Assembly (NCBI RefSeq): GCF_034092415.1
Contig: NZ_CP139304.1
Coordinates: forward strand, 852,001-916,000
Reading direction: 5' to 3'
DNA length: 64,000 bases
DNA from: Prochlorococcus sp. MIT 1341
Lineage (GTDB): Bacteria > Cyanobacteriota > Cyanobacteriia > PCC-6307 > Cyanobiaceae
In this document: positions 1 through 64,000 of the stretch, in pieces
Numbering within the stretch: the stretch's first letter is position 1
Layout: each line of letters starts with the position of its first letter
The notes under the pieces: model-generated
Databases searched by the model: none
Told to the model about the DNA's origin: nothing
The model's input: the letters and a program-made list of their open reading frames with translations, nothing else
Position numbers and translations under genes: made by a program

Positions 1-1101
1 GTACTAAAAAGCGCGAATGTTTTCATAGTGACGGTACCAACTCCTATAGACTCCGCAAAAAAACCTGACTTCACCCCGCTAAAAGAGGCAAGTAAAACTG
101 TTGGGAAGGCATTAAAAGTAAGATCAGAAAATTTAAAAGAATCAGATGAAAACCTCAATCCATTGATCATCTACGAGAGTACTGTATATCCTGGTGCAAC
201 AGAAGAGATCTGTGTACCAATTCTTGAAAAAGAATCTAAACTAAAGTTCAATAAAGACTTTTTTTGTGGCTATAGCCCTGAGAGAATTAATCCCGGTGAC
301 ACAGTCCACAAGCTGACCACAATAACTAAAGTAACGAGTGGTAGCAATCCACAAGCTGCTGAATGGGTTGACAAGTTCTATCGTTCAATAATTAAAGCTG
401 GTACACACCTAGCTCCAAGCATAAAGGTGGCAGAAGCTGCAAAGGTAATAGAGAATACCCAAAGAGATCTAAATATCGCTTTGGTTAACGAGCTGGCAAT
501 AATCTTTCAAAAATTAGGAATAGATACACTCGACGTACTAGAAGCTGCTGGAACAAAATGGAATTTCCTACCTTTTAGGCCTGGGCTTGTAGGTGGACAC
601 TGTATAAGTGTCGACCCGTATTATTTAACTCACAAAGCTGAGCAAGTTGGCTATACCCCTCAAGTAGTTCTGTCTGGAAGGAGAATTAATGACAGTATGG
701 GGAATTGGGTTGTTCAGCAAATGGTTCTTGAAATGGCTAAAAGAGGGTTTAATCTAAGCACTTCAAAGGTATTAGTTTTAGGGTTATCTTTTAAAGAAAA
801 TTGTCCTGACATTCGCAATACTCGTGTAGTGGATGTAATTGAAGCCCTTTTTCACTATGGTATGAAAGCTGTAGTAGTGGATCCTTTGGTGAGCATCAAA
901 GAGGCTAAGGTCTGTTATGGCATTGATGTCCAGAAAAGTCTCCCGGAATCAACAAAGTTTCACGCAATAATCGCAGCAGTCGCTCATCAAGAATTCAAAT
1001 CTCTTTCTCAGAATAAATGGAAAAATCTTCTGCTTGAAAAAGGTATTTTAATTGACCTAAAAGGCATTACGCCTAGAGAACTGAACCCAATTCGCCTGTG
1101 A
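1..1101 (+). CDS. UDP-N-acetylhexosamine 6-dehydrogenase (TviB/WbpA-like), 5' truncated by window edge
   Basis: NAD-dependent UDP-glucose/GDP-mannose dehydrogenase family enzyme that oxidises C6 of a UDP-N-acetylhexosamine to a uronic acid for surface polysaccharide. The reading frame is open to base 1 and begins inside the conserved stretch [10 protein letters not shown], so the NAD-binding N-terminus lies outside the window and the GTG at 28 is not the true start. The catalytic cysteine is in [15 protein letters not shown] (Cys codon 601-603). [20 protein letters not shown] marks the C-terminal UDP-binding domain. Its stop overlaps the next gene (GTGA). The branch (GlcNAc/GalNAc rather than glucose) is judged from overall resemblance to TviB/WbpA; the exact substrate is inferred. 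Confidence 0.87.
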
Positions 1102-2894
1102 TATATAATAACTTAAGTAGTGAAAGAACAACTAGAATTTTCTCAGAGAAGACCCCACTGAGAATCCTCCTAAAAACACTTTGGTCTCATCTAAGCAATA
1201 GAAGGCGTCGTCAAGTAGGCTTGTTAATTTTACTGATGTTGACCAGCAGCTTAGCTGAAATCATTAGCCTTGCTGCAGTATTACCTTTTCTCGCAGTTTT
1301 AGCAAATCCAGAAGAACTTTGGAGGCAAAAAATCGTCCAGCAGATAGCTCCTTTCCTTGGTTTTTTAGAACCAAGAGAGTTACTCTTACCAATCACAATT
1401 AGCTTTGCTTTAGCTGCAATAATTGCAGCAGCAATCAGATTATTAAACTTAAAGCTTAGAGATCAGTTCGCGTCAGCATTAGGCTCAGATATCAGCTGTG
1501 AAGCATACAACCGAACAATTTATCAGCCATATGCTGTTCATTTATCAAGAAATAGTAGCACAATGATTTCTGGAATGATAATTGACATAGATAGAACTGT
1601 TGGTCAAATATTTATTCCATCGCTTCAGCTATTAAGCTCACTCCTAATTATTATTGGCCTAGCTATTACCCTAATAGCCATAAACTGGGCAATCGCAATT
1701 GGGACAGGCTTTTTAATCGTTTTTGTATATTTATTTGCAGTGCAAATTGCAAAAAAACAACTTATAAGATTAGGCAAGGAAGAAGCCTTTCTTCAAAGGC
1801 AATTAATACAGGCACTACAAGAAAGTCTTGGGGCTATTCGAGAGATTTTACTAGATGGAAGTCAAGATCTATACACTAATTTATACAAGCAAACTGATAG
1901 GCCACTACGAAGAGCTGCTTGCAAAAGTGGGTTCTTAAGTGCATACCCACGGCTGGCATTGGAGCCAGTTGGCATGGTGGTAATTGCTGTGGCTGGATAC
2001 ATACTTGTCATTCAAGGAGGCGTAACTAAAGCCTTGCCTTTGTTAGGCGCACTTGCATTGGGAGCACAAAGGATCTTACCAATGGCCCAAAAAGTATACG
2101 AAGGCTGGGCTCAAGTTCGAACCAGCAAAGTTAATCTTGCCAATGTACTAAATCTTCTCAACCAGCCTCTTCCAATCAAAGCCAGAAACTCAGATCCTAC
2201 AAGTCTTAGTTTTTCAAAAAGCCTTAAGTTCAATAATGTCAGATTTAGCTACGGAGATAATTTCGGTGAAGTTCTAAAAGGCGTCAATATGGAAATATTT
2301 AAAGGCGAACGTATTGGTCTTGTTGGAGTGACCGGAAGCGGAAAAAGTACAACAATAGATCTTTTAATAGGCCTTCTAGTACCTAGTTCAGGGCAAATCC
2401 TATTAGACAATCAAGACTTGCATGAATTATCAAGCCCTGAAAGGTTAGCAGCGTGGAGAAGATCTATAGCCCATGTTCCTCAGAGCATTTATTTGATAGA
2501 TAGTTCTATTGCTGAAAACATCGCCTTTGGGGTACCTAAGCATTTGATTGATATCAAGAAGGTTAAAAAGGCAGCCGAAAAAGCAAAATTATCACGCTTT
2601 ATAAGTCAATGTCCGAATGGGTATTACACACACATAGGAGAGCGAGGGGTTCGCCTAAGCGGAGGGCAAAAACAGCGCATAGGTATAGCTAGGGCTATAT
2701 ATAAAGAAGCAAAGCTAATTGTATTCGACGAAGCAACCAGTGCCCTTGACACCCAAACCGAGCAGGAAGTGATGAGGTCCTTATATAGCTTAAGCTCTGA
2801 GTTAACAATAATACTCATCGCACATAGAGAATCAACGCTCAAGGGCTGTGACAAGATAATCAGAATAGCTAATGGGGTGGCAGAATATGAATAG
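1098..2894 (+). CDS. ABC transporter, fused permease and ATPase (PglK/MsbA-like polysaccharide flippase)
   Basis: A 598-residue half-transporter with an N-terminal membrane domain (about residues 30-330, several hydrophobic helices) and a C-terminal nucleotide-binding domain. Visible motifs are Walker [11 protein letters not shown] near residue 410, signature LSGGQKQR near 520 and Walker [13 protein letters not shown] near 540. It starts at a GTG that overlaps the stop of the upstream dehydrogenase, implying translational coupling. By family it should flip lipid-linked oligosaccharide across the inner membrane. The position between a sugar dehydrogenase and a Wzy-like protein supports that over drug or peptide export, but the substrate is inferred. 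Confidence 0.85.
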
Positions 2895-3004
2895 CACTGT
2901 GATCAGGGACAAAAGATTATGTTAGGCATGGTATTTTTGAAACAAATAATGCAATTGTTAGCTAGAAAAGTCCACATCAATCTGACAATCAAACTACATT
3001 ACTA

Positions 3005-4075
3005 ATGCTTCCATACTTCTTGGTATGGGCTTACTTAGGGGCCCAAGCTGTTACTGAAAAAGGACGTTGGTCTCAAAATACCATATTACGTTTAATCATA
3101 TTTTTTACAATTTTAATAGGCTGTCGTCATGAAGTAGGAGGGGATTGGTTCAACTACGTGCGCGAATTAGGGTATTTAAAGCAAGAAGATTTCCCTACAT
3201 TTAGTGAATTCATAAAATTACCCGAACAAGGATTTTACCTTCTCTCATGGATAGGTGCAAATTGGTTCGGTGAAATTTACTTGGTAAATCTAATCAGTGC
3301 TTTTGTCTTCTCGTTAGGTCTTATTCTCTTCTGTAATGATCAACCAAAGCCATGGCTAGCACTTCTCACTGCATTCCCCTACTTAGTTATAGTTGTAGCA
3401 ATGGGCTATACCCGTCAAGGTTTAGCGGTTGGCGTGGAAATGATTGCAATATTAGCCCTACAAAAAGAAAAGTTATTAACATTTCTTGGGTGGATTTCAT
3501 TTGGCTCTATTTTCCACAGAACAATTCTAGCTATTCTTCTACTGCCAGCAGTTACTATTAGTCCTTCTCTAAAGTTTTCCAAGCTAGTTCGCACAGCTCT
3601 TCTTGTTCTTGCGTCTTACGGACTTTATGTCAAGGTATTCGAACCAATATTCCATAAGTGGCTACTTTATTACGCAGCAATGGAGTCTCAAGGTGCATAT
3701 ATTCGAGTTGGGATTTGTTTATTCTATGCACTTATATTTCTACTTACTCAAAACAGATATCAACTATCGAATTTATCTCTTCGCATTTGGAGAATACTTG
3801 CACTTGGAGCAGTGGCTGCTGCAATAGGGCTTCTAGTTGGTCTACCTAGCACAATGGTTGATCGTATGGCTCTTTATCTCATCCCATTGCAAATGGTGGT
3901 AGCTAGCCACCTTCCTTTCCAAGGCACTTTTAGGCTCTCACCATCTCTATGGACCAAAATACTTGCTCTTATTTCGCTATTAATCCTTACCGTGTGGATT
4001 TCTCTAGGCACTTACTCTATGTTTTGGGTCCCATACAAAAACTTTCTACTCCCTTTATACCTGCTCCCTATATAG
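3005..4075 (+). CDS. EpsG/Wzy-like polysaccharide polymerase (integral membrane)
   Basis: A 356-residue, almost entirely hydrophobic protein with about ten membrane spans. The N-terminal motif GCRHEVGGDWFNY is characteristic of the EpsG family of polysaccharide polymerases. The ATG at 3005 lies 110 bp after the flippase gene. Its likely job is joining repeat units at the periplasmic face, consistent with the neighbouring flippase and glycosyltransferase. Family assignment rests on that motif and the membrane topology; sequence outside the motif is poorly conserved in such proteins. Confidence 0.75.
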   Translation: MLPYFLVWAYLGAQAVTEKGRWSQNTILRLIIFFTILIGCRHEVGGDWFNYVRELGYLKQEDFPTFSEFIKLPEQGFYLLSWIGANWFGEIYLVNLISAFVFSLGLILFCNDQPKPWLALLTAFPYLVIVVAMGYTRQGLAVGVEMIAILALQKEKLLTFLGWISFGSIFHRTILAILLLPAVTISPSLKFSKLVRTALLVLASYGLYVKVFEPIFHKWLLYYAAMESQGAYIRVGICLFYALIFLLTQNRYQLSNLSLRIWRILALGAVAAAIGLLVGLPSTMVDRMALYLIPLQMVVASHLPFQGTFRLSPSLWTKILALISLLILTVWISLGTYSMFWVPYKNFLLPLYLLPI

Positions 4076-4082
4076 TTTTTTA

Positions 4083-6026
4083 ATGTGTGGCATTACTGGC
4101 CTTTGGCTTTTTAATCAAAATCAAGGCACTGACCTAAAAGAAACGGTCAGGAAGATGACAGAGGCTCTATCCCATCGAGGCCCAGATGACTCAGGTGTTT
4201 GGGTAGATGAATCATTAGGGATTGGATTAGGCCATAGACGCCTATCAATTATGGACCTTTCTCATGCTGGGCATCAACCGATGGCAAGTCAAAGCCGTCG
4301 TTTCATAATCGTTTTCAATGGAGAGATCTACAACCACATTGAGTTACGTTCTCAAATTGAAGTCAAATTAGAAGGAAAAAAACAATGGATAGGGAATTCG
4401 GATACTGAAACCTTGCTAGCAAGCATAGAAGTATTTGGTCTCAAAGAAGCATTGAAGTTAAGCAAAGGGATGTTTGCCTTTGCCTTATGGGACAGGGAAA
4501 ATAAAAACCTTTTACTAGCTAGAGATAGGTTTGGGGAAAAACCAATTTATTGGGGTTTACTTAATGATCTTGGTATTGCGTTCTCATCAGAAATCTCGGC
4601 ACTTCGTAGAGTTAATTCTTTTTCAAACCCATTAGATGAAGATGCAATTAAGAGCTATATGCATCTTGGTTATATACCAGCACCTCAATGTATTTACAAG
4701 GGCCTAAAGCAACTTCCTCCCGGTCATATTGTAGAGATCAAGGCTAACTCTTATGATAATGCTCCTGAAATTTTACCAAAACCTATTGCATGGTGGGAAA
4801 CAAGTATAGAAGCTTTTAATCAACAAATATATTTAAAAAAAAACAAGGCTTCTTCTCCTTTGGAACACAAAATTAAATCTCTGAAAGAATTATTACAAGA
4901 AGCAGTTCGACTACAATCAATATCAGATGTACCTATTGGCTGTTTCTTATCTGGTGGAATTGATTCTTCTTTGATCACAGCTCTACTGCAAGAAAGCAAT
5001 TCCACTAAGGTTCGCAGTTTAACTATTTCTTTTCCTGATGAGCCTAAATTTAATGAAGCTTCTTATGCAAACTCCATTGCCAACTATCTGGGAACAAATC
5101 ATACCGAAATACCTTTAACTTCTAAAGATGCACAATCATTAATTCCTTCACTCCCTAACATATATTCAGAACCATTCGCAGATTCCTCGCAGGTGCCTAC
5201 ACACCTCTTATGCCGTGAAGCTAGACAATCAGGATTAACGGTTGCTTTAACTGGTGATGGTGCTGATGAATTATTTGGAGGGTACAACCGACATCGCCTG
5301 GCTCCATTAATTCATCGCAGAATTGGGTTTCTCGCTCCCCCGTTTCGAAGAGTTTTACAGACTGCGATCGAACATGCCCCTTTTAAACTACTTGGAATAT
5401 CTTCAGATGGGCTAGCTCAACAAAAGCGCCAGAAACTATCAGCAGCTATTGGTGCAGCAAATTCTTTAGAAGCATTGCATACCGTTTTACTAGACTCCAT
5501 GCCAAGTGAAAAAGGTAGCAAGGGAACCATGTCTCATCTCCCGAATGCTGGCAGCCCTGAGGAACAAATAATGCTCGCCGACCTTATAAATTACCTACCC
5601 TTCGACATCCTAGTAAAAGTAGACAGAGCCGCGATGGCAGTAGGTCTTGAGACAAGAGCACCCTTTTTAGACCCTATGGTTGCAAAAGCTGCCTGGGGAC
5701 TACCGTTAGCATGCAAAATCTACAAAAAGAATGGAAAGACGATAGGTAAGTGGGCTTTAAAAGAACTTCTCAAAGACTATCTACCAAAGGAGCTTTTTGA
5801 AAGACCAAAAGCTGGGTTTGCGATGCCTATTGGCAGCTGGCTTCGAGGGCCTTTAAAAGATTGGGCAAATGATCTTCTCAACCCAACAATTGTCAAAAGA
5901 AATGGTTGGTTTGATCCCTCTGAAATAAATCTCCTTTGGGAACAGCATCTTTCTGAAAATTATGATCATATAAACCGCCTATGGCCTGTATTAATGGCGC
6001 ATGCTTGGTTAGAAAGATGGGAATGA
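4083..6026 (+). CDS. asnB: Asparagine synthetase (glutamine-hydrolysing), polysaccharide-locus type
   Basis: A 647-residue class II glutamine amidotransferase. It begins MCGITG, so Cys2 is the nucleophile after Met removal. The synthetase domain carries the ATP-pyrophosphatase loop FLSGGIDSS near residue 290 and the downstream motif LTGDGADELFGGY. Full length for the family. It sits seven bases after the Wzy-like gene. AsnB homologues inside O-antigen or exopolysaccharide loci are often thought to amidate uronic acids; with a uronic-acid-forming dehydrogenase nearby, that role is plausible here, though ordinary asparagine synthesis cannot be excluded. Its stop overlaps the start of a 35-codon frame (ATGA). 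Confidence 0.92.
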   Translation: MCGITGLWLFNQNQGTDLKETVRKMTEALSHRGPDDSGVWVDESLGIGLGHRRLSIMDLSHAGHQPMASQSRRFIIVFNGEIYNHIELRSQIEVKLEGKKQWIGNSDTETLLASIEVFGLKEALKLSKGMFAFALWDRENKNLLLARDRFGEKPIYWGLLNDLGIAFSSEISALRRVNSFSNPLDEDAIKSYMHLGYIPAPQCIYKGLKQLPPGHIVEIKANSYDNAPEILPKPIAWWETSIEAFNQQIYLKKNKASSPLEHKIKSLKELLQEAVRLQSISDVPIGCFLSGGIDSSLITALLQESNSTKVRSLTISFPDEPKFNEASYANSIANYLGTNHTEIPLTSKDAQSLIPSLPNIYSEPFADSSQVPTHLLCREARQSGLTVALTGDGADELFGGYNRHRLAPLIHRRIGFLAPPFRRVLQTAIEHAPFKLLGISSDGLAQQKRQKLSAAIGAANSLEALHTVLLDSMPSEKGSKGTMSHLPNAGSPEEQIMLADLINYLPFDILVKVDRAAMAVGLETRAPFLDPMVAKAAWGLPLACKIYKKNGKTIGKWALKELLKDYLPKELFERPKAGFAMPIGSWLRGPLKDWANDLLNPTIVKRNGWFDPSEINLLWEQHLSENYDHINRLWPVLMAHAWLERWE

Positions 6027-6130
6027 AACTAATAAAAGCAAAAAAATTCATTCTTTTCTCAGTACCGCATCCCTTCGAGGAGACATCAAGAGGCATCTCT
6101 TCAACTTTTTCAAAAGAGATTTTTGATTGA
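6023..6130 (+). CDS. Possible small coupled ORF or gene remnant, 35 codons
   Basis: The ATG at 6023 overlaps the asnB stop as ATGA. The frame runs 35 codons to a TGA at 6128-6130, one base before the ATG of the next glycosyltransferase. It begins MKLIKAKKFILFSVPHPFEE and I recognise no family. The tight junctions on both sides suggest translation through the operon, either of a genuine small peptide or of a decayed gene between asnB and the glycosyltransferase. Evidence is positional only. Confidence 0.35.
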   Translation: MKLIKAKKFILFSVPHPFEETSRGISSTFSKEIFD

Positions 6131-6131
6131 C

Positions 6132-7313
6132 ATGCCTAGAGTACTACTTGTAGCAAATACCAGTTGGTATATATACAACTTCAGATTCCCCTTGTTACTG
6201 GATCTCCGTAAAAAAGGGTACAATGTTTCTGTTGTTGCACCTCATGACAAATATACAAATGCAATTGAAAAAGAAGGCTTCAAAGTTATCAATTGGGAAG
6301 TTTCTCGCAGCTCAGTGAACCCCTTTATCGAAGCAAAAGCACTCTTAAACCTCATAAAAATATATCGGCGTAATAAACCAGACTTAGTTCATCACTTTAC
6401 TATTAAAGCGTGTCTGTATGGAACCATATCTGCGAAGTTATCAAGAGTATATCGAGTTATAAATGCTGTAACCGGCCTTGGGCATATTTTCCTAGGTAAA
6501 CGCAAGCGTCATCAAATCCTTCGGCGAAGCTTAGAGCCTATTTACAGAGGCGTTTTCAAAGCCAGAAGATCAACTGTAGTCTTCCAAAATGCAGATGACC
6601 AAGAAAAACTAATTCAACTAGGAATTACAAATACTGAAAATTCAAGGCTAATCCATGGATCAGGAGTTGATATTGAAAAATTTAAGCCCCTTAAAGATTC
6701 AGCAGGACTTTTTCAAGACCCTATACAAATACTATTTCCTTCAAGACTAATAAAACAAAAAGGGCTTCTAGAAGTCCTTGAAGCATGCAAAACTTTATGG
6801 TCTGAGAATTGCAACTTTGAATTACTCCTTGCGGGTGATCTAGATAAAAGTAATCACAGCTCGCTATCTAGAGAAGAAATTGCCGTTTTACAAACACAAT
6901 CCAAAATCCGTTGTCTTGGTCATGTTCGCGACATGCGAACACTTTATGCATCATGTGATCTGGTAGTTCTTCCGTCTTGGAGGGAAGGCTTATCCAGGTC
7001 TCTTATCGAGGCAGCTTCAATGGAACGACCAATTATCACTACTGATACTCCTGGATGTAGAGATGTTGTAGACCATGGACGCTCAGGATTAATAGTGCCC
7101 CTTAGAGATGCACGTGCACTAACCCTAGCCATTCGTCTCCTTATCGAGAACCCTGATCTTGCACGTAAATTTGGAAAAGCAGCACGACAAAAAGTTATGG
7201 CTGAATTTCAAGTTTCAATTATAAATGAAAGAACTCTCGAACAATATGAATACCTACTTAATAAGCCTATTAAGAGAAAAAATAGTGAATGGTTTTTACC
7301 TTCGCCAAGATAA
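6132..7313 (+). CDS. Glycosyltransferase family 4 (PglA/WbpU-like)
   Basis: A 393-residue GT-B glycosyltransferase. The N-terminal acceptor domain begins MPRVLLVANTSWYIYNFRFP. The C-terminal domain has FPSRLIKQKG and the donor-site region LPSWREGLSRSLIEAASMER. I place the start at ATG 6132 rather than at the in-frame TTG nine bases upstream, because homologues begin right at the Rossmann strand. Predicted to transfer a sugar to a lipid-linked intermediate on the cytoplasmic face. It resembles transferases that act on undecaprenyl-diphosphate-linked GalNAc or FucNAc, but donor and acceptor are not determinable from sequence. Confidence 0.85.
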   Translation: MPRVLLVANTSWYIYNFRFPLLLDLRKKGYNVSVVAPHDKYTNAIEKEGFKVINWEVSRSSVNPFIEAKALLNLIKIYRRNKPDLVHHFTIKACLYGTISAKLSRVYRVINAVTGLGHIFLGKRKRHQILRRSLEPIYRGVFKARRSTVVFQNADDQEKLIQLGITNTENSRLIHGSGVDIEKFKPLKDSAGLFQDPIQILFPSRLIKQKGLLEVLEACKTLWSENCNFELLLAGDLDKSNHSSLSREEIAVLQTQSKIRCLGHVRDMRTLYASCDLVVLPSWREGLSRSLIEAASMERPIITTDTPGCRDVVDHGRSGLIVPLRDARALTLAIRLLIENPDLARKFGKAARQKVMAEFQVSIINERTLEQYEYLLNKPIKRKNSEWFLPSPR

Positions 7314-7322
7314 GCAGACTTT

Positions 7323-8087
7323 ATGGCCTATATCCTCAGCAAAATTCTCCCATTGTTAATAATGCCACTTGGCTTAAGTTTAACACTCTTATTTGTTGCA
7401 GTTTTCTCTAGGAAAAGAAAGGTGATAATCTCATCTTTGCTAATTCTTTGGAGCTTCTCAACAGGAATAATTAGCTCAACTATATTTCAATTTGTCGAAT
7501 CTCCTTGGAAAAGAAGAAGCATAAACAATGCACCTTTGGCAGATGCAATTGTTGTTTTAAGTGGGTCACTTCATCCGGCTCCAGGGGCTGATCAAATCGT
7601 CGAATGGAGTGACCCTGATCGTTTCACAGCTGGAGTACAACTTTATAAAGCTACTAAAGCTCCAAGAATTTTATTTACTGGAGGAGTTAATCCCTTTTAC
7701 CCAGCTTTATCACCCGAAGGCCAAATTTATATACAAGAAGCTCGACTAATTGGAATACCCGCTAGGGCATTGCAAACCACTCCACCTGTAAGAAATACCG
7801 CTGAAGAAGCTTCGGCTATTAAAGAACTAATAAAAAATTCAGACTATCCTTTAAGCACAAGGGTTCTACTCGTAACAAGCGCCTTCCATATGCAGCGAGC
7901 CAAAAGGCTATTTGAACAACAAGGCTTAGTCGTTCTTCCATTCCCAGTGGACTTCAAAACAAAAGGGAAATGGGCGGGGAGCCGATGGGAAGACCCACTT
8001 CAGTGGATTCCTAATGCAAGCTCTCTAAATTTGAGCACAATTGCACTACGCGAAATGATTGGGCGTATTGTTTACAGAGCCTGGTGA
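7323..8087 (+). CDS. ElyC/SanA/YdcF family protein (DUF218)
   Basis: A 254-residue protein with two N-terminal membrane segments (about residues 1-60) followed by a DUF218 domain. Visible motifs are DAIVVLSGS, RILFTGG, PPVRNTAEEA and LLVTSAFHMQRAKRLFEQQG. In E. coli, ElyC is linked to envelope integrity and undecaprenyl-phosphate use. The place at the end of a polysaccharide operon, nine bases after the glycosyltransferase, fits an envelope role. The biochemical activity is unknown. Confidence 0.85.
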   Translation: MAYILSKILPLLIMPLGLSLTLLFVAVFSRKRKVIISSLLILWSFSTGIISSTIFQFVESPWKRRSINNAPLADAIVVLSGSLHPAPGADQIVEWSDPDRFTAGVQLYKATKAPRILFTGGVNPFYPALSPEGQIYIQEARLIGIPARALQTTPPVRNTAEEASAIKELIKNSDYPLSTRVLLVTSAFHMQRAKRLFEQQGLVVLPFPVDFKTKGKWAGSRWEDPLQWIPNASSLNLSTIALREMIGRIVYRAW

Positions 8088-8142
8088 TCTCTTCTCAATT
8101 AATGAACTTTACTAAGGCACTTTTCACAACCGCAGGAGAGAT

Positions 8143-9480
8143 GTGAGCCAGCTCAGAAAACTCAGAGGAATGGTTGATCTGTTACCTAAACAGACTTCAA
8201 TCTGGCAACAAGTAGAAGCCATAGCCCGGGCACACTTCATTCGCGCAGGTATCAAAGAAATTCGAACTCCTTTACTTGAAGCAACCGAATTATTTTCTCG
8301 TGGGATTGGAGAAGAAACAGACGTTGTAGGGAAAGAGATGTATTCATTCTCAGATAGAGGAGATAGATCTTGTACTCTCCGCCCTGAAGGGACAGCATCC
8401 GTAGTAAGGGCTGTCTTGGAGAATGGACTACTTAGTCAAGGCATTCAACGCCTCTGGTATGGAGGGCCAATGTTTAGATATGAACGTCCACAAGCAGGAA
8501 GACAGCGACAATTCCATCAAATAGGAGTCGAATACATTGGCCTCAACCAAGCTAGAAGCGATGCTGAGGTTATTGCTATTGCATGGAATCTTCTAAAAGA
8601 TCTTGGCCTCAGTGAATTAACACTGGAAATGAATAGTCTTGGCAACACAGAAGATCGCAGAAACTTTCGTAATCAACTTTTTGAATGGCTGCACTTACGA
8701 CAATCGCAATTAGATCCTGACTCCCAAAAAAGATTATTTAAAAACCCTTTGAGAATTCTGGATAGCAAAAACGCTCAAACTCAATCATTACTAAAAAATG
8801 CGCCCAAACTAAAAGACTCCCTTTCAGAAGAAAGTCAGATTCGTTTTAAGAGCGTTCAAGAACATCTTCAAGAGTTAGGAATCCCCTTCAAACTGAATGA
8901 GCGCCTAGTAAGAGGGCTCGATTACTACGACCACACAGCTTTTGAAGTCACTAGTGATCAACTAGGGGCGCAGGCCACTGTATGTGGTGGAGGTAGATAC
9001 AACAGATTAGTCGAACAACTTGGTGGCCCACCCACTGCAGCTATTGGATGGGCTATTGGAATTGAAAGGCTAATTCTTTTAATTGAAGAATCTTCGCGAG
9101 AAAATCCATCAAGCAAAGCGACCTTACTCACAAAAGAACTCCCTCCTGATATCTTTGTGGTGAACAAAGGTAAGGATGCTGAAAAAAAAGCTTTAGTGAT
9201 CTCGCAAAAATTAAGAGAAAGAGGATTTAAAGTTGAATTGGACTGCTCTAGTGCAGCATTTGGCAAGCAATTTAAAAGGGCGAACCGTAGTGGGGCAAAA
9301 TGGGCGTTAGTGATAGGAGATGATGAGGTGAAAGCTGGTAAAGCTCCTCTAAAGCTTCTTCAAAATTCATCAGAAAAAGAAGAGCTTTTAAAAAATGGAC
9401 AATTACACCCTTTGGATGATCTGGAAAGCATCATGAACACCTTGCTTGCAAATGAATTACAAAACAACAAAACTACTTAG
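8143..9480 (+). CDS. hisS: Histidyl-tRNA synthetase
   Basis: A 445-residue class II aminoacyl-tRNA synthetase. Visible features are motif 2 [20 protein letters not shown], the histidine-specific [12 protein letters not shown], and motif 3 [15 protein letters not shown], followed by an anticodon-binding domain (about residues 345-430). The GTG at 8143 is preceded by an AGGAG ribosome binding site at 8134-8138 and gives the expected N-terminus [14 protein letters not shown]. The next gene begins at the base after its stop. Confidence 0.96.
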
Positions 9481-10929
9481 ATGATTAGTACTGACATTAA
9501 AAACATTTGCTGCATAGGGGCAGGCTATGTAGGAGGGCCAACCATGGCCGTCATTGCAGACAGATGTCCCAGTATTCAAGTCAATGTAGTCGACCTCAAT
9601 GAAAACCGTATAAAGGATTGGAACGATTCTGATTTAAGTAAATTACCTGTATACGAGCCGGGCTTGGATGATGTAGTAGCAAGAGCGAGAGGCCGAAATC
9701 TTCATTTCACAACAAATATTGAAGAGTCCATAGCCAATGCCGATATGGTCTTTATCTCAGTTAATACACCAACAAAAATTAAAGGTGTTGGGGCTGGACA
9801 AGCCAGTGATCTCAGATGGGTAGAAGCTTGCGCAAGGCAAGTAGCACAATGTTCAAGAGGGAATACCATAGTTGTAGAGAAAAGTACACTGCCCGTTCGC
9901 ACAGCCGAAGTAATAAAATCGATCCTTAGTTCTCCTCAAAGAGATAACAGAAATTCTGGCGAACTTAAAACCTTCGAGGTTTTATCTAACCCAGAATTCC
10001 TAGCAGAAGGGACTGCAATAGTTGACTTAGAAAACCCGGACAGAATATTAATTGGTGGGGAAAGTGAAAGTGCAGTTGAAGCATTGGCAAATATTTACCT
10101 GCAATGGGTTCCTAATGAAAAGATATTGCGAACTAGCCTATGGAGCAGTGAACTTGCAAAACTGACTGCGAATGCTTTTTTAGCACAAAGAATTAGCTCA
10201 ATAAATTCTGTTTCAGCTTTATGTGAAGCAACGGGAGCTGATGTCAGAGAGGTCGCAAATGCGATCGGCACAGATAGCCGCATAGGCTCTAAGTTTCTCG
10301 ATTCAGGGCCTGGCTTTGGAGGGAGTTGCTTCAAGAAAGATATCCTAAATCTTGCTTACCTATGTCGATATTTTGGGTTACCAGAAGTTGCAGAGTACTG
10401 GGAAAATGTGGTGAAATTAAACAACTGGCAACAAGCAAGAATTGCGCAACTAGTAGTGCAAAAACTCTTCGGCACTGTTGCTACAAAGAAAATAGCCATA
10501 CTAGGATTTGCATTTAAAGCTGATACAAACGACACACGTGAATCTCCTGCAATAATGATAGCCAAAGATCTTTTAGAAGAAGGAGCTGAAATAGCGATCT
10601 ATGATCCAAAAGTGAATAATGAACAAATCAAAAAATGTCTTGCTTTAGCAGAAAACAAAGAAGATTTAAGTCAAGCTTATAAAACACAAGACGCCATGAA
10701 TTCCGAAGGGAAATGGAGTTACAAAAATGACGTAGTTTCTGCAATTTCTGGTGCAGATGCGATTATAATCCTAACTGAGTGGAATGAATTTAAGTCTCTA
10801 AATTGGGAAAGTCTTGCTCCGCTAATGAGACATCCAGCATGGGTATTCGATGCAAGAGCAGTTGCTGATAAAACTGCAATAAGATGTGCAGGCTTAAATA
10901 TCTGGCGAGTTGGAGATGGGTCAAAATAA
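9481..10929 (+). CDS. ugd: UDP-glucose 6-dehydrogenase, eukaryotic-type sequence
   Basis: Oxidises UDP-glucose to UDP-glucuronate with NAD. At 482 residues, it has the N-terminal Rossmann motif ICCIGAGYVGGPT, the catalytic cysteine in GFGGSCFKKDI (Cys283) and a C-terminal domain with KKIAILGFAFKADTNDTRES. Blocks such as FISVNTPTK, VLSNPEFLAEGTAI, NAFLAQRISSIN and ALCEATGADV closely match remembered animal and plant UGDH rather than the shorter common bacterial type. The ATG directly abuts the hisS stop. It probably supplies glucuronate precursors for the adjacent polysaccharide locus. Confidence 0.93.
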   Translation: MISTDIKNICCIGAGYVGGPTMAVIADRCPSIQVNVVDLNENRIKDWNDSDLSKLPVYEPGLDDVVARARGRNLHFTTNIEESIANADMVFISVNTPTKIKGVGAGQASDLRWVEACARQVAQCSRGNTIVVEKSTLPVRTAEVIKSILSSPQRDNRNSGELKTFEVLSNPEFLAEGTAIVDLENPDRILIGGESESAVEALANIYLQWVPNEKILRTSLWSSELAKLTANAFLAQRISSINSVSALCEATGADVREVANAIGTDSRIGSKFLDSGPGFGGSCFKKDILNLAYLCRYFGLPEVAEYWENVVKLNNWQQARIAQLVVQKLFGTVATKKIAILGFAFKADTNDTRESPAIMIAKDLLEEGAEIAIYDPKVNNEQIKKCLALAENKEDLSQAYKTQDAMNSEGKWSYKNDVVSAISGADAIIILTEWNEFKSLNWESLAPLMRHPAWVFDARAVADKTAIRCAGLNIWRVGDGSK

Positions 10930-11075
10930 CTATTCCTTTAGGATGCAAGAAAAATACAAATTAATATTTTAAGGGCAGGAAATAAGACACCATCGATAAG
11001 TTTTCAATTCAATGAAATCTCTGATTAAGACTATTCTCAAATAGCTATTATTACTAACGAGCTGTAATTACTTAT

Positions 11076-11975
11076 TTGACCTTCTCATCTATTCCAGATC
11101 TCAGCCAAGCTCGTTTAGGAGTTCTTGGAGGCAGTGGCCTCTACAACATGGAAGGATTAGAAAATGTAAAGGAGATAAAAATAAAAACCCCCTTTGGAGA
11201 ACCCTCTGATCTTATTAGATTAGGCAACCTAGGGGGGATAGAAGTCGTTTTCCTTGCACGGCATGGGAGAAATCACAGTTTCACACCAACAGAAGTGCCA
11301 TATCAGGCAAACATATGGGCAATGAAATCCTTGAACGTCAGGTGGATAATTTCCCCCTCAGCAGTTGGATCCCTTCAAGAGCAAGTAAGGCCACTAGATA
11401 TAGTTATCCCAGACCAATTTATAGATCGAACTCATCAAAGGCCACTAACTTTCTTTGGGGGAGGGGCAGTGGCGCATGTATCCATGGCAGATCCATTTTG
11501 CAATACCCTCTCAAGACTTGTTGCCGAAGCAGGTGAATCATTGATGCCAGAAGGAAGACAATTGCATAGAGGTGGAACTTATTTAGCAATGGAAGGCCCT
11601 GCATTCTCAACAAGAGCAGAATCAAACCTTTATCGCAGTTGGGGATGCACGGTAATTGGCATGACTAATCACACTGAAGCCCGTCTCGCAAGAGAAGCTG
11701 AAATCGCTTACTCATCTCTCGCAATGTCAACAGATTATGACTGCTGGAATTCAGAACAAGCCAATGTCACTGTAGAACAAGTCATAGAAAACCTAAAAGC
11801 TAATGCAAAAGTTGCTACTGCAATCGTTCAGGCCAGCGCGCAGAAAGTAGGTGAACTAAGGCCAAAAAGTGCTGCACATAATGCTTTAAAGGATGGCCTA
11901 ATGACAACCAAGGGAAAAGTCCCAGAGAAAACTAAGGAAAAGCTTTATTTATTAACGAAGCCTTATTGGGGGTAA
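11076..11975 (+). CDS. mtnP: S-methyl-5'-thioadenosine phosphorylase
   Basis: Phosphorolytic cleavage of methylthioadenosine to adenine and methylthioribose-1-phosphate (methionine salvage). A 299-residue member of the PNP/MTAP phosphorylase family, with GVLGGSGLY near the N-terminus (phosphate site), a central MEGPAFSTRAES and GMTNHTEARLAREAEI. No ATG precedes the conserved LGVLGGSGLY motif; TTG at 11076 is the best start and gives the usual short leader. It is preceded by a 146-bp spacer in which I see nothing else. Confidence 0.92.
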   Translation: MTFSSIPDLSQARLGVLGGSGLYNMEGLENVKEIKIKTPFGEPSDLIRLGNLGGIEVVFLARHGRNHSFTPTEVPYQANIWAMKSLNVRWIISPSAVGSLQEQVRPLDIVIPDQFIDRTHQRPLTFFGGGAVAHVSMADPFCNTLSRLVAEAGESLMPEGRQLHRGGTYLAMEGPAFSTRAESNLYRSWGCTVIGMTNHTEARLAREAEIAYSSLAMSTDYDCWNSEQANVTVEQVIENLKANAKVATAIVQASAQKVGELRPKSAAHNALKDGLMTTKGKVPEKTKEKLYLLTKPYWG

Positions 11976-12210
11976 GATTAAACCCTAACTAATAAGCGGG
12001 AAAATATTTAACTTTTTAAAAGCGTAGATTAAAAAAACACCAAGAGGATATATCAAATACCCAACTTGGCGGATTTTTATGCTTTTAGGACTATGTATTG
12101 AAATAGGCAAAACATCAATAAGGTTATTGAATAATATTTAAAGAGAATTTTCTATAAAGAAAATACTTTAAATCCTTTGCAATTTCGAGCCTTGGTAAAA
12201 CAATGAGAGC

Positions 12211-12408
12211 TTAGGCTGAGCCAACTCCTGTATAGGAACCATAAAAGAAGATTCCTAGAACAAAGAAGACAGCAACTCCACCTGCCGTAGCAACTAGCCA
12301 AAGAGGTAATACCCCTTCAGTCCATCTACGCTCCCATGAAACAGCTGGACGTCCATCTGGAAGACGATCTGGAATGCGTCCGTCTGGTCCCTTCAGTTTT
12401 GCACTCAT
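12211..12408 (-). CDS. psbJ: Photosystem II protein PsbJ
   Basis: A 65-residue single-span subunit of the photosystem II core, last gene of psbE-F-L-J. It has a soluble N-terminal extension (about 30 residues) and then the conserved [20 protein letters not shown] membrane helix ending [12 protein letters not shown]. By family it is involved in electron flow near the QA/QB side and in complex assembly. It lies 15 bp after psbL. Downstream, the 235-bp spacer to mtnP is AT-rich and contains no feature I can support. Confidence 0.96.
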
Positions 12409-12423
12409 GGTTTTTCAGAAAAA

Positions 12424-12543
12424 TCAGTTGAAGAAATAGCTGGAGAACAACACCCCCATGACGAAAACCAACAACAACCCTAAATAAAGGCTTGTGCGGT
12501 TTAACTCAACCGGAAGGTTGTTTGGATTCGGGTTGACTTGCAT
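12424..12543 (-). CDS. psbL: Photosystem II protein PsbL
   Basis: A 39-residue single-span photosystem II subunit read directly from the minus strand. It starts [20 protein letters not shown] and ends in a hydrophobic helix closing SSYFFN. The NPN motif and VELNRTSLY are diagnostic. It sits between psbF and psbJ with 15-bp spacers, so it is co-transcribed in the psbEFLJ operon. It supports the QA site and photosystem II dimer stability. Confidence 0.96.
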
Positions 12544-12558
12544 CTTGAGTAAAAGTGA

Positions 12559-12699
12559 TCAGCGACGAATGAACTGCATAGCAGCAATGGCCCCAATGAA
12601 GAAGACCGTTGGAATTGCTAAGGCATGCACGGCAAGCCACCGAACAGTAAAGATCGGGTACGACCGTGGTGAAACAAGAGGTGTAGAAGATTGGGACAT
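12559..12699 (-). CDS. psbF: Cytochrome b559 beta subunit
   Basis: A 46-residue single-span subunit translated from the minus strand. It carries the heme-ligating histidine in [11 protein letters not shown] and ends AAMQFIRR. It pairs with PsbE so that two histidines, one from each chain, coordinate the cytochrome b559 heme in photosystem II. It begins four bases after the psbE stop, the usual tight order. Confidence 0.97.
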
Positions 12700-12703
12700 G
12701 GCT

Positions 12704-12952
12704 TTATTTCAGGCGCAGGTCGAGTTGGGACTTGGATTCAAAGCGTTGGCTCACTACTGGAGCTTTGCTTTCAGAAGCCTGGAAATAGGCATCTGGTCTT
12801 GGTGTACCAAAGACGTCATAAGCAAGACCTGTGGAAACGAACAGGAATCCTGCAAGGAAAATTGAAGGGAGCGTAACCGCATGGATGATCCAATAACGGA
12901 CGCTAGTGATGATTTCGAAAAAAGGGCGTTCCCCGGTTGAGCCGGCAGCCAT
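12704..12952 (-). CDS. psbE: Cytochrome b559 alpha subunit
   Basis: An 82-residue photosystem II subunit. It opens with [20 protein letters not shown], then a membrane helix with the heme-binding histidine in [10 protein letters not shown], then a lumenal tail with [10 protein letters not shown]. First gene of the psbEFLJ operon. A GTGAG ribosome-binding element lies just upstream of the ATG. The 103-bp spacer to ycf48 should carry the operon promoter; it contains two ACGCGT palindromes but no clear promoter that I can assign. Confidence 0.97.
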
Positions 12953-13055
12953 AGACTCACGCGTATCAGCCTAGTGATCCTATAGGGCTAAACCCTCTGA
13001 CTGTGAGATGAAACGCGTCATGGTTACAGAGCGTTGTGGATTAGACGAAAAAAAA

Positions 13056-14063
13056 TCACCCAGCCCAGCGCAATAAATGGCCACGTTCCCCTAGCACAAA
13101 GCCTTTTGGCTGATTCTCGGTACGGTTATCAAAAATTACACGAAGCAAATTTGTGGGCTGAATATCTCCCACAGGGTCCACCTCCCAAGTGTCACCTCCA
13201 TCATTACTAACCAAAAGAGTTCCATTGCCGCCTGCTGCCCAGATAAAACCTTGTGAATCCCAAGCCAAATCAAGATAGTTATACCCATTGGTTATGGGAA
13301 TAATGGGCTTCCTCCAACTTTCAACATCTCCAGGCTGATCATTAAGGCGAATTTCTGCCCCCTGTGAAAGCATCCAAAGATCTCCTCCTGGTTGGAAGCC
13401 CATACTTTGTACTCTTTTGCTACTTGCACGTTGATGAGGAGCCCAAGCATTTTCGCCTGGATCCAAAGTCGCAAAGAAATTGCCCAAGCTACTAACACTT
13501 ACAAAACTGCCATCGGGACCTCGCCTCAGATCTCTTACGCCCCCTTCAGCATCATTAACCCTGGCTTCCCAATTGGCACCTGCATCTGTTGTTCGATAAA
13601 CAGCCCCTGCGGTAGTTGCAAGTTCAGCAGAGTCTGCGCCAATAGAAGCTATCAGGAATGGATCTCCTGGGAGCTGATCCCCAAGCAACAATCGAGTCCA
13701 ATTGCTCCCAGAATCACTTGTATGTAAAACAAGACCAGGCTGTCCGGCAATCCATCCTTCCTCTCCTTCAAAGTCAATACTGATCAAGCGAAAGTTCTCT
13801 CCTTCTGGGAGTTCTAGCTTTCGTTCTTCCCAGGTCTTACCAGCATCAGTTGTTTCTAAAATAAGACGATTAGTTCCAACAAGGAAGCCATGCTCAGCAT
13901 CAATAAAACTTAAATCGAGAGGGTTTGCCTCAGTTTCTAATTGAATCTCAGCCCAGGGACTGGAACTTGCTATAGGGAGTCTGGTAGTCACACAACCACT
14001 CAATACAAAACCAAGTGAAACAACTAGACAGACATTAATAAGGCTTGATAAAAGGCGTTTCAT
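13056..14063 (-). CDS. ycf48: Photosystem II assembly factor Ycf48/HCF136
   Basis: A beta-propeller assembly factor that binds early D1 intermediates in photosystem II biogenesis and repair. The N-terminal signal ends in a lipobox (VLSGC), so it is a predicted thylakoid-lumen lipoprotein. Repeated GKTWEER/GSNWTR/GANWEA/GDTWEVD motifs are the BNR-like propeller repeats. I place the start at ATG 14063 (335 aa), just before the signal. An in-frame GTG at 14081 overlapping the rubredoxin stop (GTGA) is an alternative adding six residues. The order rub-ycf48-psbEFLJ is conserved in cyanobacteria. Confidence 0.95.
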   Translation of the reverse strand: MKRLLSSLINVCLVVSLGFVLSGCVTTRLPIASSSPWAEIQLETEANPLDLSFIDAEHGFLVGTNRLILETTDAGKTWEERKLELPEGENFRLISIDFEGEEGWIAGQPGLVLHTSDSGSNWTRLLLGDQLPGDPFLIASIGADSAELATTAGAVYRTTDAGANWEARVNDAEGGVRDLRRGPDGSFVSVSSLGNFFATLDPGENAWAPHQRASSKRVQSMGFQPGGDLWMLSQGAEIRLNDQPGDVESWRKPIIPITNGYNYLDLAWDSQGFIWAAGGNGTLLVSNDGGDTWEVDPVGDIQPTNLLRVIFDNRTENQPKGFVLGERGHLLRWAG

Positions 14064-14077
14064 AAAACTCAATTGAA

Positions 14078-14503
14078 TCACCGCAAGGAATAAAGGGAAA
14101 GGAAAAAAGAGACCACCAAAGCAAGGCCGCCAAAAATCAAAACATTTTTTTGCCCCGAAGTAAGACTATTAGCTCCGAAACCATAATTGAGATTTTCTGC
14201 AAACCCACTCGGCTGTTCTCGTGATCCAATGTCTTTAAAAGCAGTTGTGCTTGACCTGCAAACAGGGCATCGAAAGGTATTTGGATCAAGATCTAAGAAG
14301 GGAGTGCCTTTGACGATGCCAAACTTTTTAATCCCCTCATCAGGATCATAGATATAACCACAGTCTCTACACTCGAAACGATGAGTAACTGAAGCATCTA
14401 ATGACCCTCTGGAATTGCCAAATTCAATCAATTTTTTGTTGAGAGCAGCGTCACCTGTCTCTTCAGGTGGTCTGTCTGCTGATGTCCTGATCTGATCGCT
14501 CAC
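14078..14503 (-). CDS. rub: Membrane-anchored rubredoxin
   Basis: A 141-residue protein with a rubredoxin domain in the middle: Cys pairs in CRDCGYIYDPDEG and CPVCRSS coordinate the single iron. A C-terminal hydrophobic helix (about residues 120-138) anchors it to the thylakoid. This anchored rubredoxin (RubA) is known to be needed for photosystem assembly. The GTG start has a GGAGGAGA element a few bases upstream. Its stop meets the ycf48 start region, consistent with a shared transcript and a shared photosystem II assembly role. Confidence 0.94.
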   Translation of the reverse strand: MSDQIRTSADRPPEETGDAALNKKLIEFGNSRGSLDASVTHRFECRDCGYIYDPDEGIKKFGIVKGTPFLDLDPNTFRCPVCRSSTTAFKDIGSREQPSGFAENLNYGFGANSLTSGQKNVLIFGGLALVVSFFLSLYSLR

Positions 14504-14544
14504 CTCTCCTCCAATAGACGTTATAACTCTATCTAGGAAACCGT

Positions 14545-14559
14545 TTGCATTTAATGCAA
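14545..14559. repeat. 15-bp palindrome in the divergent rub/ndhC promoter region
   Basis: TTGCATTTAATGCAA, a perfect dyad of two 7-bp arms around one base, lies in the 81-bp space between the divergent genes rub and ndhC. The location and symmetry fit an operator for a dimeric regulator. No regulator is identified, and chance in an AT-rich spacer is possible. Confidence 0.35.
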
Positions 14560-14584
14560 GACTAATAAAGTATCAACCCTCTTT

Positions 14585-14947
14585 ATGTTTGTTCTACCCG
14601 GTTACGATGCTTTTCTAGGCTTTTTGCTGATTTCAGCAGCTGTACCAATTCTTGCATTAGTAACCAATAAGCTGCTATCACCAAAAAGCAGAACAGGAGA
14701 AAGAGAACTGACTTATGAGTCAGGGATGGAACCAATAGGTGGAGCTTGGATCCAGTTCAATATTCGGTATTACATGTTTGCCTTGGTTTTCGTGATATTC
14801 GATGTAGAAACCGTCTTCCTATATCCCTGGGCCGTAGCATTTCACAAACTAGGCCTACTAGCCTTTATCGAAGCACTTATTTTTATTGCCATTCTTGTTA
14901 TGGCACTTGCATATGCATGGCGCAAAGGCGCTCTCGAATGGACCTAA
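14585..14947 (+). CDS. ndhC: NAD(P)H-quinone oxidoreductase subunit 3
   Basis: A 120-residue membrane subunit of the photosynthetic NDH-1 complex with three predicted helices. Motifs [14 protein letters not shown] and [20 protein letters not shown] are hallmarks of the NuoA/NdhC family. It is the first gene of ndhC-ndhK-ndhJ, with ndhK starting three bases after its stop. The complex works in cyclic electron flow and respiration. Confidence 0.97.
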
Positions 14948-14950
14948 CAG

Positions 14951-15700
14951 ATGGCAAAAATCACTCCTTCAATAAACACCGCCCGTGAACTTCGAGCGGC
15001 AACCTGCAGCCCTTTAAGCACTCCACAAATAACTAGTGAGCTTAGTGAAAACATCATTCTTACAAGCTTGGATGATTTACACAATTGGGCTCGACTAAGC
15101 AGTCTATGGCCACTGCTATATGGCACCGCATGCTGCTTCATAGAGTTTGCTGCTCTCATTGGTTCAAGGTTTGACTTTGATCGTTTCGGATTAGTCCCAA
15201 GAAGTTCACCTAGACAAGCAGACCTTCTAATAGTTGCAGGGACTGTAACTATGAAGATGGCGCCTGCACTAGTTAGGCTTTACGAGCAAATGCCAGAACC
15301 AAAGTATGTAATTGCAATGGGTGCTTGCACGATTACTGGTGGGATGTTCAGTGCTGACTCCACAACAGCTGTTAGAGGAGTAGATAAATTAATCCCGGTA
15401 GACCTTTATTTACCAGGCTGTCCCCCAAGACCAGAAGCCATATTTGATGCCGTGATCAAACTTCGCAAAAAAGTTGGGAATGAATCAATTGTGGAACGTG
15501 AAAGGATGAATCAAACCCATAGATATTTTACTGTTAGTCATAAAATGAAAACGGTAGAATCACAAATAACAGGTGCATACTTAAAAGCAGAGAGTCAGAA
15601 GCCCCCCTTACATGCCAGCACTCTAGAAGAACTGGAGTTTGAAGAAGATATTTCTAAGGATCTCCTTAAAAAGCCATCAAATAAAACAAGTCATGAGTGA
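14951..15700 (+). CDS. ndhK: NAD(P)H-quinone oxidoreductase subunit K (N2 iron-sulfur subunit)
   Basis: A 249-residue hydrophilic subunit that holds the terminal 4Fe-4S cluster N2. Cysteines are visible in [20 protein letters not shown] and PGCPPRPEA. It lies between ndhC and ndhJ and overlaps the ndhJ start by eight bases. The C-terminal 50 residues are acidic and variable, as is common in cyanobacteria. Confidence 0.97.
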
Positions 15701-16253
15701 AAATTCAATCGAAAATGCAAACCAAGAAAATGTCCCAGTTGGCCCTCAGCCAGGTCCAGTCAGCAATTGGCTAACAAGCCAAGGTCTTGAAAATACCCCT
15801 CTTGAACCCGATAATCTTGGAATAGAAGTAATAGCAGTAAATCCATACTCTCTGTCTGATGTTGCCTCCTCATTAAAAGCAAATGGGTTTGATTATTTAC
15901 AGTGTCAAGGGGGCTATGACGAAGGGCCTGGGATGAATCTTGTTTGCTTCTACCATTTAATTGCAATGAGTGAAATTATTAATAAAGACTCCTCTTCAGA
16001 TAAAGGTCAAAAACTTCGTGAAGTTCGTTTAAAAGTTTTCTTAGCTAGAGACTCAGACCTTACTTTACCTAGCCTATACAACCTTTTCCGCGGTTCTGAT
16101 TGGCAAGAACGAGAAACTTTCGATATGTTTGGCATTAACTTTGATGGCCACCCTCATCCAAAGAGATTGTTGATGCCAGAAGACTGGGAAGGATGGCCCC
16201 TTAGGAAAGACTACGTGCAGCCAGATTTCTACGAAATGCAAGATGCTTACTAA
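15693..16253 (+). CDS. ndhJ: NAD(P)H-quinone oxidoreductase subunit J (30 kDa type)
   Basis: A 186-residue peripheral-arm subunit. It contains [19 protein letters not shown] and [17 protein letters not shown], typical of NuoC/NdhJ. I chose ATG 15693 ([10 protein letters not shown]), which overlaps the ndhK stop, over the longer frame that would run 60 bases into ndhK. The last four bases overlap the convergent YvcK-like gene. Confidence 0.95.
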
Positions 16254-17692
16254 AAGTCTCTTTTGTTATTTCTAAAAAAACGCATTACTGCAATTGAAAG
16301 ACTTTTAGGGTCATGGCGCAGGGTTGCTGTAGGCCTCGCTCCCTGAAGAGAAGCCTCCATAACTTCATATCCCTGCCGAAGCAGACTTTCCTTATCACAT
16401 TTGACTGGTTCTGCCCCTCTAGCCCGGTAATGGTCCACTAAAGCTGAAGGGCCTAAAGCATCTTGAGCAAGAACTGCGCCAAAAAGACGTTGAGTAATTC
16501 CCAAACTTGCTAACTGAGCCTCAATAGCCCTCAAATGGCCTTCGACATTTAAACCATCTGTTTCTCCTGGCTGTGACATCAGATTGCAGATATACAATTT
16601 CGGCGCACTACTACGTTGTATTGCTTGCACTAATTCTGGAACAAGCAAATTTGGCAATAGCGAAGTATATAAACTTCCTGGTCCCAATAAAATAAGTTCT
16701 GCATTAGATATAGCTTCTACTGCGGTAGGCAAAGCAGGTGGCCTCTCAGGTATACAGCCAAGTCGAACTATTGGACTTGGCGCATTACCGATTGCTGTTT
16801 CCCCTTCTAATCTCTGTCCATTTTCTAATTCAGCCCAAAGTCTTACATCCACATTTGTTGCAGGAACAACCTGACCTTGAACTGCTAGCAATCGGCTAGA
16901 AGCTGAAATAGCAGTTTCCAAGCTTCCAGTAATTGAGGTTAAAGCCGATAAAAAAAGATTTCCAAAACTATGTCCATCCAAAACCCCCCGTGAAGAAAAT
17001 CGATATTGAAAAAGCCTTGTCATCAATGGCTCCTCCGTAGATAAAGCCGCCAAACAATTTCTAATGTCACCTGGCGGTTGAACCCCTAGTTCCCTCCTAA
17101 GGACACCACTACTCCCCCCGTCATCAGCAACAGTAACTATCGCAGTAATGTTGCTACTAAACCTCTTCAGCCCCTTTAACAAGGTCGAAAGGCCAGTGCC
17201 CCCTCCAATAGCAACAATATTTGGCCCTCGGTTTAGTTTGCTCTTAGCACGAAGTGCATCAACAAGAACAGTACTTTTATCTGGCACTAACGCCCGCTGA
17301 ATAGAGCCAAAACTTCTACTCTGTCCCCATAACAAAAGGCCTGCCCCGAATATCAGGACAATTGGTCCAGTGATACTCCTTGGTAAAACCTTGGTAATTG
17401 CGGCTAAAACCAAGCTCAAAGTTTCAATCATCCAATAAATAGGCTTTAGGTCTGCCCAAATAGCCGCGCCAAGAAGAGCCAATAAAAGCCCCATACCAGA
17501 AGTCAACATCCATCTCTTTACAACCAAGCCAGGCAGCAGCCAACTAATAGCTCTACGTGATCTAGATAAAAGGTCTCTTTTCTGCGAATTCCTAAGGGTT
17601 TGGTCACGCCGTCTTTTAAGACGCTGCTTTCGAAGGCGGCGTTGCGCATTTGCGGCGCGAGAGTCTGAGATAGGTGTTTTCGGCGAGGTCAA
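16250..17692 (-). CDS. YvcK/CofD-like protein (gluconeogenesis-factor family), membrane-anchored form
   Basis: A 480-residue protein with a basic N-terminus, two membrane segments (about residues 65-130) and a CofD/YvcK domain. The domain starts [19 protein letters not shown] and has [14 protein letters not shown] and [18 protein letters not shown]. In Bacillus, YvcK binds UDP-sugars and affects cell shape and central carbon metabolism. The membrane extension of about 150 residues is usual in cyanobacteria. The only suitable N-terminal start is TTG at 17692, without a clear ribosome binding site. Confidence 0.88.
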
Positions 17693-17773
17693 TTTTTTTT
17701 TAGAGGGGGCAACTCAGACGGAGATGACAACACAACTCTAAGAAGGCTTACAGAGTTGGACATTCAAGGCAAG

Positions 17774-18589
17774 ATGTCTATATATACCAATAGAGCTGAT
17801 CTAGTGACTGAAGCCATCCCTGTGGTGGAGATGCGAAACCTATCAATGCAATGGGGTCCATCCCCAGTACTTGATGACGTCAACCTTGAATTAAGACCTG
17901 GAGAAAGATTGGCAATAGTTGGGCCATCTGGAAGTGGAAAATCTACTGTTTTGCGATTACTGGCAGGACTCTTGCTACCCACAAAAGGGGAGCTAACTTT
18001 GTTTGGCAAAAGGCAGGAGTACCTAAGGCTGGACCAAAGCGCCCCGCCTGATGTGCGCCTCGTGTTTCAGAATCCTGCTCTCCTAGGTTCTCTAACAGTA
18101 GAAGAGAATGTTGGATTTATTTTGATGAGAGGAGGGCGTCTCAAATCTAACGAGATCAAGGACAGGGTATATGAATGCCTTGAGGCAGTAGGGCTTTATG
18201 ACGTCGCAGATCAACATCCTGGACAACTAAGTGGAGGCATGCAAAAACGAGTGAGTTTTGCTAGAGCACTTTTGAACTCCTCAAATACAAATGACAAGAT
18301 CAAACCATTGATGCTGTATGACGAACCAACTGCTGGACTAGATCCAGTGGCATCCACACGCATTGAGGACCTAATAGTAAAGACAACAACAGTCGCAAAA
18401 GGTTGTTCAATTGTGGTCAGCCATGTAAAAAGCACTATTGAGCGTTGCGCAGAAAATGTAATGATCCTTTATGACGGGAAGTTTCAATGGGGGGGTAGCA
18501 TTCAAGAATTTAGGACAACTAGTAATCCTTATATCCAACAGTTCCGCACAGGCAGCCTGAACGGTCCAATGAAACATCTAGAGCATTAA
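17774..18589 (+). CDS. ABC transporter ATPase, MlaF/TGD3-like lipid transport
   Basis: A 271-residue ATPase with Walker A GPSGSGKSTVLRLLAG, signature LSGGMQKRVSFARAL and Walker B PLMLYDEPTAGLDPVAS. This pattern matches MlaF/Ttg2A. The ATG at 17774 is preferred over TTG 17756 because an AAGG element precedes it. The next gene encodes an MCE-domain MlaD protein, so the pair should form part of a phospholipid trafficking system between membranes, related to chloroplast TGD2/TGD3. The permease (MlaE/TGD1) is not in this window. Confidence 0.9.
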   Translation: MSIYTNRADLVTEAIPVVEMRNLSMQWGPSPVLDDVNLELRPGERLAIVGPSGSGKSTVLRLLAGLLLPTKGELTLFGKRQEYLRLDQSAPPDVRLVFQNPALLGSLTVEENVGFILMRGGRLKSNEIKDRVYECLEAVGLYDVADQHPGQLSGGMQKRVSFARALLNSSNTNDKIKPLMLYDEPTAGLDPVASTRIEDLIVKTTTVAKGCSIVVSHVKSTIERCAENVMILYDGKFQWGGSIQEFRTTSNPYIQQFRTGSLNGPMKHLEH

Positions 18590-18594
18590 TTCAA

Positions 18595-19416
18595 ATGAAA
18601 CGCAGTATTCGAGATGCTCTTGTTGGCTTCTCTTTAGTAGGAGCAATAGTTTCCTTCGCAGGTATCTATTCATGGATGAATTCAGTTAGACTGGGTTCGA
18701 AAGGCTGGCATGTAATTGCTAAGTTCCCAGACGCTAGTGGCCTCTCAGAACGTTCACCAGTAACTTATAGAGGGATAGTAATAGGAACTGTAAGTAAGAT
18801 TCGCGTCACAAATAAAACAGTCTTGGCAACTTTAGAGATAGACCATAGTGAGCTTCAGCTACCTTTACCAGTTTTCGCGACCGTCTCAAGAGGCTCATTA
18901 CTAGGTGGTGATTCACAAGTTTCATTAATAAGCAATGGAACCTTAAAGAGTCCACCTGCAGCAATGCCATTCTCAAGTGATTGCCAAAAAACTAAAATGC
19001 TTTGCAACGGCCAATATATCCCTGGAGAGCCAGCGTCGAGTCTTGCAACAGTCACAAAGTCATTAGAGAGAATTCTTAAAGACGCAGAGCAAAAAAAGGT
19101 TATTGAAGATGTTGATGAGTTAATTCAACGCCTAAAAGAAGAGCTTACAAGAGCTGTCCCGATAATAGAAAACTTAAGCAATGCCACTAATCACATAAAT
19201 AATGTTGTTTCATCACTGGACAATCCAAAAACAATTAGCGAATTACAAGCAACAGTAAGTAGTGCAAAATCTCTTACTGAAAAAATTGATTCCTTTGGCA
19301 GTGATCTAGAAACCTTAACTGGAGACCCACAATTTGTAGATTCAGTTAGAAAGGTAACGATTGGCTTAGGGGAATTCTTCAACGAGTTATATCCCTATGA
19401 AACAAGAACGAAATAA
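18595..19416 (+). CDS. MlaD family MCE-domain protein (TGD2-like)
   Basis: A 273-residue protein with an N-terminal membrane anchor (about residues 8-28) and an MCE domain. The domain contains FPDASGLSERSPVTYRGIVI and the VSRGSLLGGDSQVSL stretch. The C-terminal part is predicted helical. It is the substrate-binding partner of the upstream ATPase, located in the periplasm and facing lipid. It follows the ATPase by five bases. The 56-bp spacer to the convergent chlD gene is AT-rich and otherwise empty. Confidence 0.9.
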   Translation: MKRSIRDALVGFSLVGAIVSFAGIYSWMNSVRLGSKGWHVIAKFPDASGLSERSPVTYRGIVIGTVSKIRVTNKTVLATLEIDHSELQLPLPVFATVSRGSLLGGDSQVSLISNGTLKSPPAAMPFSSDCQKTKMLCNGQYIPGEPASSLATVTKSLERILKDAEQKKVIEDVDELIQRLKEELTRAVPIIENLSNATNHINNVVSSLDNPKTISELQATVSSAKSLTEKIDSFGSDLETLTGDPQFVDSVRKVTIGLGEFFNELYPYETRTK

Positions 19417-19472
19417 TAATTTAATCGATTAGTTTAAAATAAATTAAATCAATTTAAATCATAGTCTAAATA

Positions 19473-21644
19473 TTATTTAACCTCTCCAATCGCATCCATA
19501 GCAATTGCAGCTATTGCTTGATCACTAGCCTTGGGTAATTGAACATATTTCCCGCCTGCCGCCTCTGCGACATCTTTCCCCATGCCGCTTGCTATAAATT
19601 TTGGCTCAGTATCAATTACCAGAAGTTGTATACCAATACTACGATAGCGACTTGCAACATCTAAAACCTCCTGCTTGAGATCAACAGGCTCATCGCCTTC
19701 CATTTTCGGCTGTCCCAAAGAAGTTCCTAAAGGCACATTCCCTCTCCCATCTGTAATTGCAACCACAATTACTTGCGCGAGATCCCCTGTGGCCAATGCA
19801 TTAGCCCCCACCCTCGCTGCTTGTGTAAGCCCATGAGCAAGTGGGGAACCACCGCCACAAGGCATTACTTCTAGTCTTCTTTTCGCCGCTGTTATGGATC
19901 TAGTTGGAGGAAGTAACACCTCAGCCTGATCTCCCCTAAAAGGAATAAGAGCAACCTCATCTCGATTTTCATAAGCTTCAGTAAGCAAACGAATTACAGC
20001 TCCTTTCGCTCCTTGCATGCGGTTCAAGGCCATCGATCCACTTGCGTCGACCAGAAAAACGACCAGAGAACCAGCCTTCCTTTGGAGCAACTTGGAGCGT
20101 AGATCTCCTTCCTCAACAATTACTTTACGCTCAGGCTGCCTAGCACGACGAGCTTTCTGGTATGGCGCAGCTGCCCGCAAAGTTGCATCTACGGCTATAC
20201 GTTTAACAGGACCTCTAGGGATTATTGGCTTGACATAGCGACCCCTATTCTCACTAAGAACTGCTGAACGGCTACCGCTATTCCCACTTTTTGACTTTGC
20301 AGATGAAAACAACAACAAATCAGAATCAATCATCACTGCTTCGGGGTCCAACATGAACTCCTCTGGCACAGGTGGACTCTGATCTTGGGGTGACTCATCC
20401 TCTTCACTCTCATTATCTTCATCAGTCGGATCTTCCTCTTCTTGATCTGTTGGTGGAGGGGGTTGTTGTTGTTCCTCAGGAGGAGGAGGATCCATTTGAT
20501 CTTGCTCTGGAGGTAACTGCAATGCCCTCGGGGCAATTACCAGTCGAACAGCAACCTTTAGGTCTTCTGCATCAACCTCGTCCCTACCACTTAATGCAGC
20601 ATGAGCCTTCGCCACCCGAACTGCATACAACTCTGATCGATGGCCTTCAACCCCACCTCTCATAGCCTCATTCACCAAATATTCAATTTGAGAAGTAGCA
20701 ATTTGGACATCTGGCAACCATTGTCGAGCTATTAAAAGCTGTGTTGCCAATGCTTCTGTTTCTTCCGACCATTTCGCAGCAAAACTTTCACTGCACTGAC
20801 CATGAGCTAAAACAGCCTCGGTAATCTCAACTCGTTGTTCATTGGTGATGATTTGATCAGCCGACAGGGCAATCGCAAATCGATCAAGCAAATGATCCCT
20901 TACCGCTCCTTCTTCAGGGTTATAGGTTGCCATGAGGAGTGGCCTGCATGGGTGAGAAAGACTTAATCCCTCTCGCTCTACGCGATTTTCACCGGCCCCT
21001 ACAGCTGCGAGCATTAAATTCACAATCCCATCGTCCAACAAATTCAATTCATCGACATAGAGAACACCTCTATGCGCTTCTGCAAGCAAACCTGGCTGAA
21101 AGACAGGGGTTCCACTCGCTAGAGAAGCTGTTACGTCTACTGCACCTACCAGCCTGTCTTCAGTTACTCCAATGGGAACCTGAACAAAGGGCGCAGAAAC
21201 AACTTTTTTAGGTACATTTTCAATAAACTCTTCTTTTTCGTTTATTTCTCCAAACATCTCAACCAACCTCTTCTGGGTTACTTCATCCCATTCTTCAGGC
21301 ATATTTGGAGCAAGATTCATGCCCCAAGAACGCGTCTGGTTGTTCTCTTTAGAAATATCTCCTTGTAAACCCAGGTCAAGCACCTCAATAGGAGGTAGCA
21401 AAGCATGCAACCCCCTTGCTAAAACTGATTTCCCAGTCCCTCTACCCCCAGCAATGATGACTCCCCCCAAGCCAGGGTCTACAGCTGCGAGAAGCAAAGC
21501 AAGCTTCAAAGTGCCATGACCAGTGACCGCAGCAAGTGGAAATGATCGATGAGCTATTTCCTTCGCCAAATCTTCATTAGCTCGTGATGTATTAATAGTG
21601 GGAGCAGGTCCACTCGCAACCATGGGTATTAATCGTTCAATCAA
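19473..21644 (-). CDS. chlD: Magnesium chelatase subunit D
   Basis: Part of the ChlHID complex that inserts Mg into protoporphyrin IX, the first committed step of chlorophyll synthesis. The 723 residues comprise an AAA+-like domain (about 30-370) with [13 protein letters not shown], a proline- and acid-rich linker (about 395-450), and a von Willebrand A domain with the MIDAS motif [12 protein letters not shown] near residue 540. TTG at 21644 is favoured because AGGAGA lies just upstream; an internal ATG at 21623 would lose seven residues. The folK start is only 27 bp away on the other strand. Confidence 0.97.
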
Positions 21645-21671
21645 TTATCTCCTACTCTCGCTGATCAAGGC

Positions 21672-22253
21672 ATGTCTTCACTAGATCCAGACCCTCCAAG
21701 AACTCTTGCTGTAGCACTGGGAGCAAACCTTCCAAGCAAAATAGGGCTCCCAAAACAAACATTAATAGCCGTAAGACCAAAGCTTGAAAAAACGATTAAA
21801 GAATGGTCCTTTGTAGAACTTCAGACAGTAAAAAATATTGAAGATACTAATGAGGGCATACGTTTTCGCTGGTCACCCTTATTTGAAACTGATCCAATTG
21901 GTGGGCCCAAGGAGCAGCCAAATTATGTAAATGCTGTAGTAGTTATTGATGGTCCAAAGTTGTGGGATCTAAAACCCAGCAAAAATTCAGCCCTTGCATT
22001 ACTAGATAGATTTCTAAACCTTGAACAAGAATTTGGGAGACAACGCCAAGATGCTGATATTAAATGGGGGCCACGAGCTCTAGATCTTGATTTATTGGCC
22101 TGGGGAGGGCTCCAAGTGAAAGCTGATGCTCTAACGCTGCCTCATCCAAGATTGCTTGAACGCAGTTTCGTTGTTGTCCCTTTAGCAGCCGCAATTACAG
22201 AAGGCACCCACCCCCCTCGCAGGCTGAATTCAGTTCCTGGCTGGAATGAGTAA
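21672..22253 (+). CDS. folK: 2-amino-4-hydroxy-6-hydroxymethyldihydropteridine pyrophosphokinase
   Basis: Transfers pyrophosphate to the pterin precursor in folate synthesis. A 193-residue HPPK-fold protein with LAVALGANLPS at the N-terminus, SPLFETDPIGGPKEQPNYVN in the middle and the signature RQRQDADIKWGPRALDLDLL. The C-terminal LTLPHPRLLERSFVVVPL is also typical. It is slightly longer than the E. coli enzyme because of an insert near residues 50-70. Confidence 0.94.
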   Translation: MSSLDPDPPRTLAVALGANLPSKIGLPKQTLIAVRPKLEKTIKEWSFVELQTVKNIEDTNEGIRFRWSPLFETDPIGGPKEQPNYVNAVVVIDGPKLWDLKPSKNSALALLDRFLNLEQEFGRQRQDADIKWGPRALDLDLLAWGGLQVKADALTLPHPRLLERSFVVVPLAAAITEGTHPPRRLNSVPGWNE

Positions 22254-22275
22254 AATTCTTCTAGAAAAGTTTTAC
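22250..22275. repeat. 26-bp imperfect inverted repeat at the folK stop
   Basis: The sequence from 22250 to 22275 folds into a stem of about 12 pairs with one mismatch and one wobble, beginning GTAAAA and ending TTTTAC. It starts at the folK stop codon, between folK and the Nudix gene. There is no following T-run on the plus strand, so it is a weak terminator candidate or a transcript-end stabiliser. Confidence 0.3.
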
Positions 22276-22319
22276 CAAAACACCCTTAAAAAGCTTCTTA
22301 CAGCACAAAGCAATCTCAA

Positions 22320-22880
22320 ATGAGCCGATTACCCCCCATAGAGCCCTCAAAACTTCTAAAAAAGATCTCTTTTTTGGATGCTCCAAAATTTCGTTTTGAA
22401 ATAAATCAATTTCAATTACCTATTGGGTTGAAAGGAGAATTTGGCCTAATCCGACACCCAGGGGCATCATTAGCTGTACCTATCACCTCTGATGGGGAAG
22501 TAATTATTCTTCGTCAATATCGATTTGCAGTTTCAAGACGCCTTCTCGAATTTCCTGCAGGAACGCTTGAACAAGGAGAGGCCCCCTTGACAACAATGAA
22601 ACGTGAATTAGCAGAGGAGTCTGGATATTCCTCTGCTAATTGGCTCTCAATTGGAGAAATGCTTCCCTGCCCGGGATATTCAGATGAAGTAATTCACCTT
22701 TTTCTTGCTCGTGATCTCGAAAAATTAAGTGAGCGTCCCAAAGGTGATGAAGACGAGGATCTTGAAGTTCTTAAAATGGCTCCACAAGATCTTGACTCAC
22801 TTATAAATAGTGGGAATGAAGCTCTTGATGGAAAAACCGTCACAGCATGGTTTAGAGCAAAAGAAATACTTCACTTGTAA
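22320..22880 (+). CDS. Nudix hydrolase, ADP-ribose pyrophosphatase type
   Basis: A 186-residue Nudix protein. The box GX5EX7REUXEEXGU is complete, with GTLEQGEAPLTTMKRELAEE followed by SGY (about residues 80-102). The arrangement of IILRQYRFAVSRRLLEFPAG before the box resembles ADP-ribose diphosphatases. Substrate preference within the family is not certain. It is followed by a 98-bp convergent spacer with nothing recognisable. Confidence 0.88.
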   Translation: MSRLPPIEPSKLLKKISFLDAPKFRFEINQFQLPIGLKGEFGLIRHPGASLAVPITSDGEVIILRQYRFAVSRRLLEFPAGTLEQGEAPLTTMKRELAEESGYSSANWLSIGEMLPCPGYSDEVIHLFLARDLEKLSERPKGDEDEDLEVLKMAPQDLDSLINSGNEALDGKTVTAWFRAKEILHL

Positions 22881-22978
22881 GTGATCAACTAGAAGTTAAT
22901 TTTCAGCAAAGTTAATAAAAGTATAGTTCTGAAGTTATCTCTCCCAAAGAGTTTTAACTGACAATCAGAAAGAACTAC

Positions 22979-24199
22979 TTACAATAAAGTTACACTATTT
23001 GAGAAGCCTCTAATTAGATTACCAAATTCAGAAATCACTTTATCCTGCTGATCAATCGGCAATTCAGGAAAGATTGGCAAGCTTAGCACTTGTGAGCACA
23101 ATCTCTCAGTAATTGGCAATGTCCCCGTGATATAGCTAAGGCTTCCATAAGCTGGCTGTAGGTGAATCGGAATTGGATAATAAATAATTGTATTAACACC
23201 TAAATTCTGAAGTTTCTGTTTAAATAAATCACGGAATCGTGATCTAGAAGAAAAATCTAAATCAATTTTATTTGAAGTCTCTACATCTAATTCCTTAATT
23301 GCGGAAGCATCTGAAGGCCCCTTAATTTGTACCACGAACTGATTCCAAGCATGGCGGCCATCTTGGGAATGAACCTCGCAAGGTAGAGAAACGTTCGGGA
23401 AGTTCTTTAATGATTCTCGATATCTACATGCAATCGCCTCACGTCTTCTAACCCAACTATCAAGCATTGGAAGTTTTATGTTCAGGACAGCCGCTTGAAG
23501 CGCGTCAAGCCGACTGTTGTAGCCCAACTCAGAATGAAAATAGCGTTTCGGCATCCCATGAACTGCCAACTGACGCATCCTTTGAGCCAATTGCGCATCT
23601 TTAGTAGTTGCAGCACCTGCATCTCCAGCAGCTCCTAAGTTTTTCGTCGGGAAAAAACTAAAACAACCAACATCTCCCCAACTACCTACAGGCTTATTTT
23701 TCCAAGCAGCACCAGCAGCCTGAGCACAATCCTCAACGACTTTTAGGTCATACTGATTTGCGAGTTTCATCAATCGCTCCATATTGACTGGGCGACCAAA
23801 CAAATGAACCGGCAAAATGGCAGCTGTAGCAGGGTTTATAACTTCCTCAATCTTGTCAATATCAATTAAATATGTTTCAGGGTCAACATCTACAAAAACA
23901 GGTTTTGCTCCGACATTACTAATTGCTTCAGCCGTAGCAAAAAAACTAAAAGAAGTTGTTATCACTTCATCACCTGTACCAATATTTAAAGCTCTTAAAG
24001 CTAAAACAAGTGCATCAGTTCCGCTGTTGCAGCCAACCGCAAAAGGCACACCAAGTGATGTCGCAAATAAATTTTCAAAGCTCTCAACTTCTGGTCCACC
24101 AATGTACTGACCACTTTGTAAAACCCGTAAAACTGCTGATTCCAATTCAGGCGCAAGATCAGCTAATTGCTTGGAGAGACTAAATGGAGGTACGTTCAT
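22979..24199 (-). CDS. DegT/DnrJ/EryC1 family sugar aminotransferase
   Basis: A PLP-dependent aminotransferase of 406 residues acting on nucleotide-linked keto-sugars. Visible are SGQYIGGPEVESFE, NSGTDALVLALRAL, VEDCAQAAGA and the PLP-lysine motif SFFPTKNLGAAGDAG. It ends with the YYPIPIHLQPAY stretch. Compared with the usual fold there are about 25 extra residues between VVQIKGP and RDLFKQKL. ATG 24199 is chosen over GTG 24208. The sugar made is unknown; WbpE-like amino-sugar synthesis for surface glycans is plausible. Confidence 0.88.
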   Translation of the reverse strand: MNVPPFSLSKQLADLAPELESAVLRVLQSGQYIGGPEVESFENLFATSLGVPFAVGCNSGTDALVLALRALNIGTGDEVITTSFSFFATAEAISNVGAKPVFVDVDPETYLIDIDKIEEVINPATAAILPVHLFGRPVNMERLMKLANQYDLKVVEDCAQAAGAAWKNKPVGSWGDVGCFSFFPTKNLGAAGDAGAATTKDAQLAQRMRQLAVHGMPKRYFHSELGYNSRLDALQAAVLNIKLPMLDSWVRRREAIACRYRESLKNFPNVSLPCEVHSQDGRHAWNQFVVQIKGPSDASAIKELDVETSNKIDLDFSSRSRFRDLFKQKLQNLGVNTIIYYPIPIHLQPAYGSLSYITGTLPITERLCSQVLSLPIFPELPIDQQDKVISEFGNLIRGFSNSVTLL

Positions 24200-24253
24200 A
24201 GGAAGCACCTTAAATGGTGCAGTGATTCCTTCAAATCCTTCAACAAAACCATT

Positions 24254-24874
24254 TCACGAAAACCAATTAGGTTCATTGCCTGCGTGCCACTTGATATTGC
24301 AACCAATAGAGGGCTTCTGGTCCTCAAAAACCTTTTCCCCATGGAGAACAGCTTCTAACGCATCTCTTAGGTCTTTTCCTGTCACTGGCTTACCATTATC
24401 TGGCCTACTCTCATCAAGTTGCCCTCTATATTCAAGAACATGCGGTCCATTAGTTAAAGGTTTGAAAAGAAAAAAGTCTGGAGTGCATGCTGCCTGTAAA
24501 CCCTTCACTAGAAGCTGCTCTTGATCAAATAAATAGGGAAACTTCCAACCATTCACCTCAGCTTGAATCGACAAATAATAGGGCCCATCTTGAGGGTGGG
24601 TGGAAATACTATTTGCCGACAAAGCAATAATCTCTACCTTACTTGCGTAATCCTGCTGGATAGCACTCACTTGAGCCTCAATATGCTTAACAAAAGGGCA
24701 ATGAGCACAAAGAACCATTAGGAGTAATGGTTTAGAGGTCAACTCAGAACTTTTAAGTTGCTGAAGACCTTTACTAAAAGGGTCTTTTTGTAAAAGGGGG
24801 TCCTTCACCAAAGGAAGGGCAAACTCTGGCAAAACAGAGCCTAAGGGAAGCATCTTTGAAGCAGTCAAAGACAT
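24254..24874 (-). CDS. Thioredoxin-fold peroxiredoxin-like protein (PRX-like1 type)
   Basis: A 206-residue protein with the thioredoxin-like motif CAHCPFVKHIEAQ (about residues 56-68), SANSISTHPQDGPYY, ACTPDFFLF, YRGQLDESRPDN and the C-terminal KPSIGCNIKWHAG. The combination identifies a widespread AhpC/TSA-related family, often annotated only as thioredoxin family protein. The conserved CxxC suggests a redox function; the partner is unknown. It is on the same strand as the aminotransferase and just upstream of it. Confidence 0.87.
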   Translation of the reverse strand: MSLTASKMLPLGSVLPEFALPLVKDPLLQKDPFSKGLQQLKSSELTSKPLLLMVLCAHCPFVKHIEAQVSAIQQDYASKVEIIALSANSISTHPQDGPYYLSIQAEVNGWKFPYLFDQEQLLVKGLQAACTPDFFLFKPLTNGPHVLEYRGQLDESRPDNGKPVTGKDLRDALEAVLHGEKVFEDQKPSIGCNIKWHAGNEPNWFS

Positions 24875-25151
24875 TTTTAGAATTGAGGCCTTATAGAGAT
24901 TCTATTTTGAAGGCTCAAAGCAAACTTGATTTCCCTACATTAAATTTCAATGGGTTCACCTCATCTATAAAAAAGCTAATCAGAACATGTTTTTATCCAA
25001 TCGGCTTTAGACAAAAGGCTGGAAATTTATTATGGTCTTTGATGATTAAAAAAAGGATTAACAAAGTTGTTCATGATTAACCACAACATGAAAGCTGAAA
25101 AGCAATCATTAATGAGAGAATCCTTTAAAACCTCACCTTTAAATTAAAAAG

Positions 25152-25934
25152 ATGCTTCTAGATTTAAGCGGGAAAAAGATTCTAGTCACTGGCATAGCCA
25201 ACAATCGATCCATCGCATGGGGCATTGCTCAGCAATTGCATGCAGCAGGGGCAGAGATTGGTGTCACTTATTTACCAGATGACAAAGGTCGGTTCGAATC
25301 AAAAGTACGTGAACTAACTAAACCCCTTGAGCCAAGTCTATTCCTGCCTTTAAATGTACAAGATGATTCTCAGACCAAAAATGTTTTCAATCAAATTTCC
25401 AATCAATGGGGGCAACTGGATGGATTAGTTCATTGTCTAGCTTTTGCAGGGAAAGAAGATCTCATTGGAGACTTCAGCGCAACAAGTCCCCAAGGCTTTT
25501 CCAGAGCACTTGAAATAAGCGCATACTCCCTTGCGCCCTTATGTAACTATGCAAAACCGCTCCTAAGCGAAGGGGCAGGGATCGTAACTTTGACTTACCT
25601 AGGCGCAGAAAGAGCTATCCCTAACTACAACGTAATGGGTGTTGCGAAAGCAGCCCTAGAAGCATCAGTGCGATATCTGTCAGCAGAACTTGGCCCAGAA
25701 AAACAAATTCGAGTTAATGCCATCAGCGCCGGTCCAATTAGAACTTTGGCCAGTTCAGCTATTGGTGGGATCCTAGATATGATCCACAACGTTGAAGAAA
25801 AAGCTCCTTTAAGAAGAACAGTTACGCAAACTGAAGTAGGAAATACGGCTGCATTCCTGCTTAGTGATCTTGCAAGCGGAATCTCAGGGCAAACTATTTA
25901 CGTAGATGCTGGTTACTGCATTAATGGGATGTGA
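25152..25934 (+). CDS. fabI: Enoyl-[acyl-carrier-protein] reductase (NADH)
   Basis: Catalyses the last reduction of each fatty-acid elongation round. A 260-residue short-chain dehydrogenase of the FabI type. It has [19 protein letters not shown] for NAD binding and [20 protein letters not shown] with the Tyr-(X6)-Lys catalytic pair. The 277-bp region before it (24875-25151) is AT-rich. It contains only a weak 74-codon frame, which I do not accept as a gene. Confidence 0.96.
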
Positions 25935-25968
25935 GCTAAATAGTTGTGAATTTAACGAAATCCCTCCA

Positions 25969-26589
25969 ATGACAAACCACAGAAAAGGTGATGTACACCG
26001 TGTTACATCTGAAACCAACGTCAATGTTCAATTAAACCTTGATGGAGAAGGTAAATCCCAGATCTCCACTGGCATTGCCTTTCTCGATCACATGTTGCAT
26101 CAGTTATCAAGTCATGGCCTTTTCGATTTAATCGTTGAAGCAACTGGTGATACACATATTGATGACCATCACACTAATGAAGATGTTGGGATTGCCATAG
26201 GCCAGGCTCTATCCAAAGCTTTAGGAGACAGGCGGGGCATACAAAGATTTGGGCATTTCACAGCACCACTAGATGAAGCTCTAGTAATGGTTTCACTAGA
26301 TTGCTCTGGGAGGCCTCATCTAACCTATGAGCTTGATATTCCTTCTCAACGGATTGGAAGTTATGATACTGAATTAGTAAAAGAATTCTTTGTAGCACTA
26401 GCCAATAATAGTGGCCTAACCCTTCATATACGTCAGTTCTCTGGAGTGAATTCTCATCACATAGTTGAAGCATGCTTCAAAGCATTTGCTCGCTCACTTC
26501 GAATGGCAATAGAACTAGACCCTAGGAGGTTGGGAATTGTGCCAAGTAGCAAAGGAGTGCTAGAACAGGCCGGCCAAAAAAACAATTAG
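25969..26589 (+). CDS. hisB: Imidazoleglycerol-phosphate dehydratase
   Basis: Histidine biosynthesis, step six. A 206-residue enzyme with [31 protein letters not shown] and the second half motif [16 protein letters not shown]; the His-rich clusters bind manganese. The frame is open back into fabI, but homologues begin right before the [10 protein letters not shown] stretch, so ATG 25969 is chosen. Confidence 0.96.
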
Positions 26590-26609
26590 GCAAACCACCA
26601 GTCCAATTA

Positions 26610-28100
26610 ATGCAAACAAAATTAGAACATTCCCAACAGGACTCTTCAGAAAGTTTCGCTCGTGAAGACTGGGCAAGTGCTTATCAAAATGTTGAAAAAG
26701 AATTAACTGAAGAGATTCTCCAGGTCGAAGAAGGCTCTTTACCTGAAGAGCTTTGTGGAACTCTTTATCGAAATGGGCCTGGACAGATGGAACGTGGTGG
26801 GGAATGGATCCATCATCCATTTGATGGCGACGGAATGATCTCCTCCATAAATTTCAGGAATGGGGTTGCAACTCTTACAAATCGCTTTGTTAGAACTGAA
26901 GCTTGGGGAGAGGAAGTCTCAGCAGACAAATTTCTTTATCGAGGAGTCTTTGGGACCCAAAAACCAGGAGGTTTTTTTGCGAATGCTTTTGATCTCCGCC
27001 TCAAAAATATTGCAAATACAAATGTAATTCTGCTAGGAGATCAACTCCTAGCATTATGGGAAGCAGCTGGACCTTATGCTCTTGACCCTAAAACTCTAAA
27101 GACAAAAGGTTTATCTACTTTAGGTGGAGTTCTTAAAGAAAATGAAGCGTTTAGTGCACACCCAAAGATAGACCCAGGACACCATTATAATCAAAAACGA
27201 TTAGTAACCTTTGGCGTCAAAACTGGTCCCAAAAGCAAAATAAGGTTAATGGAATTTGCCAATGAAAGTGAGCAATCTTTCCACCTAATTGATGACCGAA
27301 TTGATAACTTTGATGGTTTTGCATTTCTACATGACTTTGCAATTACACCTAACTGGGCAATTTTCTTACAAAATTCAATTTCCATCAATCCAATTCCATT
27401 CCTCTTTGGGTTAAAAAGTGCTGCTCAATGCCTATCTTCGATACCGAATGGGCAAAGTAGATTTTTATTTATCCCAAGGGACTCTGGCTTATTTAAAGGC
27501 CAGACACCAAGAATTTTCAATGCTCCTTCTGGCTTTGTCTTTCATCATCTAAATGCATGGGAGGATGAAAGTAAAGTTGCAATTGAAAGCATCTATTATG
27601 ATGATTTTCCTTCTATTGGACCAGGAGAGGATTTCCGTGAAATCAATTTCGACCTATTACCTGAAGGGCGTTTAAAAAGATGCGAAGTTGATTTAGCAAG
27701 CGGCAGGATAAGGACAAGCCTACTAAGCAAGCAATGCTGTGAATTTGCCATGGTAAATCCTAACTTTTTAGGTAAAAAAGCTCGCTTCGCCTGGATGGCA
27801 ACATCTGAGTGTGAAGAGGGGAATGGCCCATTACAAAGTATCAAGAAATTAGATCTTATTGATGGCAGTTCTTCCAAATGGAGTGCGGCTCCCAGAGGAT
27901 TTGTAGGAGAACCAATAATGCTATCAAAAACAGATTCTAATAATGAAGATGAAGGCTGGATAATGGTAATGGTTTGGAATGGGGCAAGAAAGGCTACAGA
28001 CCTTGTTATACTTAAATCTATAAATCTAAATCTGCAAGCAATAATAAACCTGCCTTTAGCCATCCCTCACGGACTGCATGGATGTTGGGTAAATTCATGA
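26610..28100 (+). CDS. Carotenoid/apocarotenoid cleavage oxygenase (RPE65 family)
   Basis: A 496-residue non-heme iron dioxygenase of the carotenoid oxygenase family. The four iron-binding histidines are visible in AHPKID (near 183), FLHDFAIT (near 240), FHHLNAW (near 311) and PHGLHGCW (near 487), giving a seven-blade propeller enzyme. It begins 20 bp after hisB. The substrate (carotenoid, apocarotenal or possibly a lignostilbene-like compound) cannot be decided from sequence alone. Confidence 0.9.
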   Translation: MQTKLEHSQQDSSESFAREDWASAYQNVEKELTEEILQVEEGSLPEELCGTLYRNGPGQMERGGEWIHHPFDGDGMISSINFRNGVATLTNRFVRTEAWGEEVSADKFLYRGVFGTQKPGGFFANAFDLRLKNIANTNVILLGDQLLALWEAAGPYALDPKTLKTKGLSTLGGVLKENEAFSAHPKIDPGHHYNQKRLVTFGVKTGPKSKIRLMEFANESEQSFHLIDDRIDNFDGFAFLHDFAITPNWAIFLQNSISINPIPFLFGLKSAAQCLSSIPNGQSRFLFIPRDSGLFKGQTPRIFNAPSGFVFHHLNAWEDESKVAIESIYYDDFPSIGPGEDFREINFDLLPEGRLKRCEVDLASGRIRTSLLSKQCCEFAMVNPNFLGKKARFAWMATSECEEGNGPLQSIKKLDLIDGSSSKWSAAPRGFVGEPIMLSKTDSNNEDEGWIMVMVWNGARKATDLVILKSINLNLQAIINLPLAIPHGLHGCWVNS

Positions 28101-28226
28101 TTGCAGAGAATTTCGAAAAAGGTAAGCTAACTTGTTTCACAATAAATTGAGAGTCAGTTAAGAATCCACTTTGGGATTAGATCTTTTATTTCTATAATTC
28201 AAATCAACCTTTAAGAGGATAAATAG

Positions 28227-28826
28227 TCAATCAGACAATAGTTTTATGAGCATTGGTTTAAGAATTTTGAACGCCTTACCGCGATGCCCAAACTGTGCCT
28301 TCTGTTGCTTGGGCATTTCCGCAAATGTCAAACCTAATTCTTTTATCTCAAAAACAGGGTCATAACCAAAACCATTTTCACCTCTCGGGGCAAGTGCGAT
28401 GAGCCCTGAAGCAACACCTTCTACTTCTAACAAGACATCACCTTCTTCGGAAGCCAAACAAATTGCTGCGCTGAAAAACGCACTCCTATCACCTTTACCC
28501 CTTAATTCATTTAAAAGACGGCCAATCCTTTCAGAATCCGTGGTGCCGTAACGAGCCGAAAATACACCAGGTGCTCCATTTAAAGCCGTGACGGAAAGTC
28601 CCGAATCATCAGCAATTGCCCAGTGACCTGTTTCCTTAGCCACTGCGATTGCCTTAATCCTGGCATTTTCAGCAAAGGTCTTTCCAGATTCTTCAACCTC
28701 AAAGCCCTTTGGTTTTAAATGAAGACTTACAGGTAAGTCACTAAAAAGAGCTTGAAACTCGGAGATCTTGCCTTTGTTGCCCGAAGCTACAAAAAGCCTT
28801 CTAGAGGTTTGACCAATTTCCTTCAT
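28227..28826 (-). CDS. rdgB: dITP/XTP pyrophosphatase (Ham1 family)
   Basis: Removes non-canonical purine nucleotides from the pool. A 199-residue protein with LFVASGNKGKISEFQALF at the N-terminus, AIADDSGLSVTALNGAPGVF and GENGFGYDPVFEI. The C-terminal HRGKAFKIL is also diagnostic. The ATG overlaps the stop of the upstream phosphohexomutase (ATGA), so the two genes are co-transcribed. Confidence 0.95.
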   Translation of the reverse strand: MKEIGQTSRRLFVASGNKGKISEFQALFSDLPVSLHLKPKGFEVEESGKTFAENARIKAIAVAKETGHWAIADDSGLSVTALNGAPGVFSARYGTTDSERIGRLLNELRGKGDRSAFFSAAICLASEEGDVLLEVEGVASGLIALAPRGENGFGYDPVFEIKELGLTFAEMPKQQKAQFGHRGKAFKILKPMLIKLLSD

Positions 28827-30286
28827 GCTGCCTGAGCAAATTCTTTAGCCCATTCCAATGTCTCAAAAAGCTTCTCATGACTAGGTGCCTCGCAATAAAT
28901 CCTCAACAACGGTTCTGTTCCCGAAAAACGCATCATCAACCAATATCCTTGTCCTAGTCGAAACTTCACACCATCTAAACAACTAACTTCTATTACATCT
29001 TGACTAGCAACTTTTAACGGAGGTTCCTCTTTCAATAATGCCTCTAATCGATTTCTATTTTCCATACTGGCCAATCTCAAATCAATCCTGTCATATACAC
29101 ATTCCCCGCCAAAACGTCTTTTCAAAGAATCCAAATAATCCCCCAGAGACCGACCGCCTTCTACAAGCGCCTCTATAAGAACTAAGGCTGTAAATAATGC
29201 ATCTCTTTCAGGCAAATGCCCTCCAAAACCCACACCCCCAGACTCCTCTCCTCCCAACAGAACTTGATCGGATAGCATTTCAGCAGCTATATATTTAAAC
29301 CCAACTGGAAGTTCAACTACCTTCCGTCCAATTGATTTGGCGACAAGTGTAATTACATCTGATCCACTGACTGTCTTAATCACTGAGCCAGGCAAGTTCT
29401 TTGTTCTTCCAAGGTGATCTACTAACAAAGGAATTAATAATTGAGTGCTGCAGAAATTCCCTTTCTCATCAACTGCTGCAATTCTATCTCCATCGCCATC
29501 AAAAGCTAAGCCAATTGTTTTTTGGCCAGAAGCATTAGCGGCTTTAACACGCGAAATTAATTCACTTAAGTAGGTTTGAAGTGGCTCAGGTGAGTTACCT
29601 CCAAAAAGAGTATCGCGTTGAGAACGAATCTCTTGAATAAGGTTTGATCCCTCTTCCCCAAAAACTTCAGAAATACAGCCAGCAGCAACGCCATGCATTG
29701 GGTCAATTATTAGCTTTAAGCCCAATTGATTGAGTCCTTCAACCATACCTGAAATATCAAACTTACTGCGCAATCCCTCAAGATGCTCTTTTCGACCATC
29801 AAACCTCTTGGTAATGCCCTCAAGAGGAATAATCTTCCCACCAGCTAATAGCCTTTTTTCCACTGCTTTAGTGAAATCTGACTCTACAGAACCACCAAAA
29901 GGTCCCTTAATTTTCATCCCAAGCCATTCAGGGGGGTTATGACTTGCTGTAATAACAAGGGCCCCCAATGCTTTACGTTGAACTACAGCCCAACTACAAG
30001 CCGGGGTAGTCAACGGTGTTGAAGCGAGGAGAGGCTCCAAACCTGAACCCCTAATCGCAGCAGCCGAAGCCTCAGCAAGCTCGGGAGCAAGAAATCTACG
30101 GTCAAAACCTATCAAGATCTTTCGACTTTTTAAACCGGAAGGAGCTCTATAGGCAAGCTCTTGTGCAGATGCAGCCGCTACTGCCAAAAGCCTTTCAATA
30201 GTGATATCAACTCCTAATACCCCCCTCCAACCATCAGTGCCAAACTCTATTGGCGAAGAAGATAGCGGCAATGATGCATAAGCCAT
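28823..30286 (-). CDS. Phosphoglucomutase/phosphomannomutase
   Basis: An alpha-D-phosphohexomutase of 487 residues. The phosphoserine motif is VITASHNPPEW, the metal loop FDGDGDRIAAVD, the sugar loop GGEESGGVG and the phosphate-binding C-terminal FSGTEPLLRIY. The ATG at 30286 is chosen because a longer frame would run into the divergent nuclease gene. It interconverts hexose 1- and 6-phosphates for glycogen or nucleotide-sugar synthesis; the sugar preference is not decided. Confidence 0.93.
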   Translation of the reverse strand: MAYASLPLSSSPIEFGTDGWRGVLGVDITIERLLAVAAASAQELAYRAPSGLKSRKILIGFDRRFLAPELAEASAAAIRGSGLEPLLASTPLTTPACSWAVVQRKALGALVITASHNPPEWLGMKIKGPFGGSVESDFTKAVEKRLLAGGKIIPLEGITKRFDGRKEHLEGLRSKFDISGMVEGLNQLGLKLIIDPMHGVAAGCISEVFGEEGSNLIQEIRSQRDTLFGGNSPEPLQTYLSELISRVKAANASGQKTIGLAFDGDGDRIAAVDEKGNFCSTQLLIPLLVDHLGRTKNLPGSVIKTVSGSDVITLVAKSIGRKVVELPVGFKYIAAEMLSDQVLLGGEESGGVGFGGHLPERDALFTALVLIEALVEGGRSLGDYLDSLKRRFGGECVYDRIDLRLASMENRNRLEALLKEEPPLKVASQDVIEVSCLDGVKFRLGQGYWLMMRFSGTEPLLRIYCEAPSHEKLFETLEWAKEFAQAA

Positions 30287-30340
30287 GACGTCTCTAGTGT
30301 GAAAGCAAGTCTTTTTTGGAAGGAGGTTTAGGGTCAACGC

Positions 30341-31825
30341 ATGGGTTACACCCCTTCTCAACCAAAAGTACTAACAGACCGCCTACTTTGCAGTTGGGTG
30401 AGATGCCGACGAAAAGCATGGCTAGATCGCCATGGAGATGCAACAAAACGTGTTTGGACTCCGCACCGAAGCTTGCAACTTGACCAACAGCATGATCATT
30501 TCAAAGCTTTATTGATCAAGAAGCCCGAACGAGGCCTTAGGGCATTAAGAGAAGGAGCGGAAGGGATAATTGGACTAAGAATCAAGACTTTGGATAAAGA
30601 AAGCAATTCATTAGAAGTACACCCTGCCTTACTCCAAAAAACAAAAGGAGAATCCCGTTGGGGTCATTTTGCTTACAGACCCGTAATCTCGAAACAGGGC
30701 CGAAGACTAACGAGAGAACATCGGCTTTCATTAGCCATGACAGCTCAACTCCTTGAACCTTTCCAAGAATCAGCTGTAACTCATGGACTTGCTTTAGGCA
30801 GTTCTAATCAGGGCCTCGAAATAGAGAAAGTTCCTTTCAGCAAATCTTTACTGCACCAATTAAATGAAATTATTTGTAAGCTTTCAAAAGAACTTGAAGA
30901 GCAAACTCCGCCTCCTCTAACAAGTGATAGAAAAAAATGTACTCTATGTTCTTGGAGAGACACATGTAGCGCACAAGCTGCCAAAGAGGGATACTTAAGT
31001 GAAGTAAGCGGGATAGGGAAGGCCCGAAGCAAAATTTTAAAAGAGCTTGGTATAGGAAGCCTAGAAGCTCTAGCGAATGCAGACCCAAAATCTTTAGTTA
31101 GTCAATTAAATTCTTTTAATAAGCAACATGGAGAAGTCGGCGAAGAGCTTATCAAACAAGCAAAAGTTCAATACAGGGCAAATCCAGAAAGATTAAAAAA
31201 TTCTCTATCAATCCCAGAATTAATTAGTGCCAAGGGAGTATTAATATATGACATCGAATCTGATCCAGATCGAAAAGAGGATTTCTTACATGGTTTCCTT
31301 AGAATAATGAAAAATAATAATGGGTCTTGGGATATAGATAAAGCACAGTACCATCCCCTTCTAATTGCAAACCTAGATGATAAATCATCTTCCTTTTGCT
31401 GGGAGCGAATCCAAAAGAAACTAACTAAATACCCAAAGCTTCCGATTCTTCACTATGGAGAGACAGAGCAGGTTTCCTTAACCCGGATAGCCCAAAAAAA
31501 TGGTTTATCTAAGAAACAAATAAGAGACCTCCAAAAGAGAATGATCGATGTACATAAAAGACTTAAAGCTTATTGGCGATTGCCTATAAATAGCTATGGG
31601 TTAAAAACTGTTGCTGGATGGCTTGGTTTTCATTGGAGAAACGAGCGAGCTGAAGGAGCAAGAGTCCTTCTTTGGTGGCGGCAATTCCGAAAAATTAAAT
31701 CAAGCAGTTGGAGAGCTCAAAAGATATTATATAAAATTTTTGAATACAATCATGATGACAACCTTGCGACCTGGGAAATCGTTAAATGGCTAGTAATGCA
31801 GGACAAGACTGAGAAGATTTCCTAA
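30341..31825 (+). CDS. TM0106-type RecB-like nuclease with HhH and RNase H-like domain
   Basis: A 494-residue protein of a little-studied family. The N-terminal part has CSWVRCRRKAWLD and, further on, CTLCSWRDTC (about residue 203), which together look like an iron-sulfur cluster of the Cas4/AddB kind. VSGIGKARSKILKELGIGSL is a helix-hairpin-helix. The C-terminal third begins LIYDIESDPDR, an acidic exonuclease/RNase H-like motif. It is likely a DNA repair nuclease, but no specific role is established. It starts 54 bp from the divergent phosphohexomutase. Confidence 0.82.
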   Translation: MGYTPSQPKVLTDRLLCSWVRCRRKAWLDRHGDATKRVWTPHRSLQLDQQHDHFKALLIKKPERGLRALREGAEGIIGLRIKTLDKESNSLEVHPALLQKTKGESRWGHFAYRPVISKQGRRLTREHRLSLAMTAQLLEPFQESAVTHGLALGSSNQGLEIEKVPFSKSLLHQLNEIICKLSKELEEQTPPPLTSDRKKCTLCSWRDTCSAQAAKEGYLSEVSGIGKARSKILKELGIGSLEALANADPKSLVSQLNSFNKQHGEVGEELIKQAKVQYRANPERLKNSLSIPELISAKGVLIYDIESDPDRKEDFLHGFLRIMKNNNGSWDIDKAQYHPLLIANLDDKSSSFCWERIQKKLTKYPKLPILHYGETEQVSLTRIAQKNGLSKKQIRDLQKRMIDVHKRLKAYWRLPINSYGLKTVAGWLGFHWRNERAEGARVLLWWRQFRKIKSSSWRAQKILYKIFEYNHDDNLATWEIVKWLVMQDKTEKIS

Positions 31826-31831
31826 AAGTAA

Positions 31832-32683
31832 TTAAACGGTTCTTAATGAAGTAAACCCCTTAGGAAGTGACAAGGACACTTCTCTAGTGTCGCCAAAGAG
31901 CGCAAGCTTTGAATGAGATAAGGCCATTCGTTTGACTAAAGCCAACCCAATAGTCTTTTTCTCGGAGACAATCTTTACCGAAGAAGTAATTACCCCGGCC
32001 CGTGCTTCTGAAGAGTTTTCTGGATTTACTGAGGGTATGGAAAGGGTTTCACCAATAGCAATATCCTCAAAAGACTCCCAATATCTTAGTTGCTGCCTTA
32101 TTGCGCAGTTATTTATTATTTTCGATATTGCTTCCTGCCCTAAGTAACATCCTTTATCAAGACTCACCCAATCAGCCAAGCCTAACTCGAACGGATTAAA
32201 CTCACCATTTATTTCCATTGAACCCCTAGGAAATCCCTGTTGAATCAAAGAGATTTCAACCAAATCCTTCCTGGTAAAGCAAGAATTTGGTGGGAAACTC
32301 TCTAGACTTTCCTTTGGGTCAAGCCAAACGATATCTGAAAAAAATTCTGTTTTCTCTGATATCTTCTGAAGTCTTCTCTTTGTCGAAAAGGAAGCGATTT
32401 CCAATTGGTCAGCAGGGAAAATAACCTTGGAGAGGCCATCAAATACTGACTCACTATCGCCAGCAAGAACAAGCAATCCAACTCCATCATCTTCTATAGA
32501 GATTTCGAATAGGGCCTTTACTCTTCCAAACGTATTAAGCCAACAAGTCCTTAAAAATTGATCATGAGAAAGATTTTTTACATCAGAAGTAGTTTGACCA
32601 TGCAAAAAAGCCTTACTCCCAGGCCCCTTCAAAACAAGGAAGGGGAAGGTTTCATCCCAAAATAGATTTAAAGAAGAATTCAT
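31832..32683 (-). CDS. ygfZ: Folate-binding YgfZ/GcvT-like protein
   Basis: A 283-residue protein related to the T-protein of glycine cleavage, carrying the YgfZ signature KGCYLGQE (about residue 180). YgfZ-family proteins use folate in iron-sulfur protein maintenance and tRNA modification. The start ATG overlaps the pyrE stop by four bases. The C-terminal domain is less conserved. Confidence 0.88.
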
Positions 32684-33264
32684 GGGGCTATTTCCTTTGC
32701 TTTCTTAGCAACATCTTTCAACAAAAAAAGACTTACAAGCTCTAATCCAGACTGATTCATTACATCATTACCACCTTCTTCTCTATCGACAATTGTGACA
32801 ACACGTTCGACTTTGTATCCCTCCTCTCGCAATTGTTTTACAGCCTTTAATGACGAGCCACCTGTTGTGACAACATCCTCCAAAACGGTAATTTTGCTTC
32901 CTTTTTCTGGCAAAGGGCCCTCTAACCAATCGGCCGTTCCATGCCCTTTAGCTTCTTTTCGAACAATCAATGCATTAAGAGAACGATTGTTTTGTGCCGC
33001 CGCCATAGCAACCCCGCTGACCAGGGGATCAGCTCCTAAGGTCAAGCCTGCGACAGCAACGGAATCAAGTTCAACCTCAGAAAGAATGGAAAGACTTAAT
33101 AAACAAAGGCCTCTTCCGCTAAGACTTACTGGCTTGCAGTTCACATAGTGTTGACTCTTCCTCCCCGAAGAAAGTGTGAAATCGCCAAAACGATATGCAT
33201 CCTTTGCTAGCAAGCTAAGCAACTCCTCACGACAGGACTGAGTAAACACGGAAGAACCACTCAT
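32680..33264 (-). CDS. pyrE: Orotate phosphoribosyltransferase
   Basis: Joins orotate to PRPP in pyrimidine synthesis. A 194-residue type I phosphoribosyltransferase with the PRPP-binding motif [18 protein letters not shown] (about residues 127-144) and the catalytic lysine loop [26 protein letters not shown] is the typical N-terminal block. It is followed by ygfZ with a four-base overlap. Confidence 0.96.
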
Positions 33265-33378
33265 AAGGACTGGTACATTGTTGATGGTTGAACTAGTTTG
33301 CTTTCTAGAGCATTCTCTAATTACCTATTGTGACCTTCACATCATCATCTGAAGGGTGAACCATTAATTGATTTCTCC

Positions 33379-33451
33379 GGGGGTCTAGCAATCTGGTGAA
33401 TGCACTGAACTCATAATTCAGCTAAGGCGAGTTCGATCCTCGCGACCCCCA
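33379..33451 (+). tRNA. trnM: tRNA-Met (anticodon CAT)
   Basis: A 73-nt cloverleaf: acceptor GGGGGTC pairs with GACCCCC plus discriminator A; D arm GCA/TGC; anticodon stem CTGAA/TTCAG around loop CTCATAA; T arm GCGAG/CTCGC with loop TTCGATC. The fully paired acceptor start (G1:C72) argues against initiator tRNA. Elongator Met is most likely. A CAT-anticodon tRNA-Ile whose C is modified to lysidine cannot be excluded by eye. CCA is not encoded. Confidence 0.92.
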
Positions 33452-33464
33452 TTCAACCTCTGAG

Positions 33465-34751
33465 ATGATTGTTCTAATACTAATTATTTTAATTGCACTT
33501 CCAGCTTTCTTTGGTGCTGGAGAAGTTTCTTTATTGAGGCTAAGGCCAAGTCGAGTACAAGGTCTAATTGAAGAAAAGAAGCCAGGCGCATTGTCGATTC
33601 ACCGACTACAACGTCGTCTGAGAAGAGCATTAATGGTCTGGCAGCTTGGAGGCACCCTTTCTCTAATAGCCATTGGATGGCTAGGGAATGGATTGTCTCA
33701 GGCGTGGTGGCCTTCCATCAATTTTCCTAATCGCATATTCGATATTTTGCTATTTGTTGGCTTAGTCCTTATCTCAACACTACTGGCGGGAATACTACCG
33801 AAAGCATTAGTACTGAATCGCCCCGAATCTGCAGCACTGCGTTTAGCTCCTCTCCTAGAAGCAGTTATGCGGGCACTTGGACCATTGCTTGCGCTTCTAG
33901 AAGCAATTGCCTCACTACTTCTTCGACTATTGGGGCTAACAGCGAAATGGGATGCTTTGGTACCTGCTCTATCTGCTGGAGAACTAGAAACTCTCATAGA
34001 GACTGGTGGAGTCACAGGTTTAAGACCTGATGAGCGAAACATCTTGGAAGGTGTTTTTGCTTTGCATGACACACAAGTCAGAGAAGTAATGGTTCCACGT
34101 TCAGGCATGGTGACACTTCCAGTAACAGTTAGTTTTTCAGAATTAATGAAAAATGTTCATCAGACTAAACATGCTCGTTTTGTTGTCATTGGAGAATCAC
34201 TAGATGATGTGCGGGGTGTAATTGATCTAAGACAACTTGCAGAACCAATCTCCAGAGGAGAAATGCAGGCCGATTCACCATTAGAAAAATTCCTACAGCC
34301 TGCAGCACGAGTCCTAGAAACCTGCACTTTGGCCGAATTATTGCCAACAATGAAAAATGGTAAACCATTTCTCATTGTTGTAGACGAACATGGGGGGACA
34401 GAAGGACTTGTTACAGCAGCTGATCTCACAGGTGAAATCGTAGGCGAAGAACTTGACTCAACTCACGAAATTCAGGCGAATCTTCAGCAAGAAGAAGGGC
34501 AACCAAATAAATGGTTATTAGCCGGTGACCTTGAGATTATTGAACTAAACAGGCAACTTAATTTGGAATTGCCAGAAGCAAATGATCATCACACTCTTGC
34601 TGGATTTCTCCTTGAGAAGCTTCAGCACATACCATCAGTAGGTGAATCTCTTAGCCATGCAAATTTAAAGTTTGAAATTACTTCGATGAAAGGTCCTCGT
34701 ATTGAACAAGTCAGACTTATTCTGCAAAGCATCGATCCAGCTAAAAATTAA
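33465..34751 (+). CDS. CNNM/HlyC/CorC family protein (DUF21-CBS-CorC)
   Basis: A 428-residue membrane protein. A DUF21 transmembrane domain (about 1-165) is followed by paired CBS domains (about 200-335, with VREVMVPRSGMVTL at their entry) and a C-terminal CorC_HlyC domain (about 350-425, with LAGDLEIIELNRQL). Homologues are linked to Mg or Co transport and sometimes annotated hemolysins. The start is 13 bp after the tRNA. Ion specificity is not predictable. Confidence 0.88.
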   Translation: MIVLILIILIALPAFFGAGEVSLLRLRPSRVQGLIEEKKPGALSIHRLQRRLRRALMVWQLGGTLSLIAIGWLGNGLSQAWWPSINFPNRIFDILLFVGLVLISTLLAGILPKALVLNRPESAALRLAPLLEAVMRALGPLLALLEAIASLLLRLLGLTAKWDALVPALSAGELETLIETGGVTGLRPDERNILEGVFALHDTQVREVMVPRSGMVTLPVTVSFSELMKNVHQTKHARFVVIGESLDDVRGVIDLRQLAEPISRGEMQADSPLEKFLQPAARVLETCTLAELLPTMKNGKPFLIVVDEHGGTEGLVTAADLTGEIVGEELDSTHEIQANLQQEEGQPNKWLLAGDLEIIELNRQLNLELPEANDHHTLAGFLLEKLQHIPSVGESLSHANLKFEITSMKGPRIEQVRLILQSIDPAKN

Positions 34752-34798
34752 TTGCAAAAACTTCTTCCGGCCTCAATGACCTTTCTCTGCACTAACTA

Positions 34799-35791
34799 AT
34801 GGTTCCTGTAAAGGTAGGAGTGATTGGCATTGGGAACATGGGTTGGCACCATGTGAGGGTCTTGAGCTTGCTCAAAGATGCCGAGCTTGTTGGTGTCGCC
34901 GATCCAGACTCAGCGCGAGGCCATTTAGCTACAGAGCAATTTGGTTGTAAGTGGTTCAAAGACTTCAAAGACTTGCTTGAAGAAGTAGAAGCAGTTTGCG
35001 TAGCAGTCCCAACACTGCTTCACCATCAAGTAGGAATGGCCTGCTTGGAATCTGGGAAACATGTCCTTATTGAAAAACCAATAGCTGCTAGTCAAGACGA
35101 GGCAGCAGCACTTATAACAGCATCTAATAAAGCAAAAAGACTTTTACAAGTTGGCCACATTGAAAGATTCAACCCTGCATTTCGTGAATTAGTCAAAGTA
35201 GTTGCGAAGGAGGAAGTTGTCGTTCTAGAAGCCCGCCGTCATAGTCCCCATGCAGAAAGGGCCAATGATGTTTCTGTAGTACTTGATCTAATGATCCATG
35301 ATCTTGATTTGGTCCTTGAAGTCGCTAACGCCCCAGTCGTTCGCTTAGCAGCTGTAGGAGGTAGAAGCTCAACCGGACCACTGGATTATGTGAATGCCAC
35401 ACTTGGATTCAGTAATGGGGTAGTAGCAAGTCTTACTGCAAGCAAAATGAGTCACAGAAAAATCAGAAATTTGAGTGCTCATTGTCGAAGCAGCTTAGTA
35501 GAGACAGATTTTCTGAATCACACTCTGCACATTCATCGTCGAGCGCATGAATCATATTCAGCCGATCATGGTGAGCTTGTTTATCGAAATGACGGATTTG
35601 TTGAAGAAGTAAGCACAACCTCAATAGAACCTCTTTATGCAGAGTTAGAACATTTCCTCATGTGTGTAAGAGGCAAAGAGATACCCGCCGTAGATGGTGC
35701 TCAAGCTTCTCGAGCATTAAGACTGGCAGATCTAATAGAACAAGCAGTTGAGAATCCAGGGAAAGGGGTATCTTTAGCAGAATCAATTTAA
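34799..35791 (+). CDS. Gfo/Idh/MocA family oxidoreductase
   Basis: A 330-residue NAD(P)-dependent dehydrogenase. The Rossmann motif is VGVIGIGNMGWHHVRV, the catalytic-lysine region LIEKPIAAS, and the core HIERFNPAF and MIHDLDLVLE. The family acts on sugars, inositols and nucleotide sugars. The next gene encodes a WecG-type glycosyltransferase, so an amino- or ketosugar role in surface glycans is possible but not shown. Confidence 0.88.
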   Translation: MVPVKVGVIGIGNMGWHHVRVLSLLKDAELVGVADPDSARGHLATEQFGCKWFKDFKDLLEEVEAVCVAVPTLLHHQVGMACLESGKHVLIEKPIAASQDEAAALITASNKAKRLLQVGHIERFNPAFRELVKVVAKEEVVVLEARRHSPHAERANDVSVVLDLMIHDLDLVLEVANAPVVRLAAVGGRSSTGPLDYVNATLGFSNGVVASLTASKMSHRKIRNLSAHCRSSLVETDFLNHTLHIHRRAHESYSADHGELVYRNDGFVEEVSTTSIEPLYAELEHFLMCVRGKEIPAVDGAQASRALRLADLIEQAVENPGKGVSLAESI

Positions 35792-35847
35792 AAATATGCA
35801 TACTTCTCAATCCAATCCCTCATACAAACTCTAAATAAAAAGAAAGC

Positions 35848-36573
35848 ATGGCCTTTGAAGGCGCTAACAATTGCAGAAGATGTAGCGTTCTGGGCCTTCC
35901 TGTTGATGTTTGTATAGATGTTCTTAGTGAATCAATTCTTCTCCATAGCAAAGGAGGGGGACAGATAGTCACAATTAATGCCGAGATGATTATCTCAGCA
36001 AAAAGTGACAGTGAATTTCGCAACGCAATCAAGTCATCAGAGCTGATAATCCCTGATGGAGCTGGCGTTGCTTGGGCACTACGCCGACAAGGTCACAAAG
36101 TTCCTCCCACCTCAGGGATCGAACTAGCAAGATCTTTACTTTGTTATGCGGAACAAAATCAATGGAAAGTTGCTTTAGTTGGTTCTGAGCCCGAGATCAT
36201 GAGCAAACTGCTCAAAAATCTCCTGGAAGAAATGCCCAAACTGAAAATATCTCTCGCAATTCACGGATATCAAACCAGTACAAACTGGATAAAAGTAGAA
36301 CAAGAACTTAAACAATCCGAATCCGACTTGATCCTTATTGCACTTGGCACTCCAACACAAGAAATCTGGTCAAGCAGAGTAAGGCAAGGCCTTCCAGGAC
36401 TTTGGGTTGGTGTTGGAGGCAGCTTTGACGTATGGGCAGGAGCAAAAAAAAGAGCCCCTAAATGGATGGTGAAGAGCCAAGGCGAATGGCTCTACAGGCT
36501 CATAAAGGAACCTAGGCGCTGGAAAAGAATGCTTTCCCTACCAGCGTTTGTGCTCAGGGTCTTAAGTCAGTAA
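35848..36573 (+). CDS. WecG/TagA/CpsF family glycosyltransferase
   Basis: A 241-residue GT26-type transferase. It has ITINAEMIISAKSDSEFRNA, the family core IIPDGAGVAWALRRQG and LIALGTPTQEIW...GVGGSFDVWAG. Members attach ManNAc or a related sugar to undecaprenyl-linked intermediates in enterobacterial common antigen, teichoic acid or capsule. Here it could act downstream of the WecA/MraY-like transferase at 51586-52704. The sugar is unknown. Confidence 0.9.
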   Translation: MAFEGANNCRRCSVLGLPVDVCIDVLSESILLHSKGGGQIVTINAEMIISAKSDSEFRNAIKSSELIIPDGAGVAWALRRQGHKVPPTSGIELARSLLCYAEQNQWKVALVGSEPEIMSKLLKNLLEEMPKLKISLAIHGYQTSTNWIKVEQELKQSESDLILIALGTPTQEIWSSRVRQGLPGLWVGVGGSFDVWAGAKKRAPKWMVKSQGEWLYRLIKEPRRWKRMLSLPAFVLRVLSQ

Positions 36574-36596
36574 CAATACAAAAGTACTGATGCTGT

Positions 36597-36740
36597 CTAC
36601 TTAAACCCAACAGCTGCCTGCCAAACAAAAACAAGTAGGAAGAAGCCTATGGGGATGAGTGGTAACACGTCTACGGTTGGTGCAAACGCCTGATAAGCCT
36701 CAGGCAGTTGGGCCAACAAATCGATTGTCAAGACGGCCAT
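36597..36740 (-). CDS. psbK: Photosystem II protein PsbK
   Basis: A 47-residue precursor read on the minus strand. A short leader ([10 protein letters not shown]) is followed by the mature [20 protein letters not shown] and a membrane helix ending [10 protein letters not shown], which is diagnostic. The open frame extends 40 codons further upstream into tgt, but those residues have no PsbK character and ATG 36740 is the usual start. It follows tgt on the same strand. Confidence 0.96.
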
Positions 36741-36771
36741 TCCTAAAGAGATAGTTGACTTTTGAACGACC

Positions 36772-37911
<1,140 letters not shown>

Positions 37912-37994
37912 TCAAAATCTGCCACCAACCATTCGAAGATCCCGAGGCTCCAACTTTAGTCTAAGCAGACTCATCACTACATTCTTTCAAAATT

Positions 37995-38762
37995 ATGCAA
38001 ACTTGGCTAAGTGATCTTGTAGGAGCCTGGATCTTTTATTCAATCCTTCCAGCCCCGAAAGGCCTAAAGCCAAGCTTCAAAAGCATTGCCCGTTTTGCAC
38101 CATTAATAGGAATAATTTTAGGAAGCATACAATCTGCCTTATGGATATTTTCGAATTATTTTGGATGGTCATACATTTCCTCCTCGTTGATAGTTATTGC
38201 CTTTGGAGCATTTTTAACAGGAGGCATACACATAGATGGTCTCATGGATACTTTTGATGGGTTAGGTGCTGGCCCCAAACGCTGTAAAGAAGCAATGAAG
38301 GACAGCCGAATAGGCGCAAGCGGAATACAAGCTTTGTTAATCATTATTCTCATGCAAATCGCTTCGCTAATTAGTCTGGGAGAAATGGCTATTTTCGCTT
38401 TACCGATTAGTTCATTCTTTGGTCGCTGTGCTCCTATATGGGCCATCCAATCTTTTCCTTATTTGCAACCAAATGGCACATCATTTTTTCACAGAGAAAA
38501 CCGAAATGGCATAAAAGATTTCATACCTGCCATATCAATTCTAATTTGCATCTTGATGTCTATGATATTTTTTTCTATCGGACTTCCGCTTCAAATATAT
38601 CTTCTCAGCTCCATTTTCTTTGGAATAGTCTTAAGTTTTGCAATACCAGAATATCTAGGAAGAAGATTAGGTGGACATTCTGGCGATTCCTATGGAGCAT
38701 CATTAGTCATTGTGGAAACATTAATTCTGACAATTATGGGATTCACTCTAAAAATAGTTTAA
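37995..38762 (+). CDS. cobS: Adenosylcobinamide-GDP ribazoletransferase
   Basis: Final joining step of cobalamin or pseudocobalamin synthesis, in the membrane. A 255-residue polytopic protein with the motif GGIHIDGLMDTFDGLGAG near residue 80 (metal-binding acids) and KDSRIGASG. The C-terminal GRRLGGHSGDSYGA is also conserved. It overlaps the end of the convergent kinase gene by 20 bp. Confidence 0.92.
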   Translation: MQTWLSDLVGAWIFYSILPAPKGLKPSFKSIARFAPLIGIILGSIQSALWIFSNYFGWSYISSSLIVIAFGAFLTGGIHIDGLMDTFDGLGAGPKRCKEAMKDSRIGASGIQALLIIILMQIASLISLGEMAIFALPISSFFGRCAPIWAIQSFPYLQPNGTSFFHRENRNGIKDFIPAISILICILMSMIFFSIGLPLQIYLLSSIFFGIVLSFAIPEYLGRRLGGHSGDSYGASLVIVETLILTIMGFTLKIV

Positions 38763-39858
38763 TTACAAAAGCATTTCCCTCAGCAGGAAGATCTGCGTGA
38801 AATAACTGAGGTGGAATTATCAATTCCAAACTACCCTCCATATTTTGAGCCATCTCCCTCGCTAAAGAAAGCCCAAGTCCACTACCTGCTGATTTCTTAC
38901 TAGCTTTTCCTCTAAATCCTTTTTCGAATATCTTTTTCCTCTCTTCTTTTGGAATCTCACTCCCCTGATCCCAAACAACTAATCCATTATCAAAAATCAT
39001 TAGTCCTAGGTCACATCCTAAAGGGCTATACCTAAAAGCATTTTCTAGAAGATTTGCAATTATTTCAGCCAGAGCCTCATTCCCAGGGGGGCAAGGACGT
39101 TCTGTCCATCTTGGCCAATCAGAAGGGCCATGCCATCTACGACCTTGAAGATTAGCAGTGGCAGATGCGCGATCGACAAGAGGAACTAACAATGAGCGGA
39201 AAGTTGCTGTAACAGTTTCTGAGAGTATTGGAGGCAACAACAAATGTGCTTGATCCCCATGAGCTATTGCAGCCTCCTGAAAGCCTATTAAATCCAATCC
39301 AGAAATGTACTGATCCAACTGGGCCTGCTCAGTAAGCAAACCTTGTACCAAATTGAGATTTCGGTTTTCTGGTCCTAATCTTCTTAGCAATAATTCAGCA
39401 TATGTTCGTAGTGCTGACAAAGGGTTTCGCAACTGATGCACTATCAAGCTTATTTGTTGTCGTTGCTGGCTTAGCTCCTGAATAAGCTTGTTCCTTTCCA
39501 CCTCAAGGCTCAAACAATGAGCCAATACCATTGCCGTAGATTGAAGATTCTCATCCAAGGAGTCAGGCCATAAGGGAGAAGAATGAAGGCTTTCAGCCCT
39601 TAAAACGCCAAGCAGTATCTGCCCTTCCTGCAAGGGATACCATCTCCTATGAGGAGATGGTTCACGCAAGTCCGGGTCCTCACCAACGGGTGACAAAACA
39701 TTGCCTTTTAGAGGCCATTCCCCAATTGCCTCAAGGCTTGGAGAATGCCCAGGAGTAGCTTGTGCAACATATACGACAAGATGCGACAACTGCTCCTCAG
39801 CTTGAAATGAGCTGAGTTGCTTTTGCACCAAATTCAGGAACCGATCAGAAAGCTCCAT
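38743..39858 (-). CDS. Soluble sensor histidine kinase (orphan)
   Basis: A 371-residue kinase without membrane segments. The N-terminal 120 residues form a GAF-like sensory region. The dimerisation box is LIVHQLRNPLSALRTY with phospho-acceptor His141. The ATPase part shows N-box NLLENAFRYSP, and GSGLGLSLAREM near the end. No response regulator is adjacent. It resembles the Hik2/chloroplast sensor kinase group of cyanobacteria in layout; that assignment is tentative. Confidence 0.85.
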   Translation of the reverse strand: MELSDRFLNLVQKQLSSFQAEEQLSHLVVYVAQATPGHSPSLEAIGEWPLKGNVLSPVGEDPDLREPSPHRRWYPLQEGQILLGVLRAESLHSSPLWPDSLDENLQSTAMVLAHCLSLEVERNKLIQELSQQRQQISLIVHQLRNPLSALRTYAELLLRRLGPENRNLNLVQGLLTEQAQLDQYISGLDLIGFQEAAIAHGDQAHLLLPPILSETVTATFRSLLVPLVDRASATANLQGRRWHGPSDWPRWTERPCPPGNEALAEIIANLLENAFRYSPLGCDLGLMIFDNGLVVWDQGSEIPKEERKKIFEKGFRGKASKKSAGSGLGLSLAREMAQNMEGSLELIIPPQLFHADLPAEGNAFVIKLFLE

Positions 39859-39934
39859 AGAAATTATTTAGGCCTTAACGCCGATAGAAATCAAATTGGC
39901 CAGAAAAGTTGAAAAATCAGAAAAAAGTATTAAG

Positions 39935-40042
39935 ATGTTCATATCGGCCAGTGAAATCCTTGCTCGTAAGGTTCGTGCAAAGCGTCCTCGCGGCATAACT
40001 TGCACAAAAAGTGCTATCAAAGCTACAGCAGAGGAAGATTAA
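39935..40042 (+). CDS. Candidate small protein, 35 residues
   Basis: An ATG-initiated frame of 35 codons, beginning MFISASEILARKVRAKRPRG and ending ATAEED before TAA, in the 340-bp space between the histidine kinase and DUF3155 genes. It is basic in the middle and acidic at the end. I recognise no family. It is the only coherent frame in this gap and lies just upstream of the dual-fold region, so it might be a small gene or a leader peptide. No strong ribosome binding site is visible. Confidence 0.4.
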   Translation: MFISASEILARKVRAKRPRGITCTKSAIKATAEED

Positions 40043-40048
40043 TCCTTT

Positions 40049-40140
40049 GCCTTAAAGCAGGTCCTTGATCAACCAACTAGTTGGTGGCATCTTAAGGCGT
40101 TGCATTGCATGCAACAACCATCAGACCGGCAAGCCTTAAG
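40049..40140 (+). promoter_or_regulatory. Candidate structured RNA with two mutually exclusive folds
   Basis: Segment 40091-40098 (CTTAAGGC) can pair with upstream GCCTTAA (40049-40055), enclosing the palindromic hairpin ACCAACTAGTTGGT (40072-40085). Alternatively it can pair with downstream GCCTTAAG (40133-40140), enclosing the hairpin GTTGCAT-TGC-ATGCAAC (40099-40115). The two outer stems share one strand, so they exclude each other, as in attenuators and riboswitches. Further on, CTCCT (40144-40148) could cover the AGGAGG ribosome binding site (40184-40189) of the DUF3155 gene. This rests on sequence complementarity only. Confidence 0.4.
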
Positions 40141-40198
40141 AAACTCCTTCACTAGAAACATCAAACATCTCTTTCCCCCAAACAGGAGGGCAAATTAA

Positions 40199-40567
40199 AT
40201 GTCTAAAAAACGGAAGCGGATTAGCCGAAGAAGACTTGCTGGCCAAAGGGTCTTAGCTCATGTTCCTACATACCATCTTGAAACAGGAGAACATAAGCCT
40301 GTCACAGCTGCAAGACGTTATATAGCTGAAGCAGGTCTTAAATCACCAGCATTAATTAATGTTCGTCGAAACGAACACACAACAGATAGATATTTCTGGG
40401 GTGAAAAAGGTCTATTCAGTGCTCAATATGCTGAAGAAAATCATTTCCTTTTCCCAGCTTTAAGGAACATTGTTGATTCAGTAGGTGAAGCAAACATGTT
40501 CGAAGGATTAGAGCTCACAGCTGATGATTGGGAAGAGATTGAAGAATACGAATATGCTTTTGTTTAA
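40199..40567 (+). CDS. DUF3155 domain protein
   Basis: A 122-residue conserved cyanobacterial protein of unknown function. It has a very basic N-terminus (MSKKRKRISRRRLAGQRVL), then a core with THLETGEHKPVTAARRY-like sequence, RRNEHTTDRYFWGEKGLF and EENHFLFPALR, and an acidic tail. The ATG is preceded by a full AGGAGG ribosome binding site at 40184-40189. The 5' region may be an RNA switch. The basic head suggests nucleic acid or ribosome contact, but no function is known. Confidence 0.88.
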   Translation: MSKKRKRISRRRLAGQRVLAHVPTYHLETGEHKPVTAARRYIAEAGLKSPALINVRRNEHTTDRYFWGEKGLFSAQYAEENHFLFPALRNIVDSVGEANMFEGLELTADDWEEIEEYEYAFV

Positions 40568-41181
40568 CCGAGACGACCTACAAACAAACTCTTAATTACT
40601 TCCTGAATTTGAGGGGTGATTTCATCCGGGATCCCATGCCCACCATCAAAAAGAAAAGCCTTGTTAGCAATTTGATTTGCAACTAGTGAAGCAATTAATA
40701 GCTCTGCCGCAGAGGGTGGAACTACATCGTCAGATTTGCCATGAAAAACAACCACAGGGGGCATAGTTGTTTTAGCTGACCAACCTGGGTGAGGGTAACC
40801 ACTACAAGAAATTATTCCAGCAAGAGGCAAATTACTACCAGTTGCAATTGCCATTGCACCTCCTTGAGAGAACCCAAGTAAAATCGTTTCAGAAAGCGAG
40901 ATCTCGATGGTCTCTAGATCCAACAAACGCCTCGAAAGTTCCTCGACAGCCTCAGGGACAGCATCCCAATCTGGAGGGAAGAGTCCATACCACTGACGTC
41001 CATATCCGCTTGAATGATTGTGGGGTGCTCTTAGAGCTATCAATTCAACAGGGAAGGGTATTCCTTCCAAAAGGCTCTTTCCCAAGGGGATTAGATCATC
41101 AACATCTGCGCCCCAACCATGTAAGAGGACCAATCGACGAGTCGCTCCATCAGGACTATTACAAAAAAGATCTGCGATCAC
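40564..41181 (-). CDS. Alpha/beta hydrolase (carboxylesterase/phospholipase family)
   Basis: An alpha/beta hydrolase of about 205 residues. It has RLVLLHGWGADVDDLIPLG (oxyanion HGxG region), nucleophile elbow GFSQGGAMAIATG, the Asp region VVFHGKSDDVVP and a C-terminal His in GGHGIPDE. The start is uncertain. The frame reaches a TTG at 41283, which would overlap purH by 35 bp on the other strand. I use GTG 41181, which leaves a short leader before the core. The ester substrate is unknown. Confidence 0.82.
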   Translation of the reverse strand: MIADLFCNSPDGATRRLVLLHGWGADVDDLIPLGKSLLEGIPFPVELIALRAPHNHSSGYGRQWYGLFPPDWDAVPEAVEELSRRLLDLETIEISLSETILLGFSQGGAMAIATGSNLPLAGIISCSGYPHPGWSAKTTMPPVVVFHGKSDDVVPPSAAELLIASLVANQIANKAFLFDGGHGIPDEITPQIQEVIKSLFVGRLG

Positions 41182-41248
41182 AGCAAAATATTTGGAGGTT
41201 TGAAAGTTAGGTTGGGCCAACAAACCTTGAAGACCCCTATCGAATCGA

Positions 41249-42811
41249 ATGTCCCCAACAGCATTATTGAGCGTATCTAACAAAAGAGGTTTAGTGCATT
41301 TAGCAAAAAGCCTTCACGAAGTTCATGGATTCGAACTTTTATCTAGCGGTGGTACTGCAAACGCACTAGAAGAAGCAGGCTTAAATGTCCAAAGAGTTTC
41401 CGAATATACAGGTGCACCAGAAATTCTCGAAGGCAGGGTAAAAACCTTACACCCTAGGATCCATGGAGGAATTCTTGCTAAAAGGGGCGAGCCATCACAT
41501 GAATCAGATATAAAGCAGCAGGAAATCTCTCTAATAGATTTAGTAGTGGTGAATCTTTATCCATTTACCGAAACAATCGCAAATCCAGAATCTGACTTTT
41601 TAGATGGAATTGAAAATATTGACATCGGGGGGCCAGCAATGATTCGGGCAGCTGCAAAAAACCATTTACATGTATCAGTTCTTACAAGCCCAAATCAATA
41701 CGAAGAATTTCTTGCAGGGCTTAAACAAAACAATGGAGATATCACAACAGAGATTCGCTTAAAACTTGCTCTTGAAGCTTTTGAACACACTGCCTCATAT
41801 GACGTTGCGATAAGCAATTGGCTGAAAGAAAAATTTCAGGGGGAACCCTCAACATGGCTGGAAGCAAGGCCTTTGAAACAAAAACTTCGCTATGGAGAAA
41901 ACCCTCATCAAAAGGCTTCTTGGTATAGCGAAAAGCTTTCTGGTTGGGGCGCAGTTAAGCAACTCCAAGGCAAAGAACTAAGTACAAATAATCTTCTAGA
42001 TCTTGATGCAGCTCTTTCTACAGTTCGCGAGTTTGGATATGGAGATAGTTCCCTTTCTCAAGTTCTGCAACCAGCTGCCGTAATTATCAAACATACCAAT
42101 CCATGCGGTGTTGGTATTGGCAATGATCTTTTTGAAGCTTTTGGCAAAGCACTAAGTGCGGACTCAGTAAGTGCATTTGGAGGAATAGTTGCACTTAATA
42201 CTGAAGTTGATGAATCAACGGCAAAAGACCTTACTAAACTATTTCTTGAATGCGTTGTCGCACCAAAATTCTCACAAAAAGCTATCGAAATCCTTTCCAG
42301 TAAAAGTAACTTGCGTCTATTAGAGCTTAACCAAAAAGCAATCATATCGTCAGACAATCAACAGATAAGAAGCATCCTAGGAGGTGCATTAATTCAAGAG
42401 TTAGATAATAAGGTAAGTGATCCATCTTTATGGAAGACTGTAACCGATAGGAAACCAACAGAAAAACAAAAAGATGACCTATGGTTTGCCTGGAATGTTG
42501 TTAAACATGTTCGTTCAAACGCAATCTTAATTGCAAAAGCAGGAAAAACTCTTGGGATAGGCGCAGGGCAAATGAATAGAGTTGGCTCTGCAAAAATAGC
42601 CATTGAAGCTGCTGGGGAAGAAGCAAAGGGAGCTGTACTTGCAAGCGATGGTTTTTTTCCTTTTAACGATACGGTGCATCTCGCAGCACAACATGGAATC
42701 GAAGCAATAGTGCAACCTGGAGGGAGCATTAGAGATAAGGAATCTATAAGTGCTTGCAATCAATTTGGGATTTCAATGCTTACAACTGGGACCAGGCATT
42801 TCCTTCATTAA
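41249..42811 (+). CDS. purH: Bifunctional AICAR formyltransferase / IMP cyclohydrolase
   Basis: The last two steps of de novo IMP synthesis. The 520 residues comprise an IMP cyclohydrolase domain (1-200, starting [18 protein letters not shown]) and an AICAR transformylase domain (about 200-520). The latter has the active Lys-His in [13 protein letters not shown] and the closing [15 protein letters not shown]. The ATG at 41249 matches family N-termini. Full length. Confidence 0.97.
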
Positions 42812-42924
42812 AAGCAACTAACGAGACAAAATAAGCAAATTTAGTATCAATAAATTTATGCTAAATTTTTACAGCTTTTAAGCCTAGGAGAGCTAAATTT
42901 AGTTAATCAATCTGCAACAAGTAC

Positions 42925-43512
42925 TCATCTAGTCGCCCCTTTCTTTTGAGGATAATAAGTGATTTTATTAGTCTTCCTTGCAGCAGAAAGCCTTCCAGGA
43001 CCTGCACATAAAAAATAGAAAAATATAGCCGCATAAACAGCAGATAATTCAAAAGCATAGTTATGCCCCTCAACAACGGCCAACGGGAAGCCTTCTAAAC
43101 CTGTATCAAGTAAATGAAAAGGAATTGCAAATAGCATGGTCGAGAGCAGCCCAAGCGCAGACAATCTTGCAAAAAAGCCTATTGCCAGGCCTATTGGGCA
43201 AACCAACTGGGTGGCTGCTGCGGCAAAGGTCCAAATAATTGGATCGCCAGGGAGGAAGCCAAAATATTTGCCAACAACAAACTCAGAAAAGCCTTGAGGA
43301 TCCTGAAACTTTTCGAGTCCATGATGCACCATCATCACACTAACTAGAACTCTCAACACAAAAATTGCCAGCTCTCCCGTGATATTTACAGCATTATCCG
43401 AAGAGGTGTTATCAACTACAACCTCAACCCTTTGAGGAGCAGAAGCTGCGTTGAGCTTGGGGGAAATCTCGACATTTGGCTCTTGGGGCTTAGGAGACTC
43501 GGCGTCAGACAT
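42925..43512 (-). CDS. DoxX family membrane protein
   Basis: About 195 residues with four membrane spans. The N-terminal 50 residues are soluble, rich in Pro and Ser. The membrane part includes VLRVLVSVMMVHHGLEKFQD, typical of DoxX. Family members are linked to oxidative stress or quinone-related electron transfer, with no clear biochemical role. ATG 43512 is used; an in-frame ATG at 43536 would add eight residues, and neither has a clear ribosome binding site. Confidence 0.85.
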   Translation of the reverse strand: MSDAESPKPQEPNVEISPKLNAASAPQRVEVVVDNTSSDNAVNITGELAIFVLRVLVSVMMVHHGLEKFQDPQGFSEFVVGKYFGFLPGDPIIWTFAAAATQLVCPIGLAIGFFARLSALGLLSTMLFAIPFHLLDTGLEGFPLAVVEGHNYAFELSAVYAAIFFYFLCAGPGRLSAARKTNKITYYPQKKGATR

Positions 43513-43669
43513 CTTCATTAGATATTTCAAAGACATACTAGAGAAGCAAATTCAATTTCAGGCACGAAAAATATTGAAAGTTTCTATCCATTTCCAATTA
43601 TCTTGACAGGAGGAGGGGCTTCCCCGCAGACCATTTTAAACGCTAAATAATATTTTCTGTCTTTATTTG

Positions 43670-44875
43670 CTAGCCAAAGCTCTTCTCGCTCAGAGAAATT
43701 ATTTTTTGAATTACATGCTCTACAACTCGATCAGGAGTTGAAGCTCCTGAAGTGATGCCAACGTTTATGTCTCCTTCCGGGAGAAAGTTCTGTTCACAAA
43801 CCATTTCCTTCCCAAGGGGTTTATGAGTAATGCTATTTTCATCAGCAATCCTCTCAGGTGTATCTATATGAAACGATCTAATTCCACGACTAATTGCAAT
43901 CTCCTGCAAGTGAGTTGTATTAGATGAATTAAATCCTCCTATAACTACTAAAAGGTCTAATTTCTCATCAACCAAAGAAAACATCGCATCTTGTCTTTCT
44001 TCAGTAGCATCACAAATGGTATTAAATGCTAGAAAATGGTTACTCAAAGAAGAAGGTCCATACTTAGACAACATTGTTCTCTCGAATAAACGCCCTATCT
44101 CCTCAGTCTCGCTTTTCAACATTGTAGTCTGATTCGCCACTCCTAAACGCTGAAGATCCCTATCTGGATCAAACCCTGGAGAACAAGCCTTAGCAAATCG
44201 CTGCATAAACATTTCGCGATCTCCTCTACCAAGAATATATTCCGCAACATATTCAGCTTCATCAAGATCTAGAACAACAAGATAAGTTCCTGCAAAAGAA
44301 CTAGTTGCCAAGGTTTCCTCATGCTTAAACTTGCCATGAATAATGGAAGTAAAAGTATGTTTCTTATGCTTTTCTACGGTATGCCAAACCTTAGAGACCC
44401 AAGGACAAGTAGTGTCAATAATATGACAACCACGCTCATGCAGTAGTTGCATTTCCTGCACTGTTGCACCAAATGCAGGAAGTATTACAACATCTCCGTC
44501 ACTGACTTCTGAAAAATCCTTCACCCCGCCCTCTGCAGAAATAAAACGAACATTCATCCCCCTTAAGTGATCATTTACTGAAGGGTTATGAATAATTTCA
44601 TTAGTAATCCAAATACGCTCATTGGGATAATGCCGTCTAGTTTCATAAGCCATCGCGACAGCTCTTTCCACTCCCCAACAGAAGCCAAAGGCCTCAGCCA
44701 GTTTCACTTGCAATCTTCCATGCTTCAAGGAATATCCGTTGTCCCGAATTGAAGTTATCAAGCTACTCTGATAGGCCTTCTCTAGTTCTTGTGCTCTTTT
44801 AGCTGGTGACCCGAACCCTCGTCTGTTATATCTCTCGGAATGGTGCAAAGAACGCTTAAAAGCTTGAGTATCCAT
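43670..44875 (-). CDS. ispH: 4-hydroxy-3-methylbut-2-enyl diphosphate reductase
   Basis: Last step of the MEP isoprenoid pathway, using an iron-sulfur cluster. A 401-residue cyanobacterial/plant-type enzyme longer than the E. coli form. The cluster cysteines are Cys66 ([11 protein letters not shown]), Cys157 ([10 protein letters not shown]) and Cys288 ([14 protein letters not shown]). Its ATG lies only 41 bp from the long bidirectional terminator at 44917-44969, so its promoter must be compact or must include the terminator flank. Confidence 0.96.
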
Positions 44876-44916
44876 TTCGATTTCATCAATAGGGTTTCCA
44901 TATTAATTCTATTCTC

Positions 44917-44969
44917 TTCATTTCATCAAAAAAGCCTGGCGTAAAGCCAGGCTTTTTTGATGAAATGAA
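44917..44969 (-). terminator. Long bidirectional terminator between amt1 and ispH
   Basis: A perfect inverted repeat: 24-nt arms (44917-44940 and 44946-44969) around the loop GTAAA. The core GCCTGGC/GCCAGGC is followed by TTTTTT on both strands, and the repeat continues with TGATGAAATGAA. It starts three bases after the amt1 stop and should end the amt1 transcript. Because it is symmetric it could also stop transcription in the plus direction. Confidence 0.9.
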
Positions 44970-44972
44970 GGT

Positions 44973-46436
44973 TCAGTTACCTGAAGAAGCAAAGTCCGGA
45001 TATGCCTCCATTCCATGCTCACCTATATCGAGGCCCGCGATCTCTTCTTCTTCGTTGACACGAATACCACCAAAGAAGCTTCCGATCACCTTCCAAGCAA
45101 CCCAACAAGTGACCACTGTCCAGAGTGCATATGCAACACACCCAACAAACTGAATCCAAAGTTGACCTATGCCTCCACCTGTAAGCAGACCCAAACCAAC
45201 ACCAGAACCTTGGATGTCATAGCCCCATAGACCTATAACTAATGTTCCCCAGATTCCACAGACTCCGTGAACAGAGAAAGCTCCAACGGGATCATCAATA
45301 CCAAATGAATCCAATGCAGAAACCGAGAAAACAACGATAACTCCACCAATTAATCCAGCTAACCAAGCACCTGCCATAGTTAAGTTTGCACAGCCAGCAG
45401 TAATGCTTACCAAGCCTGCAAGGATTCCATTGATGATCATTGTCAAATCTGGCTTACCAGAAGTAAGGGTTGAAACAATGGTTGCACCAATTGCTCCTCC
45501 AGCAGCAGCAAGAGTAGTTGTCACTGCTACATAAGGAACCCACTGATCCATTGCCAACTGTGATCCTGGGTTGAACCCATACCAGCCGATCCAGAGAACA
45601 AGGGCTCCCAGCGTGGCAATCGCCATGTTGTGCCCAGGCATGGCCTGTGCTTTCCCATTAACAAACTTACCTATACGTGGCCCTAAAAGCATTGCACCAA
45701 CTAAACCTGCCCAAGCCCCTACTGAGTGAACAATGGATGATCCAGCAAAATCAATAAAACCTGCCTCACTGAGCCAACCACCATTCCATTGCCAACTACC
45801 CGAAATCGGATAGATAAAAGCAGTTAGAACTAATGAAAAAACAACAAACTCACCAAACTTGACTCGTTCGGCAACCAATCCAGAAACAATGGTTGCTGCT
45901 GTTCCTGCAAAAGCAGCTTGGAAAAGAAAGTCAACTGTTGGGACTAGGCCTGCTTCTCCAATCAACTCAGGGGTTACTGAAGGATCAAAAAACAAACCAC
46001 TAAAATAAAGCCAACCTGCTGCTACAGGGTCTCCATACATGATTGAGTAGCCCACGAACCAATAAGCCGTTACGGCAAGAGCAAAAACAAAAAGGTTTTT
46101 GGCCAAAATGTTCACTGCATTTTTTTGCCGACACATTCCTGCTTCAACCATTGCGAATCCCGCATTCATAAAGATGACAAGGATGGTTGCAACTAATAAC
46201 CAGAGGTTGTTCGCTAGAAATGCTGCATTCAACTCAGGCAAATCAGAAGCATGTGCCGAGAGATTGAAAAGACCTAAACCAAGAAAAGCTAGTGGAACAC
46301 AAGCCAGCCACATCAGAGAACGGTGGGAGCTAACCCCCCGGATACTTCTCAAAAGGAGCATTGGCCCCTCCAGAAGGCTTGCCTCCTGGAGACGCGCGTT
46401 GCGTCGCCTAGTGGGCGAATGCAGAGCTGTCGTCAT
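44973..46436 (-). CDS. amt1: Ammonium transporter Amt1
   Basis: A 487-residue Amt/MEP/Rh channel. The long N-terminus (about 60 residues) ends in a hydrophobic, signal-like segment and is followed by 11 membrane spans. Conserved blocks include MNAGFAMVEAGMCRQKNAVN, the first pore His in GSSIVHSVGAWAGLVGAML and the second in FSVHGVCGIWGTL. The start is ATG 46436 (MTTALHS), not the longer frame that would run into the leader. An NtcA-type promoter and a leader hairpin lie upstream, indicating nitrogen-responsive expression. Confidence 0.96.
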   Translation of the reverse strand: MTTALHSPTRRRNARLQEASLLEGPMLLLRSIRGVSSHRSLMWLACVPLAFLGLGLFNLSAHASDLPELNAAFLANNLWLLVATILVIFMNAGFAMVEAGMCRQKNAVNILAKNLFVFALAVTAYWFVGYSIMYGDPVAAGWLYFSGLFFDPSVTPELIGEAGLVPTVDFLFQAAFAGTAATIVSGLVAERVKFGEFVVFSLVLTAFIYPISGSWQWNGGWLSEAGFIDFAGSSIVHSVGAWAGLVGAMLLGPRIGKFVNGKAQAMPGHNMAIATLGALVLWIGWYGFNPGSQLAMDQWVPYVAVTTTLAAAGGAIGATIVSTLTSGKPDLTMIINGILAGLVSITAGCANLTMAGAWLAGLIGGVIVVFSVSALDSFGIDDPVGAFSVHGVCGIWGTLVIGLWGYDIQGSGVGLGLLTGGGIGQLWIQFVGCVAYALWTVVTCWVAWKVIGSFFGGIRVNEEEEIAGLDIGEHGMEAYPDFASSGN

Positions 46437-46461
46437 CGGAAATTGAACGCTATAAATAGTT

Positions 46462-46490
46462 TTGAACTTAATAAATTTAATTAAGTTCAA
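46462..46490 (-). repeat. 11-bp perfect hairpin in amt1 leader
   Basis: TTGAACTTAAT (46462-46472) and ATTAAGTTCAA (46480-46490) form an 11-bp perfect stem with a 7-nt loop. It lies in the predicted amt1 5' leader, about 8 nt after the expected start of transcription and 26 nt before the ATG. It could stabilise the message or bind a regulator. Confidence 0.55.
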
Positions 46491-46504
46491 GGGGTACGGC
46501 TACA

Positions 46505-46546
46505 AATATGATCACAAGTCAAGACTAGGCAAGTATTGATTTATAC
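46505..46546 (-). promoter_or_regulatory. NtcA-activated promoter of amt1
   Basis: On the minus strand, GTA-TAAATCAA-TAC (46533-46546) matches the NtcA consensus GTA-N8-TAC exactly. It is followed by exactly 22 bases and then CATATT (46505-46510), a -10-like hexamer. This is the known architecture of class II NtcA-activated promoters in cyanobacteria. Predicted transcription start is near 46498, about 60 bp before the amt1 ATG. Confidence 0.8.
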
Positions 46547-46604
46547 CGAATTTAATCTTTTCTTACCAAAAGCAACACAAAGAATACCTAAGAAAAAATA
46601 TCTT

Positions 46605-47363
46605 TCAAGCGGTTTGTTTTTTTAGATATGGACGTTTACCTTCCCAAGTGATCTGATCACGAGAAAAACCAAAGCAGCAAGGTATCACTTCTACACCTGC
46701 TGCTAAAGCAATTCGAAAAAGCTTTCCATATTCTGGATCGGCTAAATCTCCTGGAGCAAAAGACTCAACATCCATCCTGCTTAAGCAGGGAAGCAAAACA
46801 GCTCGTGAGTCTGGCAAGACATCAACAAGCTCTCTTAAATGCTTTTGGCCTCTTTCTGTAACCGTGTCAGGGAAGAGAGCAACTAAAGATTCAGTCCATG
46901 TCGTGTTTTTAACCTCTACATAAATCTGCCGAATATCCTTGGCAGATTCAAAAGGTTTTAGAAGCAAATCAATACGGCTCCTCTTCTCCTTGCCATATGG
47001 AACTTCTTTTTGGATTTGAGAAATGGGACCTAATTCTTGTTCTAACAATCCAGCTTCTATGGCAAAGCGAACCAGCGAATTAGACAAGTGAGTATTAACT
47101 CCAACCCAACACTTTGATCCATTGCTTGAAGAAACTTCTGCTTGCTCCCAAGTCCAAGCAAGCTTTCGAGTAGGAGAAGGGACATGCCTTAGCCTGACTC
47201 TCCCACCATTGCAAAGGATTCCTTTCATTGGACCAGTATTAGGGCAATGAGCTGTAACAACATCACCATTCGTTAATTCCACATCAGCAAGGAAACGCTT
47301 ATATCGCCTAAGCAAAATCCCCTCTTCAAGGGGCGGGAAAGTAATAAGGGTCTTGCCAATCAT
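46605..47363 (-). CDS. sfsA: SfsA family protein (sugar fermentation stimulation)
   Basis: A 252-residue conserved protein. It has LITFPPLEEGILLRRYKRFL at the N-terminus, VTAHCPNTGPMKG and the nuclease-like core RIDLLLKP with YVEVKNTTW. The last motifs resemble restriction-endonuclease-like folds, and the family is suggested to bind DNA. The historical name refers to an E. coli phenotype. The role in cyanobacteria is unknown. Confidence 0.93.
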   Translation of the reverse strand: MIGKTLITFPPLEEGILLRRYKRFLADVELTNGDVVTAHCPNTGPMKGILCNGGRVRLRHVPSPTRKLAWTWEQAEVSSSNGSKCWVGVNTHLSNSLVRFAIEAGLLEQELGPISQIQKEVPYGKEKRSRIDLLLKPFESAKDIRQIYVEVKNTTWTESLVALFPDTVTERGQKHLRELVDVLPDSRAVLLPCLSRMDVESFAPGDLADPEYGKLFRIALAAGVEVIPCCFGFSRDQITWEGKRPYLKKQTA

Positions 47364-47443
47364 TAGGACTTAAAAAATATTGAGATCATGTCCTTCCTTA
47401 ATGAAATCTGGCAAAAGTAAATTAAAGCGAACAAGATTAGCGA

Positions 47444-49051
47444 ATGGCAAAGTCCCTTAAACGAATATCTCTAATTGTCACTCTAGGGACCCTGCTTAGC
47501 AAGGCTGGCGGATTGGCTAGACAACTTGTCATTGCAGCTGCATTTGGAGTAGGCGCTGCTTATGAAGCCTTTAATTATGCATATATTATTCCTGGCTTCC
47601 TTTTGGTAATTCTTGGAGGCATCAACGGGCCATTTCATAGCGCAATGGTTAGCGTTTTAAGCAAAAGGCCAAAAAACGAAAGCCCAAAAATACTTACTAG
47701 ATTAAACACTTTAATAAGTACGTTACTAGGCTTTTTCACTCTAATAATACTAGTTTTTGCAGATCCATTAATTCACCTTGTAGGTCCAGGTCTAAGCACT
47801 GATTTACATGAAATCGCAGTAATTCAACTGCGAATAATGTCTCCTATCACATTTCTCGCAGGCTTGATAGGGCTTGGGTTTGGGACCCTTAATGCGACTA
47901 ACCAATTTTGGATCCCCGCGATCTCACCGTTAATGTCTAGCTTGGCAATAATTGTTGGAGTAACCTTCCTTTGGATTCGACTTGGTTCGGAAATAGCGTC
48001 TAACCAATTTGCACTTCAAGGAGGGATTGTTCTTGCTTGTGCTGCATTAACAGGTGCTCTTTTGCAATGGGTAATTCAATTACCAGGATTAATTAGCCAA
48101 GGGTTTAATGCTATGAGAGTCTCCTGGGATTGGAAATATCCTGGGGTAATGGATGTCTGGAAAGTAATGGGTCCAGCTACTCTTTCTTCCGGGATGCTCC
48201 AAATAAATGTTTTTACAGACCTCTTTTTCGCATCAGGAATTATTGGAGCAGCGGCTGGATTGAGCTATGCCACATTCATAATTCAAACACCTTTAGGCTT
48301 GATTTCGAATGCATTATTAGTACCACTTTTACCAACATTTTCAAAGCTTGCAGGTACAAAAAAAATTTTTGAGCTTAAAGAAAGAGTAAGTCAAAGCCTC
48401 ATGCTATCAACTACATCAATGATTTCTCTAGGGGCTGTTTTTATTGCACTTTCCGGACCAATTGTTGCCCTAGTTTATCAACGTGGTGCATTTGATAAAG
48501 ATGCCACAACTTTAGTCGCAAGCTTACTAATTGCTTATGGAATAGGAATGCCCGTATACTTAGCGAGAGATTTACTTGTAAGAGTCTTTTATTCCCTTGA
48601 AGATGCAAAAACACCTTTGTTTTTTTCAGCAATTGGCATTGGATTAAATATTTTCTTAGATTGGATATTTGTAGGAGGACCAACTCCATGGGGAAATCAA
48701 TTTCCCTTTAATTTTGGTGCCATTGGACTAGTTCTTGCAACAGCAGGGGTAAACCTTTTTACCTGTACAGCACTAATAGTTAAATTACAAATACGGCTAA
48801 ATGGTTTACCCCTTAAAACTTGGTGTAAAAACACTCTCAAACTATTTCTATCAGGGCTTTTGTCTGGATTCTTTGCCTGGAGTCTTAAAAGTTTTGTCGC
48901 ATGGCCTGAAACAACTATTGGACTATTGCTACAAGTAATCATTTCTACGGCCACAAGTATTGTCTGTTTTGGATTAATTGGCAGCTCATTAAAAATACAA
49001 GCCGTAGAACAAATAAGGATAGAAATCAGGAATCGACTGACCCATCATTAA
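47444..49051 (+). CDS. murJ: Lipid II flippase MurJ
   Basis: A 535-residue MOP-superfamily transporter with about 14 membrane spans. It has SLIVTLGTLLSKAGGLARQL-type N-terminal sequence, LVYQRGAFDKDATTLVAS and YSLEDAKTPLFFSA. It flips lipid II to the periplasm for peptidoglycan synthesis. Its 3' end overlaps the convergent gene at 49026-49298 by 26 bp. Confidence 0.92.
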   Translation: MAKSLKRISLIVTLGTLLSKAGGLARQLVIAAAFGVGAAYEAFNYAYIIPGFLLVILGGINGPFHSAMVSVLSKRPKNESPKILTRLNTLISTLLGFFTLIILVFADPLIHLVGPGLSTDLHEIAVIQLRIMSPITFLAGLIGLGFGTLNATNQFWIPAISPLMSSLAIIVGVTFLWIRLGSEIASNQFALQGGIVLACAALTGALLQWVIQLPGLISQGFNAMRVSWDWKYPGVMDVWKVMGPATLSSGMLQINVFTDLFFASGIIGAAAGLSYATFIIQTPLGLISNALLVPLLPTFSKLAGTKKIFELKERVSQSLMLSTTSMISLGAVFIALSGPIVALVYQRGAFDKDATTLVASLLIAYGIGMPVYLARDLLVRVFYSLEDAKTPLFFSAIGIGLNIFLDWIFVGGPTPWGNQFPFNFGAIGLVLATAGVNLFTCTALIVKLQIRLNGLPLKTWCKNTLKLFLSGLLSGFFAWSLKSFVAWPETTIGLLLQVIISTATSIVCFGLIGSSLKIQAVEQIRIEIRNRLTHH

Positions 49052-49298
49052 GCTTCACATCGCGATCATCCCGAACCCGAATAGAGAACTCACACCTGTT
49101 TCCTATCAGCTTTGTGGTTTGTGTTGAGACAATGCGTGCTTCAATCCCAAACTCTTGAAAAGCAGTTTCCATTTCTTGTATTAAAGCTTTCTCTACCTGT
49201 GCTTCAGCATCAACGACTTTCCCAATGAGCCGCTCGCCCAAGCGACCTATCCGACGTCGAACGACATCTCTAGCATTGGTGACTTCAATTAAAAGCAC
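49026..49298 (-). CDS. Conserved cyanobacterial protein of unknown function
   Basis: A 90-residue protein starting at GTG 49298, with a GGAGA ribosome binding site just before it. It begins LLIEVTNARDVVRRRIGRLG and has a helix-rich middle (DAEAQVEKALIQEMETAFQE), then beta-like segments. I recall similar hypothetical proteins in other picocyanobacteria but no function. It is upstream of nothing on its strand; the DUF3181 gene lies 24 bp away in the same direction, so they may share a transcript. Confidence 0.78.
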   Translation of the reverse strand: MLLIEVTNARDVVRRRIGRLGERLIGKVVDAEAQVEKALIQEMETAFQEFGIEARIVSTQTTKLIGNRCEFSIRVRDDRDVKLNDGSVDS

Positions 49299-49322
49299 AT
49301 GTCTCCAACAATTATCTGCACC

Positions 49323-49613
49323 CTATCTAGAGAAGGGGGCAATAAGGTCAATCAAATCATGAACCTGACTTGAAGGTATTAATTCTCCTAGTGGTAGTTG
49401 GCTTTTACCGCCAGCTATGGAAACTTGTACCGAAGCGAGTGCCTTCTCAACTGCAAGCTCTGGACCATCCTCAAGACGGACCAAACACTCAATAGCCAGT
49501 GATTTTGCAACCCCTGCGTCCCCTAAATAAAGGTGCCAATTAGCAATCTGAATGTAAAGCTGATCAGCAATAGAAGCTTCCAGGTCCTTTAAATAGGCTT
49601 GGTCAATACTCAT
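49323..49613 (-). CDS. DUF3181 family protein
   Basis: A 96-residue helical protein conserved in cyanobacteria. It includes LEASIADQLYIQIANWHLYL, DAGVAKSLAIECLVRL and LIPSSQVHDLIDLI. No function is established. It lies between two other small minus-strand genes, suggesting a three-gene unit (49026-49915). Confidence 0.83.
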   Translation of the reverse strand: MSIDQAYLKDLEASIADQLYIQIANWHLYLGDAGVAKSLAIECLVRLEDGPELAVEKALASVQVSIAGGKSQLPLGELIPSSQVHDLIDLIAPFSR

Positions 49614-49654
49614 AAGAAGCCTTGTGTAGAAAATTTTTGTTACTCAGAAAAAGT

Positions 49655-49915
49655 TCAAACTGAACTTTCACTCTCATCCTTTGTCTGAACTGGACGTTGA
49701 CTAATCACCAAAGCCAAATGTCCAAAAAGAACTAAGAGCCAAAACTCACTAAACCAACTTAGATGGGGCCAGGGATGCCGAATCTGTTGCCAAAACCAAA
49801 GCCCACTGTTCAAAGCAGAGAAAGCCATGGCGTGAAGAACGAAGTTCACAATCCGAGAAAAGTGCTTATAAGTCGGATTGTTGTTGTCTGATGTGCCATA
49901 CCATTTAATAGGCAT
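49655..49915 (-). CDS. Small two-span membrane protein, conserved hypothetical
   Basis: An 86-residue protein with two hydrophobic segments (about residues 22-43 and 57-75), separated by a Trp- and His-rich turn (WFWQQIRHPWPHLSWFSEFW), and a short charged tail (QTKDESESSV). The N-terminus MPIKWYGTSDNNNPTYKHFS is soluble. I do not recognise a named family. It is probably first in the small minus-strand unit. Confidence 0.72.
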   Translation of the reverse strand: MPIKWYGTSDNNNPTYKHFSRIVNFVLHAMAFSALNSGLWFWQQIRHPWPHLSWFSEFWLLVLFGHLALVISQRPVQTKDESESSV

Positions 49916-50004
49916 TGAAAAAAACGCGTCTACTTGATTCTGGAGCTTATACCTCCATATAGTTGACGAATGTCCCCTTGATAGGTTGTTATTGAATCTT
50001 TCAT

Positions 50005-50078
50005 GCGCCTGTAGCTCAGCGGATTAGAGCATCTGACTACGGATCAGAGGGTCGGGAGTTCGAATCTCTCCAGGCGCG
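50005..50078 (+). tRNA. trnR: tRNA-Arg (anticodon ACG)
   Basis: A 74-nt cloverleaf: acceptor GCGCCTG/CAGGCGC plus discriminator G; D arm GCTC/GAGC; anticodon stem TCTGA/TCAGA around loop CTACGGA (anticodon ACG, A34 expected to become inosine); T arm GGGAG/CTCTC with loop TTCGAAT. CCA is not encoded. The 125-bp spacer to glyA has no further feature. Confidence 0.96.
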
Positions 50079-50203
50079 TTCCTTACATTTCATCAAGGGT
50101 TGACTAAAAATCAAAAAGAGCAAGCAATTGCTGAAAAAGAAGAAATATCTAGCAATAAAAAGCCTTCGCTTGAATACGATCTCATCAAGACCTTCCTAAA
50201 ATC

Positions 50204-51478
50204 ATGAACGCTGATTCACTAAAGACAATCGACTCAACTTTGGTCGAATCAGATCCGGAAATAGCATCCCTAATAGAAAAAGAACTTTTCCGACAACAGC
50301 AACACCTTGAAATGATTGCGAGCGAAAATTTTGCTTCGCGATCTGTAATGGAAGCTCAAGGCTCAGTACTTACGAACAAATACGCAGAAGGTCTGCCAAA
50401 TAAGCGCTACTACGGAGGATGTGAATATGTCGACTTGATCGAAAAATTAGCTATCGATCGGGCTAAAAAATTATTCAATGCGGATTGGGCGAATGTTCAG
50501 CCTCATAGTGGCGCCCAAGCAAACTTTGCTGTTTTTCTTGCACTACTTAAGCCAGGTGAAAAAATAATGGGTATGGACCTCTCTCATGGTGGTCATTTAA
50601 CACATGGATCGCCTGTAAACGTAAGTGGGAAATGGTTCAAAACCAGTCATTACGGAGTGGACCTTGCAAGCCAAAAGCTCAATATGGAGAAGCTTAGACA
50701 GCAAGCCTTAGAAGAAAAGCCCAGACTAATAATCTGCGGCTATTCGGCATACCCAAGGGAAATTGATTTCCAAGCTTTTCGCTCCATTGCTGATGAGATT
50801 GGTGCATACCTAGTCGCAGATATGGCTCACATTGCAGGCTTAGTTGCTGCAGGCATACATCCAAACCCTGTTCCTATATGCGATGTAGTGACAACAACCA
50901 CTCACAAGACCCTTCGGGGACCAAGAGGAGGGCTAATCCTTTGCAGAGACCAAGAATTAGGCCGAAAGCTTGACAAAGCAGTTTTCCCTGGCACACAAGG
51001 AGGACCGCTACAACACGTTATCGCCGCCAAGGCGGTAGCTTTCAAAGAAGCTTTAGAACCTGAATTTAAAGATTACAGCCAACAAGTGGTTCGTAATTCC
51101 AAGGCGTTGGCAAGGTGCCTTGAGAAGAGAAAAATCTCTGTAGTTAGCGGAGGCACCGATAACCATATTGTTTTAATTGATCTCAGAAGTATCGGGATGA
51201 CTGGAAAAGTTGCAGACAAGCTTGTTGAGGATATCAACATCACTGCGAACAAGAACACTGTTCCTTTTGACCCAGAATCACCATTCGTAACTAGTGGACT
51301 TCGCTTAGGAACAGCAGCACTAACAACAAGAGGAATGAATGAATCTGCTTTCGAAGAAGTTGGTAATTTAATTGCGGATCGACTCTTGACTCCAGACGAT
51401 GAAGAGATCAAGCAAAAATGCCTTGAAACAGTCCAGAAAATTTGCAAGCGTTTCCCGCTTTATCCCGGAAAAAAATAA
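50204..51478 (+). CDS. glyA: Serine hydroxymethyltransferase
   Basis: Interconverts serine and glycine with tetrahydrofolate, feeding one-carbon metabolism. A 424-residue PLP enzyme with [20 protein letters not shown] near the start, [14 protein letters not shown] and the PLP-lysine motif [13 protein letters not shown] (Lys near 234). Full length with ATG at 50204. Confidence 0.97.
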
Positions 51479-51585
51479 AGGTTCGTATATTCAGGATTCA
51501 AATAAGAAACTTGATCCAAATGCCACACTGTCTAGGATTACTTTTTAAGGGCCAATCCCTTACCACCTAAGTCGCAAGAGCCTCA

Positions 51586-52704
51586 GTGACCTCTGAGATC
51601 AGACCTCTAATTGTAGCTTTCGCGACCTTCTTAATGGCCGCCACATTCACTGCATTTTTTGTGCCAGGAGTGAAAGCTCTTTGCTTAAGGCTCGGGTTAA
51701 TTGATTCACCAGACAAAAGGAAACAGCATCGTTCCCCCATGGTTCGACTTGGTGGAGTTGCAATGATTTTTGGATTTTGTTGTGCCCTAACTATTACTTG
51801 GCTTATAGGCGGATTCGGATTACTTCCACCTCTCAAAGATCAACTTATCTGGACAACGCTCGCTGGAGGCCTTTGTTTTTTCTTAATCGGATTAGCAGAT
51901 GACTTGTTCGCTCTCCCTCCTTTTCCTCGATTAATTGGACAAGTCTCCATCGCAATGGCCATTTGGTCCCAAGGACTCCGAATAGGGGCCATTGAGATGC
52001 CCTGGCTTGGGGAAGAAAGCTCCCTAATGGTTTTACCACCTCTTCTTAGCCTTATTTCTACTGTGATCTGGCTGGTAGGAATAACTAATGCCATCAATTG
52101 GCTTGATGGATTAGACGGTCTTGCTGCTGGAGTAGCTGGAATAGCTGCCATAGGATTGATATCAGTTAGCTTTTCCCTTCACCAGGTTGCAGCTGGTTTC
52201 CTAGCAGCAGCTCTTGCTGGATGTTGTTTAGGTTTTTTGAGACATAATTTCAACCCTGCAAGAATATTCATGGGTGATGGTGGCTCATATTTTCTAGGGT
52301 TTACCTTGGCCGCAATAAGCATTATTGGCCCTGCTAAAGGGCTTACAACGGTAAGTCTTTTACTCCCTTTATTAATCCTCTCACTACCTTTAGCAGACAT
52401 GTCAGCGGTGATAATGAGCCGACTAAGAGAAGGGCGATCCCCCTTTCATCCGGATAGAAGTCACATCCACCACCGACTCCTAAGAGCAGGATTTAGTCAT
52501 CGAAAAACAGTTCTATTACTATATGCATTTACTCAATGGCTAGGTGCACTTGCTCTTGTAGTCGCTAATGCTGAAATGAGATTTCTCTGGCTGACGGTAG
52601 CAACAGCTATTCTCATTACAGCAGTCTTATTAAGTCGCAAAGAATTGATCGATAGTCGAAAAACTAATCAACCTTTAAACACAACTTCCCCAAGAGTAAA
52701 GTAA
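51586..52704 (+). CDS. Undecaprenyl-phosphate sugar-1-phosphate transferase (WecA/MraY-like)
   Basis: A 372-residue membrane enzyme with about ten spans of the GT4 (MraY_WecA) transferase family. Motifs are LIDSPDKRKQHRSPMVRLGG, the catalytic-acid region NAINWLDGLDGLAAG, FMGDGGSYFLGF and DRSHIHHRLLRAGFSH. The His-rich last motif points to the WecA/TagO branch rather than MraY. It likely starts lipid-linked surface glycan synthesis. The start is GTG 51586. Confidence 0.9.
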   Translation: MTSEIRPLIVAFATFLMAATFTAFFVPGVKALCLRLGLIDSPDKRKQHRSPMVRLGGVAMIFGFCCALTITWLIGGFGLLPPLKDQLIWTTLAGGLCFFLIGLADDLFALPPFPRLIGQVSIAMAIWSQGLRIGAIEMPWLGEESSLMVLPPLLSLISTVIWLVGITNAINWLDGLDGLAAGVAGIAAIGLISVSFSLHQVAAGFLAAALAGCCLGFLRHNFNPARIFMGDGGSYFLGFTLAAISIIGPAKGLTTVSLLLPLLILSLPLADMSAVIMSRLREGRSPFHPDRSHIHHRLLRAGFSHRKTVLLLYAFTQWLGALALVVANAEMRFLWLTVATAILITAVLLSRKELIDSRKTNQPLNTTSPRVK

Positions 52705-52724
52705 AGAAAATCATTATTTAACAA

Positions 52725-53993
52725 ATGATTGGTGCCACCGAAAACGCGACCGAAATATTATGTATAGGAACGGAGTTACTTCTTGGAAATATATTAAACA
52801 GCAATTCCTCCTGGCTTTCTGAACAAATCGCCCTCTTGGGGCTTCCCCACTACAGGCAGTCAGTTATTGGAGACAACGAAGAACGCTTAATAGAAACAAT
52901 TAATGAAGCGTCTAGTCGTTGCCGAATTCTTATCACAACTGGTGGTCTTGGCCCAACACAAGATGACATTACATTCTCATCTCTCGCGAAGGCATTCAAT
53001 GCTAAATTGGAAGAAAATAAAAAAGTATGGGAAGAAATTAAACGAAAGGAGTTTTCAAAACATAAGGAAATTTCAACCACAAGTAGAAAGCAAGCATTTG
53101 TTCCCAAAGGCTCAGAAATAATCCCTAATAAACATGGCACAGCGCCTGGAATTATATTCACCCCAAAGGATAACTTTACAGTAATTTGCCTGCCAGGAGT
53201 TCCATATGAAATGCGTGAAATGTGGAGCACTTCAGTAACTAGATGGCTTCAAAAAAACCTAAGTTTATCTACCAAACTAGAGAGCACATTCCTTAATTTT
53301 GCAGGGATTTCAGAGCCAAAGCTTGCAGAAATTGTTGCAGACCTAATGGATCAAGAGAATCCATCTGTTGCACCTTATGCAAGTTTAGGAGATATAAAGC
53401 TTCGCATCACAGCAAGAAGTCAAACATCGGGGCAATCTCAACAACTACTATTACCTATTGAGAAAGAAATCTTATCTAGAACAGGCTCTCTTTGTTATGG
53501 AAAAGGAGAAGAAACCCTGGCTTCTGTGGCTCTACAACTTCTAAGAGTCAGAGATCAAACTCTATCGGTGGCAGAGTCTTGTACTGGGGGCAAACTCGGC
53601 GCAGCATTAACAGAGATTAAAGGTGCTTCTGAAAATTTTGTTGGCGGAATTATTGCATATTCAAATCAAACTAAGAAGGATTTACTTGGGGTTCACCATC
53701 AACTGCTTGAAAAACATGGAGCAGTATCTAAAGAAGTTGCCCTTTCAATGGCTAAAGGGTTAAAGAAAAAGATTAAGTCGGATTGGGCTATATCAATTAC
53801 TGGCATAGCTGGACCTGATGGCGGCACACAATCCAAGCCGATCGGGACAGTATTCATAGCAATCATTGGTCCTAACTGCTGCCAGGTAAGCCAAGAAAAA
53901 TTTGGGGAGCACACTGGGAGAAAAGGCATTCAAACGCTTAGCGTTGTAAGGAGCCTTGACCTATTCCGTTTAACTTTGCATTCGCAGAGCTAG
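52725..53993 (+). CDS. cinA: CinA family protein (nicotinamide-nucleotide amidase)
   Basis: A 422-residue two-domain protein. The N-terminal MoCF-like domain starts TEILCIGTELLLGNILN and has LITTGGLGPTQDD. The C-terminal CinA domain (about 265-415) has SVAESCTGGKLGAAL and SITGIAGPDGGTQSKPIGTV. It recycles NMN in pyridine-nucleotide salvage and may hydrolyse ADP-ribose. ATG at 52725, 20 bp after the transferase gene, suggests co-transcription. Confidence 0.94.
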   Translation: MIGATENATEILCIGTELLLGNILNSNSSWLSEQIALLGLPHYRQSVIGDNEERLIETINEASSRCRILITTGGLGPTQDDITFSSLAKAFNAKLEENKKVWEEIKRKEFSKHKEISTTSRKQAFVPKGSEIIPNKHGTAPGIIFTPKDNFTVICLPGVPYEMREMWSTSVTRWLQKNLSLSTKLESTFLNFAGISEPKLAEIVADLMDQENPSVAPYASLGDIKLRITARSQTSGQSQQLLLPIEKEILSRTGSLCYGKGEETLASVALQLLRVRDQTLSVAESCTGGKLGAALTEIKGASENFVGGIIAYSNQTKKDLLGVHHQLLEKHGAVSKEVALSMAKGLKKKIKSDWAISITGIAGPDGGTQSKPIGTVFIAIIGPNCCQVSQEKFGEHTGRKGIQTLSVVRSLDLFRLTLHSQS

Positions 53994-54017
53994 GGTCTTC
54001 AACATCGCCTCTGATCT

Positions 54018-55454
54018 TTGAGCTCCAACACCCTCTACGACAAGGTTTGGGATTTGCACCGAGTGGCTGAGTTACCTACTGGCCCAACTCAATTATTTAT
54101 AGGGCTTCATTTAATCCATGAGGTAACAAGTCCTCAAGCATTTTCCGCTTTAAAAGAGAAGGGATTATCAGTTTTTTGCCCTCAGAGAACAGTAGCGACT
54201 GTTGATCACATAGTCCCAACAACAAGCCAAGCACGTCCGTTCTCCGATCCCTTAGCAGAAGAAATGCTTTCTACCCTGGAAAGAAACTGCTTGGAACAAG
54301 AAATAAAATTGCATGGCTTAAACAGTGGGAACCAAGGGATTGTCCATGTAATTGCTCCTGAACTAGGTCTTAGTCAGCCTGGGATGACAATTGCTTGTGG
54401 AGATTCCCACACCTCTACTCATGGGGCTTTTGGGGCAATCGCCTTCGGCATTGGCACTAGTCAAGTAAGAGATGTCTTGGCTACTCAAAGTTTGTCAATG
54501 AACAAACTGAAAGTGCGGCGGCTTTGGATTGGTGGAAACTTACAAAAAGGCGTATATGCCAAAGACCTGATTCTTCACATCATCAAGACCTTAGGGGTCA
54601 AAGCAGGAGTCGGCTATGCCTATGAATTTGGCGGGCCGGCAATTACAGCATTATCTATGGAAGAAAGAATGACTGTTTGCAACATGGCAATAGAAGGTGG
54701 TGCGCGATGTGGCTACATCAATCCAGATTCAGTCACATTTGCTTATCTCCAGGGAAGAGTCCACTCACCCAAAGGGAATGCCTGGGAAAATGCATTGAAA
54801 TGGTGGTCCACTCTAGCCAGTGGGGCAGAGGCTATTTACGACGATGAAGTTACCTTTGACGCCACAGAAATCGCACCAACCGTGACCTGGGGCATCACAC
54901 CAGGGCAGGGAATCTCGATTGATGAATCAATCCCTACACCAGAATCACTAGGCCCAAACGAACGTGAAAGTGCTGAAGAAGCATATAAATATATGGGCCT
55001 CAAACCCGGCTCAAATATTACTGGCTTACCTATTGATGTTTGTTTTATAGGAAGCTGCACAAATGGTCGCCTTAGCGATCTAAAGGCTGCAGCAAGTATT
55101 GCCGAAGGTCAACAAGTAGCAGAAGGTGTCAAAGCATTTGTAGTTCCAGGATCTGAAGCCGTAGCAAGAGCAGCAAAAGATGAAGGGCTTAACAAACTCT
55201 TTGAAAAAGCAGGTTTTGAATGGAGAGAACCTGGGTGTTCAATGTGTTTGGCGATGAATCCAGACCGCCTTGAAGGGCGTCAAATTAGTGCAAGTTCAAG
55301 CAATAGGAACTTCAAAGGCAGACAAGGCTCCTCAACCGGTAGAACATTATTAATGAGTCCTGCAATGGTCGCAGCCGCGGCAATTACAGGGAAAGTAACA
55401 GATATTAGAACCATATTAAAAAGCAATCCAACTAAAAGCTCTTCTAATAAGTGA
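54018..55454 (+). CDS. leuC: 3-isopropylmalate dehydratase large subunit
   Basis: Leucine synthesis. A 478-residue aconitase-family protein with a 4Fe-4S cluster held by cysteines in [16 protein letters not shown] and in [11 protein letters not shown]. Other blocks are [19 protein letters not shown] and the N-terminal LYDKVWDLH. The start is TTG 54018; no ATG or GTG lies nearby in frame. The stop overlaps the leuD start. Confidence 0.97.
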
Positions 55455-56089
55455 TGAGAACCAACCCTTACTTCCCAAAAGGAATAATTGAACGAGTCGA
55501 AGGACAAGCAATTTCCTTAAGAGGAGATGATATTGATACTGACCGAATAATTCCAGCTAGATACCTTAAATGCATCAGCTTTGAACATCTTGGAGAGAGT
55601 GTTTTTGCAGATGACCGTAATGAATTACAAGGGAATCATCCTTTTGACAGGAAAGAAAATAAATGCTGCTCAATTCTTATAGTAAATAAAAACTTTGGAT
55701 GTGGTTCAAGCAGAGAGCATGCACCTCAAGCTCTTATGCGATGGGGAATAAGAGCTATTATTGGAGAAAGTTTTGCTGAAATCTTCTATGGAAATTGCCT
55801 AGCGCTTGGGATCCCATGTGCAACTGGAATCACTTCAACAATAAAAAATATCCAAGAGACTACCGAGTTAGGTTCTCAAAAAGCATTAAGACTTGATCTA
55901 ACAAAAAAGAAGCTTGAATCACAAAATAAAAGCTGGGAAATAGATATCGAAGAGATGTCACGGAAAATGCTTATCCAGGGTAGTTGGGATGCAACATCAG
56001 AATTGATCAAACAATCTAAAGCTCTAAATCAGAAAATAAAAAACCTTCCTTACCTAAATAACTTCTTTATATGTCAAGAAAAATTTTAG
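55454..56089 (+). CDS. leuD: 3-isopropylmalate dehydratase small subunit
   Basis: A 211-residue partner of LeuC. Motifs are GDDIDTDRIIPARYL and NKNFGCGSSREHAPQAL. ATG 55454 overlaps the leuC stop (TGATG), with a GTG one codon earlier as an alternative. Full length. The C-terminal 40 residues are variable and basic. Confidence 0.95.
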   Translation: MRTNPYFPKGIIERVEGQAISLRGDDIDTDRIIPARYLKCISFEHLGESVFADDRNELQGNHPFDRKENKCCSILIVNKNFGCGSSREHAPQALMRWGIRAIIGESFAEIFYGNCLALGIPCATGITSTIKNIQETTELGSQKALRLDLTKKKLESQNKSWEIDIEEMSRKMLIQGSWDATSELIKQSKALNQKIKNLPYLNNFFICQEKF

Positions 56090-56119
56090 AATGAAGGTTG
56101 AGAACGAAGAATTAATTCA

Positions 56120-59100
56120 TTAAAAAATAGGTTCAGATTGTTTTTCACTTGGCAAAAATGGAACGCCAGTTCCATTAAAGTCGAAATCATTCAAGCGAAT
56201 ACGAAAACCACCTATTTTCTTATAAGGGTTAAAATATATACCAAAATCATAAGCCCTTCTTTGTAAGCGCAATTCAATATTAGAGTTAATTACATCACCA
56301 TAGTAATCTGATGCGGGGTCAATATTATATTCAAAACCAGCATTGAACAATAAAGGGCCATAAATCTGCTGAGTCAATCCAATTCCCAAAGTTCCAAGGT
56401 CAATTGCCTGATCAAATACAAATGGGCTTGAGCCTCTCTTAAACGTTACGCCTGAAGATAGCGAAATTCTAGTAAAACTAAAGGCTTTCTGATCAAATTT
56501 ACCTAAGGTTGCCGTAGGACCACCACTTATTCCAAATAGAGATTGTCTTCTGCCATCACCATATCCTGAAAGTGCAAAGTTAATGTTGCTATCAAACGTC
56601 AATCCAGGAATCATCGCCTCAGGTGAATATCTATACGCATGATTTGCATCAAGCTTGGCCGCCTTTCCTTCAAATATTTGATATTTATTTGTTAGTGAGC
56701 CAAATATATTTCCACGCCATAAATCAGAAATACTCTTTTCCCTATAATTTTCTGCCTGATAATTACCAGCACCAATTCTCAATAAATAACTATTTGTCGT
56801 ATTTTGCCAATCCCACTCGCCTTTTTTTTGAAAGAAGGTTCCAAAGGCTGAATAAATATCCGTCTCACCGAGAGAACCGTTCCAAGCCCTATACCTATAA
56901 GTACTAAATAATCTCGTATCAATTTCACCAACAACTGGAAGTTCTGTTGTTTTACTAAGAGCACCCCAATAACGACTCCCATTTACTAAGTTAGTTGTAT
57001 TGAAAGTACTTATATCTGCATTAGCTTCAAGATTCCAGTTCCAAATCTTTCCATCCAAAACTGCTTCCAGACCAAGAAGGTCTGATAAAGAAGCTGATTG
57101 GACGACTTCACTACTCTCAGAAGAGGACCCAGGTGCAATATAGCTTCGAGTTTTACCATCAACAGCTCTTTGAAAGTTAAATTGTGGCTGTAAAAACAGT
57201 TGATTGTTCTTAAATAGATTGATTGGCTTGAGATTACGTCCAATAAAAAATCCATCTCTATCATCTCTATCAATACCAAAGACCCATCTATTTTCTATCT
57301 CTTCGGCTTTCTCAAGCATATATGACCTGGCTACAGGAATTGAAAGCCTTTCCTCCAAAACAAGCTGATTACGACCTGTTTTAATACTGGTAGAGCCATC
57401 TTTTTCCTCTTTCGCAACAACATCCTCAGCATCTATTCTTGCTTGTGAAGGGGTATATGGATCATTAGTAAACCCCATACGCTCGGCTTCCCACCCCTCT
57501 GAGGTGATAAAAACCTTTGTTGCTTGAACTCGCCAGCGTTTGATTCGCCCTTTGATGAATTTAGTGTTGCCAATCTGAGTCAGCTGTGGAGGCTGAATAC
57601 CACCAAAGACATTCTTATCTTCAACGTTCCGTAAAGTGCGAGGTATCCCAATGCGTTTTTCTATAGTTAAAGAGTTATTAAGCTTTAAATCATAAATACG
57701 TTGATCAATTGAAGAAATAGCTTTTTCTCTGAGAGCCTCTTCTTGGGATCTTGTTAGGTTCACATTTGAAGACTTTGAAACCAGGTTTTTCTCTGAGCTC
57801 GTTTTCAATACTGGAGAGAAATCCTCCAGAGTAAATTCATAATCACCCTGCATCTCCTCAGAAAATTCTTCTCCAGATTGATCAGGCGAATGATCAGAAA
57901 CTTCTCTTATTTCTTGATCATTACAACCAATAGGAATAGGAGCTAAATCAGTCAAAGATTTACGTCTTTCAGGACCCCATCGATATCTAAATCCAACTAA
58001 ATAGCCATTTCCTCCACCATGAACACCATCAAAAAGTCCAAATGCACCTGATCGATGATGCAATCTGCCAACAAGAGAAAATTTGCGATTCAAGCTTGCT
58101 TCAATTTCAAAACCTAAATAATTTAATAGCTGAGATGATTTACTCCTAAAAGTATTTTCATACTGACCTGTTTGTGTGTAGTAACTAACCCCTTCAATAA
58201 CTCCAAAACTCAACCAAGGTTGCACCCACAATCTAGCACCAATGCCAACTATACCCTCGTCAAAACTATGATCTGGAAGATCTGCATAAGGTATTTCCTG
58301 ATTGAACTTACCTCCATCTTGCTTAAAAGATTCATGATGAAAGATGTCCCCTTCTAGCTCTACGGAAAAAACGCCAGAACGATATATCCTCTTCTGCAAA
58401 CCAATTCCCAAAAGATACTCTGGCCTTTTTCGCCCTTTAAAAACAAACGCCTCACCAAAACCTGAATCAACCATCTGCCCACCCCAAAGTGTTAGCGACC
58501 ATGGATGAGGTTGCCAATCAGGAGGTTTTGGCAGGCTTGGAGGACAGGCCATCCCTTGATCAGTTTTATAGGGATGATTGAGCTTGTCGAAGTTGGTTTC
58601 AACCACAAAAGATTGAGGGTCAGATATAACCTTCTCCTTATCAAGTATGCTTAACTCCCCTGATTTCTTATCCGTATCAGGATTGCTATTAATAATAATA
58701 TCCTCGTCAGTTTTCTCTAAGTTAGAGAAGTCAAACAAGACAGAGTCTAATTCTAATAGTCCATAAACATCTTCTAACTCTCCGGTTTTATTTCTGAAAT
58801 CATAAATAAATGAGCTTGCCTGAAAGTAATTCGGCCCACGTTTAAAACGAACACTCCCAAAAGCATGCAAAGTCTTGAATTCATTATCAAATTCAATCCG
58901 ATCAGCAAATAGCAAAGCTCCATTTACAAGTAGCTCTACCTTTCCCTGGGCAATAAAGAGCTTTTTCCTACTGTCATAGGTCTGTATATCAGCCTTCAGC
59001 TCTAATGACTTAGGAGGAGAAACTTTGGGGAAAACATTTTGTTTAGCCCGATCCGACACAGGCGAATCGGGCTCTGAAGGAGCTGATTGTCCATCAGGTG

Positions 59101-59197
59101 AGCTATTCGACTCTGCATGCGAAGGACTTGGACCTCCCCAAAACGCAATCGGGGCCAAAAGTCCGAAAATAAATATTGAGGGGCTTCTCGCCAACAA
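56120..59197 (-). CDS. DUF3769 outer-membrane protein (LptD-like)
   Basis: A 1025-residue protein with an N-terminal signal (about residues 1-28, ending SPSHAES). An OstA/LptA-like segment follows (LKADIQTYDSRKKLFIAQGK...FADRIEF), and a long C-terminal part rich in alternating beta-strand sequence suits an outer-membrane barrel. DUF3769 proteins are considered the cyanobacterial counterpart of LptD, the LPS inserter. The only plausible start is TTG 59197 (followed by another TTG). It is an envelope protein with no visible operon partner. Confidence 0.85.
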   Translation of the reverse strand: MLARSPSIFIFGLLAPIAFWGGPSPSHAESNSSPDGQSAPSEPDSPVSDRAKQNVFPKVSPPKSLELKADIQTYDSRKKLFIAQGKVELLVNGALLFADRIEFDNEFKTLHAFGSVRFKRGPNYFQASSFIYDFRNKTGELEDVYGLLELDSVLFDFSNLEKTDEDIIINSNPDTDKKSGELSILDKEKVISDPQSFVVETNFDKLNHPYKTDQGMACPPSLPKPPDWQPHPWSLTLWGGQMVDSGFGEAFVFKGRKRPEYLLGIGLQKRIYRSGVFSVELEGDIFHHESFKQDGGKFNQEIPYADLPDHSFDEGIVGIGARLWVQPWLSFGVIEGVSYYTQTGQYENTFRSKSSQLLNYLGFEIEASLNRKFSLVGRLHHRSGAFGLFDGVHGGGNGYLVGFRYRWGPERRKSLTDLAPIPIGCNDQEIREVSDHSPDQSGEEFSEEMQGDYEFTLEDFSPVLKTSSEKNLVSKSSNVNLTRSQEEALREKAISSIDQRIYDLKLNNSLTIEKRIGIPRTLRNVEDKNVFGGIQPPQLTQIGNTKFIKGRIKRWRVQATKVFITSEGWEAERMGFTNDPYTPSQARIDAEDVVAKEEKDGSTSIKTGRNQLVLEERLSIPVARSYMLEKAEEIENRWVFGIDRDDRDGFFIGRNLKPINLFKNNQLFLQPQFNFQRAVDGKTRSYIAPGSSSESSEVVQSASLSDLLGLEAVLDGKIWNWNLEANADISTFNTTNLVNGSRYWGALSKTTELPVVGEIDTRLFSTYRYRAWNGSLGETDIYSAFGTFFQKKGEWDWQNTTNSYLLRIGAGNYQAENYREKSISDLWRGNIFGSLTNKYQIFEGKAAKLDANHAYRYSPEAMIPGLTFDSNINFALSGYGDGRRQSLFGISGGPTATLGKFDQKAFSFTRISLSSGVTFKRGSSPFVFDQAIDLGTLGIGLTQQIYGPLLFNAGFEYNIDPASDYYGDVINSNIELRLQRRAYDFGIYFNPYKKIGGFRIRLNDFDFNGTGVPFLPSEKQSEPIF

Positions 59198-59301
59198 AAG
59201 CTCTGGGCTGAAGACGCTGATACTGCCACGACATTGGCAATAAAAGAATCAACCCCAGTCCAGTGTGAGGCCTGACTTAAGAGGTTCTCTCAATAAAAGG
59301 C

Positions 59302-59430
59302 TCAGTCTTGCTGGCCTTCGAGGTCCTTACGGGCTGGTGTTCTTGTTGGATCGCTCGCAAGGAAACCGAATAGGAAAACCCCTACGAAGAAGAAGACCAT
59401 TGTGTAAACGGAAATCTTGAGGGCGAGCAT
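59302..59430 (-). CDS. psbI: Photosystem II protein PsbI
   Basis: A 42-residue single-span photosystem II subunit read on the minus strand. It begins [20 protein letters not shown] and ends FLASDPTR then [12 protein letters not shown]. The [10 protein letters not shown] motif is diagnostic. It binds near D1 in early photosystem II assembly. It stands alone between DUF3769 and the long psbI-psbN spacer. Confidence 0.96.
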
Positions 59431-59680
59431 TGGGTCCGACCACGACTAAAAATCATTCACATCTTATGAGGCATTGAGGTGAAATCACTAGGGGAAGGGG
59501 GGTAGAAGCACCATGATTGGCGCGGATTGAAATGTTTCGAGGCTTAATAAAGCCCTCAGAAGCCAAGGCCGACTCTATATAAAACCAAAGGAATCTAAAA
59601 AGCATTGAAAGTAAGAAATGAATATAAAGCCTTGTTAGCAAAGGGGTTGAATTTAACTTTATATTAACTTAATAAGCAAA

Positions 59681-59695
59681 TCTAGAAGTTCTAGA
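59681..59695. repeat. 15-bp palindrome in psbI-psbN spacer
   Basis: TCTAGAAGTTCTAGA, two 7-bp arms around one base, in a gene-free stretch. It is operator-like but unassigned. One of three strong inverted repeats in the 543-bp spacer (59431-59973), where no coding frame looks real. Confidence 0.35.
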
Positions 59696-59866
59696 AAAAG
59701 GATTATTTAGCTCAAACTGCTCTCTGGTAAATGGTTTATTGAGTTAATAGCAAAAGGTCAACACATCAAAACAAATAAAAAATGCATTCATAAAAGATTT
59801 GAAGGCAATTTTTGAAGAAGGCCTATGAATCGCTCGTCTAAAAAGTGCAAAATTTGCAGTCAAAGT

Positions 59867-59888
59867 ATTTCGATTTATAAATCGAAAT
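59867..59888. repeat. 22-bp perfect palindrome in psbI-psbN spacer
   Basis: The sequence 59867-59888 reads identically on both strands (ATTTCGATTTA plus its complement). A perfect 22-bp palindrome is unlikely by chance even in AT-rich DNA. It lies 12 bp before the hairpin at 59900-59959 and could be an operator or part of a small RNA. Confidence 0.5.
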
Positions 59889-59899
59889 TCACTGGATTC

Positions 59900-59959
59900 G
59901 CCCCCTCAAAGGGTCGTGTGACAGTTCTTTTTTTGCCACATGACTGTTTTTTAGGGGGC
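59900..59959. terminator. Hairpin/terminator-like element downstream of psbN
   Basis: Arms GCCCCCT (59900-59906) and AGGGGGC (59953-59959) enclose a second pair, ACAGT (59921-59925) and ACTGT (59943-59947). It lies 14 bp after the psbN stop on the minus strand, suiting its 3' end. On the plus strand it is followed by TTTT, so it might also end a plus-strand RNA from the spacer. Confidence 0.45.
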
Positions 59960-59973
59960 TTTTGGTTCAGCTA

Positions 59974-60114
59974 TTAATCATCATGCTCATCAAAAGGATC
60001 GTCGAGTTTCTTAGAGGGAGGGCCAAAAGATGTATAAATACCAAAACCTGTTAAACCAAATAAAGCAACCAACAGGCCTAGCATTAGGGAGAGAGCAGGA
60101 GAAGTAGTTTGCAT
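59974..60114 (-). CDS. psbN: Photosystem II assembly protein PsbN
   Basis: A 46-residue single-span protein read on the minus strand. It begins [20 protein letters not shown], then [20 protein letters not shown] and FDEHDD. The FGPPSK-LDDPFD tail is diagnostic. It assists photosystem II assembly rather than being a stable subunit. It is divergent from psbH with 85 bp between starts, the conserved arrangement. Confidence 0.96.
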
Positions 60115-60199
60115 CAAATCACTCGACGAAGTAGGCCTCTTTAGGGGTGTTACCCATAGAATATCGAAACTTAAACTTCAAAAGCGAAAAACCTTCACC

Positions 60200-60397
60200 A
60201 TGGGACAAAAAACCGCAATCGGAAGTCTACTCAAATCGATTGGCAATAACGGCCAAGGGAAAGTCGTCCCTGGATGGGGCACCACTCCTGCCATGGCTTT
60301 TATTGGTGTAATGCTCTTGGTCTTTCTGACGATCATGCTGCAGGTATACAACCAATCTCTTTTACTCCAAGGGATTTCTGTTGATTGGAACGGTTAA
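60200..60397 (+). CDS. psbH: Photosystem II protein PsbH
   Basis: A 65-residue single-span photosystem II subunit. The N-terminus ([20 protein letters not shown]) precedes [20 protein letters not shown] and ends [13 protein letters not shown], all typical. It starts 85 bp from divergent psbN and is followed by tatA after 24 bp. Confidence 0.97.
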
Positions 60398-60421
60398 TTC
60401 CAACCCAAAAAGGTCTACTAA

Positions 60422-60685
60422 ATGAATGTATTTGGCATCGGTCTACCCGAAATAGCGGTTATCGGTGCCTTGGCACTCATAGTATTTGGCCCAAAACGTT
60501 TGCCTGAACTAGGTAGAAGCCTTGGCAAAACTCTGAAGAGTTTTCAAGCAGCTTCAGGTGAATTTGAAAAAGAAATTCAAAAAGCCATGGCTGATCCTGA
60601 GCCAGTAAACACTTCTGATCTTCAAAACTCACCGGAATTTGAAGAGGGTAAAAAAGTTATTGACTCCGATCATTCAAAAAAATGA
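60422..60685 (+). CDS. tatA: Twin-arginine translocase subunit TatA/E
   Basis: An 87-residue protein with a short N-terminal helix (FGIGLPEIAVIGALALIVFG), the conserved hinge FGPKRLPELGRSLG and an amphipathic then acidic tail. It forms the pore-like component of folded-protein export across thylakoid and plasma membranes. It is close behind psbH and 15 bp before pth. Confidence 0.93.
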   Translation: MNVFGIGLPEIAVIGALALIVFGPKRLPELGRSLGKTLKSFQAASGEFEKEIQKAMADPEPVNTSDLQNSPEFEEGKKVIDSDHSKK

Positions 60686-60700
60686 TCTCAGAATTAAAAG

Positions 60701-61318
60701 ATGAGTCTTGAGGATCTGCGCCTGTTGGTAGGTCTTGGCAACCCTGGCTCCAGATACACCTCTACACGGCATAACATTGGATTTATGGCCATTGAGAGAT
60801 TGGCCAAAAGGCAATCTGTAAACTTTAAAACGCATAAAAATATTAATGGGCGAATCGCAGATCTAGTAAACAGGCAAAAACAACTAAAGCTTTTACTTCC
60901 AGATACCTATATGAATGAAAGTGGCCAAGCAATAAACGCTTGCTTGAAATGGTTCGATATTGAAGTTACTCAAATCCTTGTGATAGTGGATGACATGGAC
61001 CTGCCTCTCGGACGCCTAAGACTTAGAGCTAGTGGTGGTTCTGGGGGGCATAATGGCCTTCGCAGCACCATTCAACATCTGAAAACAGAGAATTTTTGCC
61101 GCTTAAGGATTGGAATTGGAGCGCCACCAGGGGAGCCTGTGTTACGGAAATCAAAAACGACATCTCATGTGCTTGGCAATTTCACCGCCGAAGAAAAACC
61201 ATTATTGGAAGAAATTCTTAACGAGGTAGTGCTAGGACCTGATTTAATTCAGCGAAATGGCTTCGCAAAAGCTTCTGATCATCTCAACAGCTATTCGCCT
61301 CTCCACAATCAGGCCTGA
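60701..61318 (+). CDS. pth: Peptidyl-tRNA hydrolase
   Basis: Recycles peptidyl-tRNA released from ribosomes. A 205-residue enzyme with LVGLGNPGSRYTSTRHNIGF (catalytic His), DTYMNESGQA, IVDDMDLPLGRLRLR and GGSGGHNGLRST. The stop overlaps the DUF3146 start (TGATG), indicating one transcript. Confidence 0.96.
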   Translation: MSLEDLRLLVGLGNPGSRYTSTRHNIGFMAIERLAKRQSVNFKTHKNINGRIADLVNRQKQLKLLLPDTYMNESGQAINACLKWFDIEVTQILVIVDDMDLPLGRLRLRASGGSGGHNGLRSTIQHLKTENFCRLRIGIGAPPGEPVLRKSKTTSHVLGNFTAEEKPLLEEILNEVVLGPDLIQRNGFAKASDHLNSYSPLHNQA

Positions 61319-61575
61319 TGGGAACGCTCCCAGCGACAACAGCTCATTTAAGAGTAACTAGCCAAAGTTTCACGAAACAATGCCTCAATGGAGTCGTCTC
61401 AGCTGGAGAGTTCGAATGGTATTTCAGCTGGTCCTTTGGGAAAGGAAAGCTTCTTGTTGAGCCTTCTCTTGGCAGAGCGCTAATAGAAGATGCCTTACTG
61501 CGCTTCCTTATTAGAGCTGACTACAATCTTGAGCCTGGAGGAGATTACGTGTTTACTGTGAGAGCTCGTTTCTAA
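61318..61575 (+). CDS. DUF3146 family protein
   Basis: An 85-residue cyanobacterial protein of unknown function. It begins GTLPATTAHLRVTSQSF and has VSAGEFEWYFSWSF, LLVEPSLGRALIEDALLRFL and LEPGGDYVFTVRARF. Mostly beta-strand pattern. It overlaps pth at the start and the convergent YqgF-like gene by 23 bp at the end. Confidence 0.85.
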   Translation: MGTLPATTAHLRVTSQSFTKQCLNGVVSAGEFEWYFSWSFGKGKLLVEPSLGRALIEDALLRFLIRADYNLEPGGDYVFTVRARF

Positions 61576-61990
61576 CTCTTTGAGGCCCTGGCCAAGTAAA
61601 TTTTTTTTCTAAAAAATCTTCAAGGAGAACTAATGCAGCCACAGCATCTAAATCATTTGGCGGAAGAAGCAGTCCCTTTGGGAACCAACCTAAAAACTTA
61701 CTTATTGGCCATAGTTCGTAATAACGATTTCTTGCTCGAATAGTTGTACCTTTTTCATTAACGAGTGTCACAGGCAAGATCTCTCTCAATATCCCATACA
61801 CCTCTGAACTAGATGTTCCATTCCCTAAAATCAGTCTTTCTATTTTTGCCTTCTCCTTCCACTGGAGAACTATCTCTCGGACTCTTTTTGGTGAAGCTAT
61901 TTTCCCATCTAAGACAATTCCAAGCTGTGGGGCAACCAAAACAAGCCCACATTTATGACGTCCGGGATCTATCGATACAAGACATTCCAT
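61553..61990 (-). CDS. YqgF/RuvX-like RNase H-fold nuclease
   Basis: A 145-residue protein with the RNase H-like opening LVSIDPGRHKCGLVLV and the central strand RLILGNGTSSSEVY. A late acidic LPPNDLDAVAALVLLEDF supplies the remaining metal-binding acids. It resembles the YqgF family (pre-16S rRNA processing) and RuvC-like nucleases. Role not proven. It follows DUF3084 by five bases. Confidence 0.8.
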   Translation of the reverse strand: MECLVSIDPGRHKCGLVLVAPQLGIVLDGKIASPKRVREIVLQWKEKAKIERLILGNGTSSSEVYGILREILPVTLVNEKGTTIRARNRYYELWPISKFLGWFPKGLLLPPNDLDAVAALVLLEDFLEKKFTWPGPQRVRNELSQ

Positions 61991-61995
61991 AAGAG

Positions 61996-63024
61996 TTATC
62001 TAAATCGTTTTTTTTGTTTTTTTTCTACTAGCTTAAGCCTCACATATAACGGATCTGCCGTCTTACTGTTTCTTAAAGCAATCGCTTCCAATTGAACAAT
62101 ATCATCCGATCTTTCCATAATCACTTGACCAAGCTCATTAAGTGAGTTCGAGTCATATCTTAATCCAGTTGCAAGTGACCCTCTTCTTTTAGCTTCTGCC
62201 AATGCAGATGCTAAAAGAAGCTTTAAACGATTACGAACAGATGAAGAATTGCGCTCATTTGCCTTTGTTGTTGTTGTTGCCAAAACTTCGCCTTTTTCAA
62301 CAACTTTTATATTCGGGCGAACTTCTGGAAAACCATATACCACATTTTCCCCTAGCAAAACATTAGCTGCGGAACGAAAGTTAACCACCCATGTCCCGTC
62401 CTGACGTATTACTTTCTCAAGTAATTTAATATCATTTTTTGGGACTAATAATATCTGCCTATTGGCCTTTTCCCCTGGTCTAACAAGACTAAAGGCCTCA
62501 GAGTTAGCCTGCTGCAATAGACGATCAATAACCCTCTTAGCTTGCTCAGGTTTTTGCAACCTAAGAGTTGCTGTTGCCAATGGTTGTCCACTACTTATAA
62601 CTACGTTGCCACTTCTTAATGCAATCAAATTTGATTCAAGCTCTTTAAGTTCCTTTTCTCCAGCAATAATTCTTCTACGAACTCTACCTAATTCTAATTC
62701 TGTGTTTTTCATATCTTCGTCTTTCTTCACCTGCGCTAGCCGACTTATCTTAAGAGCTTCTCTACTACTCTTAAGTCTTAATTCCAAGTCGCTAAGTTCA
62801 AAAAGTCCTACACGCAATTGTCGGCTCACAAGCAACATGAAGCTAAAAGAAACCGCACTAATCAGACTTCCAGTTAATACTGTTATTAATACAGCAGTGC
62901 TCCTAGGCCGCAAATTAAAAACGCTTAATCTTGCTTTGCCTACGCGGCTTCCCAAACGATCTCCAAGAGTGGACAGAACACCCCCAAGAATCAACAAAGA
63001 AAAAATCAGCAGCCAACCAGTCAC
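61996..63024 (-). CDS. DUF3084 membrane/coiled-coil protein
   Basis: A 342-residue protein conserved in cyanobacteria. There are two membrane segments (about 1-20 and 45-67), then a coiled coil (about 70-135, rich in Leu, Glu, Lys) and a soluble C-terminal domain. N-terminal TLGDRLGSRVGKARLSVFNL and PRSTAVLITVLTGSLISAVS are the family signature. The start is GTG 63024. Function unknown; an envelope or division role is only a guess. Confidence 0.85.
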   Translation of the reverse strand: MTGWLLIFSLLILGGVLSTLGDRLGSRVGKARLSVFNLRPRSTAVLITVLTGSLISAVSFSFMLLVSRQLRVGLFELSDLELRLKSSREALKISRLAQVKKDEDMKNTELELGRVRRRIIAGEKELKELESNLIALRSGNVVISSGQPLATATLRLQKPEQAKRVIDRLLQQANSEAFSLVRPGEKANRQILLVPKNDIKLLEKVIRQDGTWVVNFRSAANVLLGENVVYGFPEVRPNIKVVEKGEVLATTTTKANERNSSSVRNRLKLLLASALAEAKRRGSLATGLRYDSNSLNELGQVIMERSDDIVQLEAIALRNSKTADPLYVRLKLVEKKQKKRFR

Positions 63025-63084
63025 ATCAAAGGTAATTCAAAAAAGAAGGTTTTCTAGGCCTAATGAGTTGGTCCGGAGCAGGAC

Positions 63085-63819
63085 CTAGCTAAATCGCTTA
63101 GCAAGAGCAATTGGATCAAAAACAGTAATTTTCTTGCGCTCAATCTGCACTAGGCCAGAGCTCCTTAAATCTCCCAATAGACGAGTAATTGTGACCCTAG
63201 TGGAGCCTATCGCCTCAGCAATTGCTTGATGGGACAGTTTTAGGTCAATAGTTATGCCTTCCTTCTTTGGAACCCCAAAATCTCTGCATAAAACTAGTAA
63301 AAAGCTCACTAATCTCGAAGACATATCTCGATGAGTAAGAGTCTCGATCATAGTTTCGGTTTGTAATATCCGACTCGAAAGTCCCTGTAAAAGCAATAAT
63401 CCTACCTTCGGATCATTCTCCATGGCCTGCTTGACAGAGGTTGCTGGCGCTGTTGTCATCTCAACACGAGTAAAGGCTACTGCGTGATAAAAACGATCTG
63501 AACGATGGCCTGTTAGCAAAGACAGAACTCCAAAAAGACTGTTCTCTCTGAGCATTGCCACTGTAATTTCCTCCCCAGACTCATAAACCCTTGAAAGCTT
63601 TACTGCACCACGACGTATCAAATAAACCCTCTCGGCTGGATCACCTGGAAAAAAAATCGTCTTTGATCTAGCAACAATCTCAATAGATGCTCCATCTAAA
63701 CCACGGATTACCTGGTGAAGAGTTTTGTCTTCTGATGGAACTAAATTTCCCAACTTTAAAGCTTCTTTCCTAGAAGGATGAGGGGAGTAACGACTAAAGC
63801 CGGATGTAACGCCGGCCAT
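63085..63819 (-). CDS. ntcA: Global nitrogen regulator NtcA
   Basis: A CRP-family activator of nitrogen assimilation that responds to 2-oxoglutarate. The 244 residues comprise a cyclic-nucleotide-binding-like domain (about 45-160, with [20 protein letters not shown] and [16 protein letters not shown]) and the helix-turn-helix [20 protein letters not shown] (about 190-210), which is diagnostic. The N-terminal extension is about 20 residues longer than the usual 223. Its own promoter carries an NtcA-type box. amt1 in this window is a predicted target. Confidence 0.97.
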
Positions 63820-63840
63820 AAACGCAACGTATATTTGTTG

Positions 63841-63882
63841 AAATTAAGCAGCTTGAGAGAAATCTCATGTAGCAATAATCAC
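63841..63882 (-). promoter_or_regulatory. Probable autoregulatory NtcA promoter of ntcA
   Basis: On the minus strand, GTG-ATTATTGC-TAC (63869-63882) is one base from the NtcA consensus GTA-N8-TAC. It is followed by exactly 22 bases and TAATTT (63841-63846), which fits the -10 pattern TA-N3-T. Predicted transcription start is near 63834, leaving a leader of about 15 nt before the ntcA ATG. NtcA autoregulation is known in cyanobacteria; this site would provide it here. Confidence 0.7.
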
Positions 63883-63893
63883 TGTTTTCAGTC

Positions 63894-64000
63894 TTAATGC
63901 TCTAATGATGCTTTCTGGGAAGCAAACAAACTTTCCAGGCCCACTTCTGCCATATCTAACAAGCCATTTAGCTGAGGTCTAGTAAAGGAAGCTCTCTCAG
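63894..64000 (-). CDS. rph: 3' end of probable ribonuclease PH gene, truncated by window edge
   Basis: A minus-strand frame open to base 64000 and closed by TAA at 63894-63896. The visible tail, ERASFTRPQLNGLLDMAEVG then LESLFASQKASLEH, looks like the C-terminus of RNase PH, which trims tRNA 3' ends. Only about 35 codons are visible, so the assignment is tentative. The stop lies 12 bp before the NtcA box of ntcA. Confidence 0.6.
   Translation of the reverse strand, partial: ERASFTRPQLNGLLDMAEVGLESLFASQKASLEH

Follow-up and report, generated by a model that had tools for sequence, protein, structure and literature searches.

A conserved structured 5′ leader RNA ahead of the DUF3155 gene in a marine picocyanobacterial family

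The DUF3155 locus, its promoter and its leader

The window, meaning the whole stretch of 64,000 nucleotides that was analysed, belongs to a Prochlorococcus-like genome of 1.94 Mb. The structured leader described here occupies the spacer between a histidine kinase gene on the minus strand and a DUF3155 gene on the plus strand, and the locus comprises the following features:

38743-39858, minus strand: histidine kinase gene (Pfam HisKA and HATPase_c)
39909-39936, plus strand: sigma-70-type promoter, conserved, with TTGAAA at 39909-39914, TAAGAT at 39931-39936 and a 16-nt spacer
39937-40064, plus strand: 5′ domain matched by the covariance model R1 (100.8 bits, E 5e-26, the window locus itself being in the training set)
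39943-40198, plus strand: structured 5′ leader RNA of the DUF3155 mRNA, 256 nt, recognized by folding z-scores and ending at the start codon
40199-40567, plus strand: DUF3155 gene, 122 amino acids (PF11352, Pfam E 8e-48)

DUF3155 was found in 64 of 64 sampled members of the photosynthetic class of cyanobacteria and in none of the non-photosynthetic relatives listed in the same sampling, and it is almost absent from the literature that was searched. The N-terminus of the protein is basic and was invariant (MSKKRKRISRRRLAGQR...) in all 32 aligned orthologues, while the C-terminus is acidic. The AlphaFold model of the protein is of low confidence (pLDDT 54) and gave no usable fold match in the PDB, and with no sequence match either, no RNA-binding fold appears assignable from it.

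The promoter at 39909-39936 was the only sigma-70-like site found in 39860-40600. One promoter-like site is expected by chance in this interval, so the weight rests on conservation: the 84 distinct DUF3155 upstream regions compared had a common promoter block, TTGAAA...AGTATTAAGAT, followed in most of them after about 80-90 nt by the core, AAAGCUACAGCAGAGG, and in 78 of the 84 an AGT(A/C)TTAAGAT block stood ahead of the core. The leader transcript is accordingly predicted to start at about 39942-39944. A start near 39943 would place the whole segment treated in the preliminary description of this DNA inside the mRNA leader; a start downstream of 40140, which that description had named as speaking against a regulatory element, looks unlikely, as the sole promoter found is conserved in nearly all relatives. 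The same segment misses the conserved 5′ half of the leader (39937-40050).

The leader is 256 nt long in the window and about 175-350 nt in relatives. When 65 non-redundant leaders were compared with shuffled sequences the mean MFE z-score was -2.5 and none was positive; the window's own leader scored -1.9, with background segments of the window at 0.22 ± 0.92. A single MAFFT alignment of all leaders analysed with RNAalifold yielded no structure, owing to misalignment, and group-wise alignments and a covariance model were used instead. This model, R1, was built on a sequence-only alignment of 30 sequences, to which the analyst added a structure (P1, P3 and P4). R1 matched at E 0.1 or better in 168 of 251 genomes of the family, nearly always in exactly one copy, and in 37 pairs of coordinates compared by hand the match and the gene lay on the same strand, the match beginning 258-316 nt ahead of the DUF3155 start. 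It gave one match in the window's genome, where no convincing second copy was seen. R1 found nothing at five distant DUF3155 loci (L131-L135), so that the leader appears restricted to the marine picocyanobacterial family. Scans of the leader against Rfam 15 at three settings matched no family, and the RNA appears to be undescribed.

Structure of the 5′ domain

The elements recognized in the 5′ domain, all on the plus strand, are the following:

39943-39949: 5′ arm AUCGGCC, candidate 5′ strand of P1, conserved in sequence (AUCGACC in relatives)
40002-40014: hairpin P3, GCAC at 40002-40005 with GUGC at 40011-40014, identified by covariation and RNAalifold
40019-40034: near-invariant core AAAGCUACAGCAGAGG, comprising the P3/P4 linker and the 5′ strand of P4
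40028-40050: hairpin P4, GCAGAGG at 40028-40034 with CCUUUGC at 40044-40050 and loop AAGAUUAAU, present in the full-length MFE fold

Across the 65 non-redundant leaders the core was invariant or nearly so. The proposed structure allowed 78% of cells to pair in the sequence-only alignment, compared with 34-39% when the alignment was slid, and cells with double changes numbered 15 against 6.2 ± 2.1 in shuffled controls. In a model-fitted alignment of about 80 matches, which leans towards R1 and takes in four wrong-strand matches, the covariation score was 0.249 against 0.128 for shuffled sequences. Most of the covariation support is carried by P3 and P4. For P3, 5 of 8 pairs showed changes on both sides in the sequence-only alignment, with covariation also in the model-fitted one, and in P4 81% of cells were paired, with two-sided changes present. 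P1 pairs covaried in the model-fitted alignment of the family and were without support inside Prochlorococcus group A, for which reason a universal P1 closing stem is not claimed for the window, where P1 itself is weak (3 pairs).

A three-way junction is formed in Prochlorococcus group A (n = 17), where P3 and P4 are enclosed by a long helix, P5 (GGUCGACUCAGC with GCUGAGUUGAUU). RNAalifold found P5 and P3 unprompted in this group, and the junction was 86% paired with 11 pairs showing two-sided changes against 6.2 ± 1.7. P5 on its own has no more double changes than shuffles, and this helix is supported chiefly by wobble changes and by comparison with slid alignments. The 5′ strand of P5, GGUCGACU, is also used by P1, and base changes that disrupt P1 generally leave P5 intact; no P5 strand is evident in the genus of the window. 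Judged by these comparisons, P1 and P5 are the better candidate for an alternative pairing than the pair of stems put forward in the preliminary description (see below). Taken as a whole, the domain resembles riboswitches in lying ahead of a gene and in combining an aptamer-like conserved structure with unpaired bases that are conserved too.

Variants of the domain occur in particular lineages. High-light-type strains (L049, L074, L104, L105, L115) have a short leader of about 175 nt in which P4 is retained, together with a P3-like hairpin (AAAUAUGA/UCAUAUUU) of entirely changed sequence. One Prochlorococcus group, MIT 0701 and relatives (L051, L056, L026), has a tandem duplication within the leader, at about 1117-1290 in L051, that takes in the P3 unit together with the 5′ strand of P4, GCAGAGGUUGCACAAAUNGUGUCACCAAAGCNACA.

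The 3′ half and access to the ribosome binding site

The 3′ half of the leader differs between lineages. In many Synechococcus and Prochlorococcus leaders it holds a recurring small hairpin, GACGU(N)CGUC (e.g., GACGUUUGGGCGUC), which occurs in several leader groups (L046, L087 and L102 among them) and was not seen in the window's genus. In the window the elements bearing on this half, again on the plus strand, are:

40049-40055: left arm of stem A, overlapping P4 in its 3′ strand; probability of pairing with 40092-40098 no higher than 0.08, and no conservation
40090-40141: stem B, 40090-40098 with 40133-40141, enclosing the hairpin 40099-40115; pair probability about 1.0
40169-40190: pyrimidine tract CUCUUUCCCCC (40169-40179), paired in the full-length MFE fold with the Shine-Dalgarno sequence GGAGGG (40185-40190)

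The preliminary description had proposed a two-state switch in which CTTAAGGC at 40091-40098 pairs either with GCCTTAA at 40049-40055 (stem A) or with GCCTTAAG at 40133-40140 (stem B), each stem enclosing its own hairpin (40072-40085 or 40099-40115), and in which CTCCT at 40144-40148 masks the ribosome binding site AGGAGG at 40184-40189 in one of the states. All of these sequences lie where they were placed, and the complementarity of 40091-40098 to both sides is real and rare by chance: when the 156-nt segment was dinucleotide-shuffled, 0.3% of the shuffles had a 7-mer able to pair both upstream and downstream, as did 3 of the 819 segments of that length in the window. The palindrome CTTAAG accounts for some of this, a direct repeat of it being automatically complementary. 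Of the two pairings only stem B is predicted to form, stem A having a probability of about 0 in the full leader and not exceeding 0.08 when the transcript ends at 40100-40136, that is, even before the 3′ arm of stem B has been made. Stem A is moreover unconserved in congeners and overlaps P4. Pairing of CTCCT with AGGAGG had a probability of about 0.01 or less, and CTCCT at this site is absent from the three congeners. On this evidence a competition between stems A and B is highly improbable.

Compensatory change, which the preliminary description had named as possible support if seen in both outer stems, was found in stem B within the genus, as in L032 (UUUAAGGC/GCCUUAAA) and L034 (UUGUAAGG/CCUUACAA), while L033 has a shorter stem B with one mismatch and the lowest-energy fold of L034 is without the stem. 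The evidence for stem B is clear in kind and small in number (four genomes in the genus), and stem B is simply a stable, lineage-specific hairpin. What stands of the regulatory leader as originally envisaged is a structured RNA with covariation and an occludable ribosome binding site; the specific switch mechanism is not supported.

No intrinsic terminator (hairpin and U-run) was present before DUF3155 in 39860-40600, and terminator-like sites were seen in only 6 of 65 relatives. A transcription-terminating attenuator was set aside for want of such a terminator and of mutually exclusive stems.

Unlike CTCCT, the CUCU-UCCCC tract beside the Shine-Dalgarno sequence is kept in 4 congeners. In the window its C-tract (40175-40179) could pair with GGAGGG, one mismatch being allowed. 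A hairpin of at least 5 pairs over the Shine-Dalgarno sequence occurs in 56% of relatives (ACUCC/GGAGU; GCUCC/GGAGC in L108; ACCCC/GGGGU in L112) compared with 30-37% in shuffles, the other 44% being without one, and it varies between lineages and is found in part of the family. At 19 loci the mean pairing of the Shine-Dalgarno sequence was 0.75, the same as in composition-shuffled controls (0.75), because the tract is C-rich; the enrichment of masking is shown only by the tight-hairpin test and not by energy alone. With mean pairing no higher than in shuffles, translational control is the likeliest output of the leader, but one that we infer.

Possible modes of action of the leader

It is fairly probable that 39943-40198 is a cis-acting structured 5′ leader RNA of the DUF3155 mRNA, the likeliest role of which would be control of DUF3155 translation, and the leader as a whole probably controls DUF3155. 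RNA polymerase would start at the conserved promoter and the 5′ domain would fold into P3 and P4 around the core, with P5 closing the domain in many Prochlorococcus. A faster-evolving middle region would come next, carrying stem B in the window's genus, followed by the pyrimidine tract able to pair with the Shine-Dalgarno sequence. A factor, be it a ligand or a protein, would bind the conserved 5′ domain and thereby make the ribosome binding site more or less accessible. Comparison of relatives establishes the leader itself, the conservation of its promoter, its linkage to DUF3155, P3, P4, stem B and, in one group, P5, whereas the transcript start, the action on translation and the sensing of a ligand or protein are inferences.

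In a specific form of this explanation, the confidence in which overlaps with that in the explanation itself, the DUF3155 protein would bind the core and repress or activate its own translation. The invariant basic N-terminus of the protein makes autogenous binding attractive, and the exclusive linkage of the leader to one gene fits the logic of ribosomal protein leaders. The leaders of ribosomal-protein operons (L10/rplJ and S10 type) are likewise structured 5′ leaders tied to one gene or operon and act via access to the ribosome binding site, and by analogy it is plausible that the basic DUF3155 product is the ligand of its own leader, as ribosomal proteins are of theirs. Unlike these cases DUF3155 is not a known ribosomal protein, and the corresponding Rfam leaders do not match. 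The lack of an assigned RNA-binding fold (pLDDT 54, with neither a structural nor a sequence match) also counts against such a loop, as does the presence of DUF3155 in all sampled photosynthetic cyanobacteria where the leader model was found at 0 of 5 distant loci searched. Autogenous control is a tentative proposal.

A broader suggestion, in which less confidence is placed, is that the leader represents a new class of riboswitch or protein-sensing RNA of marine picocyanobacteria, the strand GGUCGACU alternating between P1 and P5 to control DUF3155. Slightly more doubtful again is its narrower version, a new class of metabolite riboswitch with the P3/P4 core as aptamer and P1 and P5 as the switching pair on their common strand. 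The core bases are unpaired and near-invariant, three arms (AUCGACC, GGUCGACU and AGUUGAUU) are mutually complementary, and P5 is usually kept where mutation breaks P1, all of which would suit a metabolite sensor. The element, however, precedes one gene only and occurs once per genome, whereas the usual riboswitch classes control several related genes, and to our knowledge DUF3155 has no metabolic role. Further points against it are that P1 lacks covariation support where P5 is strongest and that the window's genus shows no evident P5 strand. The cyanobacterial cis-regulatory motifs glnA, Downstream-peptide, psaA, PhotoRC-I/II and psbNH (Weinberg 2010, PMC2864571) are likewise candidates for structured 5′ leaders, and several of them occur in marine cyanobacteria. 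Unlike these the DUF3155 leader has no Rfam match, precedes a different gene, occupies a single locus and is not followed by a variable small ORF.

It is unlikely that the region specifies a separate non-coding RNA that is merely transcribed towards DUF3155. The element is long and conserved with its own promoter, and many Yfr RNAs exist in marine picocyanobacteria. One of these, Yfr103, is similarly a conserved structured RNA of about 300 nt, but is very abundant and multicopy, with seven paralogues in Synechococcus CC9605 (PMC5069720), while the DUF3155 leader is single-copy and linked to DUF3155; identity between the two was judged unlikely by copy number, not by sequence. Cluster 217 of an earlier survey, represented by one sequence only from MED4 and with no function proposed, is flanked by a two-component sensor histidine kinase gene on one side and a conserved hypothetical gene on the other (Axmann 2005, Table 1, PMC1242208). 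This is the gene neighbourhood of the DUF3155 leader, although the source names no genes, and the cluster may be the same intergenic region and so an earlier sighting of the locus; it was experimentally negative (PMC1242208), which speaks against an independent RNA. So do the lack of an intrinsic terminator ahead of DUF3155 and the strict linkage to that gene.

Least likely of all is a short coding gene or leader peptide in place of an RNA element: the open frame at 39896-40042 (...KATAEED) is present in the window, but its ATG (39935) overlaps the -10 box, an in-frame ATG follows the predicted start in only 3 of 65 relatives, third codon positions in the core are fixed (GCT and GCA in 65 of 65) where first and second positions vary, the promoter-to-core distance is conserved yet not in multiples of three, and the 65 leaders have no conserved start codon and no codon-like substitution. 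The same frame runs through the leader and could be mis-annotated as a small gene.

Prochlorococcus and marine Synechococcus have very few protein regulators, which makes conserved cis-acting RNAs a main candidate for control. The leader is conserved family-wide and DUF3155 across all sampled photosynthetic cyanobacteria, both without known function. As such the leader, with its core, the model R1 and a reporter design, offers a concrete handle on the role of DUF3155 and on the signal that controls it.
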